DNA of 64,000 nt from Sphingobacterium bovisgrunnientis. Its GTDB lineage: Bacteria; Bacteroidota; Bacteroidia; Sphingobacteriales; Sphingobacteriaceae. Below the pieces are notes generated by a model that did no database searches, had not been told where the DNA came from, and saw nothing but the letters and a program-made list of their open reading frames with translations. Every line of letters begins with the position of its first letter. Positions within the stretch are counted from its first letter, which is position 1. The stretch lies in assembly GCF_009829085.1 (NCBI RefSeq), contig NZ_WUQY01000005.1:1-64000 (forward strand), in the 5' to 3' direction. The position numbers and the translations under genes are program-made. Below are positions 1-64,000 of the stretch, piece after piece.

Positions 1-138
1 GCACTTTTTTCTACTGCTACGCAGTTGGATTTTAAATCTCTAAATTAACTATTTTTTTCTATTGCGTAATCTGGGTTTAATTAAACTGAAATGGCTGGAT
101 AAATTGCTTTGCGTCTTGTTGTAGTAATAACATAAATA
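1..138. other. window edge, no gene assigned
   Basis: AT-rich stretch upstream of the recA terminator. Plus-strand frame 1 is open from the window edge to a TAA at 46-48 and could be the last 15 codons of a truncated gene, but so short a frame carries no recognisable motif. Nothing else is visible. Confidence 0.3.
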
Positions 139-139
139 C

Positions 140-173
140 AAAAGGAGCTTACTAATTCTAGAAAGCTCCTTTT
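140..173 (-). terminator. recA terminator
   Basis: Inverted repeat with 11-bp arms (140-150 and 163-173) around a 12-nt loop, lying 18 bases beyond the recA stop codon. On the minus strand the second arm ends in TTTT, as in intrinsic terminators. Confidence 0.75.
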
Positions 174-191
174 AAAACATATTAAGGATTG

Positions 192-1217
192 TTATTCTTC
201 ATTATTTAAGATGGCTTGATCCAACGCCTCACCACTTACCTCAGCTCTAATTTTAGCTTCTAATTCATCTGCTAAATCAGGATTATCTAAAAGTAAATTT
301 TTAACTGCATCACGACCTTGACCTAATTTTGTGTCACCATAACTAAACCAAGAGCCTGCTTTTTTGATAATGTTGTATTCTACTCCTAAGTCTATAATTT
401 CGCCCACTTTAGAGATACCTTCACCAAACATAATGTCAAATTCAGCAATACGGAATGGAGGAGCAACTTTATTTTTAACAATTTTAACCTTTACACGGTT
501 ACCAGATACCTCGTCAGAATCTTTAATCTGCGAAGTACGACGAATATCTAGACGTACTGAAGCATAAAATTTCAAGGCATTACCACCCGTAGTAGTCTCT
601 GGGTTGCCAAACATAACACCAATTTTTTCACGTAATTGGTTGATAAATATACAACAACAGTTTGTTTTAGAAATTGTACCTGTTAATTTACGCAAGGCTT
701 GAGACATTAGACGTGCTTGAAGACCCATTTTAGAATCACCCATTTCACCTTCTATTTCACCTTTAGGAACTAATGCAGCCACAGAGTCTATAACGATAAC
801 ATCAATAGCTCCTGAACGAATTAAGTTGTCCGCAATTTCTAGTCCTTGCTCACCATTATCAGGCTGAGAAATCAATAAGTTTTCTACATCAACACCTAAT
901 TTTTGTGCGTAGTACTTGTCAAAAGCATGTTCAGCATCTATAATAGCAGCAATACCGCCTTTTTTCTGCGCTTCTGCAACGATATGTGTAGCTAAAGTTG
1001 TTTTACCAGATGATTCAGGTCCATAGATTTCTATAATACGGCCTTTTGGTACACCACCAATACCTAATGCAATATCTAATCCCAAAGAACCAGTAGAAAT
1101 AGCTGCAATCGGCTCGACAGCCGAATCACCTAATTTCATAATGGTACCTTTACCATAAGATTTTTCTAATTTATCTAGAGTAAGCTGTAATGCTTTTAAT
1201 TTATCTGCGTTGCTCAT
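192..1217 (-). CDS. recA: Recombinase RecA
   Basis: RecA forms ATP-dependent filaments on single-stranded DNA for homologous recombination and SOS signalling. At 341 aa it has the usual length. Walker A (GPESSGKT) is at residues 66-73, followed by the conserved Glu of the catalytic core, the LMSQALRKL segment and the [10 protein letters not shown] region before loop L2, then a short acidic C-terminal tail. ATG start. A canonical Bacteroidota promoter lies just upstream (1237-1267), so it is probably transcribed alone although nth is upstream on the same strand. Identification is certain by family signature. Confidence 0.98.
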
Positions 1218-1236
1218 ATTTTTAGTATTAACGATT

Positions 1237-1267
1237 CAAAAGTAAGATTATATTTTTTATTTACAAA
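1237..1267 (-). promoter_or_regulatory. recA promoter
   Basis: On the minus strand, TTTG (1267-1264), a 19-nt spacer, then TACTTTTG (1244-1237). This matches the Bacteroidota primary-sigma consensus (TTTG, about 19 nt, TAnnTTTG) exactly. The 3' edge is about 20 nt from the recA ATG. Confidence 0.75.
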
Positions 1268-1288
1268 ACTTTTTACTAAAAAAATTAG

Positions 1289-1308
1289 TTTAGTGTAATG
1301 ACACTAAA
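1289..1308. repeat. perfect dyad between nth and recA
   Basis: Perfect 8-bp inverted repeat (TTTAGTGT / ACACTAAA) with a 4-nt spacer, 16 bases past the nth stop and 21 bases upstream of the recA -33 element. On the minus strand it is followed by a T-run, so it may be a weak nth terminator. Its position also suits an operator for recA. I cannot tell these apart from sequence alone. Confidence 0.6.
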
Positions 1309-1324
1309 AATACAAGGAAAATTG

Positions 1325-1993
1325 TTATTGTTCTACGTTGTTGATAACTTTTGTTTTATATGTTTTTTCAAAGTACTTGCAAAAATGAGTAATTGGGCAC
1401 ATCTCACATTTTGGTCTTCGTGCTAAACAAGTATATCTACCATGTAAAATCAACCAATGATGAGCAACCTTAATTGTCTCAACTGGAAGAAATTTTACCA
1501 ATTGTTTTTCTACAGCTAATGGGGTTGTAGCTCTTGTCGTTAATCCTAACCGATTACTAACACGAAAAACGTGCGTATCTACTGCCATTGCTGGATTGTT
1601 ATAAACTACAGATGAAATTACATTAGCTGTTTTCCTCCCTACACCAGGTAATTTTACCAAATCTTCAATCTTTTCTGGTACTACGCCGTTGAACTCGGAT
1701 AGGAGCTTTTGTCCCATGCCAACTAAATGTTTCGCTTTATTATTTGGGTAACTTACCGAACGAATATAGGAAAAAACTTCTTCGACTGAACTTTCAGCTA
1801 AAGATTCTGGTGTTGGATACCGCTCAAATAATGCGGGTGTGATTTGGTTGATACGTTTATCAGTGCATTGTGCAGAAAGTATTACCGCAATTAGTAATTC
1901 AAAAGGATTACTATAATGAAGTTCTGTCTGAGCATCGGGATTATGCGTAGAAAAGTATTCTACAAAAGCTTTGTATCTGTCTTTTTTCAACAT
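1325..1993 (-). CDS. nth: Endonuclease III
   Basis: DNA glycosylase/AP lyase that removes oxidised pyrimidines in base-excision repair. The helix-hairpin-helix (LPGVGRKTA) contains catalytic Lys121, catalytic Asp139 follows in AVDTHVFR, and four cysteines (189, 196, 199, 205) in the C-x6-C-x2-C-x5-C spacing bind the [4Fe-4S] cluster. I chose the ATG at 1993, giving 222 aa, over an upstream TTG. A TAnnTTTG element (TATCTTTG, 2004-1997) overlaps that TTG, so a transcript would start inside or after it. It sits next to recA among DNA-repair genes. Confidence 0.96.
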   Translation of the reverse strand: MLKKDRYKAFVEYFSTHNPDAQTELHYSNPFELLIAVILSAQCTDKRINQITPALFERYPTPESLAESSVEEVFSYIRSVSYPNNKAKHLVGMGQKLLSEFNGVVPEKIEDLVKLPGVGRKTANVISSVVYNNPAMAVDTHVFRVSNRLGLTTRATTPLAVEKQLVKFLPVETIKVAHHWLILHGRYTCLARRPKCEMCPITHFCKYFEKTYKTKVINNVEQ

Positions 1994-2031
1994 ATACAAA
2001 GATAAACTTTATACATTATGTATGGAAAATA

Positions 2032-2060
2032 ACAAAGTCTCTAAATTTTAGAGACTTTGT
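2032..2060 (-). terminator. terminator after small ORF
   Basis: Near-perfect 14-bp inverted repeat just beyond the stop of the small gene at 2063-2239. On the minus strand the hairpin is followed by a T-rich tract. Confidence 0.7.
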
Positions 2061-2062
2061 AT

Positions 2063-2239
2063 TTATTTCTTACTAAACGATTTTGAATATTGAAGAATGT
2101 TATCAATCGTAGATTGATTTGGTTCTATACCTAAATTTTTGATTTCCTCTTTAATTTTTGCTTCGAATTTGTCTTCAATTTTATTTTCTACATCGTTAGT
2201 GTAAGTTTTTTCTTCTGTTTGAGTAAAGTTTTCTACCAT
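2063..2239 (-). CDS. hypothetical small protein
   Basis: 58-aa charged protein rich in Glu, Lys and Asn, with no signal peptide or membrane segment and probably helical. I do not recognise the family. The ATG at 2239 is preferred to a TTG two codons upstream. Support for it being real comes from the terminator immediately downstream and from its isolated position between the subtilase gene and nth. Its function is unknown. Confidence 0.55.
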   Translation of the reverse strand: MVENFTQTEEKTYTNDVENKIEDKFEAKIKEEIKNLGIEPNQSTIDNILQYSKSFSKK

Positions 2240-2306
2240 AAGCAATTGATTATTTATTATATAAACGTAGTAACATTTGCTTTATTGTGAGAAATTTAAC
2301 TTTTTT

Positions 2307-3932
2307 TTACTTTTTCGAATTTATATAATTATTAGCTTCTACTATTGCATTATATGCATTCACTATTCCACCACTCACAGAGATTTCATCCAAGTAAACT
2401 TTTTTAGTGCTACCATCTTTTTTGATTTTAACTTTTTGATCAACTTTGGTAACGGATTTCATAAGTATTTCTTTAACCTCTTTAGCAGATAATTGTGGGT
2501 AATATGCTCGTAATAATGCCGCAACACCTGAAGCAACTGGAGCTGCCATACTTGTTCCTTGTTGCTCTTTGTATTTATTTTCTGGCATCGTAGAATTAAT
2601 TTCAACCCCTGGAGCAAATAAATCTACAGATCTATAACCAAAATTTGAAAAGTTTGCTAACAATTCATCATTAACTTTCCAAGACGTAGCACCAACGGTT
2701 AGGTAATTGTTCGCTTCACCAGTTACGGCATTTTCTTTGTTGGTGAAGTACTTAGAAGGATAATTTGGATTGATGTCAATATCTTTAGCATCATTACCTG
2801 CGGCATGCACGAGCATAACATCTTTTTCTTGCGCATAGCGAATCGCTTCATCTACCGCTTCTTTATTGTAAAAATAACCTTTACCGAAACTCATGTTGAT
2901 GATTTTTGCCCCATTATCGACCGCATAACGAATACCATTTGCGACATCCTTATCACGCTCATCACCATTAGGAACTACGCGTAATGACATAATTTGAACA
3001 TTATCAGCGATACCATTGATACCAATATTGTTATTGCGTTTAGCCGCAATGATACCAGCCACGTGTGTACCATGGCCTGCATCAGGACCTTTTACATCTG
3101 GGTTTCCATAGTATCTTTCTGTAGCATCTTCATAGTTGTCACCTACGATATGGCGAGGATCAAACTCTTTATTCAAATGATACTTAATCTGTGCGCCATA
3201 ATACTCATCAGCTTCTTTGATGTCTTCGTAGAATTTTTCAAAGCTATCTTTCTCTGTCGCTCTTTTGATAACGGAAAGTGCAGTTTTGATATCTCTATTC
3301 TCCGATTTGTAATTGTCAATATCCGCTTTCGTTATATCTTTCGGCTCTTTTCCAATTTCAGCAACAAATTTGTCCACATTCATTTTTAGCCTACCATAGT
3401 TCGTATTCCCAAAATTTGCTTCATCATACTTGGTCGTATAATCTGAAATCATTTTTTGATAATTAACAAATTCACGACGTTGTGCCTCATTTAGTTTTGT
3501 TGTGGGCAATACAGAAGCATATAAGGGATCGTATTTTGCTATCAAACGTGTAACTTCTAGGTTATCGTAATTAACATTTTCGCCATTAGCGTTACCAATA
3601 AAGTTCCAACCATATTTATCATCAATATAGCCGTTATTATCATCATCTTTTCCGTTTTTATTAGACTCTTTTTTGTTGATCCAAAGTACATCTTTCAAGT
3701 CTTCGTGGTAGACATCTACACCACCATCGATTACGGCAACGATTACAGGAGTTGCTTTTCTACCTTTCAGCAGTTCATAGGCTTTTTCTGTACTTACACC
3801 CATGATGCCATCTGATTTATAATCTAAATTGTACCAATTAGCTGGAGCTTTGTCTTTTTTATCTTGTGCGATACTTGAAAGAGGGAGTATACTAATACCG
3901 AATAAAGCAATTAGAAGTTTTATATTACGCAT
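2307..3932 (-). CDS. Secreted S8 subtilisin-like serine protease
   Basis: 541-aa secreted protease with a Sec signal peptide (residues 1-22, ending SIAQ). The triad is Asp69 (AVIDGGVD), His290 (GHGTHVAG) and Ser461 (GTSMAAP), with oxyanion Asn380 (HAAGN). The Asp-to-His distance is about 220 residues where most subtilases have 30-60, so a large, highly charged insert of about 150 residues lies between them. There is no recognisable type IX secretion C-terminal domain, so it is probably periplasmic or envelope-associated. Single gene with a TATATTTG element (3964-3957) about 25 nt upstream of its ATG. Substrate unknown. Confidence 0.92.
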   Translation of the reverse strand: MRNIKLLIALFGISILPLSSIAQDKKDKAPANWYNLDYKSDGIMGVSTEKAYELLKGRKATPVIVAVIDGGVDVYHEDLKDVLWINKKESNKNGKDDDNNGYIDDKYGWNFIGNANGENVNYDNLEVTRLIAKYDPLYASVLPTTKLNEAQRREFVNYQKMISDYTTKYDEANFGNTNYGRLKMNVDKFVAEIGKEPKDITKADIDNYKSENRDIKTALSVIKRATEKDSFEKFYEDIKEADEYYGAQIKYHLNKEFDPRHIVGDNYEDATERYYGNPDVKGPDAGHGTHVAGIIAAKRNNNIGINGIADNVQIMSLRVVPNGDERDKDVANGIRYAVDNGAKIINMSFGKGYFYNKEAVDEAIRYAQEKDVMLVHAAGNDAKDIDINPNYPSKYFTNKENAVTGEANNYLTVGATSWKVNDELLANFSNFGYRSVDLFAPGVEINSTMPENKYKEQQGTSMAAPVASGVAALLRAYYPQLSAKEVKEILMKSVTKVDQKVKIKKDGSTKKVYLDEISVSGGIVNAYNAIVEANNYINSKK

Positions 3933-4125
3933 ATTTCAATTTAAATAAAATTCGAACAAATATAGTGCTATTATTATGCCAGTAAGATGTTAAAAAAAGG
4001 TAAAAAATTAGATGTAACTTAAATATTGCAAATATAAAATTCTCTTTTTTCTTAACTTGTACAAGATAGTAATCTTTAAATATAAATAATTTTAGGTAAA
4101 ATTTATTACCCTTAATATTTTAACT

Positions 4126-6282
4126 ATGTTCGCCTCAAAAAATAATTGGATGATAATTTTAAGTTTGGCAGGGGTGTCATGTTCTCAAAAAGCAGAAAAG
4201 TCATCTGTCACATGGCCTGAAGCTCAGGCACCCCTAGCGGATATCAAACCGCATAACCGTATAATACATGGAGATACAGTTGTCGATAATTATTATTGGC
4301 TGAATGATTTTTTCAAAAAAGGACCAGATTCTGCGAATGTAGTCAAATACCTAGAAGCTGAAAATGCGTACACAAAGGAAATGATGGATGGAACCGAAGA
4401 TTTTCAACAGCAGCTTTTTGAAGAGATGAAATCGCGCATCAAGGAGAAAGATGAGTCTGTACCATATTTCTACAATGGTTATTATTATTACAACCGTACT
4501 GAAGAAGGAAAACAATATTATAAATACTGCCGTAAGAAAGGTTCGTTGGATGCACCAGAAGAGATTTTGCTGGATGTAGATAAGATGGCTGAAGGCAAAC
4601 CTTATTATGCAATTGGTGGCGCTTCGGTGAGCCCAGACAATAAATTATTGGTGTTTGGAGTAGATGAAGTTTCTCGAAGAGAATATGTCTTGCATATTAA
4701 GAATCTCGAGACAGGCGAAATCTATGCAGATAGAATTACACGTACGAGTGGGGGTGCTACTTGGGCTGCTGATAATAAGACCTTATTTTATACATCTAAA
4801 AACCCAGTGACGCTTTTGTCTGAAAAAATAAAACGCCATACATTGGGCACAGATGCGAGCCAAGACGCTACAGTGTACGAGGAAAAAGATAATACAAATT
4901 ACATCGGCGTAGGCAAGTCTAAAGATGGTAAATATATCTTTATTCAGTCCCAAAGTACAATGAGTTCAGAGGTTCGTTACTTGCCTTCCGATACCCCAAA
5001 TGGAATCTTTAATGTATTCCAACCACGCGTGAAGGATGTGCTATATTCTGTGACACCTTTGGCTGATAAATTCTTAGTTCGAACAAACGCGGATGGTGCT
5101 AAAAACTTTAAAATTGTTGAAACACCATTAGATAAGACCGCTAAAGAAAATTGGAAAGATTTTATTCCGCATAGAAATGATGTGTTAATTGAAGGAATTG
5201 ACGAATTCAAAGAATTCTTAGTTGTTTCAGAGCGTAAAAATGGTTTAACAAATCTTTCTATTCGTAATTTAACAGATAATTCTATTCATGACTTGGACTT
5301 TGGCGAAGCTGCTTTTACGGTGTATTCAAGTACAAATGCTGAGTATAATACGGATGTGGTTCGTTATGGTTATACCTCCATGGTGACGCCTTCCTCGACT
5401 TTCGATTATAATATGAAAACAAAGGAAAAAACTTTGTTAAAACAACAAGAGGTTTTGGGTGGATATAACCCAGAGGAGTATGTGACCGAACGTACTTTCG
5501 CAACAGCGACAGATGGTACACAAGTTCCGATTTCGTTGGTATATAAAAAGGGGACTAAGAAGGATGGTTCTGCACCATTATTCCTTTACGCTTATGGTTC
5601 TTACGGAGCGTCTATGGATCCAACTTTTAGTTCTATTCGTTTGTCTTTATTGAATCGTGGATTTATCTACGCTATTGCGCACATCCGTGGAGGAGAAGAA
5701 ATGGGACGTCAATGGTACGAGGATGGAAAAATGATGAAAAAGATCAATACATTTACGGATTTCATCGATTGTGGTAAATATTTGATTGATAATAAATATA
5801 CGTCCAAAGGTCATTTGTATGCCGAGGGTGGTAGTGCTGGGGGATTGTTGATGGGTGCGGTGATTAATATGGCTCCAGATCTTTGGAATGGCGTAATTGC
5901 AGCTGTACCTTTTGTAGATGTCGTAAATACCATGTTGGATGAGACGATTCCTTTGACCACAAACGAATACGATGAATGGGGGAATCCAAACAATAAGGAA
6001 GCGTATGAATACATGAAGTCCTATTCTCCATACGAAAATATTGAGGAGAAAGAATATCCAAATCTGTTGGTAACAACAGGATTGCACGATAGCCAAGTTC
6101 AATATTTCGAGCCTGCAAAATGGGTTGCGAAGTTGAGAACTAAGAAAAAAGGGGATAACGTAATTTTGTTAAAAACGGATATGGATTTTGGTCATGGTGG
6201 AGCATCTGGACGCTTCGATTACTTGAAAGATCAAGCTTTGGAATGGGCGTTTATTTTAAAACTAGAAGGAATTACTAAATAA
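4126..6282 (+). CDS. Prolyl oligopeptidase family (S9A) peptidase
   Basis: 718-aa serine peptidase cleaving short proline-containing peptides. An N-terminal beta-propeller region (roughly 80-430) precedes the alpha/beta-hydrolase domain. The triad is Ser570 (GGSAGG), Asp655 (GLHDSQV) and His690 (DFGHGG). The N-terminus has a short hydrophobic stretch ending in Cys, suggesting a lipoprotein, although the lipobox is imperfect. The motif set fits prolyl oligopeptidase or oligopeptidase B (PtrB). The YceI gene follows after 14 bases and is probably co-transcribed. Confidence 0.93.
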   Translation: MFASKNNWMIILSLAGVSCSQKAEKSSVTWPEAQAPLADIKPHNRIIHGDTVVDNYYWLNDFFKKGPDSANVVKYLEAENAYTKEMMDGTEDFQQQLFEEMKSRIKEKDESVPYFYNGYYYYNRTEEGKQYYKYCRKKGSLDAPEEILLDVDKMAEGKPYYAIGGASVSPDNKLLVFGVDEVSRREYVLHIKNLETGEIYADRITRTSGGATWAADNKTLFYTSKNPVTLLSEKIKRHTLGTDASQDATVYEEKDNTNYIGVGKSKDGKYIFIQSQSTMSSEVRYLPSDTPNGIFNVFQPRVKDVLYSVTPLADKFLVRTNADGAKNFKIVETPLDKTAKENWKDFIPHRNDVLIEGIDEFKEFLVVSERKNGLTNLSIRNLTDNSIHDLDFGEAAFTVYSSTNAEYNTDVVRYGYTSMVTPSSTFDYNMKTKEKTLLKQQEVLGGYNPEEYVTERTFATATDGTQVPISLVYKKGTKKDGSAPLFLYAYGSYGASMDPTFSSIRLSLLNRGFIYAIAHIRGGEEMGRQWYEDGKMMKKINTFTDFIDCGKYLIDNKYTSKGHLYAEGGSAGGLLMGAVINMAPDLWNGVIAAVPFVDVVNTMLDETIPLTTNEYDEWGNPNNKEAYEYMKSYSPYENIEEKEYPNLLVTTGLHDSQVQYFEPAKWVAKLRTKKKGDNVILLKTDMDFGHGGASGRFDYLKDQALEWAFILKLEGITK

Positions 6283-6296
6283 TAAAATTTAAATAT

Positions 6297-6878
6297 ATGT
6301 TGAAACATAAAATCTTACTCGCAGTATTCGTCATGTTTACTGTATTTGCTTATGCGCAAAAATCAGAAACTTTTGTAGTGAATCGGAGTAAGTCATTAGT
6401 AAATTGGGCTGGAAAGAAAATTGTTGGTGGTAATACAGAAGGAACCATCTTAGTTTCAAAAGGTTCTTTGGTATTTGCCAATAAAAATTTGAAATCGGGT
6501 GAAATCGTAATGGACGCAACTTCTATTTCATCAGAAAAGGCTTCACCAAGGTTGGTTGCGCATTTGAAAAATCCAGATTTCTTTGATGTTGAAAAATTTC
6601 CAAAGGCTTCTTTTACTATTACTTCAGTAAAGACAGATAAAAATGTGGCGCAGATTTCGGGCAAGATGACTATTAAAGGGATTACGAAAGATTTAACTTT
6701 TCCTGCGGAAATTACATACGGAAAAGATGTTGTTATTGCGAAAGCTACTGGCGTAAAAGTAAATCGTACGTTGTACGATGTAAAGTATCGCTCGGGAAGC
6801 ATTTTCTCTGGGTTGGGTGATGGTGCTATCGAAGATGATTTTGTATTAGATATCACATTAGTCGGAGAGAAAAAATAA
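6297..6878 (+). CDS. YceI family periplasmic protein
   Basis: 193-aa lipocalin-fold protein of the YceI family, which binds polyisoprenoid-like ligands in the periplasm. A signal peptide (about residues 1-20, ending AYAQ) is followed by the family pattern: an early VNWAGKKIVGG-type strand, the region leading to HLKNPDFFDVEKFPKASF, and a C-terminal DDFVLDITLVG strand. It follows the S9 peptidase closely. Strong hairpin terminator downstream. The biological ligand is unknown. Confidence 0.93.
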   Translation: MLKHKILLAVFVMFTVFAYAQKSETFVVNRSKSLVNWAGKKIVGGNTEGTILVSKGSLVFANKNLKSGEIVMDATSISSEKASPRLVAHLKNPDFFDVEKFPKASFTITSVKTDKNVAQISGKMTIKGITKDLTFPAEITYGKDVVIAKATGVKVNRTLYDVKYRSGSIFSGLGDGAIEDDFVLDITLVGEKK

Positions 6879-6899
6879 AATATTACTTTACACAAAAAG

Positions 6900-6933
6900 A
6901 AATGGCTTTGAAATACATCAAAGCCATTTTTTG
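6900..6933 (+). terminator. terminator after YceI gene
   Basis: 12-bp hairpin (6900-6911 / 6918-6929) with a 6-nt loop, followed by a T-run. It lies between the converging YceI and Cys-rich genes and may act in both directions. Confidence 0.85.
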
Positions 6934-7092
6934 TTATATGTTTTTAGTACTAGTTTTAGTCATATCGCATCCACAGCCTTGACCACATCCGCTTTGCGAT
7001 TTGGATTTGCTAGGCAAAAATTTCCGAACCAAAGTGATCACGGCCATAATAAAGATGACAGCGATGATGATGTATTGAATAGTTAATGACAT
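6934..7092 (-). CDS. FeoB-associated Cys-rich membrane protein
   Basis: 52-aa protein read directly from the DNA (ATG at 7092, TAA at 6934). One transmembrane helix (about residues 5-23) is followed by a short basic stretch and a Cys cluster with the pattern CGxxCGC at residues 36-42. This matches the small Cys-rich partner often found after feoB in Bacteroidota and Firmicutes. It starts 6 bases past the feoB stop, so it is the third gene of a feoA-feoB operon. It probably assists ferrous iron transfer at the membrane (family inference). Confidence 0.85.
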   Translation of the reverse strand: MSLTIQYIIIAVIFIMAVITLVRKFLPSKSKSQSGCGQGCGCDMTKTSTKNI

Positions 7093-7098
7093 AGTATT

Positions 7099-9201
7099 CT
7101 ATTTTAAAAGTTGATACGCTAACAACGCCGCGATGTAAGCCAATCCAGTCATAAATCCAGTCTGAATCGCTGTCCACTTCCAAGAGCCTGTTTCTTTACG
7201 AACAACTCCTATTGTAGCCATACATTGCATTGCAAATGCGTAGAATAATAATAACGAAATTCCTGTTGCAAAATTATAGGTTGGTTCACCTGTATTTTTA
7301 TTGATTTCAGATTTCATACGCGAGAATAGTGTTTGTTTTTGGTCTTCATCTTCGATGTCCACATCAGCCCCCAAAGAGTAAACTACAGCTACAGTTCCCA
7401 CGAATACTTCACGAGCGGCAAAGGATGCTATCAAACCAATACCTATTTTCCAATCGTATCCTAAAGGACGAATTACGGGTTCAATTCCTCTACCCAAATA
7501 GCCTAAATAGGAATATTCCATCTGGTAAGCCGAAACTTCATTTGCGATTTCATCTTCAGAAAGTTCTGGTTTTTCGACTGCAATGTATTTTTCAGGATCT
7601 GAGAAACGATCATTTGGACCGAAACTACCCAATACCCAAAGGATAATTGAAATGGCTAATATAATCTTACCAGCGCCTAGAAGAAAGCCTAATGATTTTT
7701 CCCAGACGGTATTCAATACGTTTTTGAAATCCGGTAACTTGTACGTTGGTAATTCGAAAATCAAGTAGGAGTTACGCACAGATTTGATTATTTTATTAAG
7801 CACTAACGCAGAAAATAGCGCACCTAAAATACCCAAAATATACATTCCGAATAAGGTAATACCTTGTAGATTGAAGCCTAATACTTCTGTCTCCGGGATG
7901 ACCAATCCTATAATAACAATATAAATTGGCAATCGCGCTGCACAAGTCATAAAAGGTGTTACCAACATAGTCAGCAATCGTTCTTTTGGATTTTCAATGT
8001 TACGTGCAGACATTACCGCTGGAATAGCACAGGCTACGCCTGACATCAATGGAATTACAGATTTACCATTCAAACCGAAAGGTTTCAGCCATCTATCCAT
8101 CAAGAATACAACACGAGACATATATCCAGTTTCTTCCATCAGGGAAATGAACAAGAATAGAATAATAATCTGTGGTAAGAAAATCACAATACCCCCAATA
8201 CCAGCAATTATTCCATTTACAATTAAATCATTTAGAGGTCCTGCTGGGAAATTAGCACCAACAAATTCTCCCAATAATGAAAACGAACCATCTACCCAAT
8301 CCATTAATGGACCAGACCAACTGTATATTGCTTGGAATATTAGGAACAGAATTCCGAAGAAGATAACGTAGCCGAAGATCGGATGTAATAAGATATTATC
8401 TACTTGCTCTGTTGCTGAAAACTTTTTGTTTTCGGATTTAGTAACGATTTGTTCCAATTCACGCTGCACAACATCATGACGGATAATAGCTTCGTCTTTT
8501 TGGAGCTGTTGTGTACTAATTTGGTATTTTTCTCTTATCGCTTTTAAATTATCTGCATTCGCAGAAGTAATCGAAGTTTGGTACTCAAGTGCAAGATAAA
8601 GCCATGTTTTGTATTCCGTATCTAAAGGGAATAGTTTTTTAGCTTCTTGGATTGCATCTTGATATTTAACAGGTAAATCTATTGCGCCAAAGTAAGGGCC
8701 TACTTCTTGATCAAATCCTTTTATAAGTTCATCAATACCTTTACCTGTACGCGCATTAGTCTTATAAACTTTTGTTTTTAAATATTGCTCCAATTTGCTG
8801 TAGACAATATTTAGACCCTTTGCCGATATTTCGTCTTCCATATTGATGACAAAAATGGCAGGCAAACCAATTTCACGAACTTGTTGGTAGATAATGACAC
8901 CACGACTAATAGTACTTGGCTCAGATACAACAACGACAAGTTCAGGATAATCCTTGTTGTCTTTTTGTAATAATGTTTTGAGTACAACTTCCTCATCCAA
9001 TGAGTTTGGAAATAGGGTATATGTACCTGGTAAATCAATGATGGAATATTCCTGACCATTAGCATTGACAGTACCCTGTCTTTTTTCTACCGTGATACCA
9101 GGGTAGTTACCTACTTTTTGGTGAAGTTTTGTTATTCTATTAAAAAGAGAAGTTTTTCCTACATTGGGATTCCCCAGTAGCGCTATTGTCTTTTTTGTCA
9201 T
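7099..9201 (-). CDS. feoB: Ferrous iron transporter FeoB
   Basis: 700-aa Fe(II) transporter. The N-terminal G-protein domain has G1 GNPNVGKTS (residues 10-18), G3 DLPG (56-59) and a G4-like NMED. A helical spacer follows, then the transmembrane core with two Gate regions, including the VACAIPAVMSAR segment, and a C-terminal helical bundle. The start codon overlaps the feoA stop by 1 base (TAATG), which implies translational coupling. Length and architecture are normal. Confidence 0.97.
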   Translation of the reverse strand: MTKKTIALLGNPNVGKTSLFNRITKLHQKVGNYPGITVEKRQGTVNANGQEYSIIDLPGTYTLFPNSLDEEVVLKTLLQKDNKDYPELVVVVSEPSTISRGVIIYQQVREIGLPAIFVINMEDEISAKGLNIVYSKLEQYLKTKVYKTNARTGKGIDELIKGFDQEVGPYFGAIDLPVKYQDAIQEAKKLFPLDTEYKTWLYLALEYQTSITSANADNLKAIREKYQISTQQLQKDEAIIRHDVVQRELEQIVTKSENKKFSATEQVDNILLHPIFGYVIFFGILFLIFQAIYSWSGPLMDWVDGSFSLLGEFVGANFPAGPLNDLIVNGIIAGIGGIVIFLPQIIILFLFISLMEETGYMSRVVFLMDRWLKPFGLNGKSVIPLMSGVACAIPAVMSARNIENPKERLLTMLVTPFMTCAARLPIYIVIIGLVIPETEVLGFNLQGITLFGMYILGILGALFSALVLNKIIKSVRNSYLIFELPTYKLPDFKNVLNTVWEKSLGFLLGAGKIILAISIILWVLGSFGPNDRFSDPEKYIAVEKPELSEDEIANEVSAYQMEYSYLGYLGRGIEPVIRPLGYDWKIGIGLIASFAAREVFVGTVAVVYSLGADVDIEDEDQKQTLFSRMKSEINKNTGEPTYNFATGISLLLFYAFAMQCMATIGVVRKETGSWKWTAIQTGFMTGLAYIAALLAYQLLK

Positions 9202-9440
9202 TATATTTTGTTAGCTAAAATTAGAGCTGCTTCAGATTTTCGAATAGCTATTAAAGAATCGTCATGTTTTATTTGAATGCATACCGGACCATCAAAAGGC
9301 GCTTTGTGCTTAATCTTTATGGTAGATCCTGGCGCAAAACCTAATTCATAAAATTTAGCGGGTAATGAGTCGTTTAAGAAAGAATCAATTACGGCTTCAT
9401 CATTTTTGCTAAGCTTATCCAGTGAAACTTTATTTTGCAT
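9201..9440 (-). CDS. feoA: FeoA domain protein
   Basis: 79-aa SH3-like FeoA, a small cytoplasmic regulator or partner of FeoB. The sequence shows the usual KFYELGFAPGS turn, a central beta-hairpin (GPVCIQI) and the SLIAIRKSEAALI end. The ATG at 9440 gives the normal family length; an in-frame TTG at 9476 would add 12 atypical residues. A TACCTTTG promoter element (9481-9474) lies upstream. First gene of the feoA-feoB-Cys-rich operon. Confidence 0.92.
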   Translation of the reverse strand: MQNKVSLDKLSKNDEAVIDSFLNDSLPAKFYELGFAPGSTIKIKHKAPFDGPVCIQIKHDDSLIAIRKSEAALILANKI

Positions 9441-9580
9441 AGTATATGTTTGAATGATATCGATTTCAAAAATCAAAGGTACTTAAAATAGGCTGAGAGG
9501 CGGTTAGACTTTGTGTCAAAAATTTGTTGTATTATTTAGAATTATTAAAAATAAGGTTTTATCTAAGCAAAGGACAAAAA

Positions 9581-9614
9581 AAATCCAAATTTCATACTAT
9601 AGAAATTTGGATTT
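9581..9614 (-). terminator. terminator after ZIP transporter gene
   Basis: Perfect 13-bp arms (9581-9593 / 9602-9614) with an 8-nt loop, followed on the minus strand by a run of eight T. Confidence 0.85.
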
Positions 9615-9635
9615 ACTTTATTTCAGAAATTAAAA

Positions 9636-10523
9636 TTAATGATTGTGTCCTTCATGGTCATCATGATCATGTCCATCATGACTGTGGTCATGCACTTCGT
9701 GGTTGTGATCATCATGTGAATGGTCGTGGTTATGATTGTGGTGCTCATGATTATGTTCATCATGAGAATGTCCGTGATCGCCATGACTATGATCATGTGT
9801 AGGGAATAAGAATGTCGTTAAAGATAAACCAATACCTAAAAATACAGCAGCCATTTTCTGTTTATTGAATTTGTGGTGGTCCGCTGAACCTGATTCGAAG
9901 AGAATAGTAGTTGAAATATGTAAGAAGATACCAATCACAACAGCCATGATTTTGTCAAAGTGCTGCGCAATATTGCTTACTTCCCCGTCACTCAAAAACT
10001 TGCTCGTCAAAAAACCAAGTGGAGTCATTGCTGCGAATATTAACAATAGTACAGTGATTGTTTGTTTATTTAGACGCGTATTTAACAATAAACTTCCTAA
10101 TGCGAAAGCCGCTGGAATATGGTGAATTGCAATACCAAATACCAATTGGCTTTGGTGTCCTGCAACCAACGGCATCCCTTCTAAGAATGCGTGCAGACAT
10201 AAGCTGATCATTATTCCTAACGGAAAACCAGCGTTTTCATGATGATGAATATGACCATGTTCGATACCTTGCGAAAATTGCTCCAGCAATAGTTGAAAAA
10301 TAAATCCTCCTAAAATGTATAAACCTATGATTTCAGGACTTGTATTGCCATCATGGTACGCATGTGGAATCAAATGTAATACTGTAATAGCAAACAAATA
10401 TGCTCCACTGAAAGATAAAATTAACTTGAGGTAATTTGTATTATCGCGTTTTACAAAAAATACTGCTAAACCAGCAATGAATGCTGACACAAATAGTATA
10501 GCAATAATAAGGATTGGACTCAT
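9636..10523 (-). CDS. ZIP family metal transporter with His-rich tail
   Basis: 295-aa ZIP family divalent-metal importer (zinc or iron) with about eight membrane segments. The metal-binding helices show HAFLEGMPL and HHIPAAFALG, corresponding to the TM4/TM5 histidine motifs of the family. A shorter His loop (HGHIHHH) lies near residue 128. The last 53 residues contain 24 histidines alternating with Asp, Asn, Gly and Glu, an unusual position because ZIP His clusters normally lie in the TM3-TM4 loop. It sits in tandem after the PAP2 gene (7-base gap) and near feoAB. Confidence 0.92.
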   Translation of the reverse strand: MSPILIIAILFVSAFIAGLAVFFVKRDNTNYLKLILSFSGAYLFAITVLHLIPHAYHDGNTSPEIIGLYILGGFIFQLLLEQFSQGIEHGHIHHHENAGFPLGIMISLCLHAFLEGMPLVAGHQSQLVFGIAIHHIPAAFALGSLLLNTRLNKQTITVLLLIFAAMTPLGFLTSKFLSDGEVSNIAQHFDKIMAVVIGIFLHISTTILFESGSADHHKFNKQKMAAVFLGIGLSLTTFLFPTHDHSHGDHGHSHDEHNHEHHNHNHDHSHDDHNHEVHDHSHDGHDHDDHEGHNH

Positions 10524-10530
10524 AGAATAT

Positions 10531-11121
10531 TTATGTTGTTAAATTTTGTCTGTTTTCTAAGAAGGACGGTACGAATCGGTTAAATAAATAACCTGAGGTG
10601 AGTCCGATGGCCATACCCAATAATGCTCCAAAAAGTATATCAAAAGGATAGTGGACACCTACATAGATTTGTGAGAATGAGATCGCAGCAGCCCAAAGAA
10701 TACATAACCAAAGTGTATGACGCCATTTGCGACGGAATAATACAATCCAGAAAAATGCCATTGCAAAGTGATTGGTAGCATGTGAACTGGTAAAACTATA
10801 ACCAGAGCCACATCGTACGCGAACATTTACATCGTGCTTAAATTCAATATCATTACACGGACGAATACGTTTTATATTTTTCTTAATTAGATGAGAGGAT
10901 ACAGCATCTGAGATGCCGAAATTCATCAATGTACACGCCACGATTAGTATTCCCAATTTACCATAATGTTTGATAAAAAATATAATGAGAAATAAATATA
11001 AAGGAGCCCACGTGAATGGATTTCTTAATATAGGAAGCAACCAATCAAATACTGGATTACTCAATCCTTGATTTATAGCCAAAAATATTTCCTTATCTAA
11101 TTCTATGATTTGTTGTAACAT
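10531..11121 (-). CDS. PAP2 superfamily membrane phosphatase
   Basis: 196-aa integral membrane phosphatase acting on lipid phosphates or pyrophosphates. The three signatures are KNIKRIRP (K-x6-RP), SFTSSHATNHF (the SxxSH variant with nucleophilic-site His) and SQIYVGVHYPFD (normally SR-x5-H-x3-D). Arg of motif 3 is replaced by Gln. The SSHA variant resembles LpxF-like lipid A phosphatases and other Bacteroidota PAP2 enzymes; undecaprenyl pyrophosphate is an alternative substrate. Probably co-transcribed with the ZIP gene. Confidence 0.88.
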   Translation of the reverse strand: MLQQIIELDKEIFLAINQGLSNPVFDWLLPILRNPFTWAPLYLFLIIFFIKHYGKLGILIVACTLMNFGISDAVSSHLIKKNIKRIRPCNDIEFKHDVNVRVRCGSGYSFTSSHATNHFAMAFFWIVLFRRKWRHTLWLCILWAAAISFSQIYVGVHYPFDILFGALLGMAIGLTSGYLFNRFVPSFLENRQNLTT

Positions 11122-11312
11122 ATGTTTGATTTCGGTTTATGTATTAAGAAGTTAAAAATACATTATTTTCACCCAAAGTGAAATAGTATTTTATTCTAAA
11201 ATACACAAAGTTGCAACAAAGGTAGGTTTTTTGTGATTATTTAAGAATATAAACTTGACATTTTTTTTTAATGTCTTATTTTTACACAACAATAAACTTT
11301 TCAAAAATCATT

Positions 11313-12698
11313 ATGACTTTAATAAAATCCATTTCTGGAATACGTGGTACCATTGGCGGAAGAGCATCTGAAGGACTGACGCCGATCGATATCGTCAAAT
11401 TTACGGCTGCTTTTGGTAAAATCTTAATTAGCAAATCCGGTAATAAAAAAATCGTTTTGGGTCGTGACGCACGTGAGTCAGGAGAAATGGTGACTAATTT
11501 GGTTGTTGGAACTTTGCAAAGTATTGGTGCTGAAGTTATCAATTTGGGATTATCCACGACGCCAACCGTTGAAATCGCTGTACCACTGGAAAAAGCAGCA
11601 GGTGGAATTATTTTGACAGCTTCGCACAATCCTGGTCAATGGAATGCCTTAAAGTTGTTGAATGAAAAAGGTGAATTCATTTCAGACGCAGAAGGAAAAG
11701 AAGTGTTGGCTTTGGGTGAAAGTTTGGATTTTGACTTTGCTGAAGTTCAAGATTTAGGTCAAGTAATCAATGATGACTCATACTTACAAAAGCATATAGA
11801 TGCGGTACTTGCATTGGAATATGTGGACGTAGAGGCTATAAAAAATGCAAATTTCAAAGTAGCGGTGGATGCAGTAAATAGTACGGGTGGAATTTTTATT
11901 CCGGCTCTATTAGAAGCTTTAGGTGTACAGACTATTTTTAAAATTCACTGTGAGCCTAACGGCAAATTCCCACACAATCCAGAACCATTAAAAGAACATT
12001 TGACAGACTTATCAGCTGCAGTTTTAGAGAATGGTGCTGATCTAGGTATTGCAGTAGATCCTGATGTTGACCGTTTGGTGTTTATGATGGAAGATGGCGA
12101 ATTGTTCGGTGAAGAATATACTTTAGTTGCGGTAGCGGACTATTTGCTTTCAAAACAAAAGGGAAACACAGTTTCGAATCTTTCATCAACTCGTGCTTTG
12201 CGAGATGTCACAGTGAAGCATGGCGGTGAGTATTTTGCTGCTGCAGTAGGCGAGGTAAATGTGGTTACTAAAATGAAAGAAGTAGACGCGGTTATTGGTG
12301 GCGAAGGTAATGGTGGTGTGATCTATCCAGCTTCGCACTATGGTCGTGATGCTTTGGTAGGGGTTGCAATTTTATTGTCTCACCTTGCAAAATTAGGAAT
12401 GAAAATGTCAGAATACCGGGCAGAACTTCCGCAATATTACATGTCAAAAAATAAGATCACACTGACACCAGAGTTGGATATTGATGGTTTATTGGATGCG
12501 ATGCAAAAGAAATATGCACACGAAAATCATACCACTATTGATGGCTTAAAAATTGATTTTGAAAACGAATGGGTGCATTTGCGCAAATCAAATACAGAGC
12601 CAATCATTCGTATTTATTCAGAAGGCCCAACACCTGAAGCCGCAGAAGCAATCGCGCAAAAGATTATGAATGAAATGCAAGAAATTATTTCAAAATAA
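11313..12698 (+). CDS. glmM: Phosphoglucosamine mutase
   Basis: 462-aa alpha-D-phosphohexomutase converting glucosamine-6-P to glucosamine-1-P for UDP-GlcNAc synthesis. The active-site phosphoserine is Ser104 in TASHNPG, the metal loop is DPDVDRL (about 249-255), the sugar loop is GGEGNGG, and the phosphate-binding loop is RKSNTEPIIRIY. I chose the ATG at 11313 because homologues begin at MTLIKSISGIRG; an ATG at 11271 would add 14 residues. Weak promoter elements lie near 11230-11257. Confidence 0.93.
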   Translation: MTLIKSISGIRGTIGGRASEGLTPIDIVKFTAAFGKILISKSGNKKIVLGRDARESGEMVTNLVVGTLQSIGAEVINLGLSTTPTVEIAVPLEKAAGGIILTASHNPGQWNALKLLNEKGEFISDAEGKEVLALGESLDFDFAEVQDLGQVINDDSYLQKHIDAVLALEYVDVEAIKNANFKVAVDAVNSTGGIFIPALLEALGVQTIFKIHCEPNGKFPHNPEPLKEHLTDLSAAVLENGADLGIAVDPDVDRLVFMMEDGELFGEEYTLVAVADYLLSKQKGNTVSNLSSTRALRDVTVKHGGEYFAAAVGEVNVVTKMKEVDAVIGGEGNGGVIYPASHYGRDALVGVAILLSHLAKLGMKMSEYRAELPQYYMSKNKITLTPELDIDGLLDAMQKKYAHENHTTIDGLKIDFENEWVHLRKSNTEPIIRIYSEGPTPEAAEAIAQKIMNEMQEIISK

Positions 12699-12703
12699 AA
12701 ACA

Positions 12704-12734
12704 AAGCCCTATCAAAAATTTTGATAGGGCTTTT
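12704..12734 (+). terminator. bidirectional terminator after glmM
   Basis: Perfect inverted repeat with a GCCCTATC core (arms about 12704-12717 and 12720-12733). T-rich flanks on both strands serve glmM and the converging small membrane gene. Confidence 0.85.
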
Positions 12735-12757
12735 CATATAATAATTAAACACGTATT

Positions 12758-12955
12758 CTACACAAAGTGCGCATGCTGATAATGTCTTTGGAATCTCTTT
12801 TTATTCTTAGCATCTAGATGCGCTGCTACTGCCCAAATAGCTGCTGGCAACCATCCTATTAACGTACACTGAAGAATAACACATAGGATTCCTACTAGGA
12901 TTTTGCCACGTAAAAAGAAAGACAGCCAAGGTAATAAAACGGCTATAAGTATCAT
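12758..12955 (-). CDS. YqaE/Pmp3-like small membrane protein
   Basis: 65-aa protein with two hydrophobic segments separated by the turn region ending QCTLIGWLPAAIWAV, the pattern of the YqaE/Pmp3 (UPF0057) stress-linked membrane peptides, plus a basic and His-containing tail. The DUF4342 gene lies 14 bases upstream, so the two are probably co-transcribed. The role, possibly membrane potential or stress, is inferred from the family only. Confidence 0.8.
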   Translation of the reverse strand: MILIAVLLPWLSFFLRGKILVGILCVILQCTLIGWLPAAIWAVAAHLDAKNKKRFQRHYQHAHFV

Positions 12956-12969
12956 TATGCTTTGTAAAA

Positions 12970-13260
12970 TTAAACTAAAGGATTTTCTTCTTCAACTACT
13001 GTTTCTTCAGTTTTAGGCTCATCGTCTTTGCGTTCAACAATGATTTTGCATTCTGCAACGATAGCTGCAATAGCGCCCACAGCAGCAAATATTGGCGCAA
13101 GTAGTACACCTACAATTCCGATAGATACTGGAAAACTAATGATTTCTTTTTCATTCTTATCAGCTATAGTAACCTTAGTTACGTTAGCATCATTAAACAA
13201 ATCTTTTACTTTTTTAAGTAAATTTTCACCTGAGATATTGAATGTTTCTTTGTAAGCCAT
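12970..13260 (-). CDS. DUF4342 domain protein
   Basis: 96-aa protein with a cytoplasmic start (residues 1-45), one glycine/alanine-rich hydrophobic helix (about 46-68, VGVLLAPIFAAVGAIAAIV) and an acidic tail. The layout matches DUF4342, whose function is unknown. A TACTTTTG element (13318-13311) lies about 50 nt upstream of the ATG. It is followed by the Pmp3-like gene. Confidence 0.8.
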   Translation of the reverse strand: MAYKETFNISGENLLKKVKDLFNDANVTKVTIADKNEKEIISFPVSIGIVGVLLAPIFAAVGAIAAIVAECKIIVERKDDEPKTEETVVEEENPLV

Positions 13261-13460
13261 GATTTCTATGTTTTAATATGTTTTTATCAATTATGTTTCT
13301 GATTATGTTTCAAAAGTAGGCAATGATTTAGCTTCTTTTTATGCGAATTAGGTGAAAACGATGAGTTAATCGGTGAATGACTGTTCTGGCTCGGTTAATA
13401 TTTACGATTTTGAGACTTTTTGGGTAAATTTATATTATCTACAATAAGCAATTACAGAAG

Positions 13461-13916
13461 ATGAATTATACAATTAAACACAGTTTTTGGGACGCAAAAA
13501 CTGAACTACTTCGCGATGGGCATGTAATAGGAAGCATTGAAAGCAGTGGTTTTTTGAGATATACTACAACAGGTTATTTACACGATAAAGTATTCACATT
13601 CGCGAATAGGGGAGTTTTTTCTTCACGAACAGAAATATTTGACCATTGTAATAACTTAATTGGTGATATCGAATATGCGAAATGGTCATCAAAAGCAGAA
13701 GTAGATTTGAATGGATTAAAATATTATTGGAAACCTTCTAATTTTTGGGCAACTAAATGGATATTAGAAGATCAATATAATAATGAGATTCATTTGGCAA
13801 AAAATGAGTTTTCTGTAAATTATAGTACTTATGAGGATAATGAATTTTTGTTTCTGTTAGCCACATTTTTATTATTCAATCATCATCGCAAATTGACTGC
13901 ATCAGGTGCTGCATAA
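13461..13916 (+). CDS. hypothetical protein
   Basis: 151-aa protein without signal peptide. It looks all-beta, with repeated Trp/Tyr/Phe-rich strands (HSFWDAKTELL, RYTTTGYLHDKVF, LKYYWKPSNFWATKW), and ends in a short hydrophobic stretch. The strand pattern is reminiscent of tubby/LURP-one folds, but that is only an impression and I assign no family. ATG at 13461. It stands alone and converges on the response-regulator gene, 22 bases away. Confidence 0.6.
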   Translation: MNYTIKHSFWDAKTELLRDGHVIGSIESSGFLRYTTTGYLHDKVFTFANRGVFSSRTEIFDHCNNLIGDIEYAKWSSKAEVDLNGLKYYWKPSNFWATKWILEDQYNNEIHLAKNEFSVNYSTYEDNEFLFLLATFLLFNHHRKLTASGAA

Positions 13917-13938
13917 AAATGCATTATAGCCATTTATT

Positions 13939-14571
13939 TTATATTGCCATATTTACAGCACTTACCTTGTTATTGACTTGAAGTTTGCGGTAAATGTTTT
14001 CTATGTGCTTTCGTACAGTTCCTTCGCTGATAAATAATCGGTCAGCAATTTGTTTACAACCTAGTCCATTTTTTAGTTCTTTCAAAATATCCATTTCACG
14101 TTGGGATAATATATTTTCTACCGTAGGAGACGAAGATGCTAATGAAGACTTTTTAATATAATTTAAGGTTTTGAGTGCTATTCCTGCAGACATTGCCGCA
14201 TTACCACAATACACATCTACAATGGATTTATGTATAGTAAATTCATCTTTATCTTTCAATAAATATCCCGATGCACCTGCCAATATCGCATTAAAAATCT
14301 TTTCATCATCATCGAATGTTGTAAGCATTAATACTTTGACTTCTGAATAAATATCTTTTAGATTTTTCGTTGCAGTAATGCCATCTAAAATAGGCATATC
14401 GATATCCATTAAAACTACATCAACTAATTGTTGCTGATATTTTTCTATTAAATCAACACCATTATTTGCAATTAACAACACCTCTACATCCTCGAAATTT
14501 TCTAACTTCTTTAGAATGGATTTCAAAGCTAAGACATTATCTTCTGCTATACCTATACATATTTTTTGCAT
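13939..14571 (-). CDS. LuxR/NarL-type response regulator
   Basis: 210-aa two-component regulator. The receiver domain (residues 1-120) carries the phospho-acceptor Asp in VVLMDIDMP, the conserved Thr in MLTTFDD and the Lys in YLLKDKD. A C-terminal LuxR helix-turn-helix (about 145-205) contains LSQREMDILKELKNG and ISEGTVRKHIENIYRKL. ATG at 14571 preferred over a GTG eight codons upstream. Its likely sensor kinase, immediately upstream, survives only as a fragment, so this regulator is probably orphaned. Confidence 0.93.
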   Translation of the reverse strand: MQKICIGIAEDNVLALKSILKKLENFEDVEVLLIANNGVDLIEKYQQQLVDVVLMDIDMPILDGITATKNLKDIYSEVKVLMLTTFDDDEKIFNAILAGASGYLLKDKDEFTIHKSIVDVYCGNAAMSAGIALKTLNYIKKSSLASSSPTVENILSQREMDILKELKNGLGCKQIADRLFISEGTVRKHIENIYRKLQVNNKVSAVNMAI

Positions 14572-14634
14572 ACTATTTTTATTAACAAAGTACACGAATA
14601 TTATCTTTCATCACCATACGCAAAGTTGCGTATA

Positions 14635-14898
14635 TTAATTTATTGTCAATTCAACTTGTATATCAGTACCTTCTTGCACTTTACTGAATAAAGTATAATT
14701 CGCATCAATTTCTAGGGCGTGCTGCTTCATGTTTTTCAATCCAAAACTGGCTTTTGTAGTATTATTTTCAAAGCCAATACCATTGTCTTTAATATGAATT
14801 TGTAATTTATGATGCTTTACATTTACATGCACAATTATTTGCGTCGCTTTGCTATGTTTTAAGCTATTATTGGTCGCTGTTCTGGTGTGGAATATTAT
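14635..14898 (-). pseudogene. sensor histidine kinase remnant (ATPase domain only)
   Basis: Open frame of about 87 codons with a clear histidine-kinase HATPase C-terminus: N-box (ATNNSLKHSKATQ, translated upstream of any ATG), G1 box (KDNGIGF) and a final SFGLKNMKQHALEID helix. An in-frame stop at 14899-14901 cuts it off. The dimerisation/phospho-acceptor domain, membrane segments and first part of the N-box helix are missing, and the next 110 bases are AT-rich with no coding signal. The only start is a GTG at 14832. Best read as a 5'-truncated kinase gene next to its regulator. Confidence 0.8.
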
Positions 14899-15012
14899 TT
14901 AAAATACGAATTATTGCGTATTGTAGGATTTATCGATGATTAGGATTTTTATATAAAATAATTATAGGTCTGAAATACCTGGAATTATTGATGAAACTTA
15001 ACTTATTAACTA
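14899..15012. other. AT-rich gap upstream of kinase remnant
   Basis: This gap sits where the rest of the histidine-kinase gene would be expected. It has stops in all minus-strand frames and no recognisable kinase sequence. It also carries the leader of the gene at 15013. Confidence 0.4.
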
Positions 15013-16065
15013 ATGAAAAGATTTTTTATAATAGCATTACTTCTAGGAAGTTTTGAGAGCTATAGCAAAACACTTGGCGATTTTACTCCTACGACAAACC
15101 CCAGCTTTGCTTTAGGAAAGGCTAAGGGCGAGAAAGATATTTATATCGCTAGTTTTACAGTGAATTATCAGGTTTACAATGAAAAAGAAGATTTTAAGCA
15201 GGGGGGGCGCGCATTTGGTGGTGGAGCGTTTAAAGGTGATGCTTTGGCTGCACTTTCTGTAGGATTGACAGGAATTTCGGAGCAGGATGTCCAATCGACA
15301 ACTGACAAATTGTATCAAGACTTTTTGGCTACGATCAAAGCAAAAGGACTGAACGTAATTACAGCTGATCAAGCTGGTAAAGCGGATACTTATAGTGATT
15401 ATACTCGATTAGAAGGAGGGAGGGTGAGTAAGTCTCAATACGATGGTTTGTTGTCTGTCACGCCTACAGGATATAGTTATTATGTGAAAAGTATAAAAAA
15501 GGATGGTAAGGAGAAGAAGGGCGGATTTTTGGGACAGCCTCATTTTGTATATGGCAAGTTATCCAAAGATTTAGATGATGCTATTATTGCTAATGTAGAG
15601 CTTTTTGTGACTTTTGTGAAGGATAAAAACGCTTGGGGTGGTGCTGGTGCAAATGTAAAAGTAGAAACACAATTGCGCGTTGCAGCTGTCGAAGGAATCG
15701 TTAACAAAAGTGACGCAAAAATTAAATTGAAAGGACAAAATAGCGTTGAGATGGTAACGAGTACAGTAGAATTTTATCGTGGAAAGGCAGGGGCTGGACC
15801 AGAAACGATGCATGTTGGTATTCTGAAAAAACCTCTATTAATCAATGGTGTGGTCGAGTCGAAGAAGCTTCAAAGTTTTGCCGCAAATCGGACAGATTTT
15901 ACAGGCACTTCAGCTGGACTTTATACTTTTTACAATCCTGAAAATGTAAAAAGTACAAATTCAAATGTAATCCAAGTCGATGGTGCACAATATGCTAAAG
16001 GTACGTATGAGGCCTGTAAAAAGTTGATTGATCACCATACGAACGAATTTTTTAGTAAGCTTTAG
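15013..16065 (+). CDS. secreted hypothetical protein
   Basis: 350-aa protein with a Sec signal peptide (about residues 1-18, MKRFFIIALLLGSFESYSK). The mature part is Gly/Lys-rich with predicted mixed alpha/beta content, including a GGRAFGGGAFKG stretch near residue 62. I recognise no family and no catalytic motif. It is a single gene with an 11-bp hairpin terminator downstream. Envelope location is inferred from the leader; function is unknown. Confidence 0.75.
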   Translation: MKRFFIIALLLGSFESYSKTLGDFTPTTNPSFALGKAKGEKDIYIASFTVNYQVYNEKEDFKQGGRAFGGGAFKGDALAALSVGLTGISEQDVQSTTDKLYQDFLATIKAKGLNVITADQAGKADTYSDYTRLEGGRVSKSQYDGLLSVTPTGYSYYVKSIKKDGKEKKGGFLGQPHFVYGKLSKDLDDAIIANVELFVTFVKDKNAWGGAGANVKVETQLRVAAVEGIVNKSDAKIKLKGQNSVEMVTSTVEFYRGKAGAGPETMHVGILKKPLLINGVVESKKLQSFAANRTDFTGTSAGLYTFYNPENVKSTNSNVIQVDGAQYAKGTYEACKKLIDHHTNEFFSKL

Positions 16066-16110
16066 TGTTCATAATTCATAAGTAGGTTTTAATATCCCTA
16101 ATTAAAATCA

Positions 16111-16140
16111 AGAGGCTTAATCTGTGTGAATTAAGCCTCT
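16111..16140 (+). terminator. bidirectional terminator
   Basis: Perfect 11-bp arms (16111-16121 / 16130-16140) with an 8-nt loop, followed by a T-rich tract. It separates the converging 350-aa gene and tcdA. Confidence 0.85.
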
Positions 16141-16145
16141 ATTTT

Positions 16146-16874
16146 TTATACTTTCTTTCCGATCAAATCTCGAATCGCCACCGAAGCAATTGCGCCTCCA
16201 AATGCGGCTGGCAAATACGACATAGTACCATAAGCCGATTTTTTATAATTACTTCCATCCGTATACAATAAAGAAGCTTTATCTGGTAATTCTGTCGAGA
16301 AAGCAACTTTCACACCTTCACGAATATCATGTTTACGTAGTTTTTTACGGATGTGTTGTGCTAATTTACAATTATACGTTTTGCTGATATCGGCAATTTG
16401 GATTTTCGTAGGATCTACTTTACCACCCGCACCCATCGAGCTCACGAAAGGAATTTTGGCTGCATACGCTTGACGTATCAAAAATAATTTTGGAGTAATA
16501 CTGTCAATAGCTTCAACGATATAATCTGGTTTTTCAGCGATAAGCATTTCGACACGATCAGGGATTACAAATTCTTCGTAAACTGTCAAATCCAATTCTG
16601 GATTAATGTCCAACAAACGTTGTTTCATAATTTCAGATTTTGCTACGCCGTGATTTGTTGCCAATGCAGGAAGCTGTCTGTTGCGGTTAGAAGGATCTAC
16701 TGTATCGCCATCGATAATCGTCATTTTGCCGACACCCGCACGTGCGATAAATTCTGCCGCAAAGGAACCAACACCACCTAAGCCCAATACCAAAACATGT
16801 GAATTTGCTAATTTCTCTAGAGCCTCACGGCCAATTAATGCCTCTGTTCTTGATAACCAAGATAAATCTTTCAT
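16146..16874 (-). CDS. tcdA: tRNA threonylcarbamoyladenosine dehydratase
   Basis: 242-aa E1-like (ThiF/MoeB superfamily) enzyme that uses ATP to cyclise t6A to ct6A in tRNAs. The nucleotide-binding GLGGVGS motif is at about residues 32-38, followed by the acidic DGDTVDPSNRNRQ adenylation segment. The C-terminus carries the TMSYLPAAFGG stretch typical of TcdA/CsdL. The start overlaps the tatD stop by 4 bases (ATGA), so the two are translationally coupled. Confidence 0.92.
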   Translation of the reverse strand: MKDLSWLSRTEALIGREALEKLANSHVLVLGLGGVGSFAAEFIARAGVGKMTIIDGDTVDPSNRNRQLPALATNHGVAKSEIMKQRLLDINPELDLTVYEEFVIPDRVEMLIAEKPDYIVEAIDSITPKLFLIRQAYAAKIPFVSSMGAGGKVDPTKIQIADISKTYNCKLAQHIRKKLRKHDIREGVKVAFSTELPDKASLLYTDGSNYKKSAYGTMSYLPAAFGGAIASVAIRDLIGKKV

Positions 16875-17527
16875 GCCAATATGTTGTATCTAAATACGTT
16901 CTGAAAATTTTTGACTATTTGTTCTTGCAAATCAAACATGCTGATTTTTCGAATGCTGCAAAAATAAGAATAAATATCTACTACATTGGTAGATATATCA
17001 TCAGTTTCGAAGAAAATTTTAGTTAAATCTACCGATTTTATGAAATCGTCTTGATTTCCCTTCAAAATAGAAGACCCTAAGCTAACAAAATACTCTTGTT
17101 GAAGAATGGAATTTCCTAATTCCGCTTTTTTGTTGAATCCATGAAAAACAACAGGAACGTTAACTTTTTGCTCTTTCAGAATAGCAAGAACTTCTTGATA
17201 AGCGCGTACGCAATGAATAATTAATGGCTTTTGCAATACATTAGCTAATTGAATTTGCTTTTCAAAAATTTCGATCTGTAATTGCCAATTCGTTTCGGTG
17301 ATTTTGTCCAATCCACATTCGCCAATGGCTAAGATATTTTCAGCAGTAGCAGATGATTTCAATAATTCAAATTGAATGTCTTTTTCTTTATCTATATGCC
17401 AAGGATGAATCCCAACTGAACAAATTTCTTTTGGAAAATTTTCTTCTCCAATGATACAATTCAGTAATTGAAAAGTATTTGAATCTTTTTTCAGTTGATG
17501 GGTATGAATGTCGATATATGTCAGCAT
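16871..17527 (-). CDS. TatD family metal-dependent hydrolase
   Basis: 218-aa TIM-barrel metallohydrolase of the TatD DNase family. Metal ligands are visible as DIHTHQ near the N-terminus, GIHPWH, the Glu in IGECGLD, and the His in HCVRAYQ. It is shorter than the usual 255-265 aa, as is common for Bacteroidota members. ATG at 17527. First gene of the tatD-tcdA pair. Proposed activity: 3'-5' exonuclease/DNase. Confidence 0.9.
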   Translation of the reverse strand: MLTYIDIHTHQLKKDSNTFQLLNCIIGEENFPKEICSVGIHPWHIDKEKDIQFELLKSSATAENILAIGECGLDKITETNWQLQIEIFEKQIQLANVLQKPLIIHCVRAYQEVLAILKEQKVNVPVVFHGFNKKAELGNSILQQEYFVSLGSSILKGNQDDFIKSVDLTKIFFETDDISTNVVDIYSYFCSIRKISMFDLQEQIVKNFQNVFRYNILA

Positions 17528-17618
17528 TGATGTAATTTACAAAAAGAAGTCAGCATGTTGCACAACGAGTGTTGAAATATTTTACTAAAAAATTTAGCAA
17601 AATATTATTTTGAATACC

Positions 17619-17626
17619 TAGTTTTG
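17619..17626 (+). promoter_or_regulatory. -7 element next to dnaE2 start
   Basis: TAGTTTTG matches TAnnTTTG and ends only 4 bases before the ATG at 17631, which would give a leaderless or near-leaderless mRNA. No good -33 partner is seen at 19 nt, so the call is tentative. Confidence 0.35.
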
Positions 17627-17630
17627 CATT

Positions 17631-20570
17631 ATGTTTTTGAATTGCAAGACTTGGTTTAGTTTTCATTATGGCACCTACGAGCCAGCCATATTAATTGATC
17701 AGGCGTATAAATTAGGGATAAAATCTCTAGCGCTGACGAATATTAATTCGACGGCTGATTGTTGGGATTTTGTGCGTAAATGTCAAGAAGTTGGTATAAA
17801 GCCGATTATTGGTACAGAAGTGCGTAATGAAGACAATTTCTGCTATGTGTTATTAGCGAAGAATAATGCAGGTCTGTTGGCGATACATACTTTCTTGTCT
17901 TACCATAAACAAAAGCAAAATCCTTTTCCTGCACGTCCAAGCTTTACCGCACAAGATGTGTGGGTGATTTATCGTTATGAAGAGCATATTTTGCAGCAAC
18001 AATTGGGGGCGCATGAGTTAATTGGTTTGGATATTCCGCATCTAAATAATCTGACTTGGCAGCTGCATTTGGAATTGGACAAATATGTGATTTTGCATCC
18101 TGTTACTTTTCAGGACAAAACATATTATGACGTACACCGTATTTTGCGCGCCATCGCGAAGAATACCTTGCTTTCGAAATTGACTAAGGATGATTATGCG
18201 GGAGAGGGAGAGGTGTTATTGGAAGAACAAGAGTTGGTTGGTGCTTTTGCGCGCTTCCCTTCTGTAATTTCCAAAACTATGCAGGTCGTCAATTCCTGTG
18301 CTATCGAAATAGAATTTCATACGGATAAGAACCGTAAATATTTCACAACTTCCGAAGAAGATGATTCTGCGCTATTGCGAAAATTAGCGATGGAAGGTTG
18401 TAAAGTACGCTACGGACTTAGAAATAAAGAAGCGATCGAACGGGTAGAGAAAGAGTTAAAAATGATAGCCGACTTAGGTTTCAACGCTTACTTTTTGATT
18501 GTTTGGGATATTTTGCGCTATGCAAACGAACGGGGATTTTATCATGTGGGACGAGGGAGTGGAGCCAATTCCGTAGTTGCGTATTGTTTGCGCATTACAG
18601 ATGTGGACCCGATAAAGTTGGATTTGTATTTCGAACGTTTTTTGAATCCAAATCGTACCTCGCCACCAGATTTTGATATTGATTTCAGTTGGCAAGATCG
18701 GGATGCGATTTTCGAATATATATTTATGCGCTATGGTCGACAGTATGTGTCTTTATTGGGCATGTATTCGACTTTTCAACGTCGTGCTATTGTTCGCGAA
18801 TTGGGGAAAGTTTTTGGACTTCCAAAGGAAGAAATTGACCGTTTGGTGAGTGCTCGAGAATGGAATTCGGAAGATAAATTTCAACGTTGGATCAAGAAAT
18901 ATGGCGACCTGCTCTTGAATTTTCCGACCAACATTTCGGTACATGCGGGTGGCGTATTGATTAGTGATAAACCGTTGAATCAATATACGGTGACGGAATT
19001 ACCGCCCAAAGGTTTTGTGACAGCACACATGGATATGTTTGAAGCAGATAGGATAGGGCTGTACAAATTTGATATTCTGAGTCAACGTGGATTGGGTCAT
19101 ATCAAAGATGCGTTGGAATTGATTGCCAAAAATCGCGGTAAGCACATAGATATTCATCAAGTGGATGATTTTTTTAATGATCCAAAATTGGCAAAGAAAA
19201 TACGCCAAGCAGATACCATTGGCTGTTTTTATATTGAAAGTCCTGCTATGCGTCAGTTGTTGGGCAAGTTGAAATGTTCGGATTACATCACATTGGTTGC
19301 TGCCAGTTCGATTATTCGTCCTGGTGTGGCACAATCTGGGATGATGAAACAATATATCGAGCGTTATCACGATAGAGATAAAGTGGTGTACCTGCACCCA
19401 AAAATGGAGGAATTGCTCGAAGAAACGTACGGTGTCATGGTGTATCAAGAAGATGTGATTAAAGTAGCACATCATTTTGGTGGAATTTCATTGGATGAGG
19501 CAGATATTTTGCGACGAGCAATGAGCGGAAAATACCGTTCGGAAAATAAGTTTGAAAAATTGCGTAAGAAGTTCTTTTCTAACTGTCGTGGCTTTGGTTA
19601 TGAAGAACATGTCACAACAGAAGTCTGGCGACAAATGGAAAGTTTTGGTGGATATTCTTTTGCGAAAGGGCATTCAGCTTCTTTTGCGGTAGAAAGTTAC
19701 CAAAGTCTTTTTCTCAAAACCTATTATCCGCAGGAATTTTATGTAGCTGTTATTAACAATTTTGGTGGTTTCTACCGTACGGAATTTTACTTTCACGAAT
19801 TGCGTCGCAATGGGGGAGATATTCAGCTTCCATGTTTGAATCACAGCGATTATTTGACCAATATTCATGGCAATAAAGTATATGTCGGTTTTATTCATTT
19901 GCAAGGTTTGGAAGAGCGTTTAGCACATCAAATTGTATCGGAACGAACGCAGAATGGTGCTTATCATGATTTGCAAGATGTTTTCCAACGTTTGCATCCT
20001 TCACCCGAACAATTGAATTTACTGATCCGAATAGGCGCGTTGCGGTTTACAGGTTTGGATAAGAAAACATTGCTTTGGGAAGCAAATTTCAAAAGTAAAC
20101 GAGTAGAAAAGGAAGTTCCAGTTAGTTTGTTTGCTACTGATGAACTACATTTTTCGTTGCCAACATTTGAAGAAGACCGTTTGGAAGATTTGAAAGATGA
20201 ATTGGATTTATTGGGATTTCTAATCGGTGATTTTTTTGAATTATTGGAAGAAAAATACTTGGATGGCGTAATTAAAGCCAAGGATTTACCAGTGTATTTA
20301 GGACAACAAATCAAAATCGTTGGACGTTTTGTGACACTGAAGGAAACCTGGACAATCAAAAATGACAGAATGTGTTTCGGAACTTTCTTGGACGCGGAGG
20401 GGGATTGGTTGGATACCGTACATTTTCCACCCGTATATAAGCAATATCCATTTTTAGGAACAGGCTTTTATGAAATTCACGGACGTGTGTTGGAAGAATT
20501 TGGGGTATATAGTATAGAAGTTTTAAGTATGCGCAAGCTAGGGTATAAGTTTGGAGCGAAGAAAAGATAA
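17631..20570 (+). CDS. dnaE2: DNA polymerase III alpha subunit, DnaE2/ImuC type
   Basis: 979-aa C-family polymerase, much shorter than the replicative DnaE (about 1,150-1,450 aa). PHP domain (1-200), palm with PDFDIDF (catalytic Asp pair at about 347-351), fingers, helix-hairpin-helix region (about 790-830) and a C-terminal OB fold (about 880-960) are present. The PHP metal ligands are mostly lost: the usual HxH is replaced (NCKTWFSFHYGT) and ALTDHG by ALTNINS. This is the pattern of error-prone DnaE2/ImuC. No imuA or imuB lies beside it. Likely translesion synthesis. Confidence 0.88.
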   Translation: MFLNCKTWFSFHYGTYEPAILIDQAYKLGIKSLALTNINSTADCWDFVRKCQEVGIKPIIGTEVRNEDNFCYVLLAKNNAGLLAIHTFLSYHKQKQNPFPARPSFTAQDVWVIYRYEEHILQQQLGAHELIGLDIPHLNNLTWQLHLELDKYVILHPVTFQDKTYYDVHRILRAIAKNTLLSKLTKDDYAGEGEVLLEEQELVGAFARFPSVISKTMQVVNSCAIEIEFHTDKNRKYFTTSEEDDSALLRKLAMEGCKVRYGLRNKEAIERVEKELKMIADLGFNAYFLIVWDILRYANERGFYHVGRGSGANSVVAYCLRITDVDPIKLDLYFERFLNPNRTSPPDFDIDFSWQDRDAIFEYIFMRYGRQYVSLLGMYSTFQRRAIVRELGKVFGLPKEEIDRLVSAREWNSEDKFQRWIKKYGDLLLNFPTNISVHAGGVLISDKPLNQYTVTELPPKGFVTAHMDMFEADRIGLYKFDILSQRGLGHIKDALELIAKNRGKHIDIHQVDDFFNDPKLAKKIRQADTIGCFYIESPAMRQLLGKLKCSDYITLVAASSIIRPGVAQSGMMKQYIERYHDRDKVVYLHPKMEELLEETYGVMVYQEDVIKVAHHFGGISLDEADILRRAMSGKYRSENKFEKLRKKFFSNCRGFGYEEHVTTEVWRQMESFGGYSFAKGHSASFAVESYQSLFLKTYYPQEFYVAVINNFGGFYRTEFYFHELRRNGGDIQLPCLNHSDYLTNIHGNKVYVGFIHLQGLEERLAHQIVSERTQNGAYHDLQDVFQRLHPSPEQLNLLIRIGALRFTGLDKKTLLWEANFKSKRVEKEVPVSLFATDELHFSLPTFEEDRLEDLKDELDLLGFLIGDFFELLEEKYLDGVIKAKDLPVYLGQQIKIVGRFVTLKETWTIKNDRMCFGTFLDAEGDWLDTVHFPPVYKQYPFLGTGFYEIHGRVLEEFGVYSIEVLSMRKLGYKFGAKKR

Positions 20571-20594
20571 AAATAAAACACAAATAGATTAAAA

Positions 20595-21114
20595 ATGAAA
20601 AAGTATTCTATTTTAATTCATCCTGCCGAATTGTTGGATGAAATTAAGAGAATTAAACAAGGTTTAAAATCTCTAATAGGTTGGTATAGTGGTGTTAATG
20701 CTTTAGCGCATTTTACAATTTGCGAGTTTTGGGCTGATGAAACACAGTTTGAAAGGGTAAAGCATGAGGTTTCAAAACTAACTGTTAATTGGTATAAGGA
20801 TGTAATACTTTTAAATTCATTTGACACCTTTACAAGCGGTGCTTTTTACGTAAAGCCAGATGAGGATTCTAGTCTTTATTTAAAAGCCTTGTTTAAAGCT
20901 ATCGCTGTCAAAGTAAAAGAAATAATTCCGAATGCTTATATCTGTACAACTCCGCATTTATACAATTGGAAGAAAATTAAGTGAAGAACAGTTACAAGTT
21001 GCTAAAGATACTTTTACTTCGTATACCAATTCTTTTTTTTGCGATGGTGTGATGATTCGAGAGTTTAATCCAATTCGTAAGCAGTATGATTTGAAGGAGT
21101 TTTTAAGGTTTTAA
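20595..21114 (+). pseudogene. 2H phosphoesterase (2'-5' RNA ligase-like), frameshifted
   Basis: Two overlapping frames make one protein of about 172 aa. The first runs from the ATG at 20595 and carries the first H-x-T motif (HFTICEF). It leaves the family pattern at CTTPHL and stops at 20984. Removing the T at 20961 restores CTTPHLTIGRKLSEEQ, which is the second H-x-T motif, and then stays open to 21114. So a single-base insertion splits the gene exactly at the second catalytic motif. It is either a real pseudogene or an assembly error. Lies 24 bases after dnaE2. Confidence 0.85.
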
Positions 21115-21159
21115 AAAAGAAGATAAGGAATAGCTATGCTATTCCTTATCTTCTTTTTT
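21113..21159. terminator. 22-bp perfect hairpin, bidirectional terminator
   Basis: Perfect 22-bp arms (21113-21134 / 21138-21159) with a 3-nt loop and A/T-run ends on both strands. Its right arm lies within the last codons of the AI-2E transporter gene. Confidence 0.88.
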
Positions 21160-22413
21160 ATCATCCTCTTGTTTCAGATTCTCATAAGGGTTGACTTCAC
21201 TTTCGTTGATTTCTTTGTAGGTCACTTTCGTTTCAGGCACTTGTCCTTCATTTGTTTCCACATTTACATCAACTTCAATTTTCTTTTTGTTTTTAGGTAA
21301 ACGAACTATTCCCCATTTCATCAAGAGTTCTTGTGTCGAGTTGCGTTTCAAATGTTCTTTTTCGGGTTCTCCGATTAAGAATCCAAAAGCTTCCATTGAA
21401 GGAATCGCGTCAAAAATAACTTTTAAGGTCGCAATAAAAGGTAAAGCCAATATCAAACCGGCTAAACCGAACAACATACCACCGATTAAAATGCCGACTA
21501 TAGCCATCAAAGGATTGATACTTACTTTACTACCTACAATATTTGGCGTAATGATATTTCCTTCTAAAAATTGTACAACTTGAAACCAAGCTATTACACC
21601 TACAGCATACCATGCATTGTCTTTGACAGCTAAAGCAAATAAGGCAGGCAAGATGGAGCCAATAGCAATACCGATATACGGAAGAAGCATTAATAAAGAA
21701 GCTAACGAACCAAAGAACCAAGCATATTCTATTCCCATCAGCATCAAACCGCCTGTATTTAGGATAGCTACGATACCCATTACAGTGATCAAGCCAACTA
21801 AATAACTTTGAACTACTTCGTAAATTTTATTTAATACCTCATTGACTTTGCGTTGAGGCGTAGAAGCGAAAGCCTTGAAGAAAAACTCACGGAAAAAGTC
21901 GCGGTAATACAACATGAAAAAACAGTACAATGGAACTAATATCGCATTTGCTAATGTATTTCCTAGTGAACCAAATGTAGATGTAATCATACCACCTGCA
22001 TTTTCTAATGATTTATTGCCCTGCTCGCGGAGTTTATCCATTACTTGATTACGTTCTACACCAAACTTTTCCTGCAACCAAGTTTGACCCTGTTCCAATA
22101 CAGACAATACTTTCCCTGTAATAGAAGAAGCATCTTTACCAATAATGATACTTTGGTGAACAATAAACCAAATGATACCAGAAATAATGGCAATAGCTAC
22201 TAAAACAGCAAGTAGGGCAGCAAAAGCTTTACCCAATCTCAATTTCTCAAACAGTCGGGCTAATGGAAAAAGTGAAATAGAAATTAAAGTAGCGAAAAGC
22301 AAAGGAATCAATAAACTTTGCGAAACATACATTAATCCAAGGATTAATACTAATGCAAAAAGGCTCGATGCCAAATTGATGGAATACGGTTTTTTAGATG
22401 GTTGTGCATCCAT
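21139..22413 (-). CDS. AI-2E family transporter
   Basis: 424-aa membrane protein of the AI-2E (YdiK/PerM/TqsA) family with about eight hydrophobic segments. The C-terminal half has the family's conserved pattern around PLMAIVGILIGGMLFGLAGLILALP (split here by position: about residues 300-325). The final 55 residues form a hydrophilic Lys/Glu/Asp-rich cytoplasmic tail. ATG at 22413. Substrate unknown; family members export small molecules or act as Na+/H+ antiporters. The last seven codons lie inside the terminator hairpin. Confidence 0.88.
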   Translation of the reverse strand: MDAQPSKKPYSINLASSLFALVLILGLMYVSQSLLIPLLFATLISISLFPLARLFEKLRLGKAFAALLAVLVAIAIISGIIWFIVHQSIIIGKDASSITGKVLSVLEQGQTWLQEKFGVERNQVMDKLREQGNKSLENAGGMITSTFGSLGNTLANAILVPLYCFFMLYYRDFFREFFFKAFASTPQRKVNEVLNKIYEVVQSYLVGLITVMGIVAILNTGGLMLMGIEYAWFFGSLASLLMLLPYIGIAIGSILPALFALAVKDNAWYAVGVIAWFQVVQFLEGNIITPNIVGSKVSINPLMAIVGILIGGMLFGLAGLILALPFIATLKVIFDAIPSMEAFGFLIGEPEKEHLKRNSTQELLMKWGIVRLPKNKKKIEVDVNVETNEGQVPETKVTYKEINESEVNPYENLKQEDDKKEDKE

Positions 22414-22423
22414 ATTTATTTGG

Positions 22424-23605
22424 TTAATAGTGCTGTGTGTTTTTAGTTTTTTCCCAATAATAAATATACAATAAAGCTAAGAATACTACAATCGCATTTC
22501 CATAAAGAATTTGCGGTATTCGATTTATTATATCATGATAAATGTACCCTGCAAATAATGCGCCAAACCCAATTCCTATTTCTAATGCGATATACATTGT
22601 AGCCATTGCTCGACCACGGTGATTGGGGTCAGAAAGGTCAATGGTCCAAGCATTAAGGGCAGGAGATAAGATTCCACTACCTATTCCAAATACAGCAGCC
22701 CCCAATATTAAGTAATTGGTGCTTTCCCCAAAACCCAAAATAACTAAAGAAATCGTCATAATAATTACGCCTATGCGCATCACAATCGTACGTCCGTGTT
22801 GATCGGCAGCTTTGCGAGATAGCAATCGTATTGCCACGGAGGCAATCGTATATACAGTGAAGAAAAGACCTTTGTTTGCGATTCCCAAGTTTTCACTCCA
22901 ATCGGGAATCAGAGTCAAAATAACACCAGAGGAACTATAACACAGCAACATCACGATCGCAGCAGGTAACACTTTGATTTCGAAAATATCCTTTTTTGTA
23001 ATGGCCAACATCGATATATGAAATTTGCTTTTGGTTTTTAACGTTTCTTTCATGTTGAAGACAATAATAATCGAAAGAAAAGCAAATGCCGACGAACTGT
23101 GAAACATAGCATCTAAACCATAAGCTTGTGCGACATAACCACCCAAAGCTGGACCAATGGCGCTCCCCAAACTATAACATAGTCCGTGCATACCCAAAGC
23201 TTCACCCCAACGATTGGACGGTATGATATCGGCAATATAAGCCGATGTAGCTGTAGGCTTGAATCCTGTCGAAAAGCCGTGAATTAAGCGTAGGAGAAAA
23301 AATCCTGATAAACTGCTCAATATTGGATACAAAAATCCGCAAATGACACAGACTATAGAGCCGATAGCCATCACAGGGACACGTCCCCATTTGTCCGTTA
23401 ATTTGCCACTAAATGGACGAGAAATTCCCGCCGTAAGTGTAAATAATGCAATGATTAAGCCCTTATGTTCTGCGCCCCCAAGAGAAGTTAAATAATTTGG
23501 TAACTCAGGAATAATCATGTTAAAACTTGCGGAGAACAATAATGTGCTCAAGCAAAGTAGAAAAAATGAAGTGGTGTAAATCGATCCGTTTTGCTCGGAA
23601 TCCAT
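22424..23605 (-). CDS. MFS transporter
   Basis: 393-aa major facilitator with 12 hydrophobic helices. The TM2-TM3 loop motif is GKLTDKWGRVPV (family: G-x3-D-x-x-G-R-R). TM4-TM5 carries GEALGMHGLCYSLGSAIGPALGG, similar to motif C of drug/H+ antiporters. Together these suggest an exporter (DHA1-like), but the substrate is not evident. It lies 10 bases upstream of the AI-2E gene on the same strand, so they may share a transcript. Confidence 0.9.
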   Translation of the reverse strand: MDSEQNGSIYTTSFFLLCLSTLLFSASFNMIIPELPNYLTSLGGAEHKGLIIALFTLTAGISRPFSGKLTDKWGRVPVMAIGSIVCVICGFLYPILSSLSGFFLLRLIHGFSTGFKPTATSAYIADIIPSNRWGEALGMHGLCYSLGSAIGPALGGYVAQAYGLDAMFHSSSAFAFLSIIIVFNMKETLKTKSKFHISMLAITKKDIFEIKVLPAAIVMLLCYSSSGVILTLIPDWSENLGIANKGLFFTVYTIASVAIRLLSRKAADQHGRTIVMRIGVIIMTISLVILGFGESTNYLILGAAVFGIGSGILSPALNAWTIDLSDPNHRGRAMATMYIALEIGIGFGALFAGYIYHDIINRIPQILYGNAIVVFLALLYIYYWEKTKNTQHY

Positions 23606-23620
23606 AGTTTTGTGTGTTTC

Positions 23621-24370
23621 TTATTTGAGTTGTTGTCTGCTGATTTCAGAACAAAATATTGTGGTCGCTACTGCTACATTTAATGATTCCGCCTCTCCAA
23701 TACGTGGAATCGTAACCGCCGTATCTATCTTCGAAATTAAATTTGGATGGATGCCATTTCCCTCATTTCCCATGATAATCAATCCTTCTTCACCAAATTC
23801 AGTTTTATAAATGGATTGTCCATTGAGCAAAGCTCCAAAAGTCGGTAAAGTATTTTCTTCAATAAATTTTTCTAAATCCAAATAATACAACTGCACGCGT
23901 GAAAGCGATCCCATTGTTGCTTGTACAACTTTGGGGTTGTAGGCATCGACAGTTCCGATGGAACAAATAATATGTTTAATTCCAAACCATTCCGCCGTGC
24001 GAATGATCGTACCCAAATTCCCTGGATCTTGTACATCATCCAAGACTAAGCTATGTTTACCTCTCAGTTCAGCTTTATTCAATTCATTGTTTTGCGGTAA
24101 TTCAACTAAAGCCAGTGTACCCTGAGGATTTTTGAGACTAGAAATCTTTTGAAATTCAGCTTCGCTAACTTCCTCTAATTTTATATTATGCGGGATTTTA
24201 TCCAACTTTGTCTGCGCTTGTGGGGTAGCATATATTTTTTGTACCTTGTAGGTTGAATTGACAAACTCTAATACAGATTTAATTCCCTCAACTACAAAAA
24301 CTTGATTTTGTAAACGGAATTTCTTGTTTTGTAACGAAGTGATTAAACTTATTTGAGCTTTTGATAACAT
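23621..24370 (-). CDS. TrmH/SpoU family RNA 2'-O-methyltransferase
   Basis: 249-aa SPOUT methyltransferase. An N-terminal L30e-like substrate-binding domain (1-95) precedes the SpoU domain with motif 1 LDDVQDPGNLGTIIRTA, motif 2 IIMGNEGNGI and motif 3 IPRIGEAESLNVAVATTI. This knotted fold methylates rRNA or tRNA; RlmB/TrmH-like target unknown. ATG at 24370 preferred; a longer frame would add a hydrophobic stretch unlike the family and overlap tamL. Divergent from tamL, with 7 bases between the two start codons. Confidence 0.92.
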   Translation of the reverse strand: MLSKAQISLITSLQNKKFRLQNQVFVVEGIKSVLEFVNSTYKVQKIYATPQAQTKLDKIPHNIKLEEVSEAEFQKISSLKNPQGTLALVELPQNNELNKAELRGKHSLVLDDVQDPGNLGTIIRTAEWFGIKHIICSIGTVDAYNPKVVQATMGSLSRVQLYYLDLEKFIEENTLPTFGALLNGQSIYKTEFGEEGLIIMGNEGNGIHPNLISKIDTAVTIPRIGEAESLNVAVATTIFCSEISRQQLK

Positions 24371-24377
24371 TGATTGA

Positions 24378-26720
24378 ATGAATAAAAAGAGTAGACTAAT
24401 TTTTATTGCAAGTATAACATTTTTACTTTTATTTTTTGAATCTTGCCGCTCTGCCAAATACTTGGAGGAGGATCAAGCTCTAGTTACAAAAGTTGATTTA
24501 GAAGGTTTTCCTACACATCTGAAAGAATCCGCATACCAATATATTTCGAATGAAATTCGTCCAAACTCGGCGTTGAATTTGACGGTTTATAATATTTTTA
24601 ATACCAAATCTGGTAAATACAAAACCGAGAATATCCGTTCCGTTGGAGAAGCTCCACGCGTTCTAGATTCTTCTTTAGTTGAACTTTCTGCTATCCAGAT
24701 CCAACGTTTCTTGCAAACTAGAGGATATTTCAGAGCAAAGGTTACGCCTGATATTTCTGTAAATAACAAAAAATCAAAGATTAATTTTCTAGCGATTCCC
24801 GATTCGTTGTTCCGTATAGGTACGATTACAACAAATTTTGATGCTGATTATGTGTCAAAAGTCTACCAAAATAACGTACAAAATAAATCTAATTTGCAAT
24901 CTGGTAAACCTTATAATGTTAATGATTTTGGTGAATTGCGTGAATCTTTATACGATGGCATGCGCAACGATGGATATTACGACTATTTGAGACAGTATAT
25001 GCGTATTGCGGTAGATACGAATCGTAATGACGAAACCGCAGATATTGAGATTCAAGTTTCTGTGCCAGACTCTACAATCCTAAAGCCTTATCGGATTAAT
25101 GATGTATCTGTGCGGATAAATAATTACGATGGTAATAATTCGAATGCTGGTGTAATTGCTGACACGACTTCTGGAATAGAATTTTTAGATTACAGTACGC
25201 GATATAAATTAAAACCACTTTCTCGGTATATGTATCTGCGCGAAGGCGAGCGTTACAGTTTAGAGAATGAAAATTTATCGTATGACAGGTTGTACGAGAT
25301 GAATGGATTCCGAAGTGTCAAGATCAATTACGAAAAGGAGGGAGACAGTCTGTTGAATGTGAATTATGAATTAACGCCACGCTCATTGATGTCTAATCAG
25401 GTCGAAGGCGAATACACATTCAGTTCGGGGATGAGTGGATTTAATGTGGGAAATACTTTTTCGCACAGAAATATTTTTGGCGGTTCTGAATTGCTGGAAT
25501 TGAAATTGAAATATGGTGTACTCTTTGACCCAAGGCTTTCAGGAAAATTATCCGAAAAGATATTCAACAATGATTTTCAAGCGGGCGTAAGTTTGGTTAT
25601 ACCACGTATGCTTTTACCTTTTGGCTGGGGAAATACAGGTAGATTTGGTTTGCCGCGGACGACACTTTCCTCGAATATTCAGTTTTTTGATCAGGATCGT
25701 ACGTATACCAATAGTTATTTCATAAATACATTGAATTATTCGTGGTGGCAGACGCCAAATTTGCAACACAGTTATACGCCTATTGTTGTAGAATATCGTG
25801 ACGGTCAGTTTGATGCCGCTTTTCGTGCTGAATTGGAGCAAGAAGGGTATCAATTATATATCGCATCTAATGATAGACAATATTTTGGTCTTGGAGCACA
25901 ATATGCATTGACATATAACTCAAAAAAATTACAAACACTCAGTAACTTTCAATTTTTTCGTGGGTCAATAGATTTGAGTGGTACTACGTTGGGACTTCTG
26001 AGTAATGTCTTTAATTTTCAACGCAGTGTTGATGGATCGAAAACGCTTTTTGGCGTGACATATCTTCAATACATCAAAGGTGAAATAGATTACCGATTGT
26101 ACAAACACTTAGGTGGCAATCAGCAGTTTATTTTTAGATTTAATGGTGGAGCTATTGTGCCCTATGGCAATAATTCGCGCTTATTGATTTTCGAAAAAAG
26201 CTTTTATGCTGGTGGTATGAACGGAATACGTGCTTGGCAAGCACGAACATTGGGGCCAGGTAACTACAACAGAAGTTCGATTCGAGAGGATTTGCGTGTG
26301 AACTTGCGTAATTTGGATCAGTTGGGTGAAATGAAACTCGAAGCCAACTTAGAATATAGGTTCCGTATCTTAAATCGGTTTTTTGGGGCGAAGCTAAATG
26401 GCGCAACATTTTTGGACATGGGGAATGTGTGGTTACTTCGCGAGAATGAGTTGAATGAAGGTGGTGTATTTAAGTTTGATAAATTTTTGTCGCAAGTAGC
26501 GGTGGGTACGGGATTTGGTTTGCGATTTGATATGGATTATTTCACTATTCGTTTGGATGCTGGGTTGAAAATAAAGGATCCACAATTTACAGGTAAGAAT
26601 CAATGGGTAATCCAGCATTTATTCAATTCCAAAGAGTTTAAAGCAGATTATTATGAAAGCCATAGACCGGATCGTTATGGCTTATTTCAATACAATTTTG
26701 GGGTTGGGTTGCCTTTCTAG
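24378..26720 (+). CDS. tamL: TamL-type outer membrane assembly lipoprotein (BamA/TamA superfamily)
   Basis: 780-aa Omp85-family protein. A lipoprotein signal ending in Cys23 (FFESC) is followed by POTRA-like domains (about 30-330) and a C-terminal 16-strand beta-barrel with the family's GGMNGIRAW (the lid-lock RGF-like segment) and a final aromatic-rich strand ending LPF. This is the lipidated TamA variant known as TamL in Bacteroidota, expected to work with TamB in outer-membrane protein insertion or lipid transport. tamB is not in this window. Its stop shares a CTAG with the next gene. Confidence 0.87.
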   Translation: MNKKSRLIFIASITFLLLFFESCRSAKYLEEDQALVTKVDLEGFPTHLKESAYQYISNEIRPNSALNLTVYNIFNTKSGKYKTENIRSVGEAPRVLDSSLVELSAIQIQRFLQTRGYFRAKVTPDISVNNKKSKINFLAIPDSLFRIGTITTNFDADYVSKVYQNNVQNKSNLQSGKPYNVNDFGELRESLYDGMRNDGYYDYLRQYMRIAVDTNRNDETADIEIQVSVPDSTILKPYRINDVSVRINNYDGNNSNAGVIADTTSGIEFLDYSTRYKLKPLSRYMYLREGERYSLENENLSYDRLYEMNGFRSVKINYEKEGDSLLNVNYELTPRSLMSNQVEGEYTFSSGMSGFNVGNTFSHRNIFGGSELLELKLKYGVLFDPRLSGKLSEKIFNNDFQAGVSLVIPRMLLPFGWGNTGRFGLPRTTLSSNIQFFDQDRTYTNSYFINTLNYSWWQTPNLQHSYTPIVVEYRDGQFDAAFRAELEQEGYQLYIASNDRQYFGLGAQYALTYNSKKLQTLSNFQFFRGSIDLSGTTLGLLSNVFNFQRSVDGSKTLFGVTYLQYIKGEIDYRLYKHLGGNQQFIFRFNGGAIVPYGNNSRLLIFEKSFYAGGMNGIRAWQARTLGPGNYNRSSIREDLRVNLRNLDQLGEMKLEANLEYRFRILNRFFGAKLNGATFLDMGNVWLLRENELNEGGVFKFDKFLSQVAVGTGFGLRFDMDYFTIRLDAGLKIKDPQFTGKNQWVIQHLFNSKEFKADYYESHRPDRYGLFQYNFGVGLPF

Positions 26721-27253
26721 ATCAAGTTTTTAAGAACCTGAAATGCACTTTCTAAGACTTGTGAAATAGATAAGCCTTTGCTGTATGAGAAATATGCATA
26801 AATGATTCCTAAAATAACAAAAGTCATTAGCAGTCGTTTTGCTGCATAGGCAATCAAAAGAATTACTGCAGGAATAATCAATAAAAGTAAACCATTTATT
26901 TTGAAAGGCGTTATTTTGTTGTCTTTCTTGTACAAGAAATATAGTTTTCCTGTTGTCTTATCTTGATTTTTGTGTTTGAAATAAACAAATGTCGAGCTTT
27001 CGATAGGATGCGATGGAACGGCAACACCGTCGTGAAACGCGAGTGACTGCTCGAAACCATTTATCGTAAACTTAAACGTCCCATTGATATAATCTAAAGC
27101 AGAATCTGCAGAATCAACAGCAATGATGGCTACTTTACCATTTGCGGTAAGATTTTCTTTGATAACAAAATTGTCGATGCGTTGAAATGTTGACTGCGAA
27201 TACACAGTCGCAGAGGATAAAATCAGGAACAGGATTAAAAAATAATTTCTCAT
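26717..27253 (-). CDS. membrane-anchored hypothetical protein
   Basis: 178-aa protein with a Sec signal peptide (about residues 1-19, ending VYSQ), a soluble beta-rich domain (20-118) and two C-terminal hydrophobic segments (about 121-160). I do not recognise the family. It converges on tamL with stop codons overlapping in a single CTAG palindrome. Expected in the inner membrane with its domain in the periplasm. Confidence 0.7.
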   Translation of the reverse strand: MRNYFLILFLILSSATVYSQSTFQRIDNFVIKENLTANGKVAIIAVDSADSALDYINGTFKFTINGFEQSLAFHDGVAVPSHPIESSTFVYFKHKNQDKTTGKLYFLYKKDNKITPFKINGLLLLIIPAVILLIAYAAKRLLMTFVILGIIYAYFSYSKGLSISQVLESAFQVLKNLI

Positions 27254-27332
27254 ATCAATAATTCAAAGCAATATTACTAAATTATTCAAGTAAATGTGTC
27301 AAATATAGGATGTTTTTAATGGTCAAAATATT

Positions 27333-27362
27333 TTTGAAATGTAGATATACTTTGTACATTTG
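27333..27362 (+). promoter_or_regulatory. promoter of small membrane protein gene
   Basis: TTTG (27333-27336), an 18-nt spacer and TACATTTG (27355-27362) match the Bacteroidota promoter consensus. The ATG follows 26 nt downstream. Confidence 0.75.
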
Positions 27363-27388
27363 CATTAGTTAAAACAGAGCATATTATT

Positions 27389-27643
27389 ATGGAAAATACT
27401 ACAGCACAAAGACAACCGAAAACAACTGATAACAATGCTAATCAAACGCATTACTATGTAACGTTGACTATTGCTATTATTCTTGGTTTATTTGGTGTGT
27501 TTGTACGATTCGTGCCAGATGAAGTGAACGCGTTGAATCAATACACATTTTTATTTTCTCTGATAGCTAATATTGCAATTGTGATTGCATCTTTCATCGC
27601 ATTCAAAGTTGTATTTAAGATTTTAGGTTTCGGCGTAAAATAA
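27389..27643 (+). CDS. small two-helix membrane protein
   Basis: 84-aa protein with a polar Asn/Gln/Thr-rich N-terminus (1-22) and two transmembrane helices (about 23-43 and 53-78) separated by a short loop. No family recognised. It has its own consensus promoter and a strong terminator, so it is a genuine monocistronic gene. Confidence 0.7.
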   Translation: MENTTAQRQPKTTDNNANQTHYYVTLTIAIILGLFGVFVRFVPDEVNALNQYTFLFSLIANIAIVIASFIAFKVVFKILGFGVK

Positions 27644-27688
27644 AATAGATAATTTTTCGAAATATCTTTTCAAGATACTATATGTGAG

Positions 27689-27720
27689 AGCAGCGAATTA
27701 CCTTCGCTGCTTTTATTTTT
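27689..27720 (+). terminator. terminator after small membrane protein gene
   Basis: 9-bp GC-rich arms (27689-27697 / 27703-27711) with a 5-nt loop, followed by TTTATTTTT. Confidence 0.88.
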
Positions 27721-27849
27721 ACAGAAATATTATTTTTATTGATTTTATTAGTCCTAAATTTAAGATTAACATTTTGTTTACAATAACTTCACAATACAGG
27801 TGTATTTTGTTAACGTAAACACATTTCTTAACTTAATTAAAATAAACTC

Positions 27850-28740
27850 TTGAGATTCGCAGCTATAGACATAGGTTCCAATGCAGTTCGTTTACTAATT
27901 GCAGATATCTTACGAAAAGATAACAAAATATCTTATACAAAAAATACACTATTACGCGTTCCATTGCGATTAGGTGATGATGCATTTGTCGACAAAAAAA
28001 TTTCGCCAGCCAAATTTGAGGATATGGTGAAGACTATGCGTGCATTTAAGGATTTACTCGATGTCTATAAAGTAAGCGATTATATTGCTTGCGCGACTTC
28101 GGCTATGCGTGATTCAGAAAATGGTGCTCAAGTGGTAGCTGCATGTAAAGAAGTCGGTATTGATATTAAAATAATTGATGGCGGGTTAGAAGCAAAGATT
28201 ATTTACAATGCTTATTTGAGTGGCATCATGGATAAGGATAAGGTGTACCTTTACATTGATGTAGGTGGTGGTAGTACTGAGATTTCATTATTCGCTAATG
28301 GTGAATTGAAAGGATCTCGCTCTTTTAATTTGGGTACAATACGTATTTTGGATAATCAAGATACCCCAGAGACATGGCAAGATATGCGTGTATGGGTTAA
28401 GGAAATTACAAAAGGATACAAAGATATCTATGGTATAGGTACAGGCGGAAACATCAATAAACTTTCTCGAATAGCAAATAAAGGTGAAGATAAGCCTTTT
28501 AGTTATGCGAAATTGAAAGCTATTTATGTTCATTTGAACTCGTATTCTTTAAAAGATCGTATTCACGATTTGGGATTGCGCTCTGACCGTGCTGATGTTA
28601 TCATACCAGCAGCAGAAATATTTTTGACAATAATGAAGTCAGGTCATTTAAAAAATATTGTAGCTCCCCGTGTCGGTTTAGTGGATGGCATCATTCAGCA
28701 ATTAGTACAAAAAAATTATGCTAAAATATTATCGGCATAG
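27850..28740 (+). CDS. Ppx/GppA phosphatase family protein
   Basis: 296-aa member of the exopolyphosphatase/guanosine pentaphosphatase family (ASKHA fold). The phosphate-1 motif AAIDIGSNAVRLLIAD is at the N-terminus and the phosphate-2 loop YIDVGGGSTEISLF at about residues 136-149. It has only the two-lobed core domain, without the C-terminal HD-like domain of E. coli Ppx, as is usual in Bacteroidota. The start must be TTG (27850): translation from it gives the family's first residues, and an in-frame stop lies four codons upstream. No polyphosphate kinase gene is adjacent. Confidence 0.9.
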   Translation: MRFAAIDIGSNAVRLLIADILRKDNKISYTKNTLLRVPLRLGDDAFVDKKISPAKFEDMVKTMRAFKDLLDVYKVSDYIACATSAMRDSENGAQVVAACKEVGIDIKIIDGGLEAKIIYNAYLSGIMDKDKVYLYIDVGGGSTEISLFANGELKGSRSFNLGTIRILDNQDTPETWQDMRVWVKEITKGYKDIYGIGTGGNINKLSRIANKGEDKPFSYAKLKAIYVHLNSYSLKDRIHDLGLRSDRADVIIPAAEIFLTIMKSGHLKNIVAPRVGLVDGIIQQLVQKNYAKILSA

Positions 28741-28742
28741 GG

Positions 28743-28773
28743 CTTGCAAGTATTAAAAAAAGCTATATTTTTG
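28743..28773 (+). promoter_or_regulatory. tRNA-Leu promoter
   Basis: CTTG (28743-28746), a 19-nt spacer and TATTTTTG (28766-28773) fit the Bacteroidota consensus. It begins 3 bases past the ppx/gppA stop, 12 nt before the mature tRNA 5' end. Confidence 0.75.
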
Positions 28774-28784
28774 TGCCTACCAAC

Positions 28785-28868
28785 ACCTAGGTGGCGAAAT
28801 TGGTAGACGCACCATCTTGAGGGGGTGGCGCTCGCAAGGGCGTGGCAGTTCGAATCTGCTCCTAGGTA
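28785..28868 (+). tRNA. tRNA-Leu (anticodon GAG)
   Basis: Class II tRNA. The 7-bp acceptor stem pairs perfectly (ACCUAGG 28785-28791 with CCUAGGU 28861-28867), followed by discriminator A. The anticodon stem is CCAUC/GGUGG with loop UUGAGGG, giving GAG. A long variable arm (GCGCUCGCAAGGGCGU region) and a T-loop with GUUCGAAUC are present. The 3' CCA is not encoded. Confidence 0.96.
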
Positions 28869-28870
28869 CA

Positions 28871-28915
28871 AAAAACAGAAAGAGGAAAGTCAAACTTTCC
28901 TCTTTCTGTTTTTTT
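28871..28915. terminator. 20-bp perfect hairpin between tRNA-Leu and Fe-S gene
   Basis: Perfect 20-nt arms (28871-28890 / 28894-28913) with loop CAA and T-runs on both strands. It terminates the tRNA on one strand and the Fe-S protein gene on the other, whose stop codon starts at 28914. Confidence 0.92.
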
Positions 28916-29708
28916 ATAACTTATTAGCTCGAACGGTAATTTCCGCAATATCCAAAACTTGTATTTCCTGTTCTTTTTCTTTAACCTTGACGCCGTCACG
29001 TAGCATCGTCATACAGAATGGACAGGCTGCAGCCACAATAGATGCTTTGCTTTCGATTACATCCTCAATACGTTCTACATTGATATCTTTGTTTCCTGGC
29101 TCCGGCTCTTTAAACATTTGTGCACCTCCCGCACCACAGCATAGTCCATTACTTTTGCAACGTTTTAATTCAACTAAATCAGCATCTAACGATTCTAATA
29201 CTTTACGGGGAGCCTCGTACACTTCATTAGCGCGTCCCAAATAACATGGATCGTGGTAAGTTATCTTTTTACCTTTGAATTCATTTCCATCGCTTGGTTT
29301 CAATTTCCCATCGTCGATTAACGACTGAATCAATTGCGTATGATGTATTACTTCGTAGTGTCCACCCAGTGAAGGGTATTCATTCTTTAAGGTGTTAAAG
29401 CAATGCGGACAAGCTGTAACAATTTTTTTTATTTCATATCCATCAAGAACTTGAATATTCATCATGGCTTGCATTTGGAAGACAAACTCATTCCCAGCAC
29501 GTTTAGCTGGATCACCTGTACAACTTTCTTCTGTTCCTAATATTGCATATTTTATGCCTACATGATGCAGGATTTTACATATATCGCGTGTGATACGCTG
29601 CGCCCGTTCGTCGAAAGAACCAGCACAGCCCACCCAAAATAATAAATCTGGAGTTTCACCTTGTGCTAACAGCTCGGCTACAGTAGGGATATGTATATTA
29701 TTTTCCAT
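28914..29708 (-). CDS. CCG-domain (Fe-S)-binding protein, HdrB/LldE-like
   Basis: 264-aa cytoplasmic protein with two cysteine-rich CCG-type domains, the second complete (PCYLGR..CKSNGLCCGAGG..CPFC, about residues 159-229). The first half has C..C..CPHC. Such proteins carry an unusual [4Fe-4S] cluster and act as the heterodisulfide-reductase B or glycerol-3-P/lactate dehydrogenase electron-carrier part. The HdrC-like membrane partner is 12 bases upstream on the same strand. The physiological donor and acceptor are not given by context. Confidence 0.88.
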   Translation of the reverse strand: MENNIHIPTVAELLAQGETPDLLFWVGCAGSFDERAQRITRDICKILHHVGIKYAILGTEESCTGDPAKRAGNEFVFQMQAMMNIQVLDGYEIKKIVTACPHCFNTLKNEYPSLGGHYEVIHHTQLIQSLIDDGKLKPSDGNEFKGKKITYHDPCYLGRANEVYEAPRKVLESLDADLVELKRCKSNGLCCGAGGAQMFKEPEPGNKDINVERIEDVIESKASIVAAACPFCMTMLRDGVKVKEKEQEIQVLDIAEITVRANKL

Positions 29709-29720
29709 GTTTCAGCTATT

Positions 29721-31013
29721 TTAATTTTGAGTCCAATTTGCACGATCCGCTTGTGCGTATTTCCACGGTGCGCCATTGTTTTCGAGATTCCCCAACATAT
29801 TGTTGATACTTGATGGCGCTTGGGATTCTTCCATGATTGCGTATTGACGTAGACCCATGATGATTTCCAAAGGATTAATATTGACCGGACATTGTTCTAC
29901 GCAAGCATTACAGCTCGTACACGCCCAAATCTCTTCTCTGCTGATATACGTATCAAGTAAAGATTTTCCATCTTCTACGAATGATTTATTTTGATCTATA
30001 TTTTTTCCTACTTCTACGGACCGATCTCGCGTATCCATCATGATTTTACGAGGTGATAATAATTTACCAGTCATATTTGCAGGACAGGCTGCAGTACATC
30101 GTCCACATTCTGTACAAGTGTATGCGTCCAACAGATTCTTCCAAGTTAAGTCTTGTACATCTTTCACTCCGAAACGACTAACTTCTCCAGAAGGCGGGGG
30201 TAGGGAAGGATCCAGCATCGCTTTTACTTCAGCCGTCACAGATTCCATATTGTTGAATTTCCCTTTTGGTGCCAAATTGGAAAAGTAAGTATTTGGAAAA
30301 GCCAAAATGATATGTAAATGTTTGGATAGGGGCAGGTAATTTAAAAATGCTAAAACACCTACGATATGAAACCACCAGCAGAATCTCTCGACAAATATCA
30401 AGCTAGAAACAGTTTCAGGCAAGAGTCCAACTAAATATTGGCTGATAGGAAAGGAGCCAGCCGCTGTATAATTTTCAGGTTTTAGAAGTTGTAATTTGTG
30501 ATCTGCCGCATTCATAAAAAGAAAAGCAGTCATCAAAAGTATTTCCGCTATTAAGATGTAGTTCGCATCAGTTTTTGGCCCATTGTTTAATTCGGCTTGA
30601 TTTAGACGTTTTACTTTTAATACATTTCTTCGGATAAAAAATATGACGCATGAAAGCAATACGGCGAAAGCGAGTATTTCAAAGGAAGCAATTAGGAAAT
30701 CATAAAATCCACCCAAGAAGGATAAGACGCGGTGCGACCCAGTTAAGCCATCAATAACTATCTCAATCATCTCAATATTGATGATACAAAATCCCACATA
30801 CACAAATAAGTGCAATATCGCGGGAATAGGTTTTTTGAACATTTTTTTTTGTCCAAAAGCTACCAATAACATTGTCTTTATTCGTTCCGATGGATTGTAG
30901 AATCTATTGACTGATTTTCCCAGTTTAATATTTCGATATATCTTACTTACATTTCTATAAAAAAGTAAGAAGGCCGCTATAAATACCATAGCAAATAATA
31001 GTTGGCTTATCAT
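29721..31013 (-). CDS. membrane-bound 4Fe-4S ferredoxin-type protein, HdrC-like
   Basis: 430-aa protein. An N-terminal region with about five or six transmembrane segments (1-250, cytochrome-b/NarI-like in layout) is followed by a cytoplasmic domain with two 4Fe-4S sites: CTECGRCTAACP (about 298-309) and CTSCNACVEQCP (about 362-373). It pairs with the downstream CCG protein as a membrane quinone- or electron-bifurcation-type module. Similar two-gene sets occur widely in Bacteroidota. A TATATTTG promoter element (31043-31036) lies upstream. Confidence 0.87.
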   Translation of the reverse strand: MISQLLFAMVFIAAFLLFYRNVSKIYRNIKLGKSVNRFYNPSERIKTMLLVAFGQKKMFKKPIPAILHLFVYVGFCIINIEMIEIVIDGLTGSHRVLSFLGGFYDFLIASFEILAFAVLLSCVIFFIRRNVLKVKRLNQAELNNGPKTDANYILIAEILLMTAFLFMNAADHKLQLLKPENYTAAGSFPISQYLVGLLPETVSSLIFVERFCWWFHIVGVLAFLNYLPLSKHLHIILAFPNTYFSNLAPKGKFNNMESVTAEVKAMLDPSLPPPSGEVSRFGVKDVQDLTWKNLLDAYTCTECGRCTAACPANMTGKLLSPRKIMMDTRDRSVEVGKNIDQNKSFVEDGKSLLDTYISREEIWACTSCNACVEQCPVNINPLEIIMGLRQYAIMEESQAPSSINNMLGNLENNGAPWKYAQADRANWTQN

Positions 31014-31104
31014 AATGTTTATACAGGTTTATAAACAAATATAATAATCTAATTTATATTATGCGTGCATAATATAATATTTTGAAGAATTATAAAATGA
31101 CTCC

Positions 31105-31136
31105 AAAAAAAAAGGATGACTTATATTAAGTCATCC
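31105..31136 (-). terminator. terminator of the envelope-biogenesis operon
   Basis: 10-bp hairpin (31114-31123 / 31127-31136) with a 3-nt loop, followed on the minus strand by nine T. It lies 26 bases beyond the stop of the last OmpH gene. Confidence 0.85.
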
Positions 31137-31161
31137 CTTTTATTATTGTATTAAATAGAGA

Positions 31162-31695
31162 CTATTTAATACCTAATTTAACTTTTACGTCAGCCGATAC
31201 ATCATCGCCACCTGCGTAATATACAGCTGCATTAGAACCAATATCAAAGATATAAGCGTATCCTTTTTCTTTAGCTACTGCAGTAATTGCATTCATTACT
31301 TTTGTTTGAATAGGAGCCATTAATTCTTGCTGTTTTTTACCAACTTCTTCTTGCGCTACTTTTTGTACTTCTTGAATACGAGTTTGCATTTGCTGGTATT
31401 CTTGACCAATAGTTTGCAATTTTGTTTGAGTTTCCGCTTTATTTGCTTCACTTTGATTCAACATCAAATCATTCGCTTCCTTTTCTTTTGCTTGTAGCAA
31501 AGTAACCATATCTTGGATTTCTTTCTGCTTAGCATCACTCAAAACTTTTAATTGATCTGTAGCTGTTTTAAAATCTGCTGTTTGTTGAAATATTTCGTCA
31601 GCATTGATATGTCCAATTTTTTGTTGTGCATTTGCAACAGAAGTAGCTGCAAATAAACCCACTAATAATACCGCTCCTTTTAATAAATTTTTCAT
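31162..31695 (-). CDS. OmpH/Skp family periplasmic chaperone (second copy)
   Basis: 177-aa chaperone for outer-membrane proteins in the periplasm. Signal peptide (about 1-22, ending ANAQ), the IGHINADEIF entry strand, a long charged coiled-coil (about 40-130, rich in Gln/Lys/Glu) forming the tentacle, then a C-terminal closing strand. An ATG three codons upstream (31704) is an alternative start. A TACTTTTG element (31729-31722) just upstream may allow separate expression. Confidence 0.9.
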   Translation of the reverse strand: MKNLLKGAVLLVGLFAATSVANAQQKIGHINADEIFQQTADFKTATDQLKVLSDAKQKEIQDMVTLLQAKEKEANDLMLNQSEANKAETQTKLQTIGQEYQQMQTRIQEVQKVAQEEVGKKQQELMAPIQTKVMNAITAVAKEKGYAYIFDIGSNAAVYYAGGDDVSADVKVKLGIK

Positions 31696-31772
31696 TCTTT
31701 CCATTTTAATCTCAATACTTACAAAAGTAATTTTTCTATACTATTTTTTTATGTTAATAAATCAGTTTTATT

Positions 31773-32318
31773 TTATTTTTGATTTGCCTGTAGCAATGAT
31801 GGATTAGGTTTGTAGCCTAATTTTGTGATTACATCATTGCTTTTATCTAATGCTGGATTAGAATACAAGAATGTCAATTCACTTCCTTTGTCTACGATAA
31901 AATCAAATCCTTGAGCTTTTGCAAAATCTTCTATGGCCTTGGAAATACGAGTTTGAATAGGTTGGAACAATCGCGTTCTTTCTTTTTCCAAATCACCGCC
32001 ATAGCTGAATTTTTGACGTTGCAAATCTTTGACTTGTTTTTCTTTGTTAACAATCTCATCTTCTCTTCGCTTGCGCATATCTTCACTCAATAGAGAGTGA
32101 TCATTTTGATAAGCTTTATACAGTTTTTCAATCTCTGTATATTGAATATCGATTTGATCTTGCCACTGTTTTGCTAGATCATCAATTTGTTTTTGTGCTG
32201 AGGTGTATTCAGGTACATGTCTTAGGATATATTCAGAGTCCACATAAGCGAAACGTTGCGCAAAAGTAGCGCTGATGCTTACTGTTAGAAATGCTAAAAT
32301 TGCGAAAATCTTTTTCAT
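31773..32318 (-). CDS. OmpH/Skp family periplasmic chaperone (first copy)
   Basis: 181-aa Skp-like chaperone: signal peptide (about 1-20, ending TFAQ), the RFAYVDSEYILRHVPEY core strand, long coiled-coil (about 40-125), and a C-terminal VDKGSELTFLYSNPALDKSNDV segment read in pieces. It holds unfolded outer-membrane proteins for BamA, encoded 57 bases upstream. The tandem second copy suggests some specialisation. Confidence 0.92.
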   Translation of the reverse strand: MKKIFAILAFLTVSISATFAQRFAYVDSEYILRHVPEYTSAQKQIDDLAKQWQDQIDIQYTEIEKLYKAYQNDHSLLSEDMRKRREDEIVNKEKQVKDLQRQKFSYGGDLEKERTRLFQPIQTRISKAIEDFAKAQGFDFIVDKGSELTFLYSNPALDKSNDVITKLGYKPNPSLLQANQK

Positions 32319-32374
32319 ATACTACAAATTATTGTTTTTTATAGGACAGCAATTATACTAAAAAGTTTAATTTA

Positions 32375-34951
32375 TTAAAAACCTCCCATATTTTGAATAA
32401 TACTGAATGTAAAGTTTTGTCTCCACGCATCTGTGCGCATGCCAGGAATAGGATCAAATGCATGTCCATAGTCAATACCTAGCATACCAAAGATAGGTAA
32501 GAAGATACGTGCACCTATACCTGCTGAGCGACGCATTTTAAATGGATTTACCTCAGAGAATTTATTCCATGTGTTACCTGCTTCTGCAAAAGCTAATGCA
32601 AATACGGTTGCTTGATCATTTAACAAGATTGGGTGACGCAATTCTAATTGATACTTCGCATAAATTGGACTACCTGAGTTAATTGCAATATTTTGGTAAC
32701 CATTACCCGTAGAAGCAGGGATGATTGTACCATTCGCATAACCTCTCATTGCTATGATCTCAGAACCTTGTAAGAAGTCAAAGCCTTGCATACCGTCACC
32801 ACCTAATTTGAAACGCTCGAATGTTGATGTTTTAGTTCTATCTGTATAATTTCCTAAATATCCGAATTGTGCTTGCGATTTCAAGATTAACTTACCAGCA
32901 ATTTTCGTGTACCATTGGGAATCAAATTTCCATTTGTGGTATTCTGTCCATTTGTAACGAATTGGATCAGGATCTGTATCGTAATTAATGCTATTCCATG
33001 ACGAATATGGCGGAGTCAAGGATACTGAAAACTTAATATTTGAACCTGAGGTAGGGTAGATCGGTGCATCTATTGAGTTACGGCTGATTTCTTGCGTAAA
33101 ATTTATATTGAATGCAGTACCATCCGAAAACAAGAAATAGTTACCATAGTTCTGTAATTTATAACGTTGGAACGATAATGAACTGTTAATTTGGAAGTAG
33201 TTGTCAGGCCATTGTAGACGCTTACCTAATGAAGCCGTCACACCTGACATCCAAATACGCTGCAAATCTCTATCAGCTACCATCTGCTCTCCTGTGTAAT
33301 AATTAAAACCACCGTAAGATGAGTTGGAAGTGTAGGCACTCAACCCAAAGTAAATTGGTTTTTTACCACCTAACCAAGGCTCTGAAAATGAGAAACTATA
33401 TGATTGGTAACGTTTTCCTGAAGTTTGGCCTCTAATACTTAACTTTTGTCCGTCACCACGAGGAAGTGGTTTCCAAGCTTCTTTTTTGAAGAAATTACTT
33501 GTTGAGAAGTTGTTAAATGTTAAACCTAATGTACCTATAATCTGTCCAGCACCATAACCACCGGATAACTCCACCTGATCAGAAGGTTTTTCTACTACGT
33601 TGAAAACTACATCTGTCGTACCTTCATCGTGATTCATTGTAGAAGAAGGAATATCTGGTGTAATTTTTTGCTCATCAAACATACCCAATTGCGAAATCTC
33701 ACGAATACTTCGCATGATTAGCTCTCTCGAATATTTCTGTCCTGGCTTGGTGTAAATAGAACGTAATACTACACGGTCATTTGTTACATCATTACCTTTT
33801 ACGATTACATTATTAATCGTGTATTGTTTGCCTTCAGAAATTTGAATTTCTAGGTCAATTGTATCGTTGTAGATTCTTTTAATTATAGGATTTACATTAA
33901 ATGTCAGGTAGCCATCATTCTGATAGATTGCACTAATATCATCGCTATTACGCGTTGGACCCATCAATTTACTTGTCAATTTCTCTTCAGAATAAACGTT
34001 TCCTTTTTCAATTCCTAAAATTATATTCAATACAGAATCCGTGAATTTAGTATTTCCAGACCAGTCGATATTTCCAACAAAATATTTAGGTCCTTCATAG
34101 ATTTCAATATCTATTGCCACTTCATTATTGTCAAATCTGTACACAGAGTCACGAAGAATCTGTGCATCACGATACCCTTTATCTTGAAGTTTGGCAACTA
34201 ATTTCTCTTTCGCTTCTGTATATTTATCATCTTTGAATTTACCAGGGCCAAATATTCTAAACCATTTACGTGGTTTTACACCTTTTAAATATTTTGTAAG
34301 CTCCTTATTTGTAAAAGTTTCATTTCCTGAGAAGTGTACACTATTAACTTTGATTTTTTTGTTTCTATCTACATCTACAACTACAATTTCGTTGTTAGTC
34401 TGGGATGAATCTTTAACAGTCTGGATATTTATATCTGGATATAAATATGATTTTTCGCGTAAGAACTTCGCTATAGTATTTCTTGTAGATTGAAGCAAAT
34501 TGTCGTTTACAATACGCCCTGCGTTTGCATTTAATCTCTTATTGATTTCATCAGTTTGTGATTTACTCAAGCCGCTAATTTCTATGCGTGTAAGACGTGG
34601 TCTTTCATGTACACGAATTTCTAAGAAAATATTTTCTCCCTCAATCCGTGTAGCCCACAATTGTACATCTTCAAAAAGATTTTGAGCCATCAAATCTTTG
34701 ATTACATTCGATGTAGCCTCGCTAGGAACTTCAATGTATTGACCAATAGATAATTTTGATATCGTAATTAATACATCCGTATCTAGATACTGCGCTCCCT
34801 TGACAGTCACACCAGCAATGACATAATCTTTTGGTTGTAAATAACTAAACTCATCAGGATCCGAAAGATTAATCGGATTTTGTACTTGAGCAAAAGTATT
34901 GGACCAAGTGAATATTATAAATGTTAATGTCAGAATGTATAGTTGCTTCAT
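32375..34951 (-). CDS. bamA: Outer membrane protein assembly factor BamA
   Basis: 858-aa Omp85 protein, the essential insertase for outer-membrane beta-barrels. Signal peptide (about 1-21), then five POTRA domains (about 45-440) and a 16-strand barrel (about 470-858) with the conserved MRGY-type segment (AMRGYANG) and the C-terminal aromatic strand ending IQNMGGF. Its neighbours encode UppS, DUF6089 and two Skp chaperones, the standard Bacteroidota arrangement. Confidence 0.95.
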   Translation of the reverse strand: MKQLYILTLTFIIFTWSNTFAQVQNPINLSDPDEFSYLQPKDYVIAGVTVKGAQYLDTDVLITISKLSIGQYIEVPSEATSNVIKDLMAQNLFEDVQLWATRIEGENIFLEIRVHERPRLTRIEISGLSKSQTDEINKRLNANAGRIVNDNLLQSTRNTIAKFLREKSYLYPDINIQTVKDSSQTNNEIVVVDVDRNKKIKVNSVHFSGNETFTNKELTKYLKGVKPRKWFRIFGPGKFKDDKYTEAKEKLVAKLQDKGYRDAQILRDSVYRFDNNEVAIDIEIYEGPKYFVGNIDWSGNTKFTDSVLNIILGIEKGNVYSEEKLTSKLMGPTRNSDDISAIYQNDGYLTFNVNPIIKRIYNDTIDLEIQISEGKQYTINNVIVKGNDVTNDRVVLRSIYTKPGQKYSRELIMRSIREISQLGMFDEQKITPDIPSSTMNHDEGTTDVVFNVVEKPSDQVELSGGYGAGQIIGTLGLTFNNFSTSNFFKKEAWKPLPRGDGQKLSIRGQTSGKRYQSYSFSFSEPWLGGKKPIYFGLSAYTSNSSYGGFNYYTGEQMVADRDLQRIWMSGVTASLGKRLQWPDNYFQINSSLSFQRYKLQNYGNYFLFSDGTAFNINFTQEISRNSIDAPIYPTSGSNIKFSVSLTPPYSSWNSINYDTDPDPIRYKWTEYHKWKFDSQWYTKIAGKLILKSQAQFGYLGNYTDRTKTSTFERFKLGGDGMQGFDFLQGSEIIAMRGYANGTIIPASTGNGYQNIAINSGSPIYAKYQLELRHPILLNDQATVFALAFAEAGNTWNKFSEVNPFKMRRSAGIGARIFLPIFGMLGIDYGHAFDPIPGMRTDAWRQNFTFSIIQNMGGF

Positions 34952-35040
34952 TTAATTCTAATTATGGATGCTAAAGTACATCAATCTGTTGTTAATTTTT
35001 GTTAAAAGATAAATTATCGAAAACCCACTTTAAATTACTG

Positions 35041-35778
35041 TTAGAGCTGTTCGCTGGTCTTTCCAAACCTTCTTTCTCTGTTTTGAAAATCCAAAATTGC
35101 ACCAAATAAATCTTCTCTTGTGAAATCGGGCCATAGTTTTGGGGAGAACCAAAGTTCTGTATAGGCTAATTGCCAAAGTAAAAAATTACTGATTCGTTGC
35201 TCGCCACTTGTGCGAATCATCAAATCCGGATCAGGCGTTCCATCTGTTTGTAAATTTGAACTAAATAAATCATCATTTATATCCTCAACGTTAATATCAC
35301 CAGCAACGACTTTCTGAGCTATTTTCTTAGTAGCTTCGATTATTTCGTTTCTTGAGCCATAACTCAAAGCTAGTGTGAGGACACAAGTGGTATTGTTTTT
35401 AGTTAGTTCAATAGTATTGGTTAAAGTATTTTGGCAATTGTTAGGCAGACTGTCTAATGAACCGATAGCTTTGACACGTACGCCATTAGTTTGAAATGTA
35501 GGCAATTCTTTATTAAGAGAATTAATTAATAATTCCATTAACGCTTGTACTTCTAATTTGGGGCGGTTCCAGTTTTCGGACGAAAAAGCATAGAGTGTAA
35601 GATGTTTGACTCCCACTTCAATGGCTCCTTCCAAAACTTCTCGTACAGCAGTTACCCCGTTTTTGTGTCCAAATACTCTCAACTTACCCAATCCTTTGGC
35701 CCATCTACCATTACCATCCATGATGATAGCAATATGTTGAGGTAATCTTGACCTATCTATCTTATTCTTCAAGCTCAT
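35041..35778 (-). CDS. uppS: Isoprenyl (undecaprenyl) diphosphate synthase
   Basis: 245-aa cis-prenyltransferase making the C55 lipid carrier for peptidoglycan and surface polysaccharide. Family signatures: HIAIIMDGNGRWAKG near the N-terminus with the catalytic Asp, LTLYAFSSENW, and DLMIRTSGEQRISNFLLWQ with the substrate-binding Arg residues near the C-terminus. It lies 4 bases from the DUF6089 gene and just upstream of bamA. Confidence 0.96.
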   Translation of the reverse strand: MSLKNKIDRSRLPQHIAIIMDGNGRWAKGLGKLRVFGHKNGVTAVREVLEGAIEVGVKHLTLYAFSSENWNRPKLEVQALMELLINSLNKELPTFQTNGVRVKAIGSLDSLPNNCQNTLTNTIELTKNNTTCVLTLALSYGSRNEIIEATKKIAQKVVAGDINVEDINDDLFSSNLQTDGTPDPDLMIRTSGEQRISNFLLWQLAYTELWFSPKLWPDFTREDLFGAILDFQNRERRFGKTSEQL

Positions 35779-35782
35779 TCTC

Positions 35783-36637
35783 TTATCTTTTTATCCAGCT
35801 GTAGCAATTAGGGTCAAATATAGTATATGTCAACGTTATGCCTGCTGTCATATATCCATCTTTATTTTTACCGTCACCTCTTGCTAAACCTGCATTACCA
35901 GTTAAATTACTTGATGGATCAGCTAAATATATCCAATCATTAGTATCAAACGGGCGTTTTTCATTTTGTGGACCAACCATAATATTCGGAAATGCAATGT
36001 CTTGCGGTACAGATGTCGCATAGTACTTGCTCACATTATCCAAATTATCGGTAAATGCAAGTCTATAGCTTATTTCTCCTCCTATAGACCACATGCTATT
36101 CAATTTGTATTTAATTCCTAAGCTTAATGGAATAGCAAGATTCCAATTCGCATATAATTGTGAATTGGTTGTTTCATCGTATTCTAATTTCAAAGGTCTT
36201 AATTTAACCTTATGCTCATCATAATATATATACGGATCGTGTTTCAATATTGCAATACCTGTAGAAATATAAGGTGTAAATTTCGATTTATTTTTGCTTC
36301 TAAAATATGTCCAAAAATTGAAGTTTACTGCTAATGCTAATTCTGTAATTTGATTTCTGAATTTTAAGTTACGTATTTGTTGTAGACTGTTTTGAAAATC
36401 TTGATCACTACCAGATATTAACAAGTGATTTCCACTTAGTTTTATCCCCCATGTAGGATCCAAATTATAATTTATAAAAAGCCCTCCTCCAAAATTTTTA
36501 ATATAAAAATTATTTGAAGTATTAAGGTCTCCCAAATATCCCGTCGCAGCACCATTGATTCCGATTTCATATCGTTGGGCATGCAATTTTAATGAAAAAA
36601 AAGACACAAGGGTTAATATGGCTAATCTTAAAAACAA
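35783..36637 (-). CDS. DUF6089 family outer-membrane beta-barrel protein
   Basis: 284-aa protein with a signal peptide (about 1-20, ending LHAQ) and alternating aromatic beta-strands of a small outer-membrane barrel, ending TLTYTIF before a short tail. It corresponds to DUF6089, usually found between nadK and uppS in Bacteroidota. No ATG is available: the reading frame starts at a TTG (36637) with an in-frame stop three codons before it. Function unknown. Confidence 0.8.
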   Translation of the reverse strand: MFLRLAILTLVSFFSLKLHAQRYEIGINGAATGYLGDLNTSNNFYIKNFGGGLFINYNLDPTWGIKLSGNHLLISGSDQDFQNSLQQIRNLKFRNQITELALAVNFNFWTYFRSKNKSKFTPYISTGIAILKHDPYIYYDEHKVKLRPLKLEYDETTNSQLYANWNLAIPLSLGIKYKLNSMWSIGGEISYRLAFTDNLDNVSKYYATSVPQDIAFPNIMVGPQNEKRPFDTNDWIYLADPSSNLTGNAGLARGDGKNKDGYMTAGITLTYTIFDPNCYSWIKR

Positions 36638-36706
36638 AGTCTTTTAATTTGGATGTAAAGATAAAGTTTTTGAAATAATTGTTATTATATAATGTGTAAA
36701 ACTCGC

Positions 36707-37600
36707 CTAATAGTTTCGCACATCAATACCCCAAAGTAATTTTTCACGCAATGTGCCAAAGTAACTGTCATTCTGCAGTCTGATAAGATTTATTTCAAAT
36801 GGTGCTTTACGAATAGTTATTTCTATGTCTGTAGATAATGTTTCACTCATAGAGTCACAACTTAAAATATATTTATCTGTACGGCTTTCAATTTTTAGGT
36901 TGAGCGTCATATCAGCTGAAACGACAATCGGACGTACATTCAAATTGTGGGGTGAAATAGGAGTAATCACGAAATTGCCACTTCCGGGCATTATTATCGG
37001 GCCACCACAACTCAACGAATAGGCTGTAGAACCTGTTGGTGTCGCTATTATTAATCCATCTGCCCAGTAGGAATTCAATAACTCATCATTGATCATCGCA
37101 TTCACTGTGATCATGGCAGAGGAATCGTATCGGAAAACCGTAATGTCATTTAGTGCGAAGCTATCTTCGCCAAACAATTTCTTTTGGTCACTTTCAACAC
37201 TTAAAAGTGTTCTCTTTTGGATGGTAAATTGATTATTTAAGATTTTGGTAAGTGCCGATTCGATATTTTCTTTTGGAATATTTGCTAAAAAGCCAAGTCG
37301 TCCCAAATTGATCCCTGCAATAGGAATTCCTGAATCACGAATAACTGAAACTGCTGCTAACATGGTACCATCACCACCAAGACTTAATAAGAAATCAATA
37401 TCTTTTGGCAGGTCATGATGTGCTTCAAAAGTTTGTAAGTTTTTAGGACATTTACTTGTGTTCAGTAAGAATTTATAGAATTCTCGATAAATAACAACCT
37501 CTATTTTTTCACTCTCCAAGTAATTGAAAAGTATCTCAATGAATGGCGTAATAGATGTATTAAATACTCTTCCAAATATGGCAATCTTTTGATGTTGCAT
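36707..37600 (-). CDS. nadK: NAD kinase
   Basis: 297-aa ATP-NAD kinase making NADP. The GGDGT motif is in LSLGGDGTMLAAV near residue 74, the NE/D-type segment is in the central domain, and the PTGSTAYSLSCGGP motif (about 193-206) contributes to NAD binding. ATG at 37600. It lies between the CBS-domain gene and the DUF6089 gene in a same-strand run. Confidence 0.95.
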   Translation of the reverse strand: MQHQKIAIFGRVFNTSITPFIEILFNYLESEKIEVVIYREFYKFLLNTSKCPKNLQTFEAHHDLPKDIDFLLSLGGDGTMLAAVSVIRDSGIPIAGINLGRLGFLANIPKENIESALTKILNNQFTIQKRTLLSVESDQKKLFGEDSFALNDITVFRYDSSAMITVNAMINDELLNSYWADGLIIATPTGSTAYSLSCGGPIIMPGSGNFVITPISPHNLNVRPIVVSADMTLNLKIESRTDKYILSCDSMSETLSTDIEITIRKAPFEINLIRLQNDSYFGTLREKLLWGIDVRNY

Positions 37601-37642
37601 TCTAGCAAGTTTGATATTCCTTACAAAGGTGCGAAGAATTGC

Positions 37643-38302
37643 TTATAAATCTAAATAATTCATCAAAAGGTCGTAGCGATCTTGTATATCCGATTGTGCA
37701 CCACCATCTCTGAAAGTCGCTTTGACTACATAATCGTTGCGCCATAAGGATGCTACTACGGAAGAAATATTTGTTTTATTGACTTTAATAGTCATTTCTA
37801 GTTTGGAGCTATCAGGTATTTGATGCACAGTAGTACTTAGAATTGATGTGTTTTCAGCTTCTATAATTCGTGCAACATGAGATAACGCATTGTCGCGAAT
37901 TCCCAATTCTAAAACGATTATAGCACCTTCATCATTACCTAAAGTAGCATTCAATGCTACCAACAAACATTGTTTGGTCAACACACCTTGGTACTCGTGA
38001 TTTTTGTTTAATATTGGAATGAAGCAATAGTCGAAAGCGACCATACTTTGTAAGGCGTCATAAATGTGTTGATAATCGAATAAATAAACCGAATTGAAAA
38101 GTATTTTAATAGATTCCAGTGATGCGTGAGGATTAATTTGATCCAATAACACATCTTCGGTAATGATGCCATAAAATAAATTATCCTCTACGACGGCTAA
38201 TTGTTTGAGGTGATTGTCCGTCATTTTATTGAGTGCAAAGTCAATGCTGTCGGATAGTAAAACCTCGTGGTAATCAGTAGATATGTATTGTCCTATAAAC
38301 AT
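37643..38302 (-). CDS. CBS-domain protein
   Basis: 219-aa cytoplasmic protein with two CBS domains (about 1-60 and 70-125) that typically bind adenine nucleotides, and a C-terminal ACT-like domain (about 130-210). It opens the conserved operon CBS - nadK - DUF6089 - uppS - bamA - ompH - ompH. A role as nucleotide sensor is inferred from the fold and not shown. Confidence 0.82.
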   Translation of the reverse strand: MFIGQYISTDYHEVLLSDSIDFALNKMTDNHLKQLAVVEDNLFYGIITEDVLLDQINPHASLESIKILFNSVYLFDYQHIYDALQSMVAFDYCFIPILNKNHEYQGVLTKQCLLVALNATLGNDEGAIIVLELGIRDNALSHVARIIEAENTSILSTTVHQIPDSSKLEMTIKVNKTNISSVVASLWRNDYVVKATFRDGGAQSDIQDRYDLLMNYLDL

Positions 38303-38481
38303 GACTATGCTTTATTAAGTTAGACTTTAATTATTACAAATCGTTTACTAAATATTCAAAAAAAAAGGATGAAAAGCAAAATTAACGGAATAAATATTGT
38401 AAATTATATCCATATTAAAGCATTATTTTTTATTTTTACGCGTCAAGATTTGCAGGAAAAAACCGTGACAAATCGTATCAT

Positions 38482-39309
38482 ATGGCTGAAGACAAGAAGA
38501 AGTTTATACAGGTAAGAGAGGTAATACGGAAAAAAAGTCCTGGATTAGCGAAGTGGATTCCAAGTCCTTTAATAAGTTACTTGGAGCGTACTATACATGA
38601 AGATGATATCAATGATATTATGTATAGATTTCGCGATTTAAAAGGCTTAGATTTTGTTGATGCGCTGATTAACGATTTGGGTGTAGAAGTCGTGTTGGAA
38701 GGGGCAGAAAATATACCTCGAGACGATAGTGTTATTTTTGCATCAAATCATCCTTTGGGTGGTCTTGATGGAATCGCCTTTATGCAGGCTATTGGACGTG
38801 TCCGAAGAGATGTGAAATTTTTGGTTAACGATATTCTTATGAATGTAGTTAACTTAGAGCCTTTATTTGTAGGGGTCAATAAGATTGGGGGACAAAATAA
38901 AAGTGCTGTATCTGCTATAGAAGAAGCTTATGCTGCAGACCACGCTTTATTGGTTTTTCCGGCAGGACTTGTTTCGCGCAAAATAAATGGCCAAATTGTA
39001 GATTTGGAATGGAAAAAAAGTTTTATTTCAAAGTCCAAAAAATATAAAAAAGATATAATTCCGGTGTATATAGAAGGAAGAAATTCCAATTTCTTTTACA
39101 ACCTTTCTAATTGGCGAAATCGATTAGGTATAAAATTTAATTTAGAGATGTTGTATTTGGTTGATGAGTTTTTTGGTCAACGTAATCAGCGGGTCACTAT
39201 TCGTGTAGGGGAACGTATTCCTTATACGACATTTGATAATTCTAGAAATGAGAAACAGTGGGCTGCAGAAGTAAAGCAGCAGGTATACGTGTTGAAGACG
39301 CAGAAATAA
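38482..39309 (+). CDS. lysophospholipid/O-acyltransferase, possible GlsA
   Basis: 275-aa PlsC-like acyltransferase. The catalytic H-x4-D motif is in SNHPLGGLDGIAF (about 92-104) and the substrate-binding motif in VFPAGLVSRK. The GNAT acyltransferase gene starts 4 bases after the stop. In Bacteroides thetaiotaomicron such a pair (GlsB N-acyltransferase, GlsA O-acyltransferase) makes glycine lipids; ornithine-lipid synthesis uses the analogous OlsB/OlsA pair. I infer the O-acylation step of an amino-acid lipid. Confidence 0.75.
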   Translation: MAEDKKKFIQVREVIRKKSPGLAKWIPSPLISYLERTIHEDDINDIMYRFRDLKGLDFVDALINDLGVEVVLEGAENIPRDDSVIFASNHPLGGLDGIAFMQAIGRVRRDVKFLVNDILMNVVNLEPLFVGVNKIGGQNKSAVSAIEEAYAADHALLVFPAGLVSRKINGQIVDLEWKKSFISKSKKYKKDIIPVYIEGRNSNFFYNLSNWRNRLGIKFNLEMLYLVDEFFGQRNQRVTIRVGERIPYTTFDNSRNEKQWAAEVKQQVYVLKTQK

Positions 39310-39313
39310 TTAT

Positions 39314-40264
39314 ATGGAAGAAATTATAGCTCCAGTTGAGAGAGATTTGATTAAGGCAGAGTTGACGAGAGAAGCTTTTTTACGTTATACCAATAATGGT
39401 AATAATGAAGTATATCTGGTTAATTACCATACAGCGCCTAATATTATGCGTGAAATAGGTCGTTTGCGAGAGGTTACTTTTAGATCTGCTGGTGGTGGTA
39501 CGGGGCAACCGTTGGATATAGATGAGAACGACACATGTACACACAACTATGATCAATTGATCGCTTGGAATCCTGATGATGAAGAAATAATAGCTGGGTA
39601 TAGGACAATTCGTTGTGATCAGTCGGTGGATGAGCAAGGGAATATTCATTTATCTACTTCTCATTATTTTGAGTTTTCGGACGAGTTTAATAAAGATTAT
39701 TTGCCCTATACGATAGAATTAGGCCGTTCGTGGGTGCAACCGCGCTACCAACCTTCTATTGATAACCGTAAAGGTTTGTTTTCATTGGATAATCTTTGGG
39801 ATGGTCTTGGTGCATTAGTCGTTATCAATCCTGATATAAAATACTTATTTGGAAAAGTAACCATGTATCCACAATTCAACGAAGAAGCACGTGACTTGCT
39901 GATGTACTTCATGGAAACTTATTTCCCCGACCGTAAAAATTTAGTAAAGCCATACGAAGAATTGAATATAGGTTATAAAACAGATATTTCTAAATACATT
40001 GGTGTGTTTGATGGTCTGAATTACAAAGACGGGTATAAAGTGCTAAACAAACATATCCGTGAATTGGGAGAAAATATTCCTCCTTTGATTAATACGTATA
40101 TGAATCTTTCGCCGACTATGTTGACTTTTGGAACAGCATTGAACGATGAATTTGGTGAAGTCGAAGAAACAGGGATTTTGATTACTTTGGAAGATATTTA
40201 CCTTCCGAAAAAAGAACGCCACATCAGTACATTTGAACGTGATAGGTTCTTCGTAGAAAAGTAA
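39314..40264 (+). CDS. GNAT-type N-acyltransferase, possible GlsB
   Basis: 316-aa protein of the hemolysin/OlsB-like GNAT family, acylating an amino acid with a 3-hydroxy fatty acyl group. It has the EIGRLREVTFRSAGGGTGQ segment, an ELGRSWVQPRYQ acyl-binding strand and a long C-terminal extension. It is directly downstream of the O-acyltransferase, so the two probably act in sequence to make a phosphorus-free amino-acid lipid of the outer membrane. Amino acid not determined. Confidence 0.75.
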   Translation: MEEIIAPVERDLIKAELTREAFLRYTNNGNNEVYLVNYHTAPNIMREIGRLREVTFRSAGGGTGQPLDIDENDTCTHNYDQLIAWNPDDEEIIAGYRTIRCDQSVDEQGNIHLSTSHYFEFSDEFNKDYLPYTIELGRSWVQPRYQPSIDNRKGLFSLDNLWDGLGALVVINPDIKYLFGKVTMYPQFNEEARDLLMYFMETYFPDRKNLVKPYEELNIGYKTDISKYIGVFDGLNYKDGYKVLNKHIRELGENIPPLINTYMNLSPTMLTFGTALNDEFGEVEETGILITLEDIYLPKKERHISTFERDRFFVEK

Positions 40265-40292
40265 GATTTAAATTTAAATATATAAATAGCAA

Positions 40293-40331
40293 CAGCCTTT
40301 TATCTCATCGATAAAAGGCTGCTTATTTATT
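40293..40331 (+). terminator. terminator after acyltransferase pair
   Basis: 11-bp arms (40293-40303 / 40311-40321) with a 7-nt loop, followed by a T-rich tract. It separates the converging acyltransferase and dnaB genes. Confidence 0.8.
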
Positions 40332-40350
40332 ATTTTAAAGCTCAACTTTT

Positions 40351-41943
40351 TTAAAAAGGAGAATCATCAGGCATATCATTCATGCGGGAAGGCATGGTGA
40401 TGCCACCGCCACCCATGAAATCATCAAATGATGCAGAAGGGGACATGGCAGATCCGCCAAACGGAGAGTCATTACTACTGAATGAATCACCACCACCCAT
40501 ACCACCAAAGTCTTCCTCTAAATCGACGAATTTCACATATTTACCAACGAATTTTAGAGGAACGATGCCTGTTTCACCGTTACGGTGTTTTGCGATAATT
40601 ACCTCACCAACACCAGCAGTAGAGCGACCTTCTTCATCTTCTGTCAAACCATAATATTCTGGGCGGTATAAGAATAACACCATATCGGCATCCTGCTCAA
40701 TAGATCCGGATTCACGTAAGTCGGACAGCATTGGACGTTTACTGTTTCCTGGACGTGATTCTACAGCACGGCTCAATTGTGATAAGGCCAATACCGGAAC
40801 ATTCAATTCTTTAGCTACAGATTTCAATGCACGTGAAATACTGCCAATTTCTTGCTCACGGTTACCACCGCCTTTACCTTCGGATTTACCATGCATTAAT
40901 TGCAGGTAATCGACAATAACCATTTGTATATCATGTTGCGCTTTGAGGCGACGACATTTTGCGCGAAATTCAAAGACGTTTAGTGCAGGGGTATCATCAA
41001 TAATCAACGGTGCTTCCGTCAACCGGCCAATTCGCGAATGTAGTTGTTGCCATTCGTGATCCGCCAAGTTTCCTTTCTTTAATTTTTCTTGTTCAATTTC
41101 AGTTTCACCAGCTATTAGACGATTTACCAATTGAACAGAAGACATCTCTAGTGAGAATACAACAACAGGTCGCTGGTGATCAACAGCAGCATTACGAGCT
41201 ACAGAAAGTACGAATGCTGTTTTACCCATTGCAGGACGAGCAGCGATGATGACTAAATCAGAGGGTTGCCATCCCGAAGTCATTCTGTCAAGCGCCGTCA
41301 ATCCTGACGGAATACCTGTTAGTCCATCTGTACGGTCGCGCAATAATTCAAGATTATTGATAGCCTCACGCATAATGTCATCCATTTTACGTGAATCTCT
41401 TCTTAGGTTATTTTGTGCAATGTCAAATAGACTTTTTTCAGCGTGGTCTAATAAATCGAAGATATCCGAAGTCTCATCATACGAAGAATTAATAATTTCT
41501 GTAGAAACTTTGATTAACTCACGTTGAATATATTTTTGTGAAATAATACGTGCGTGGTATTCAATATTGGCTGCAGAAACAACTCGATCTGTTAGCTGCG
41601 TGATATAATACGCTCCACCGACCATTTCAAGTGAACCTAATTTACGAAGTTCTGCTGTAACAGTTAAGATGTCAATCGGAGAAGTCTTCTGAAATAAGGA
41701 GAAAATGGCTTCAAATATTTTTTGATGCGCTTCTTTGTAAAAAGAATCTGGCTTCAAAATATCGATAACTTCACTCAATGCATTTTTCTCCAACATCAAT
41801 GCGCCTAGTACTGCTTCTTCCAAATCCACAGCTTGTGGAGGTAGCTTACCAAGACCACTAATCATATTATTTAGACTCGTGCGTTTTTTGTTAAAATTTG
41901 CCTTGTTAAAGTTTGTATTTTGACCCGAATATTCTTGCTCCAT
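40351..41943 (-). CDS. dnaB: Replicative DNA helicase DnaB
   Basis: 530-aa hexameric 5'-3' replicative helicase. An N-terminal DnaB domain (about 35-150) is followed by a RecA-like motor with Walker A in AARPAMGKTAF, the FSLEMS segment, Walker B in VIVDYLQLM, and the LSQLSRAVESR arginine-finger region. The C-terminus is Gly/Ser/Asp-rich. I used the ATG at 41943; a frame nine codons longer (41970) is less likely. A TACTTTTG element lies at 42020-42013. Upstream is the DnaA-box-like gap. Confidence 0.96.
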   Translation of the reverse strand: MEQEYSGQNTNFNKANFNKKRTSLNNMISGLGKLPPQAVDLEEAVLGALMLEKNALSEVIDILKPDSFYKEAHQKIFEAIFSLFQKTSPIDILTVTAELRKLGSLEMVGGAYYITQLTDRVVSAANIEYHARIISQKYIQRELIKVSTEIINSSYDETSDIFDLLDHAEKSLFDIAQNNLRRDSRKMDDIMREAINNLELLRDRTDGLTGIPSGLTALDRMTSGWQPSDLVIIAARPAMGKTAFVLSVARNAAVDHQRPVVVFSLEMSSVQLVNRLIAGETEIEQEKLKKGNLADHEWQQLHSRIGRLTEAPLIIDDTPALNVFEFRAKCRRLKAQHDIQMVIVDYLQLMHGKSEGKGGGNREQEIGSISRALKSVAKELNVPVLALSQLSRAVESRPGNSKRPMLSDLRESGSIEQDADMVLFLYRPEYYGLTEDEEGRSTAGVGEVIIAKHRNGETGIVPLKFVGKYVKFVDLEEDFGGMGGGDSFSSNDSPFGGSAMSPSASFDDFMGGGGITMPSRMNDMPDDSPF

Positions 41944-42353
41944 TATCCCGTAATTTTTTATGTTTTTCAATACTTTTACCCATGCTATTGGACATGTAAA
42001 ACATCGTTATAACAAAAGTACTAAAAATTGTAAAGCTGAAATTTTATAGTTCTTCACATCTTCATGTTAAGTAAATTTTAGCAATGCTTTAGGTGCTATT
42101 AAATAACGAGTTATTATTAACATATATTGTGGATATTGTGTTAATTCATTCTTAATTACGCTAGTGTTCAAGTTGTTAGCGGTATGTGGAAAACTCTTGT
42201 GTGTGTGAATAAGTCAAAAATGGTTGTTGTGTGAATTGCTTGATGATGAACTATGTAGTTAAGTTTTCATAATCAATACTTTAAGAAAAGTTCCTGTCGC
42301 GAAGAGTAATTTTTCTTTTTTATACTACATAAAATATATACTATCTTTGCTGT
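41944..42353. other. intergenic gap with DnaA-box-like cluster
   Basis: About 410 bases between the divergent dnaB and ubiE/menG genes, with no coding signal. It holds an AT-rich block (42095-42128) followed by four same-orientation, 9-bp DnaA-box-like sites on the minus strand: ATATCCACA (42136-42128), TTTTCCACA (42193-42185), TTATTCACA (42212-42204) and CAATTCACA (42238-42230). The second and third match TTWTNCACA exactly. Also present are a dnaB -7 element (42020-42013) and a ubiE -7 element (42342-42349). Confidence 0.45.
42342..42349 (+). promoter_or_regulatory. -7 element next to ubiE start
   Basis: TATCTTTG matches TAnnTTTG and ends 4 bases before the ATG, implying a very short or absent leader. 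The -33 region is T-rich without a clear TTTG. Confidence 0.4.
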
Positions 42354-43094
42354 ATGTCAAATGAAGCTTCAACACTAAAACCATATAAGTCAAAGGACGG
42401 CGGTAAAAAAGAACAAGTCGCAGATATGTTTAACAATATCTCGAAGAAATACGATCTTTTGAATCGTCTGATGACAATGCGTATTGACGTGATATGGCGA
42501 AAGAAGGCAATCAAACTTTTACAAGAAATTCATCCGCAACATATATTGGATGTTGCAACGGGTACTGGTGATTTTGCTATTGAATCTATCAAAATCTTAA
42601 AACCTAAAAAAATTATCGGTGTCGATATTTCGCAAGGAATGTTAGAAGTTGCTAAAGATAAAATTGTAAAAAAAGGATTGCAAAATGTATTTGAAGTTCA
42701 GTTGGGTGATTCAGAAAACCTTCAGTTTGAGGATAATTCTTTTGATGCGGTGACTGTAGCATTTGGGGTTCGTAATTTTGAAGATTTGGAAAAGGGATTG
42801 TCTGAAATTCACCGCGTATTAAAGCCAGGTGGGAAAGCGATTATTTTAGAATTATCTAACCCTACAGCATTTCCTATTAAGCAGTTTTATAATTTTTACT
42901 TTCATAAAATTGTACCTGCATATGGTCGTTTGATTTCTAAAGATTCAAGTGCATATTCTTATTTGCCTGAATCTGTAGCTAAATTTCCTGATGGTGCACG
43001 TTTTGCTAAAATAACAGATAAAGTTGGCTTTAGTTCTACGAACGTTCTGCCTCAAACTTTTGGTTTCTGTACGATTTACGAAGCATCCAAATGA
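42354..43094 (+). CDS. ubiE: Demethylmenaquinone methyltransferase UbiE/MenG
   Basis: 246-aa SAM-dependent C-methyltransferase for the last step of menaquinone synthesis. Motif I (LDVATGTGDFAIE, about 64-76), the VTVAFGVRNFEDLEKGL segment and the LKPGGKAIILELS motif are typical of UbiE/MenG. As Bacteroidota use menaquinone, the MenG role is expected. The stop overlaps the porT start by 4 bases (ATGA). Confidence 0.95.
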   Translation: MSNEASTLKPYKSKDGGKKEQVADMFNNISKKYDLLNRLMTMRIDVIWRKKAIKLLQEIHPQHILDVATGTGDFAIESIKILKPKKIIGVDISQGMLEVAKDKIVKKGLQNVFEVQLGDSENLQFEDNSFDAVTVAFGVRNFEDLEKGLSEIHRVLKPGGKAIILELSNPTAFPIKQFYNFYFHKIVPAYGRLISKDSSAYSYLPESVAKFPDGARFAKITDKVGFSSTNVLPQTFGFCTIYEASK

Positions 43095-43930
43095 TCAAAT
43101 ATGGGTACACCATAATTTTATCAATACTGTTATCGATGCATGCATTGATGGCACAAAATTTTATTTCATTTCCATTTAGTGGGTACGATGAAGACGCAAC
43201 TATTCAAATTGGGTTTCAATACAATTATATAAATCAGAATTATCAATTGAAGTTAAAGGATAATTGGAAACAGTTATTTGAAAGCTTAGATTCTGATTCG
43301 GAGAGTTTAACATATTTGGGAGATTTAAAATCAATTCAAAGTAAAAGCTCGGCTGGATTTTCAATAGGCTTACCGATGGATTTTCGTTGGAGTGAGAAGC
43401 TCTCTATCAATTTTAATCCTTCATTCAATATTCTAAATTCTAATCAAATTGTCTTTTCTCCAATTGATACAGACAGAAACCCTATTGTACGGAGGTCAAA
43501 ACATGTGTTACAAGATCTTCGAGGTGATAATTTCAATTCCTTTGAATTTCCTGTAGCGCTTAAATTTCGTTCGGAAGAAAAAACTTTCTTTGATTCTGAT
43601 ACAAAATATAGAGCTTATGTTTTGGGAGGCGTCAGATTGACTCGATGGGTAGGACTTATAAAACAATATAATGACTTAAGATTGGAGTCTAAAAATAATA
43701 GGCAAATACCTGAAGGAATTATTTTACGTCCAGAATATATGTCATGGGAGGCTGGAGTTGGGTTTGATATCTTTTTATCTTTCTTTAAAGTTTCTCCCGA
43801 GATTAGATTTAGTCAAAGCATAAATAATATATTGAGTAATAATCATCTTTTATCTGCTGAAAACAAATTTATGGCGCCAATAGATCGCGGTCTTGTTCGC
43901 AATATCTATTTTAGCCTCATATTTCAATAA
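43091..43930 (+). CDS. porT: PorT-like type IX secretion outer-membrane protein
   Basis: 279-aa outer-membrane beta-barrel with a signal peptide (about 1-21, ending MAQ). It has amphipathic strands and the closing stretch VSPEIRFSQSINNILS..FMAPIDRGLVRNIYFSLIFQ (quoted in parts), which resembles PorT of Porphyromonas gingivalis. The position directly behind ubiE, with translational coupling, is also typical for porT in Bacteroidota. PorT is needed for T9SS secretion. No other T9SS gene is in this window. Confidence 0.75.
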   Translation: MIKYGYTIILSILLSMHALMAQNFISFPFSGYDEDATIQIGFQYNYINQNYQLKLKDNWKQLFESLDSDSESLTYLGDLKSIQSKSSAGFSIGLPMDFRWSEKLSINFNPSFNILNSNQIVFSPIDTDRNPIVRRSKHVLQDLRGDNFNSFEFPVALKFRSEEKTFFDSDTKYRAYVLGGVRLTRWVGLIKQYNDLRLESKNNRQIPEGIILRPEYMSWEAGVGFDIFLSFFKVSPEIRFSQSINNILSNNHLLSAENKFMAPIDRGLVRNIYFSLIFQ

Positions 43931-43933
43931 AAA

Positions 43934-44695
43934 ATGAGAACAGTTTTAATTACTGGCGCAAGTTCAGGTATCGGTGCTTCCTGTGCGCATGTATTAGCGA
44001 AAGAGGGAAAGTATAGATTGATTCTTTGTGCACGCCGTGAAGATAGGTTGGTACAATTAAAAAACGAGTTACAAGAATCTATTTCAGGTTTGGAAGTGCA
44101 TACTTTTGGGTTAGATGTACGAAACAGAGAAGATGTCCTAAATTCTATAGATAATCTTCCTACCGAATGGAAAAATATTGATGTATTAATCAATAATGCG
44201 GGATTAAGTCAAGGATTGGATGCTTTGCAAGATGGAGATTTGGACGACTGGGATCGTATGATCGATACAAATGTAAAGGGACTTCTTTACGTCACAAAAG
44301 CCGTTACTCCTTTGTTGAAACTTAGTAACAGTGCACATATTATAAATATTGGTTCAATTGCTGGGAAAGAGGTTTATCCGAATGGAAATGTGTATTGTGC
44401 TACTAAACATGCGGTGGATGCGTTGAATAAAGCGATGCGTATTGATTTGTTACCTTTCGGAATAAAAGTTACGGCAATTAATCCTGGTATGGTTGAAACT
44501 GAATTTTCGGAAGTTAGATTTCATGGCGATAAAGAACGTGCAAAAAATGTGTATAATGGCTTAACACCATTGCGTGGAGAGGATATAGCAGAAACAATTG
44601 CTTTTGTTTTATCTCGTCCAGCACATGTAAATATAAACGATTTGCTTATTATGCCTACAGCGCAAGCAAATGGAACTATTGTAAACAGAAAATAA
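43934..44695 (+). CDS. SDR family NAD(P)-dependent oxidoreductase
   Basis: 253-aa classical short-chain dehydrogenase: TGASSGIGASC cofactor motif (about 7-17), NNAG, the catalytic Ser in IGSIAG and Y-x3-K in YCATKH. The sequence is YdfG-like (3-hydroxy acid/serine dehydrogenase group) judging by the REDRL and KAVTPL regions. It lies 3 bases after porT and 7 bases before the yqeY-type gene. Substrate unknown. Confidence 0.92.
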   Translation: MRTVLITGASSGIGASCAHVLAKEGKYRLILCARREDRLVQLKNELQESISGLEVHTFGLDVRNREDVLNSIDNLPTEWKNIDVLINNAGLSQGLDALQDGDLDDWDRMIDTNVKGLLYVTKAVTPLLKLSNSAHIINIGSIAGKEVYPNGNVYCATKHAVDALNKAMRIDLLPFGIKVTAINPGMVETEFSEVRFHGDKERAKNVYNGLTPLRGEDIAETIAFVLSRPAHVNINDLLIMPTAQANGTIVNRK

Positions 44696-44702
44696 TTGTA
44701 TT

Positions 44703-45152
44703 ATGTCATTAGAACAAAAAATAAATCAGGATATCAAAGCAGCGATGATCGCTAAAGATGCTGTGCGTTTGAGAGGATTGCGTGCTGTGAAAGCGGCTAT
44801 TTTATTAGCAAAAACGGAGAAAGCAGGTGTTGAAGAATTGACAGAAGATGCTGAAATCAAAGTTTTGCAGAAATTAGTAAAACAACGCAAGGAATCTGGA
44901 GAGATTTACAAAACTCAAGGTCGTGAGGATTTGTTTCAAACAGAGTTTGAAGAGCAACAAGTAATTGAAGAATATCTTCCGAAACAATTATCTCGTGAAG
45001 AAATTGAAGCGGTTATTAAAAATATTATCACTGAAACTGGCGCTGCCGGCATGAAAGACATGGGTAAAGTAATGGGTGCTGCAAATGCACAATTGGCTGG
45101 TAAAGCTGACGGCAAAACTATTTCTGAAATTGTAAAATCTAGTTTAGCTTAA
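44703..45152 (+). CDS. GatB/YqeY domain protein
   Basis: 149-aa protein matching the YqeY family: LEQKINQDIKAAMIAKDAVRLRGLR at the N-terminus (in parts), VKQRKES and the EEYLPKQLSREEIEAVI C-terminal helices. The fold is the tail domain of GatB, but it occurs alone with unknown function, possibly tRNA-linked. Part of the ubiE to elaA run. Confidence 0.9.
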   Translation: MSLEQKINQDIKAAMIAKDAVRLRGLRAVKAAILLAKTEKAGVEELTEDAEIKVLQKLVKQRKESGEIYKTQGREDLFQTEFEEQQVIEEYLPKQLSREEIEAVIKNIITETGAAGMKDMGKVMGAANAQLAGKADGKTISEIVKSSLA

Positions 45153-45158
45153 TTTCAA

Positions 45159-45608
45159 ATGAGTGTTACTTGGGTAGTTCGTCCTTTTTCAGAATTGTCA
45201 AGTTTGGAGTTGTATAAGATATTACAACTTCGTATTAATGTATTCATGTTGGAACAAGAATGTTTGTACCCGGAATGTGATAACAAAGATTTGAAAGGAA
45301 AGCATTTGATGGGAATTTTGGATGGAGAAGTCGTAGCTTATGCACGCTTACTTCCGCCTAATGTATCCTACGCAGATGCGTCGATTGGTCGTGTAGTAGT
45401 GAATCCAGCTGCACGTCATTTGAAATTGGGGACAGAGCTTATGTTGCAAGCCATTTCAGCCATACGAAAAGATTTTCCAACAGAAGCCATCCGCATTAGC
45501 GCTCAAGCACATTTACAGGGGTTTTATGAAAACGTAGGTTTTGTACGTGTGAGCGAAGATCCTTATCTCGAAGATAATATTCCTCATGTAGAAATGGTGT
45601 TAACATAG
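45159..45608 (+). CDS. ElaA-like GNAT acetyltransferase
   Basis: 149-aa GNAT protein resembling E. coli ElaA: LYKILQLRINVFMLEQECLYPE near the N-terminus (in parts), LLPP, then the acetyl-CoA loop region IGRVVVNPAARHLKLGTELM. Substrate unknown. It is the last gene of the plus-strand run and is followed by a bidirectional hairpin. Confidence 0.9.
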   Translation: MSVTWVVRPFSELSSLELYKILQLRINVFMLEQECLYPECDNKDLKGKHLMGILDGEVVAYARLLPPNVSYADASIGRVVVNPAARHLKLGTELMLQAISAIRKDFPTEAIRISAQAHLQGFYENVGFVRVSEDPYLEDNIPHVEMVLT

Positions 45609-45610
45609 AA

Positions 45611-45648
45611 AATGAAGGCTTTACAATTTGTAAAGTCTTCATTTTTTT
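45611..45648. terminator. bidirectional terminator
   Basis: Imperfect 13-bp hairpin (45612-45624 / 45629-45641, one G-T pair), with T-runs at both ends. It separates the converging elaA-like and ABC-F genes. Confidence 0.8.
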
Positions 45649-47560
45649 ATCCCTCCAGTTCCATTATCTCTTCTGCTAATGATTCCCAATTTTGATGTAA
45701 TTGGTCATATTCAGCTTTAGAAGAATTGTAATTTCTTGTTGCTTCTTGTAGTTTGACTGCGTCTGAATAAACTTCTTCGGATGCTAGATGTGCTTCTAAT
45801 TTTTTGACTTCTTCATCTTTAGTCGCAATTTGCTCTTCCAATTGAGCGAGCTCTTTGTTCTTTTTAAGTAATATTCTTTTTGTGTCGTCAGAAGGAGCTT
45901 GTTTCTGCTTTTTAGGCTCTTCTTTGACTACTTTCTTCTCTTCTTTAACTTCCGGTTTTATGACACGTTTAGCATTCCATTCTTCATACTCTTGGTATGT
46001 TCCAGGATATTCTTTGATTTCTTTATTTTCGATAAACCAAATTTTGTTAGCTACATTGTCTAAGAAATAACGGTCGTGAGAAACCACAATAAATGTTCCC
46101 TCGTATTGTTGTAGTGCCTGAATCAAAATGTTTACCGAAGCCATATCCAAGTGGTTGGTGGGCTCATCGAGTACCAAGAAATTTGCGTCTGCTGTTAAAG
46201 CTTTCGCTAAAGCAACACGTGATTTTTCACCTCCTGATAGCACTTTAATCTTTTTGAAAGCATCATCTCCTGTGAATAGGAAACAACCCAAAATCGAACG
46301 TAATTCTGTTTCGGTATGCTTTGGGGCAAAGGCTTGCATTTCAGCAATGATAGAGTTTTCTAAATGCAAAGCCTCCAATTGATGCTGTGCAAAGAAGGTT
46401 TGGGAAACATTGTGCCCTTTGATAGCCGTGCCTTCGAAATTTTTGTCATCATCAGCGACAATTCGTAATAAGGTAGATTTACCCTTACCATTGGCGCCAA
46501 TTAACGCAATTTTATCGCCTTTTTCGATGAGTGCATTGGTATTACGCAAGATCTCTAAATTCGGGTAAGACTTGGAAATATTTTCTAAAGTTACGACATG
46601 GCGACCCGAAGGTTTAGAAAATTTAAAGCTGAAATTTACTTCCGGATTATCGTCATCCACATCGTCCACACGATCCATACGCTCCAAAGCTTTGATGCGC
46701 GATTGCGCCATTTTGGCTTTTGAAGCTTTCGCACGGAAACGCTCAATTAATCGTTCTTCTTGCTTGATTTTAGCTTGCTGATTTTTGAATTGCCCAGCTT
46801 GTATTTCATTCCGCATGGCTTTTTCTTCCAAATAGAAGCTGTAATTACCAGCATACAAAGTCAATTTTCCTTTGCGAGACTCAACTGTTTTTTTGATAAT
46901 TCTATCCAAGAAATACCTATCGTGTGATACAATTACAATTGCACCTTCAAACGCTTGTAAGTAATTTTCCAACCATTTGATGGAAGGTAAATCCATGTGG
47001 TTGGTCGGCTCATCCAATAATAAAATATCAGGTGCTTGCAAAAGAATTCGCGCCAACATCACACGCATGCGCCATCCTCCAGAGAAGGTAGCTAATGGTC
47101 TGCTTTGTTCATCTTCCGAAAAACCAAGACCTGCTAATATCTCATGCGCACGAAATTCAATATTGTAACCATCTAATGCTTCAAACTCTGTTTGTTTATC
47201 ACTAAGTTTGTTCAGAATATCATCCGAATAGTCTGTTTCTAATTTCTTAAGTAGATTTTCTATCTCTGTATGCAGCTGATTTTGGCGTTCAAAAGCCTCC
47301 ATAGCCACATGCAAAATGCTTTTTTCCGAATGGTAAGACAATAAATCTTGGTTTAAGTAACCAATTTTTAAATCTTTAGCCATTGAAATGGTACCTGAGG
47401 TAGGTTTGTATTGTCCGACGATGAGACGTAGTAATGTGGATTTCCCTGTACCATTAGCACCGATTAATCCTACTTTATCTCCTGGTTTGATGTGCCAGCT
47501 TGCTTCGTCGTACAAGGCTCTTGAGCCTATTTCAAATGTTAAATTATTTATTGATATCAT
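45647..47560 (-). CDS. ABC-F family ATP-binding protein
   Basis: 637-aa soluble tandem ATPase of the ABC-F type, acting on ribosomes. Two nucleotide-binding domains have Walker [10 protein letters not shown] and GANGKGKST, signatures [12 protein letters not shown] and [12 protein letters not shown], and Walker [11 protein letters not shown] and [11 protein letters not shown] long C-terminal charged coiled coil (about 535-637) follows, as in Uup/YdiF types. ATG at 47560; an upstream in-frame start is unlikely. A TACTTTTG element (47576-47569) is just upstream. Not obviously a resistance protein. Confidence 0.93.
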
Positions 47561-47568
47561 TTCGAATG

Positions 47569-47606
47569 CAAAAGTAGTGATTATTTCTGCTTCTTTTCTA
47601 CCTTTG
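47569..47606. promoter_or_regulatory. divergent promoter elements for ABC-F gene and pyrD
   Basis: TAnnTTTG elements face opposite ways: TACTTTTG on the minus strand (47576-47569) for the ABC-F gene and TACCTTTG on the plus strand (47599-47606) for pyrD. They are only 22 bases apart. Good -33 boxes are not apparent for either. Confidence 0.5.
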
Positions 47607-47662
47607 TAGCTAAGCAAAAGGAATATATCCTTCGTTTTTTGATTAAAGATTCATATTTGATA

Positions 47663-48694
47663 ATGTACAAACTAATAAAGCCAATTTTCTTTTCGATGGC
47701 GCCCGAAAAAGCGCATCATACGGTTACGAATGGATTGAAAACTTTCACTAAAATCTGGGGTTCTAAATCTATTTTGAAATCTTTGTATTCGGTAGAAGAT
47801 CCGCGATTAGAAAGAGAAGTTTTTGGTTTGAAGTTCAAAAACCCTGTAGGATTGGCTGCTGGTTTTGATAAAAATGCAGAGTACATTGAAGATATGGCGA
47901 ATTTTGGTTTTGGTTTTATCGAAATTGGAACAGTCACACCAAAGCCTCAGCCGGGAAATGATAAGCCGCGTATGTTTCGTTTGGTAAATGACGAAGCATT
48001 GATTAATCGTATGGGATTCAATAATCAAGGCGCAGATGTTGCTGCAGGACGATTATCTCATCTAAAAAATACGCAAGGTGTCATCATTGGTGGAAATATT
48101 GGTAAAAATAAAGTGACTCCAAACGAAGAAGCTGTTAACGATTATATTTATTGTTTCCATGCATTGTTTGATCACGTTGATTACTTTGTCGTGAATGTGA
48201 GTTCGCCAAATACACCAGGTTTACGTGATTTGCAAGAAAAAGGTCCACTGATGCATATCTTGAATACCTTACAAGATTTGAATGCACAGAAGCCTACTGC
48301 AAAACCAATATTATTAAAAATTGCACCAGATCTGACGGATTCGCAATTGGATGATATTGTTGATATCGTAACTGATACTAAAATTGCTGGTTTGATAGCG
48401 ACAAATACAACAATTTCGAGAGAAGGTTTACAGTCTGATCCTAATTTGGTGAAGGAAATGGGCGGAGTAAGTGGTAAGCCATTAACAAAACGCTCGACAG
48501 AAGTAATTAAATACATTCACCAAAGATCAAATGGAGCTTTTCCAATAATTGGGGTAGGTGGTATCCATACGGCAGAAGATGCATTGGAAAAGTTGAATGC
48601 TGGTGCTGCTTTAGTACAAGTGTATACAGGTTTTGTTTATGAAGGCCCAGCTTTAATAGGTAATATTTGTAAGGGTATTTTGAAAAATAAATAG
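47663..48694 (+). CDS. pyrD: Dihydroorotate dehydrogenase, class 2
   Basis: 343-aa membrane-associated flavoprotein oxidising dihydroorotate to orotate with quinone in pyrimidine synthesis. It has an N-terminal membrane-association helix ([18 protein letters not shown]), FMN site strands ([14 protein letters not shown]), the NRMGFNNQG segment, catalytic-region Ser in [11 protein letters not shown], and the C-terminal GVGGI phosphate loop. ATG at 47663 gives the family start; a TTG 24 nt upstream is not needed. Monocistronic. Confidence 0.95.
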
Positions 48695-48811
48695 ACGTTT
48701 TAGCAGTAAATTGTTAAAATATGTTAATATAAAACTGACATAATTAAGATTGGCATAAGTATTGATTAGTATTTAGTAATTCATAATTTAGGTTAATAAT
48801 TGGTTAGTTAT

Positions 48812-48846
48812 AAAATCCTTCAATCTCCCCGGTTGAAGGATTTTTT
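48812..48846 (+). terminator. terminator after pyrD
   Basis: 12-bp arms (48812-48823 / 48833-48844) with a 9-nt loop rich in C and G, followed by a T-run. It lies 117 bases past the pyrD stop. Confidence 0.85.
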
Positions 48847-48921
48847 AGTATTATTTAACAATAAACCTTGTATTTCGGTATTATAATTGTTAATTTATGA
48901 AAGATTAAAATAAAAGGATAT

Positions 48922-49797
48922 ATGGCAATACAAAGAATTCTTCCTGTTACCATTTTGCTTGGCGGCTTGTTAATAACAGGTTGTGTGAGCAATAAAAAAT
49001 ACACTACATTGGATGCACAATACAGAGATCTCGGTCAATTGTATCAAAAGACACAATTGGAATTGACTGAAAGTCGTGCAAAAGTAAAAAGCTTAGAGGA
49101 TCAATTAGAATACGAGCGTAATAATAACGCGGCCTTGAAAGAAGCTTATGCAAAGTTACAAGGAACTTTAGATCAAAGTATAGCACAAAATTCTCAGGGA
49201 AATGTGAATATTTCCAAGCTAGTGGATGAGATTAATGCTTCAAACAAGTACATTCAACATTTGGTAAACACGAAAAACAAGTCGGATTCATTGAATATGG
49301 TGTTGACCAACAATTTGACACGTTCGCTTAGTCGTGAGGAGTTGAAGGATGTGGATGTTCAGGTATTGAAAGGTGTTGTTTATATATCCTTGTCGGATAA
49401 TATGTTGTACAAATCTGGAAGTTATGAAGTGTCTGAGCAAGCTGGAGAAACTTTAAGCAAGATTGCGAAAATCATTCAAGACTATAAAGATTATGATGTG
49501 CTAATTGAAGGTAACACAGATTCAGATCCGATCTCAAAACCAAATATTCGTAACAATTGGGATCTGTCCACTCTTCGTGCCTCTTCAGTTGTACAAGCTT
49601 TACAAAATAATTATGGGGTAGATCCTAAGCGCTTGACAGCAGGTGGTCGTGGTGAGTATAATCCTATTGCGGACAACAGCACAACAGCGGGTAAAGCTAG
49701 AAATAGACGTACGCAAATCATAATTACGCCGAAATTAGATCAATTTATGGAGTTAATCGATAAAGCACCTGATACAGAACAAGAACCAAGTATCTAA
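48922..49797 (+). CDS. OmpA family peptidoglycan-binding lipoprotein
   Basis: 291-aa outer-membrane lipoprotein: lipobox LLITGC with Cys21, a coiled-coil region (about 30-120) rich in Glu, Lys and Gln, then an OmpA C-terminal domain (about 150-275) with the peptidoglycan-binding NTDSDPI..LSTLRASSV and GRGEYNPI motifs. A Shine-Dalgarno-like AAAGGA lies close to the ATG. It links the outer membrane to peptidoglycan. Confidence 0.93.
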   Translation: MAIQRILPVTILLGGLLITGCVSNKKYTTLDAQYRDLGQLYQKTQLELTESRAKVKSLEDQLEYERNNNAALKEAYAKLQGTLDQSIAQNSQGNVNISKLVDEINASNKYIQHLVNTKNKSDSLNMVLTNNLTRSLSREELKDVDVQVLKGVVYISLSDNMLYKSGSYEVSEQAGETLSKIAKIIQDYKDYDVLIEGNTDSDPISKPNIRNNWDLSTLRASSVVQALQNNYGVDPKRLTAGGRGEYNPIADNSTTAGKARNRRTQIIITPKLDQFMELIDKAPDTEQEPSI

Positions 49798-49822
49798 AAT
49801 TTACGTTAAATAATATAAAATT

Positions 49823-49854
49823 AAGTCCTTGATGCATGAATCAAGGACTTTTTA
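49823..49854 (+). terminator. terminator after OmpA-type gene
   Basis: 10-bp arms (49823-49832 / 49841-49850) with an 8-nt loop, followed by TTTAT. Confidence 0.85.
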
Positions 49855-49888
49855 TGTTAATTTGGCATGATTGTTCGTAACCATGTGT

Positions 49889-50632
49889 ATGTTAAAAATC
49901 ATCAAAAATCATTCAATACTTTTACTGTTTTCAACAGTATTTTTGGCCAGTTGTAGCTCTATTTATATGCCTAATGTTCCATCAACACCAATGTTCAAAA
50001 ATTCTGGTGAAGTCTATGTAGGAGGCCATTTTAATGCCAAAGGAAATATTTCCGGTAATTTGGGTGTAGCTCTAACTGATAATATAGCCATCATTGCTAA
50101 TGGATCAAGTGTCAATACAGGTGCTAATAGTAATAATTACCTCCGTCAGTGGCTGGCAGAAGGGGGACTTGGTTATTTCACGACGATGGGAAAGGATAAA
50201 AGGCAAGTATTTGAAATTTACGCTGGCTATGGTGTGGGGAATACAAAAGATTTTAAGCAAAGAGCGTCGATCTATGGTTATGAATTGGTGGAATCGCGTG
50301 AAATGAATTTTGATAAAATATTTTTACAGGTAAACTACTCATCTACACGTAAAAAGAAGATAAATATTTTCGGAGACAAAAAAGAATTAAACTATGGTAC
50401 TGCAATTCGTCTAAGTAGAATAGGGATGAAGGATTTTTTATTGAATGATGTTGTAACTCCTACGGAGGAAAATTATTTTATTGAACCACTTTTTTTTACG
50501 CGTATGCAATTGGTTAATGGCTTGCAAGTGCAGTATACAAATGGTTTTAATATTGGATTGAATAGCAACGAGTATTTAAAAGCTGGAAATTCTGTATTTA
50601 CTTTAGGATTAGTTTATACATTTGGAAAATAA
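49889..50632 (+). CDS. outer-membrane lipoprotein, hypothetical
   Basis: 247-aa protein with a lipobox (FLASC, Cys22) and alternating Gly/Tyr/Asn beta-strands ending FTLGLVYTFGK, the look of a small outer-membrane barrel or beta-sandwich. I chose the ATG at 49889; another at 49883 and a TTG at 49871 are possible. No family recognised. The next lipoprotein gene follows 9 bases later, so they are probably co-transcribed. Confidence 0.72.
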   Translation: MLKIIKNHSILLLFSTVFLASCSSIYMPNVPSTPMFKNSGEVYVGGHFNAKGNISGNLGVALTDNIAIIANGSSVNTGANSNNYLRQWLAEGGLGYFTTMGKDKRQVFEIYAGYGVGNTKDFKQRASIYGYELVESREMNFDKIFLQVNYSSTRKKKINIFGDKKELNYGTAIRLSRIGMKDFLLNDVVTPTEENYFIEPLFFTRMQLVNGLQVQYTNGFNIGLNSNEYLKAGNSVFTLGLVYTFGK

Positions 50633-50641
50633 AATTTACAT

Positions 50642-51250
50642 ATGAAAAAGATAGGTTTTTTAGTAATTGCTGTCACCGTTTTTTTATTAGGTGGATGTGC
50701 TGTGAATCAGAAAGCACAGATTGCAGCATTAGGAAAGTTTAACTATGATGTTACTTCTGTCCAGAATATGCGCATAGCGGGAAGAGATGTGAATTCGTAC
50801 CAAACAGATGGCGGTGTGTCACTAAGTAGCTTACCGGGGATAGCTATGGCTTTATTGACCAAAGATTTGCCTTTAGAGGCTACGGTAAATTTGCAAATGA
50901 CAAATCCAACAACCACTGTAACCAAAATCAATGAATTTAAATATTTGATTGAAATGGGAGGGAAACCCTTGTTTGAAGGTTCAGTAAACGAAAATATTAA
51001 TCTCGCGCAAGGACAAAGCACGGTAGTACCACTTAGTTTTAGAGCGAATTTGTTTAGTGCTGCAAAAAAACAGGGAATTGAAAAGGTTTTGAGCGATATT
51101 TTTACGCGCAAAAGTGATGCATTTCTTGCTTTAAAGATTAAACCTTCGGTAAAAATTGGCGGTAAAAATTTCTTTTATCCGGGTTATATTACCGTTGACA
51201 AAGATTTTGGGAAATCAGTCTCAAAGGCGCTAAACAAGGTAGTTAAATAG
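50642..51250 (+). CDS. lipoprotein with LEA type 2/WHy-like domain
   Basis: 202-aa lipoprotein (LLGGC, Cys19). The central part (about 75-140) alternates strands as VNLQMTNPTTTVTKINEFKYLIEMGGKPL (in parts), the layout of a LEA14/WHy domain found in water-stress proteins. Assignment is by pattern only. It forms a pair with the preceding lipoprotein. Confidence 0.6.
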   Translation: MKKIGFLVIAVTVFLLGGCAVNQKAQIAALGKFNYDVTSVQNMRIAGRDVNSYQTDGGVSLSSLPGIAMALLTKDLPLEATVNLQMTNPTTTVTKINEFKYLIEMGGKPLFEGSVNENINLAQGQSTVVPLSFRANLFSAAKKQGIEKVLSDIFTRKSDAFLALKIKPSVKIGGKNFFYPGYITVDKDFGKSVSKALNKVVK

Positions 51251-51254
51251 ATTC

Positions 51255-51279
51255 AAAGGATGCATCGCATCCTTTTTTT
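51255..51279 (+). terminator. terminator after lipoprotein pair
   Basis: 9-bp arms (51255-51263 / 51267-51275) with a 3-nt loop and a T-run immediately after. Confidence 0.88.
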
Positions 51280-51442
51280 GTTAATAACAAATTATTAACA
51301 ATGAACAATTATTAATCAGAACAATTTTTATAATTATTTAGATATTTTAATCTAGTTTTATTTTTAGGTATATAAGGCTTACTTTTAGTCAATGTTAGCA
51401 TCTCAGTATAAATATTGAGATTATATTATCCTTAATTACTCG

Positions 51443-52357
51443 ATGTCAAATTTTATCGTTATTTTTTTATGTTTACTGTTTGGATATCTTTTTAGATATT
51501 TAAAGCTTGTAAAAAAGGGTGGACATCTAGCTATTAATACATGGGTTATATATGTTGGACTCCCGTCAATCGCACTCAAATATATTCCACAGATTGAATG
51601 GAATATGGATTACATATATACTGCTTTCCTACCATTTCTTGCTTTCGGCACATCCTATGTTTTTTTTAAGGCACTTAATATTTGGTTTAAATTTTCTAAT
51701 CGAACGTTATATACATTAATAATTGTAGCTGGTCTATCAAATACCTCATTTATTGGTTTTCCACTAGTAAGTACGTATTATGGAGAGGAATTTTTGAAAG
51801 TTGCAATAGTAAGTGATCAAGTGACATTTTTTACTTTGTCGCTATTTGGTGTGTTATTAGCAGCTGGTTCGAGAGATATATTTACGGATGATAAAGAAAA
51901 GTATCTGTATATATTAAAGAGACTTTTGACCTTTCCACCATTTATAGCGTGCATTATAGCGTTGATTTTCCATGAATACTTGAAATATGAAGCGCTAAAT
52001 AATTTGTTCTCTTCTTTTGCGGCGACGGTTAGTCCGATGGCATTATTCTCTATAGGACTTCAATTAAATTTCAAGCGTATATCTCATGAATTGAATGGGC
52101 TTTATGCAGGTTTACTTGTTAAATTGTTTATTATACCATTCGTTGCTCTTTTATTAATCTACCTGTTGGGGCTAAATGGTAACTTTTTCCGTGTTTCTGT
52201 TTTTGAGATGACTATGCCGTGTTTAGTAGCCTCCAGTATAGTAGTTGAAAAATTTGGCTTAAATGTTAAATTCGCTAATACGCTTATAGGAATTAGTATT
52301 CTGATTGGCATATTATTATCCTTTGTATGGTATAGTGTAATTAATACACTGTTGTAA
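51443..52357 (+). CDS. AEC family transporter
   Basis: 304-aa membrane protein of the auxin efflux carrier family with about ten hydrophobic helices in two inverted halves: the VIYVGLPSIALKYI segment in the first half, SNTSFIGFPLV at about 93-103, and the MTMPCLVASSIVVEKFG segment near the end. The family exports organic acids or similar anions; substrate unknown. Monocistronic, in an AT-rich surrounding. Confidence 0.88.
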   Translation: MSNFIVIFLCLLFGYLFRYLKLVKKGGHLAINTWVIYVGLPSIALKYIPQIEWNMDYIYTAFLPFLAFGTSYVFFKALNIWFKFSNRTLYTLIIVAGLSNTSFIGFPLVSTYYGEEFLKVAIVSDQVTFFTLSLFGVLLAAGSRDIFTDDKEKYLYILKRLLTFPPFIACIIALIFHEYLKYEALNNLFSSFAATVSPMALFSIGLQLNFKRISHELNGLYAGLLVKLFIIPFVALLLIYLLGLNGNFFRVSVFEMTMPCLVASSIVVEKFGLNVKFANTLIGISILIGILLSFVWYSVINTLL

Positions 52358-52454
52358 TCTAATTGTTACTTACATTATTAGTTTATTAATTAGTATTTCA
52401 CTTATCTTAGAATTTGATAACTGTTATAACATTTAAATAAAAAATTAATAATTG

Positions 52455-53456
52455 ATGCACAAAGTCATTTGTTCATTTCTACTTTTAGGAAGTATATATG
52501 CTGCCGAAGCGCAAAATAAAAAGTCAGAAGCGAAAAATCTAATCAAAAGCCCTCACACAAAGTATGTTCAGGAGATAGAAGGAACAACATTGTCATTCTC
52601 AATGGAAGCTATTCCGGCAGGAGTTTTTTCTATGGGGGATAATAATTCGTCCAAGGCTGATGAAAAACCTGCACATGATGTAGAAATTGATGCCTTTTGG
52701 ATGGGGACATATGAGGTCACATGGGATTTATTTCAGTCATTCTTGTATAAAGACTACGAGCAATCGAAACAGAACACAGGAACAGTTCCATCAGAAGTAG
52801 ATGCTGTAACAAGACCCACTAAGCCTTATTTAGATATGACTTTTGGGTTTGGAAAGGAAGGATTTCCAGCTTTGGCTATGACGCATTACAATGCTATTCA
52901 ATTTTGTAAATGGTTATACGTGCGTACTGGCGTTTTCTATAGGTTACCAACAGAAGCAGAATGGGAATATGCCTGTCGTGCGGGGTCGAAAGATAACTAT
53001 TTCTTTGGTAATGATGTCTCTAAATTGAAAGATTACGCATGGTATGAAGATAACAGTGACCAAAAAACCAATGTTGTAGGGCAAAAGAAACCTAATCCGT
53101 TTGGATTGTATGATATAATAGGTAATGTAGCTGAATGGACGTATGACCAATATCATGCTGATTTCTATAAACAGTTTGCTGGCAAAAAAACAAAAAATCC
53201 CGTAGCTATCCCAACTGAATTGTATCCACATTCGGTGCGTGGAGGATCATTTGCTAGCTCTGCAAATGAATTGCGTTCAGCAGCGAGAGGAGCTTCAGAT
53301 CCGATATGGAAACAATTAGATCCACAAATGCCTAAGTCTAATTGGTGGTTTCCAGAGGCTCCATTTATTGGACTAAGATTAGTTCGTCCACTAAATGCAC
53401 CTTCTAAAGAAGAGATATTAGCTTACTATGATCAAGCTCCAATAGAGGACTTTTAA
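52455..53456 (+). CDS. SUMF1/formylglycine-generating-enzyme-like domain protein
   Basis: 333-aa secreted protein (signal peptide about 1-20, ending AEAQ) with a complete SUMF1 fold: FSMGDNNSSKADEKPAHDVEI, FWMGTYEVTWDLFQSF, RLPTEAEWEYACRAG, and DIIGNVAEWTYD in order. The C-terminal Cys pair of true formylglycine-generating enzymes is absent (VRGGSFASSANELRSAARG carries Ser/Ala instead). No sulfatase lies in the window. It opens the sugar-oxidation cluster. ATG at 52455 used, not the TTG before it. Confidence 0.87.
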   Translation: MHKVICSFLLLGSIYAAEAQNKKSEAKNLIKSPHTKYVQEIEGTTLSFSMEAIPAGVFSMGDNNSSKADEKPAHDVEIDAFWMGTYEVTWDLFQSFLYKDYEQSKQNTGTVPSEVDAVTRPTKPYLDMTFGFGKEGFPALAMTHYNAIQFCKWLYVRTGVFYRLPTEAEWEYACRAGSKDNYFFGNDVSKLKDYAWYEDNSDQKTNVVGQKKPNPFGLYDIIGNVAEWTYDQYHADFYKQFAGKKTKNPVAIPTELYPHSVRGGSFASSANELRSAARGASDPIWKQLDPQMPKSNWWFPEAPFIGLRLVRPLNAPSKEEILAYYDQAPIEDF

Positions 53457-53495
53457 AAAATAAGAATATACACTACATAACCAATCATAGAAATT

Positions 53496-54809
53496 ATGGA
53501 AAATATTAAAAGAAGAGATTTTATAAAAAATTCTGCTCTAGTAACTGGGGGAGTTGCTATGACTGCATCAAATATATCCTCAGTATTTGCTGCTGGAAAT
53601 GATGAAATTAAAGTAGCATTAATAGGCTGTGGAGGAAGAGGTACAGGAGCTGCTGCAGATGCATTGAATTCTGGTCAGAATGTGAAGTTAGTTGCTTTGG
53701 CTGATGCTTTTAAAGATAATTTAGATTCAGCTTACAACAATTTGTCGAAACGCTATTCTGCAAAGATGGACATCCCTGAATCACGTAAATACGTGGGATT
53801 TGATGCATATAAACATGCAATAAAAGATGCTGATGTCGTATTACTTGTTGCGCCTCCAGGATTCAGACCTCAACATTTTGAAGAGGCTGTAAAACAAGGT
53901 AAGCATGTTTTCATGGAAAAATCTGTTGCTGTTGATGCGCCAGGTGTAAGAAGAATTTTAGCGGCTTCAAAAATTGCTGAACAGAAAAAATTAAATGTTG
54001 TCGTTGGTTTACAACGTCGTTTCCAACATAATTACCGTGAAGGTATCAAACGTGTTTTAGATGGTGCAATTGGGGATGTTGTATCAGGTCAGGTATATTG
54101 GAATAGTGGTGGTGTGTGGGTGAGACCACGTAAACCTGGACAGACTGAAATGGACTATCAAATGCGTAACTGGTATTACTTCAACTGGTTATGTGGTGAT
54201 CATATCGTAGAGCAACACGTACATAATATTGATGTTGCGAATTGGATTAAAGGCAAGTATCCAGTGTCAATTCAAGGTGTTGGATCTCGTGCACATCGTA
54301 CAGGCAAAGAGTATGGAGAGATTTATGATAATTTCTCTATTGAGATGACTTACGATGATGGTTCTGTTGTCTTCAGTCAATGTTGTCACTTTGAAGGATC
54401 ACATAATCGTGTAGACGAAACATTCCAAGGTACTAAAGGAAGAATCTATTTATCAGCTGGTGGTAGAGCTATTCTATGGGATTCAAAAGGTAACGAGATT
54501 TATCGTCATGATCCCAAAGGAAACCCAAATCCTTATCAGCAAGAGCACGTTGAGCTATTTGCTGCTGTAGCTAAAGGAGAATACAAATTTAATAATGCAG
54601 AATATGGTGCATACAGTTCATTAGCTGGTATTATTGGACGTATTGCGTGTTATACAGGAAAAGTAATCAAATGGGATGATGCATTAAAATCTGAAATTGA
54701 CTTAATGCCAGAAACATTAGCTTGGGATGCAAAACCAAAAATTCTTCCTGATGCAAATGGTATATACCCAGTAGCAGTACCTGGTATAAACACGAATTTA
54801 TTCATATAA
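53496..54809 (+). CDS. Gfo/Idh/MocA family oxidoreductase, Tat-exported
   Basis: 437-aa NAD(P)-dependent oxidoreductase with a Tat-type leader (RRDFIKN, residues 6-12) cleaved near AAG. The Rossmann GCGGRGTGAA motif is at about residues 44-53, and EKSVAVD and the WYYFNWLCGDHIVEQHVHN stretch fall in the second domain. Related proteins act on glycosides and inositols, sometimes with tightly bound cofactor outside the cytoplasm. Fourth-from-last motif residues are typical. ApbE starts 4 bases later. Confidence 0.9.
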   Translation: MENIKRRDFIKNSALVTGGVAMTASNISSVFAAGNDEIKVALIGCGGRGTGAAADALNSGQNVKLVALADAFKDNLDSAYNNLSKRYSAKMDIPESRKYVGFDAYKHAIKDADVVLLVAPPGFRPQHFEEAVKQGKHVFMEKSVAVDAPGVRRILAASKIAEQKKLNVVVGLQRRFQHNYREGIKRVLDGAIGDVVSGQVYWNSGGVWVRPRKPGQTEMDYQMRNWYYFNWLCGDHIVEQHVHNIDVANWIKGKYPVSIQGVGSRAHRTGKEYGEIYDNFSIEMTYDDGSVVFSQCCHFEGSHNRVDETFQGTKGRIYLSAGGRAILWDSKGNEIYRHDPKGNPNPYQQEHVELFAAVAKGEYKFNNAEYGAYSSLAGIIGRIACYTGKVIKWDDALKSEIDLMPETLAWDAKPKILPDANGIYPVAVPGINTNLFI

Positions 54810-54813
54810 ATAC

Positions 54814-55812
54814 TTGAAACTTTTTATTCTTATATCTTATATTCTGATAGGATATGTTGCTTATGCGGCATATCCTATTTCAAATTCATTATATACCATT
54901 TCGGGGCAGGCACAAGGAACTACGTATTCTATTAAATATTATGCTGCAGATAAGGTCGTTTCAAAAGATGAAGTAGATAGTATTTTTAATGTTATTGATG
55001 AATCAATGTCTTTGTATAAAAATAATTCATTAATCAATCAATTTAACTCCTCATCTAATAAACGCGTGAAACTTGATTCGCATATGTATAATGTCGTAAA
55101 AGCGAGTTTCGATTATCACAAGAAAACTAAAGGCTATTTTGATATTACGGTATTTCCCTTGATGAAATTGTGGGGATTCGGACCAGAAGGATTTCGGAAT
55201 AATCCTACACAAAATCAAGTGGATAGTGTTCGTCAATTTGTCGGCCTTAATAAGCTCAGATTAAAAGGTAAATACTTAGAGAAAAGAAATAAAAATACGG
55301 CCATTGATTTGAATGGAATAGCGCAAGGATATACGGTGGATGTGCTATCTGATTTTCTTAATAATAAAGGTGTTCAATCTTCTATGGTCGAAGTGGGGGG
55401 CGAAATTTATTGTTTCGGTGTGAAGCCAAATGGCGAAACATACAAGATAGAGATACAGCGACCAAATAATAATTCTGCTACATCTTACAAGGTTTCAATA
55501 AAAGATAAGGCTATCACCACTTCTGGAAGTTATGAGAAATATCGCATTGTAAATGGCAAAAGATTATCGCACCATATCGATCCACATACAGGAAGTCCAT
55601 TAACTAATAATATACTTTCTGTTACCGTTATCGCTAATACTGCTATGCAGGCAGACGCTTTGGATAATTATTTAATGTATTTGAAACCTGAAGACGCAAT
55701 TTCGTATATCGAGAGAGTTCCTCAGGCTGAGGCATATATAATATATTCTGAAAATTATACGTTAAAAGAATTGCAAAGCTCAGGATTTAATAATTATATT
55801 TATAACCAATAA
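54814..55812 (+). CDS. apbE: FAD:protein FMN transferase (ApbE family)
   Basis: 332-aa exported flavin transferase that attaches FMN covalently to Thr/Ser of partner proteins. Signal-like N-terminus, then QGTTYSIKY, DLNGIAQGYTVD, VEVGGEI, TSGSYE, HHIDPHTG and MQADALDN. The last motif normally ends DALST/DALAT, so the Thr is replaced by Asn. The start codon must be TTG (54814); the next Met lies well inside the protein. Tightly packed between the first Gfo/Idh and the TIM-barrel gene. Confidence 0.9.
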   Translation: MKLFILISYILIGYVAYAAYPISNSLYTISGQAQGTTYSIKYYAADKVVSKDEVDSIFNVIDESMSLYKNNSLINQFNSSSNKRVKLDSHMYNVVKASFDYHKKTKGYFDITVFPLMKLWGFGPEGFRNNPTQNQVDSVRQFVGLNKLRLKGKYLEKRNKNTAIDLNGIAQGYTVDVLSDFLNNKGVQSSMVEVGGEIYCFGVKPNGETYKIEIQRPNNNSATSYKVSIKDKAITTSGSYEKYRIVNGKRLSHHIDPHTGSPLTNNILSVTVIANTAMQADALDNYLMYLKPEDAISYIERVPQAEAYIIYSENYTLKELQSSGFNNYIYNQ

Positions 55813-55830
55813 TCAACCATTATAAACGAC

Positions 55831-56751
55831 ATGAAGAGAAACGATTTTATCAAAAATTCAGGCTTGCTATTAACAGGAGCTTTCTTGTCAAGTAATAAAA
55901 CATCAGATTTTATAAAACCAGATAAAGAAATGATTAAATCAACCCCTTTTAAATTAGATTATGCACCACATCAAGGAATGTTTTCTGCTTCAGCAGGTAA
56001 AAGTTTTTTAGATGAAATCAAATACATGCACGATTTAGGTTTCCGCAGTATTGAGGACAACGGTATGCCTGGACGTTCTATTGAGGAACAAACAAAAATC
56101 GGCGAGCTTTTAGCTAAATTGGGAATGCGCATGGGGGTATTTGTTGTGCCTAAAGGAGGTAACGGACAAAATACTTTGGCTGCGAACAAACAAGAACATA
56201 TTGATATCTTCCTTAAAGGTTGTCGTGACTCTGTAGAAGTTGCCAAACGTGTAAATGCAAAATGGGTTACTGTTGTTCCTGGTGATTATCAGCGCAACTT
56301 GCCTATTGGAGTACAAACCGCAAACGTTATAGAAGCATTAAAAAGAGGTTCAGAAATTTTAGAACCACATGGCATTACTATGGTTTTAGAGCCATTGAGT
56401 GATACACCTAATTTATTTTTACGCTATACGGATCAGACGTACGAAATTTGTAAAGCTGTAAATAGTCCTTCTTGTAAAATATTATACGATGCGTACCATC
56501 AACAAAAAAATGAAGGAAATTTGATCAATTTGATGGATATGTGTTGGTCTGAGATTGCTTATATACAAATAGGCGACAATCCAGGAAGAAAAGAGCCATA
56601 TACTGGTGAGATCAATTATAAAAATGTATTCAAGTGGTTACACAATAAGGGATATAAGGGAATCGTGGGAATGGAACATGGAATGTCTAAATCTGGTAAA
56701 GAGGGCGAAGATATTTTAGTAGCAGCCTATAGAGAGGCAGATAACTTTTAA
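55831..56751 (+). CDS. TIM-barrel sugar isomerase/epimerase family protein
   Basis: 306-aa xylose-isomerase-like TIM barrel (hydroxypyruvate isomerase group). A Tat-like leader (KRNDFIKNS) precedes the barrel. Metal and catalytic residues are visible as the Glu in VLEPLSD, Asp/His in LYDAYHQQ, Gln/Asp in IQIGDNPGR and the Glu in GMEHG. It lies 18 bases after apbE. Probably converts a keto-sugar intermediate, possibly outside the cytoplasm. Confidence 0.87.
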   Translation: MKRNDFIKNSGLLLTGAFLSSNKTSDFIKPDKEMIKSTPFKLDYAPHQGMFSASAGKSFLDEIKYMHDLGFRSIEDNGMPGRSIEEQTKIGELLAKLGMRMGVFVVPKGGNGQNTLAANKQEHIDIFLKGCRDSVEVAKRVNAKWVTVVPGDYQRNLPIGVQTANVIEALKRGSEILEPHGITMVLEPLSDTPNLFLRYTDQTYEICKAVNSPSCKILYDAYHQQKNEGNLINLMDMCWSEIAYIQIGDNPGRKEPYTGEINYKNVFKWLHNKGYKGIVGMEHGMSKSGKEGEDILVAAYREADNF

Positions 56752-56772
56752 TTTGATTAATCATATATAAAC

Positions 56773-58011
56773 ATGAATTCAGTTATAAAAACTAAATTAT
56801 CATTTATGATGTTCCTCGAATTTTTTATTTGGGGAGCATGGTTTGTTACATTGGGAACGTTCTTGAGCCAAAATTTGAAGGCTAATGACTTTGAAATTGC
56901 CAATGTATTTTCTACACAATCTCTAGGAGCTATTATAGCACCTTTTATAGTAGGGATGATCGCAGATCGATTCTTTAATGCTGAGCGTGTATTAGGTATT
57001 CTTCATTTGGTAGGTGCATTTTTATTGTATCAAATGTACCAATCAGCGGAGTACAGTACGTTCTATCCTTATGTATTGAGTTATATGATATTATATATGC
57101 CAACGTTAGCATTGGCTAGTTCTATATCATTTAGACAACTAAAAAATCCTGAAAAGGAATTCTCTGCAATTCGTATATGGGGAACTATAGGTTGGATCGT
57201 TGCTGGTTTGTCTATCAGTTATTTATTCAAATGGGATGCAGCGGCTGGTGAAGGCGCATTGAAAAATACATTTTTGATGGCTGCAATAGCTTCAGCTGTA
57301 TTGGGTTTGTTCTCATTTATTTTACCAAGTACGCCGCCAATCAAAGCTGCAGAAGGCGAAAAACCATCATTCTCATCAATTGTCGGACTAGATGCTATTA
57401 AATTATTGAAAGATAGAAATTTCTTTATTTTCTTTATTTCTTCTGTTTTAATATGTATTCCGTTGGCATTTTATTACCAAAATGCGAATTTATTCTTGAC
57501 AGAAATTGGTTTAGAAAATCCTACAGGCAAGATGACGATCGGTCAGATCTCGGAAGTGTTATTCTTATTATTACTTCCTGTTTTCTTCTCTAAATTTGGT
57601 TTCAAAAAAACAATTTTAGTGGGGATGTTAGCTTGGGCAGTTCGCTATTTATTATTTGCTTATGGTGATGCTGGCGAGCTTACTTTTATGCTGATATTAG
57701 GAATTGCATTACACGGTATCTGTTATGATTTCTTCTTCGTGTCTGGACAAATTTATACAGACAGCAAGGCTGGGGAAAAATATAAATCGGCAGCGCAAGG
57801 TTTAATTACTTTAGCTACGTATGGTATAGGACAGTTGATCGGATTTTGGGTAGCAAGTTTCATTGGTGACAAATACAAAGAGTTAAAAGGTGTTGACTTA
57901 CCTGGATTCTGGGAAAAAACTTGGTTTGTTCCTGCTGTCATAGCTCTTGTAGTTATGGTAATATTCATGATTTTCTTCAAAGACGAGAAAGTCAAAACAA
58001 TTGAAAAGTAG
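56773..58011 (+). CDS. NHS-family MFS permease (nucleoside permease-like)
   Basis: 412-aa 12-helix permease of the nucleoside:H+ symporter family (NupG/XapB-like): FFIWGAWFVTLGTFL in TM1, the GMIADRFF loop, IRIWGTIGWIVAGL in TM5, and C-terminal GDKYKELKGVDLPGFW. Members in Bacteroidota often sit next to Gfo/Idh genes, so here I infer import of a sugar or keto-sugar, not a nucleoside. It lies 21 bases after the isomerase gene; its stop is 28 bases before the GMC gene. Confidence 0.85.
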   Translation: MNSVIKTKLSFMMFLEFFIWGAWFVTLGTFLSQNLKANDFEIANVFSTQSLGAIIAPFIVGMIADRFFNAERVLGILHLVGAFLLYQMYQSAEYSTFYPYVLSYMILYMPTLALASSISFRQLKNPEKEFSAIRIWGTIGWIVAGLSISYLFKWDAAAGEGALKNTFLMAAIASAVLGLFSFILPSTPPIKAAEGEKPSFSSIVGLDAIKLLKDRNFFIFFISSVLICIPLAFYYQNANLFLTEIGLENPTGKMTIGQISEVLFLLLLPVFFSKFGFKKTILVGMLAWAVRYLLFAYGDAGELTFMLILGIALHGICYDFFFVSGQIYTDSKAGEKYKSAAQGLITLATYGIGQLIGFWVASFIGDKYKELKGVDLPGFWEKTWFVPAVIALVVMVIFMIFFKDEKVKTIEK

Positions 58012-58039
58012 ATTTTATTACAATATAAGCTTAATTAAA

Positions 58040-59734
58040 ATGGTAGAGAATAATATTTATGATGCAATTGTCATCGGATCTGGAATCAGTGGGGGATGGG
58101 CTGCGAAGGAGCTGACTGAGAAAGGTCTTAAAACAATTATGTTGGAAAGAGGTAGAAATATAGAACATATTAAGGATTATACTTCTCCGACAAAATCACC
58201 ATGGGAATTTCCACATGCAGGTGGAAGAACTCAACAAATGATTCAAGATTATCCAGTATTGAAACGTGATTATCCATTGAATGAAAAAAATCTTGGGTAC
58301 TGGGTAAATGAAAAAGAAAGCCCTTATACAGAAATTAAAAGATTTGACTGGTATCGTGGGTATCATGTAGGTGGTAGATCATTGATGTGGGGACGTCAAT
58401 CTTACCGTCTTAGCGATTTGGATTTTGAAGCAAACGCTAAAGATGGTCACGGTGTTGATTGGCCTATTCGCTATAAAGATATTGCGCCATGGTATAGTTA
58501 TGTAGAGAAGTTTGCAGGTATTTCTGGTAATAGAGATGGTCTAGGCGATATCTTGCCAGATGGTGAATTCATGCCTCCTATGCCGATGAACGTAGTAGAG
58601 AAAGATTATGCAGAGCGATTGAAGAAATCACAGTATGGTGGTAAACGCCACTTTATCATGGGTAGAACAGCTAATATCACTGTTCCGCATAATGGTCGTG
58701 TCAACTGTCAATTTCAAAACAGATGTTGGGAAGGTTGTAATTTTGGAGCTTATTTTAGTACACAATCGGCTACTTTGCCAGCGGCTGTAAAGACTGGTAA
58801 CCTTACTGTAAGACCTTTTTCTATTGTGACTCGTATTATTTATGATAAAGACACAAAGCGAGCAAAAGGAGTAGAAATCATTGATGCGGAAACAAACCAA
58901 ACGTATGAATTCCACGCAAAAGTTGTATTTGTATGTGCTTCTGCGTTAAATTCTTCGTGGGTATTGATGAATTCAGCTACTGATGTATGGGAAGGTGGAT
59001 TAGGAAGTAGTAGTGGTGAATTGGGACATAATTTAATGGATCATCACTTGGGTGTTGGTGCATCCGGACGTGTTGAAGGGTATTTAGACAAAACAATTTT
59101 CGGACGTCGTCCAAATGGAATATATGTTCCTCGATTCGTGAATGTTGATTTTGATGACAAAAAACGTGACTACGTACGTGGATTCGGTTATCAAGGCGGA
59201 GCTGGTCGTGGAAGAGCATGGCGATCAGAAGAAGAAAAGTATGTTGGCGGTAACTTCAAAGATGCGATTTGTGAGCCAGGAGATTGGTCGTTCGGATTTG
59301 GAGGATTCGGTGAAATTTTACCTTACCATGAAAACCACATCAAGTTAGATAAAGATAAAAAGGATAAATGGGGCTTACCTGTTCTTGCATTTGACGCTGA
59401 AATCAGAGAAAATGAGTTAAAAATGCGTAACGATATGCAAAACGAGATGAAAGAAATGCTCGAAAGCATAGGTGTGAAGGATGTGAGTAGCTGGAATAAC
59501 GTATACGGTCTTGGCCAGGGTATTCACGAAATGGGTACAGCGCGTATGGGCCGTGATCCAAAAACTTCAGTTCTTAACGGAAATAATCAAGTTTGGGACG
59601 CACTAAATGTTTTCGTCACTGATGGGGCAGCGATGACTTCTGGAGGATGTGTTAATCCTTCATTAACTTACATGGCATTGACAGCAAGAGCTGTTGATTT
59701 CGCGGTAAGCGAACTTAAAAAAGGCAATCTTTAA
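58040..59734 (+). CDS. GMC oxidoreductase, glucoside 3-dehydrogenase-like large subunit
   Basis: 564-aa FAD dehydrogenase: N-terminal GSGISGGWAAKEL (ADP-binding), the LMWGRQSYRL segment, and C-terminal active-site His in HEMGTARMG and Asn in GGCVNPSLTYMALT. C223, C229 and C233 (C-x5-C-x3-C) resemble the [3Fe-4S] site of FAD-dependent sugar dehydrogenases. No signal peptide, so it is expected to be carried out by its small Tat-leader partner, as in gluconate/glucoside dehydrogenases. The subunit-3-like gene comes two genes later. Confidence 0.88.
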   Translation: MVENNIYDAIVIGSGISGGWAAKELTEKGLKTIMLERGRNIEHIKDYTSPTKSPWEFPHAGGRTQQMIQDYPVLKRDYPLNEKNLGYWVNEKESPYTEIKRFDWYRGYHVGGRSLMWGRQSYRLSDLDFEANAKDGHGVDWPIRYKDIAPWYSYVEKFAGISGNRDGLGDILPDGEFMPPMPMNVVEKDYAERLKKSQYGGKRHFIMGRTANITVPHNGRVNCQFQNRCWEGCNFGAYFSTQSATLPAAVKTGNLTVRPFSIVTRIIYDKDTKRAKGVEIIDAETNQTYEFHAKVVFVCASALNSSWVLMNSATDVWEGGLGSSSGELGHNLMDHHLGVGASGRVEGYLDKTIFGRRPNGIYVPRFVNVDFDDKKRDYVRGFGYQGGAGRGRAWRSEEEKYVGGNFKDAICEPGDWSFGFGGFGEILPYHENHIKLDKDKKDKWGLPVLAFDAEIRENELKMRNDMQNEMKEMLESIGVKDVSSWNNVYGLGQGIHEMGTARMGRDPKTSVLNGNNQVWDALNVFVTDGAAMTSGGCVNPSLTYMALTARAVDFAVSELKKGNL

Positions 59735-59751
59735 TCTTTATCTATCTCAAA

Positions 59752-61176
59752 ATGGAAAACAATAGCAGAAGAAACTTTATAAAAACTGCAGCAGTAGCAG
59801 CTGCAGGCATTACAATTGTTCCAAGACATGTATTAGGTGGTACGGGATATCGAGCACCGAGTGATATGTTGCAAGTTGCATCAATTGGTGTAGGTGGTAT
59901 GGGTGGATCGGACGTTAATAATATTTTTGGAAGTGGTAAAGCAAATATTGCTTTCTTGTGTGATGTTGATAAAGCACGCGCTAAAGGCTCTGTAGAAAAG
60001 TTTCCTAAAGCGAAGTTCTATACCGACTTTAGAGAAATGCTTGATAAAGAGCATAAAAACATAGATGGCGTCTCTGTATCTACACCAGATCACAATCACG
60101 CTATTCAAGCTTTGGCAGCAATGCAATTGGGTAAGCACGTATACGTGCAAAAACCATTGGCACACGATGTATGGGAAGCTCGTGCATTGACTCATGCTGC
60201 AAAGAAGTATAAAGTCGTGACGCAAATGGGTAACCAAGGAGCCTCGGGTGATGGTGTACGTCAAATGCGTGAATGGGTGGATGCAGGATTGATTGGCGAT
60301 TTGGTAGAAATCTATGCATGGACAGATCGTCCGGTATGGCCTCAAGGTATTCAATGGCCAAGTCAGAAAGCTAAAGTTCCTTCCACATTAGATTGGGACA
60401 AATGGTTAGGTACTGCGCCATATACTGAATATTTTGACAAATTAGTGCCTTTCAACTGGCGTGGCTGGTGGCCTTATGGCACGGGTGCTTTAGGAGATAT
60501 GGGCTGTCATAATTTGGAAGCTCCATTCAGTATCTATGGCTTACAGTATGTAAAAGATGTACAAGCTAGTGTTGGATCTGTCTATGTAGATGAATTTAAG
60601 CGTGGATATTTTCCTGAGTCTTGTCCTCCGTCTAGCTCCGTGACAATGACTTTCCCAAAAACTTCTAAAACTAAAGGAGATGTAAAAGTACATTGGATGG
60701 ATGGCGGTATACAACCACCAAGACCAGAAGAGTTAGGACCAGACGAAATATTTGGAGATGGCGGCAATGGAATTTTGTTGATTGGTGAAAAAGGTAAGAT
60801 TTTGGCAGATACATATGCTGGTAATCCACGCCTTTTGCCAACGAACAAAACTTACAAAACCGTAAAAGAAAAATATGCGCGTGTACCAAAGGGTGCGAAT
60901 GGTCATTGGGCACAATGGGTGGAAGGTTGTATTGCTGGATATGGTAATATGGAAATGTCATCACCATTTGAGATAGCAGGACCATTGACTGAAGCCTTGC
61001 TAATGGCAAATTTGGCTATACGTGGTGTAGATTTAAAAGTAGGGGATAAATACCCTGGAAGAAGTAAAAAATTGGTTTGGGATAATGACAATATGCGTGT
61101 TACAAACTTTGATGAGGTAAATCAGTTTGTAAAACGGACATATCGCCCAGGCTGGGAAGTTAACTATACATTTTAA
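59752..61176 (+). CDS. second Gfo/Idh/MocA family oxidoreductase, Tat-exported
   Basis: 474-aa oxidoreductase with a twin-Arg leader (RRNFIKT). It has a Rossmann VGGMGGSDV motif (about 44-52), the STPDHNHA segment, VQKPLAHDVWEAR, and the QMGNQGAS and GDMGCHNLEAPF stretches typical of the GH109-adjacent/Bacteroidota branch. It differs from the Gfo/Idh at 53496. Its position between the GMC gene and the subunit-3 gene suggests a role in the same pathway. Confidence 0.9.
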   Translation: MENNSRRNFIKTAAVAAAGITIVPRHVLGGTGYRAPSDMLQVASIGVGGMGGSDVNNIFGSGKANIAFLCDVDKARAKGSVEKFPKAKFYTDFREMLDKEHKNIDGVSVSTPDHNHAIQALAAMQLGKHVYVQKPLAHDVWEARALTHAAKKYKVVTQMGNQGASGDGVRQMREWVDAGLIGDLVEIYAWTDRPVWPQGIQWPSQKAKVPSTLDWDKWLGTAPYTEYFDKLVPFNWRGWWPYGTGALGDMGCHNLEAPFSIYGLQYVKDVQASVGSVYVDEFKRGYFPESCPPSSSVTMTFPKTSKTKGDVKVHWMDGGIQPPRPEELGPDEIFGDGGNGILLIGEKGKILADTYAGNPRLLPTNKTYKTVKEKYARVPKGANGHWAQWVEGCIAGYGNMEMSSPFEIAGPLTEALLMANLAIRGVDLKVGDKYPGRSKKLVWDNDNMRVTNFDEVNQFVKRTYRPGWEVNYTF

Positions 61177-61187
61177 TACATAAAAAG

Positions 61188-61820
61188 ATGAATAGAAGAG
61201 AAGCATTACAACGCGTAGCTATGATCCTTGGTGGATCTATCGTAGGTGCTAACTTATTTTTAGAAGGTTGTACACAACCAGCTTCAAAGTCCGTAGAAGG
61301 ACTGTTCGATGCAAAAATGATTGATAGAATAGGTGATTTGGCTGATGCTATTTTGCCACCGACTTCAACACCAGGAGCGAAGGAAGCTGGTGTTGGTAAT
61401 TTTATACCTGTTTTCGTTAGAGATTGTTACACAGAAAAGCAACAAAAAGCTATTGTTGATGGACTGGCAACGTTAGATAAAACAAGTAAAGATTTGAAAG
61501 GTAAAGATTTTGCAAGCCTAACATTGGATGAGAAAACTGAAGTGGCGGATAAACTTTATAAAGAATCTGAAGAGTACAACGGTCAGCGTTGGGAGAGAAT
61601 CAAGGATGAAGTCGAGAAAAATAAGACTAAACAAAACGAACTTGTTAAACCAGATGTGGATTATGAACCAGAACATTGGTTTCATTTATTCAGACAAATG
61701 ACTTTAACAGGATATTTTAATTCTGAACTTGGATTAACAAAAGCTTTGCGCTATGTGAAAATACCGGGTAAATATGATGGTGATTATCCATACAAAAAAG
61801 GTGATAAAGCATTTGCTTAA
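61188..61820 (+). CDS. gluconate 2-dehydrogenase subunit 3-like lipoprotein
   Basis: 210-aa small subunit. The leader has both a twin-Arg start (NRREALQR) and a lipobox (FLEGC, Cys28), so it is probably Tat-exported and lipidated. The mature part has the LADAILPPTSTPGAKEAGV motif and a C-terminal HLFRQMTLTGYFNSE stretch of the family. In gluconate and glucoside 3-dehydrogenases it pairs with a GMC large subunit, here at 58040. Confidence 0.88.
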   Translation: MNRREALQRVAMILGGSIVGANLFLEGCTQPASKSVEGLFDAKMIDRIGDLADAILPPTSTPGAKEAGVGNFIPVFVRDCYTEKQQKAIVDGLATLDKTSKDLKGKDFASLTLDEKTEVADKLYKESEEYNGQRWERIKDEVEKNKTKQNELVKPDVDYEPEHWFHLFRQMTLTGYFNSELGLTKALRYVKIPGKYDGDYPYKKGDKAFA

Positions 61821-61825
61821 ACTCC

Positions 61826-61861
61826 AAAAAAAGGTGAGAACATAAAAGTCTCACCTTTTTT
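61826..61861 (+). terminator. terminator after sugar-oxidation cluster
   Basis: 13-bp hairpin (about 61827-61839 / 61849-61861) with T-run ends, just beyond the last cluster gene. It marks the 3' end of the transcription unit. Confidence 0.85.
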
Positions 61862-61914
61862 AGTTATTTGAATTAGATCTACTATTTGACGCCGAATTAT
61901 AATAGTCAATTTCT

Positions 61915-61922
61915 TATGTTTG
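61915..61922 (+). promoter_or_regulatory. -7 element upstream of pyrC
   Basis: TATGTTTG matches TAnnTTTG and lies 30 bases upstream of the dihydroorotase ATG. The nearest TTTG lies 26 bases upstream, longer than the usual 19. Confidence 0.4.
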
Positions 61923-61952
61923 TATACATAAACATAACTTATCAAAAATACA

Positions 61953-63287
61953 ATGTCATCTATACTCATCAAAAATGCACAAGTCGTAAATGAAGGAACT
62001 ACTCAAGTTTTGGATGTTTTTATAAAAAATGGACGAATAGAAAAGTTAGCTCCTCAGATTGATTTAAAAGCAGATCAAGAAATAAATGCCGAAGGGTTAC
62101 ATCTTCTTCCGGGTTTAATTGATGATCAAGTGCATTTTAGAGAGCCAGGACTTACGTACAAAGCCAATATCTTCACTGAAAGTCGTGCTGCGGTAGCTGG
62201 TGGAACAACTTCTTTTATGGAGATGCCGAATACAGTTCCTAATACACTGACACAAAAATTATTACAAGATAAATACGATATAGGTCAAGATTCTTCATTA
62301 GCTAATTACTCTTTTTTCATGGGGGCAGCGAATGATAATATTGACGAAGTTTTGAAAACTAATCCACGTGATGTTTGTGGTATTAAAGTTTTCATGGGAT
62401 CATCAACGGGAAATATGTTGGTTGACAATGAAACAGCCTTAGAAAATATTTTCAGAAATTCTCCCACTTTGATTGCTACACACTGTGAAGACGAGGCCAC
62501 TATCAAAGCAAATCTTGCCGCATACAAAGAAAGGTATGAGGACAATATAACTATTGACATGCACCCTTTGATTCGTTCGGAGGAAGCTTGTTATTTGTCA
62601 TCATCAAAAGCTGTAGAATTAGCGAAAAAGAACAATACACGTTTACATATTCTGCATATTTCGACAGGTAAGGAAACAGCATTATTTGATAATACGATTT
62701 CATTGGAGCAAAAACGCATTACAGCTGAAGCTTGTGTGCATCATCTTTGGTTTTCGGATGAAGATTACAAAACAAAAGGTAATTATATCAAATGGAATCC
62801 AGCTGTAAAAACGGCTTCCGACAGAGATCAAATTTTGAAAGCGGTATTGGATGGGCATATTGATGTAATTGCGACGGATCACGCACCGCATACCATCGAG
62901 GAGAAAGAACAAGCTTATCTACAATCTCCGTCTGGAGGTCCATTGGTACAACATGCATTGTTAGCATTATTGGATATGGTTAGCCAAGGCAAATTAACTT
63001 TAGAGCAATTGGTTCAAAAAACAGCACACAATACAGCAATTTGTTTCCAAATAGAACAACGTGGATTTATCCGCGAAGGCTATTGGGCAGATTTAGTATT
63101 GGTGAATTTAAATAAACCGTACGAGGTTACAAGTCAAAATATTCTTTCAAAATGCGGTTGGTCACCATTTGAAAATCATACATTTACATCTACTATAGAA
63201 CATACTATTGTGTCTGGAAATCTAGCGTATTGGAATGGACAAATCATTGAAGTAGGCTCAGGACACCGCTTATTATTTAACCGATAA
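61953..63287 (+). CDS. pyrC: Dihydroorotase
   Basis: 444-aa amidohydrolase of pyrimidine synthesis. Metal ligands are in VHFREPG (the usual HxH is QxH here), ATHCEDE, HILHIST and ATDHAPH; the IKVFMGSS segment is also typical of the family. The whole pattern matches a Bacteroidota dihydroorotase type, in which DDQVHFREPG replaces DxHVHFREPG. The pyrD gene is 13 kb away on the same strand. ATG at 61953. Confidence 0.9.
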   Translation: MSSILIKNAQVVNEGTTQVLDVFIKNGRIEKLAPQIDLKADQEINAEGLHLLPGLIDDQVHFREPGLTYKANIFTESRAAVAGGTTSFMEMPNTVPNTLTQKLLQDKYDIGQDSSLANYSFFMGAANDNIDEVLKTNPRDVCGIKVFMGSSTGNMLVDNETALENIFRNSPTLIATHCEDEATIKANLAAYKERYEDNITIDMHPLIRSEEACYLSSSKAVELAKKNNTRLHILHISTGKETALFDNTISLEQKRITAEACVHHLWFSDEDYKTKGNYIKWNPAVKTASDRDQILKAVLDGHIDVIATDHAPHTIEEKEQAYLQSPSGGPLVQHALLALLDMVSQGKLTLEQLVQKTAHNTAICFQIEQRGFIREGYWADLVLVNLNKPYEVTSQNILSKCGWSPFENHTFTSTIEHTIVSGNLAYWNGQIIEVGSGHRLLFNR

Positions 63288-63288
63288 A

Positions 63289-64000
63289 ATGAATAAAAGA
63301 ACGTTTTTAAAATCGATTGGACTGGGTTTCGGGGCCTTAGCCATTTCTGATCAAACGGTAAAAGCTGTTTCAGAGGCGACAGGTACTGTCAAATCATTAT
63401 TAAAAGCGAAGGTTTTGAAAGAAGGCGATACGATAGGAATTATCACGCCTGCAGGAGCATTATCCGAAGAAGAAACCATCACGATGACCAAAGAAGTGCT
63501 AGCGTACTTTGGTTTTAAAGTAAAAGAAGGAAAGTATATTCGTTCGCGCTATGGTAATTTGGCAGGCACGGATGATGAACGTTTAAGTGATTTGCATAGT
63601 ATGTTCGCCGATAAAGAGGTTGATGGCATATTGTGTATTCGCGGAGGTAATGGAGCTTCACGACTTTTGCCTCGCATTGACTATGAATTGATACGTAAAA
63701 ACCCTAAAGTTTTACTAGGCTACAGCGATATTACGGCTTTGATATTAGCATTTTATGCTAAAGTGGGCTTAGTGTCGTTTCATGGTGTCGTAGGGAGCAG
63801 TACATGGAGCAATTATGTAGCTAAATTGTTTAAAGAACAATTTATAGAAAATAAATTAGCCAACTATTCCAATCCTACAAAAGCAGAGAGCCAAATTATC
63901 CAGTACAAAGATCGTGTTCAAACTATTAACCCAGGCATCGCTGAAGGAACAATAATAGGAGGGAATTTGACGTTATTAACGGGTTTGTGTGGAACGCCTT
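63289..64000 (+). CDS. LD-carboxypeptidase (S66), truncated by window end
   Basis: First 237 codons of a muropeptide LD-carboxypeptidase. The Tat-like leader (KRTFLKSIG) is followed by GIITPAGALSEEE and a CIRGGNGASRLLP segment, then GYSDITAL with the catalytic Ser; the Glu/His residues of the triad lie beyond the window. It starts one base past the pyrC stop, so the two are probably co-transcribed. Read directly from the DNA. Confidence 0.9.
   Translation, partial: MNKRTFLKSIGLGFGALAISDQTVKAVSEATGTVKSLLKAKVLKEGDTIGIITPAGALSEEETITMTKEVLAYFGFKVKEGKYIRSRYGNLAGTDDERLSDLHSMFADKEVDGILCIRGGNGASRLLPRIDYELIRKNPKVLLGYSDITALILAFYAKVGLVSFHGVVGSSTWSNYVAKLFKEQFIENKLANYSNPTKAESQIIQYKDRVQTINPGIAEGTIIGGNLTLLTGLCGTP

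What the first reader, a model, noticed from the sequence alone, without database searches (positions are those of the whole stretch)
52455..61820. Extracytoplasmic sugar-oxidation cluster, possible new pathway
Eight tightly spaced genes on one strand: SUMF1 protein, two distinct Tat-exported Gfo/Idh oxidoreductases, ApbE, TIM-barrel isomerase, NHS-family permease, GMC dehydrogenase and a subunit-3 lipoprotein. The GMC/subunit-3 pair resembles glucoside 3-dehydrogenases, which make 3-keto-glycosides. Four or five members have Tat-like leaders, so I infer oxidation and rearrangement outside the cytoplasm followed by uptake. No glycoside hydrolase, TonB receptor (SusC/D) or regulator is attached, which separates it from an ordinary polysaccharide locus.
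Basis: inference. Interest (0 to 1): 0.75.

Follow-up and report, generated by a model that had tools for sequence, protein, structure and literature searches.

The report
Two-part periplasmic 3-keto sugar operon
A Sphingobacterium genome carries eight tightly packed genes that join two gene sets found apart in related bacteria, and together they are predicted to oxidise sugar glycosides outside the inner membrane and then likely import the product, a variant of the known 3-keto sugar breakdown route that includes three genes whose role there is still unknown.

Summary
In detail: eight genes on one strand, 52455-61820, with the families named, in a relative of Sphingobacterium cavernae. 'Possible new pathway' is only partly right. 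The GMC enzyme is 66-75% identical to GMC enzymes of 3-keto glycoside (lac-type) loci in Bacteroidota and Proteobacteria, including Indibacter alkaliphilus, whose LacA-DUF1080 locus is in print. New here: the cluster is a composite. Module A (SUMF1-Gfo1-ApbE-TIM) stands alone in other genera of the family; module B (NHS-GMC-Gfo2-Sub3) is the 3-dehydrogenase set; they are joined in 64 of 67 Gfo1-bearing genomes of this genus. Joined loci lack the linked cytochrome c, DUF1080 hydrolase and TIMc-type barrel seen beside many other GMC genes (0 of 39 loci versus 23, 28 and 29 of 48); the genome holds DUF1080 and a TIMc-type protein elsewhere. The cluster's own TIM barrel has an isomerase-type metal site and no eliminase H-x-H motif. 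Its ApbE is an orphan: no FMN_bind protein in the genome, no [ST]GA[ST] target in the cluster. No activity was tested.

The parts
52455..53456 (+). SUMF1-fold protein, Sec-like leader; module A
   Evidence: PF03781 148 bits; in the alignment to FGE one of the FGE cysteines of the SYCYRYRC stretch falls in a gap and the other is Ser
53496..54809 (+). Gfo1, Tat-exported Gfo/Idh oxidoreductase; module A
   Evidence: PF01408, PF22725; RRDFIK leader; 157 of 301 family genomes at E<=1e-60
54814..55812 (+). ApbE-type FAD:protein FMN transferase, Sec-like leader; module A
   Evidence: PF02424 266 bits; no FMN_bind protein in genome; no [ST]GA[ST] in the eight cluster proteins
55831..56751 (+). TIM-barrel isomerase-type protein, KR Tat-like leader; module A
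56773..58011 (+). NHS-family (nucleoside:H+ symporter-like) MFS permease; module B
   Evidence: PF03825 382 bits; near the GMC gene also in Indibacter, Alteromonas and others
58040..59734 (+). GMC flavoenzyme, predicted glycoside 3-dehydrogenase catalytic subunit (LacA-like); module B
   Evidence: PF00732, PF05199; 66-69% identity over full length to GMC of Indibacter, Halomonas, Lysobacter and Agrobacterium loci
59752..61176 (+). Gfo2, Tat-exported Gfo/Idh related to BT_2158-type glycoside 3-dehydrogenase; module B
   Evidence: NCBIfam NF058561 480 bits, below its 750 cut-off; PDB 8tdf 311 bits; RRNFIK leader
61188..61820 (+). Subunit-3 Tat lipoprotein, predicted export partner of the GMC enzyme; module B
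   Evidence: PF13618 106 bits; NRR...C leader in the orthologues shown
61822..61866 (+). terminator-like hairpin closing the cluster
   Evidence: RNA fold of 61815-61870: -17.1 kcal/mol, z -5.5

Best explanation
These eight tightly packed genes are likely one operon and are predicted to carry out the C3-oxidation ('3-keto') handling of glycosides in the periplasm, built from two gene modules that occur apart in related genomes. Predicted steps: the GMC flavoenzyme, likely carried out by its subunit-3 Tat partner, oxidises the C3 hydroxyl of a glycoside; the TIM-barrel enzyme, with an isomerase-type metal site, likely isomerises or epimerises the 3-keto sugar; a Gfo/Idh enzyme exported with its bound nucleotide (Gfo2, perhaps Gfo1) would reduce the keto group of the product or swap hydride between sugars; the NHS permease would import the result. 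The bond-cutting enzyme is not in the cluster: DUF1080 hydrolases or the H-x-H TIM-barrel protein encoded elsewhere would supply it. The roles of SUMF1, Gfo1 and ApbE are unassigned; I take them to be accessory to the same sugar chemistry. Shown: gene content, order, kinship, leader sequences, modular arrangement. Inferred: every reaction, the substrate, export, co-transcription and the electron acceptor.
For: GMC kinship over full length to lac-type loci, among them Indibacter alkaliphilus LW1 (68%, L139), an organism whose LacA and DUF1080 genes are said to lie together in PMC9007349; L139 holds DUF1080, cytochrome c, Gfo/Idh, NHS permease, TIM barrel, GMC, Sub3 and a second TIM barrel side by side. 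A flavoenzyme of Rhizobium (GlycDH), made together with a separate 'TAT-pathway signal protein' that I take to be its subunit 3, oxidises C3 of glycosides (PMC10628242). Gfo2 is nearest to glycoside 3-dehydrogenases. Modules A and B are joined in 64 of 67 Gfo1-bearing genomes of the genus; outside it 88 of 90 Gfo1-bearing family genomes also have the GMC gene (E<=1e-200) versus 94 of 143 without Gfo1 (not corrected for kinship). In bacterium A37T11 (L105 and L248, the same record) the usual TIMb still sits between NHS and GMC, while in the window's genome TIMb's one match is the cluster TIM, as if module A's TIM took its place. TIM stays with GMC in the broken-up loci of the genus that I read (L069, L075, L257, L259, L264). 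TIM lacks the H-x-H motif, which the C30 protein has.
Against: Each module lives without the other: module A in 15 of 20 loci read in other genera, module B in many loci; two Gfo1-bearing genomes lack the GMC gene. G020 lacks ApbE and Gfo2; G003 lacks Gfo1, ApbE and NHS but keeps TIM, GMC, Gfo2 and Sub3; L260 lacks ApbE and L231-L234 and L261 lack Gfo2, so several members are dispensable. In the two g39 loci read, NHS-GMC-Gfo2-Sub3 runs without a TIM gene (L262, L265). No LacB-like cytochrome is linked, and one query without a positive control found none in the genome. The joined state needs at least six changes on the GMC tree (second GMC copies of the genus count there as unjoined). The Gfo1 model was poor (pLDDT 57.1). 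The co-occurrence is confounded by lineages that lack both.
Confidence: 0.6

Rival explanations
1. Extracytoplasmic sugar interconversion without cleavage: GMC or Gfo2 oxidises C3, the TIM protein epimerises C4 of the 3-keto glycoside, and the second Gfo/Idh reduces it back, as in the E. coli YcjQ-YcjR-YcjS set. The cluster would convert rare glycosides to glucosides before uptake.
Confidence: 0.2
2. Two operons joined without a shared task: module A serves another periplasmic process (cofactor or envelope sugar chemistry), and module B alone does glycoside oxidation.
For: Module A stands alone as the full four genes in 10 of the 15 loci of other genera that have no GMC gene in the 18 kb read; three genomes of the genus have SUMF1-Gfo1-ApbE split off.
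Against: Joining in 64 of 67 genomes of the genus over 79-99% GMC identity, tight spacing, TIMb absent where module A's TIM is beside NHS, and in the three split genomes TIM stays with module B while SUMF1-Gfo1-ApbE faces a Gfo-DUF1080 pair.
Confidence: 0.15
3. Inositol or other polyol oxidation rather than glycosides (Gfo1 nearest to inositol dehydrogenases; GMC acting on alcohols).
For: Gfo1's best curated and PDB matches are inositol dehydrogenases (75 and 61 bits); the best solved GMC relatives are fructose and glucose dehydrogenases.
Against: The Gfo1 score is far under the curated cut-off (355); the GMC's close relatives sit in loci with 3-keto-disaccharide hydrolases.
Confidence: 0.05

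Closest known systems
LacABC lactose/glycoside 3-dehydrogenase loci (Caulobacter, Indibacter, Pedobacter; PMC9007349)
   Same: GMC catalytic subunit, subunit 3, permease and an epimerase-type TIM barrel next to one another
   Different: no linked cytochrome c, no linked DUF1080 hydrolase, no cytoplasmic Gfo/TIM pair; adds SUMF1, Gfo1, ApbE
GlycDH plus TAT protein of Rhizobium/Agrobacterium and the AtOGE four-enzyme route (PMC10628242)
   Same: flavoenzyme with a separate Tat-signal partner; C3 oxidation as first step
   Different: the linked TIM barrel here lacks the eliminase H-x-H motif; the H-x-H protein is elsewhere in the genome
BT_2158-type glycoside 3-dehydrogenases and PDB 8tdf/8tdh
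   Same: Gfo2 is a relative over nearly its whole length (480 and 311 bits)
   Different: below the family cut-off of 750 bits; sits with a flavin-dependent 3-dehydrogenase
Levoglucosan route LgdA-B1-B2-C of Bacillus smithii (PMC7676230)
   Same: oxidation, elimination, hydration and reduction divided among separate enzymes, two of them annotated as sugar phosphate isomerases
   Different: no GMC enzyme, SUMF1 or ApbE named in the passages read
E. coli YcjQ-YcjR-YcjS 3-keto-glucoside set (PMC11543891, 6wn6)
   Different: ABC transporter and phosphorylases; no GMC enzyme named in the passages read

Membership tests
LacABC-type glycoside 3-dehydrogenase | GMC subunit homologous to LacA over full length | tested here: met
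   68% identity to the GMC of the Indibacter locus with DUF1080 and cytochrome c; Caulobacter LacA itself was not compared
LacABC-type glycoside 3-dehydrogenase | small Tat subunit (PF13618) beside it | tested here: met
LacABC-type glycoside 3-dehydrogenase | linked cytochrome c subunit (LacB) | tested here: not met
   0 of 39 joined loci (35 distinct) against 23 of 48 other loci; elsewhere in the genome none by one query without a control. So: works like it, not filed as LacABC
LacABC-type glycoside 3-dehydrogenase | C3 oxidation of glycosides | not testable with these tools
   needs enzyme assay
BT_2158 glycoside 3-dehydrogenase (NF058561), Gfo2 | score above curated cut-off 750 | tested here: not met
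   479.8 bits
TIM-barrel 3-keto-glycoside eliminase (AtOGE type), window TIM | His ligand and catalytic His as H-x-H (His132, His134 of AtOGE) | tested here: not met
   E187-P-L189 at what I take to be the matching strand; H-x-H in 0 of 55 TIM/TIMb/TIMind proteins and 44 of 44 TIMc/TIMind2 proteins; matched by sequence, not by superposition
Hydroxypyruvate isomerase (TIGR03234), window TIM | score above cut-off 353 | tested here: not met
   119 bits
Formylglycine-generating enzyme, SUMF1 | catalytic cysteine pair (recalled as those of the SYCYRYRC stretch) | tested here: not met
   in the alignment to FGE one falls in a gap and the other is Ser
ApbE flavinylation system | partner with FMN_bind domain or [ST]GA[ST] motif | tested here: not met
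   no FMN_bind in genome, controls ring in 4 of 14; no [ST]GA[ST] in the cluster; the other ApbE sits with DUF2271 and PepSY

The most novel reading that the evidence does not exclude
SUMF1-Gfo1-ApbE-TIM is a new periplasmic sugar-processing module of Sphingobacteriaceae in which ApbE attaches FMN to a protein outside every known target family, giving a flavin relay that replaces the missing LacB cytochrome when the module is joined to a glycoside 3-dehydrogenase.
Probability: 0.12. Interest if true: 0.8.

Novelty: new variant of a known kind. Interest (0 to 1): 0.5.

Why it matters
It shows a 3-keto glycoside locus rebuilt by joining two modules, without the usual linked cytochrome and bond-cutting enzymes. 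It makes a natural test bed for what the conserved but uncharacterised SUMF1-Gfo1-ApbE-TIM set does, for where an ApbE without a known target puts its flavin, and for where the electrons of a LacA-type enzyme go without LacB.

Tried and rejected
TIM as the bond-cutting eliminase: rejected on the missing H-x-H motif. SUMF1 as a sulfatase-activating enzyme: rejected on the missing cysteines. ApbE acting on GMC: the DGAA stretch of GMC does not fit [ST]GA[ST], and ApbE also occurs in module A without GMC. The structure model of Gfo1 was too poor to search with. In the fold comparison of the TIM model, AtOGE (8bvk) and the 8tc entries were not among the 50 rows shown, which excludes nothing. The promoter/terminator scan found no more sites than shuffles and missed the end hairpin. 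Paper searches. None of the titles listed is about this cluster; others (2 papers, not opened; 0 papers) were aimed at the ApbE/SUMF1/Gfo/isomerase set. The Nature 2024 paper on an alternative 3-keto glycan route is recalled; it was not among the 15 of 99 papers listed. That PDB 8tdf, 8tdh and the 8tc entries belong to that work, that 3ngf and 1k77 are hydroxypyruvate/oxo-tetronate isomerase-like, and which FGE cysteines are catalytic, is recalled.

Full report
Observation. Eight ORFs on the + strand from 52455 to 61820 are as described: SUMF1, Gfo1, ApbE, TIM barrel, NHS permease, GMC, Gfo2, subunit 3. The gaps are 4 to 39 bases when GMC is started at its ATG (58040), and a strong hairpin follows the last gene. 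Upstream lies an AEC-type transporter, downstream a dihydroorotase. Leaders, judged by eye: twin-arginine in Gfo1, Gfo2 and the lipoprotein Sub3, kept in the orthologues shown; the TIM protein has K-R; SUMF1 and ApbE look Sec-exported; GMC has no leader and would be carried by Sub3. TatC is present. The genome is a close relative of Sphingobacterium cavernae: a TIM protein of that name is 99% identical, on a contig of the same length as G035:C77.

The GMC enzyme. Next to it often lie Sub3, the NHS permease, TIM barrels, a cytochrome c and a DUF1080 protein. Indibacter alkaliphilus LW1 is an organism that PMC9007349 (abstract, passages and section 10 read) names as having LacA and DUF1080 encoded near each other; its locus here (L139) holds DUF1080, cytochrome c, Gfo/Idh, NHS, TIM barrel, GMC, Sub3 and a second TIM barrel in a row. 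The same paper reports that a putative lactose dehydrogenase of a Pedobacter is important for lactose, salicin and other glycosides. PMC10628242 (abstract, sections 7, 8 and 14 and passages read) shows GlycDH, a flavoenzyme made together with a Tat-signal protein, oxidising C3 of glucosides. So the first step is predicted with fair confidence; the substrate is not.

Two modules. Gfo1 is found at E<=1e-60 in 157 of 301 family genomes. I read 20 loci from other genera of the family: in 15 no GMC gene lies within the 18 kb fetched, and in 10 of those 15 the four genes SUMF1-Gfo1-ApbE-TIM stand as a unit (module A); the other five lack ApbE, TIM or SUMF1. In the remaining five (L231-L234, L248), and in L261, modules A and B are joined. 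In the window's genus the two genes are within about 6 kb in 64 of 67 Gfo1-bearing genomes (tables, read by eye). In 17 of 19 same-genus loci all eight genes keep the same order; L069 lacks ApbE and Gfo2, L075 lacks Gfo1, ApbE and NHS and has only a piece of SUMF1; L260, read later, lacks ApbE. In three genomes (G263, G207, G169) SUMF1-Gfo1-ApbE lies beside a divergent Gfo-DUF1080 pair, while TIM-NHS-GMC-Gfo2-Sub3 lies elsewhere (domains of the G263 pair). Bacterium A37T11 (L105, L248: one record fetched twice) still has TIMb, the usual TIM barrel of lac loci, between NHS and GMC as well as module A's TIM; in the window's genome TIMb has no match but the cluster TIM itself. On a GMC tree of 53 rows the joined state needs at least six changes (second GMC copies of the genus count as unjoined), so joining or splitting was not a single clean event. 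Outside the genus 88 of 90 Gfo1-bearing genomes have the GMC gene at E<=1e-200 against 94 of 143 others (Fisher p 3e-10, not corrected for kinship).

What is missing. Among loci of at least 18 kb, the joined ones (13 of 14 named, 26 from the family sample, which include L075 that has lost most of module A; 4 loci occur in both sets, so 35 distinct) hold no LacB-like cytochrome, no DUF1080 and no TIMc/TIMind2 protein, against 23, 28 and 29 of the 48 (of 66) other named loci of that length. The family-sample stretches are 18 kb, the named ones up to 21.7 kb. The window's genome has 10 DUF1080 matches on other contigs and a TIMc-type, H-x-H TIM barrel with a twin-arginine leader at C30. A LacB-like query found nothing in the genome, but without a positive control. 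The electron acceptor is therefore open.

Gfo2, Gfo1, SUMF1, ApbE. Gfo2 is a relative of glycoside 3-dehydrogenases (480 bits of a 750 cut-off; 8tdf 311 bits). Gfo1 has only weak named relatives (inositol dehydrogenases, aldose-aldose oxidoreductase). SUMF1 lacks the formylglycine-enzyme cysteines. The genome has two ApbE genes and no FMN_bind protein (controls rang in 4 of 14). The other ApbE sits with PepSY and DUF2271, a described flavinylation set (PMC8238504, passages read). That paper reports that 17% of genomes have ApbE without FMN-binding proteins, and a [S/T]GA[S/T] target motif; none of the eight cluster proteins has it. This ApbE is thus without a known target.

Verdict. A real, conserved cluster; a new variant of the 3-keto glycoside loci made of two modules. 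The chemistry is inferred throughout, and three of the eight genes still want a role.

Noticed in passing
G263, G207, G169 (L256, L258, L263): SUMF1-Gfo1-ApbE lies head to head with a Gfo/Idh (Tat-like leader in L256) plus 3-keto-disaccharide hydrolase (DUF1080) pair, a further tie of module A to 3-keto sugar chemistry.
   Followed up: partly
L170, L143, L144, L163: Tandem arrays of four to six GMC genes at one locus (six in L170); three of these four end in one subunit-3 gene.
   Followed up: no
G000:C53 (L046): A second GMC-subunit-3 pair of this genome lies next to a TonB-receptor/SusD pair, so a GMC pair can sit in a polysaccharide-type locus too.
   Followed up: partly
G000:C254 (L221): PepSY-DUF2271-ApbE flavinylation locus that accounts for the genome's other ApbE.
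   Followed up: yes
P0202: A 76% identical Gfo1 is listed for Leadbetterella byssophila, outside Sphingobacteriaceae as recalled, perhaps by transfer.
   Followed up: no
G035:C1:288167-289846: A GMC paralogue in the nearest genome has one in-frame TAG, possibly a decaying copy.
   Followed up: no
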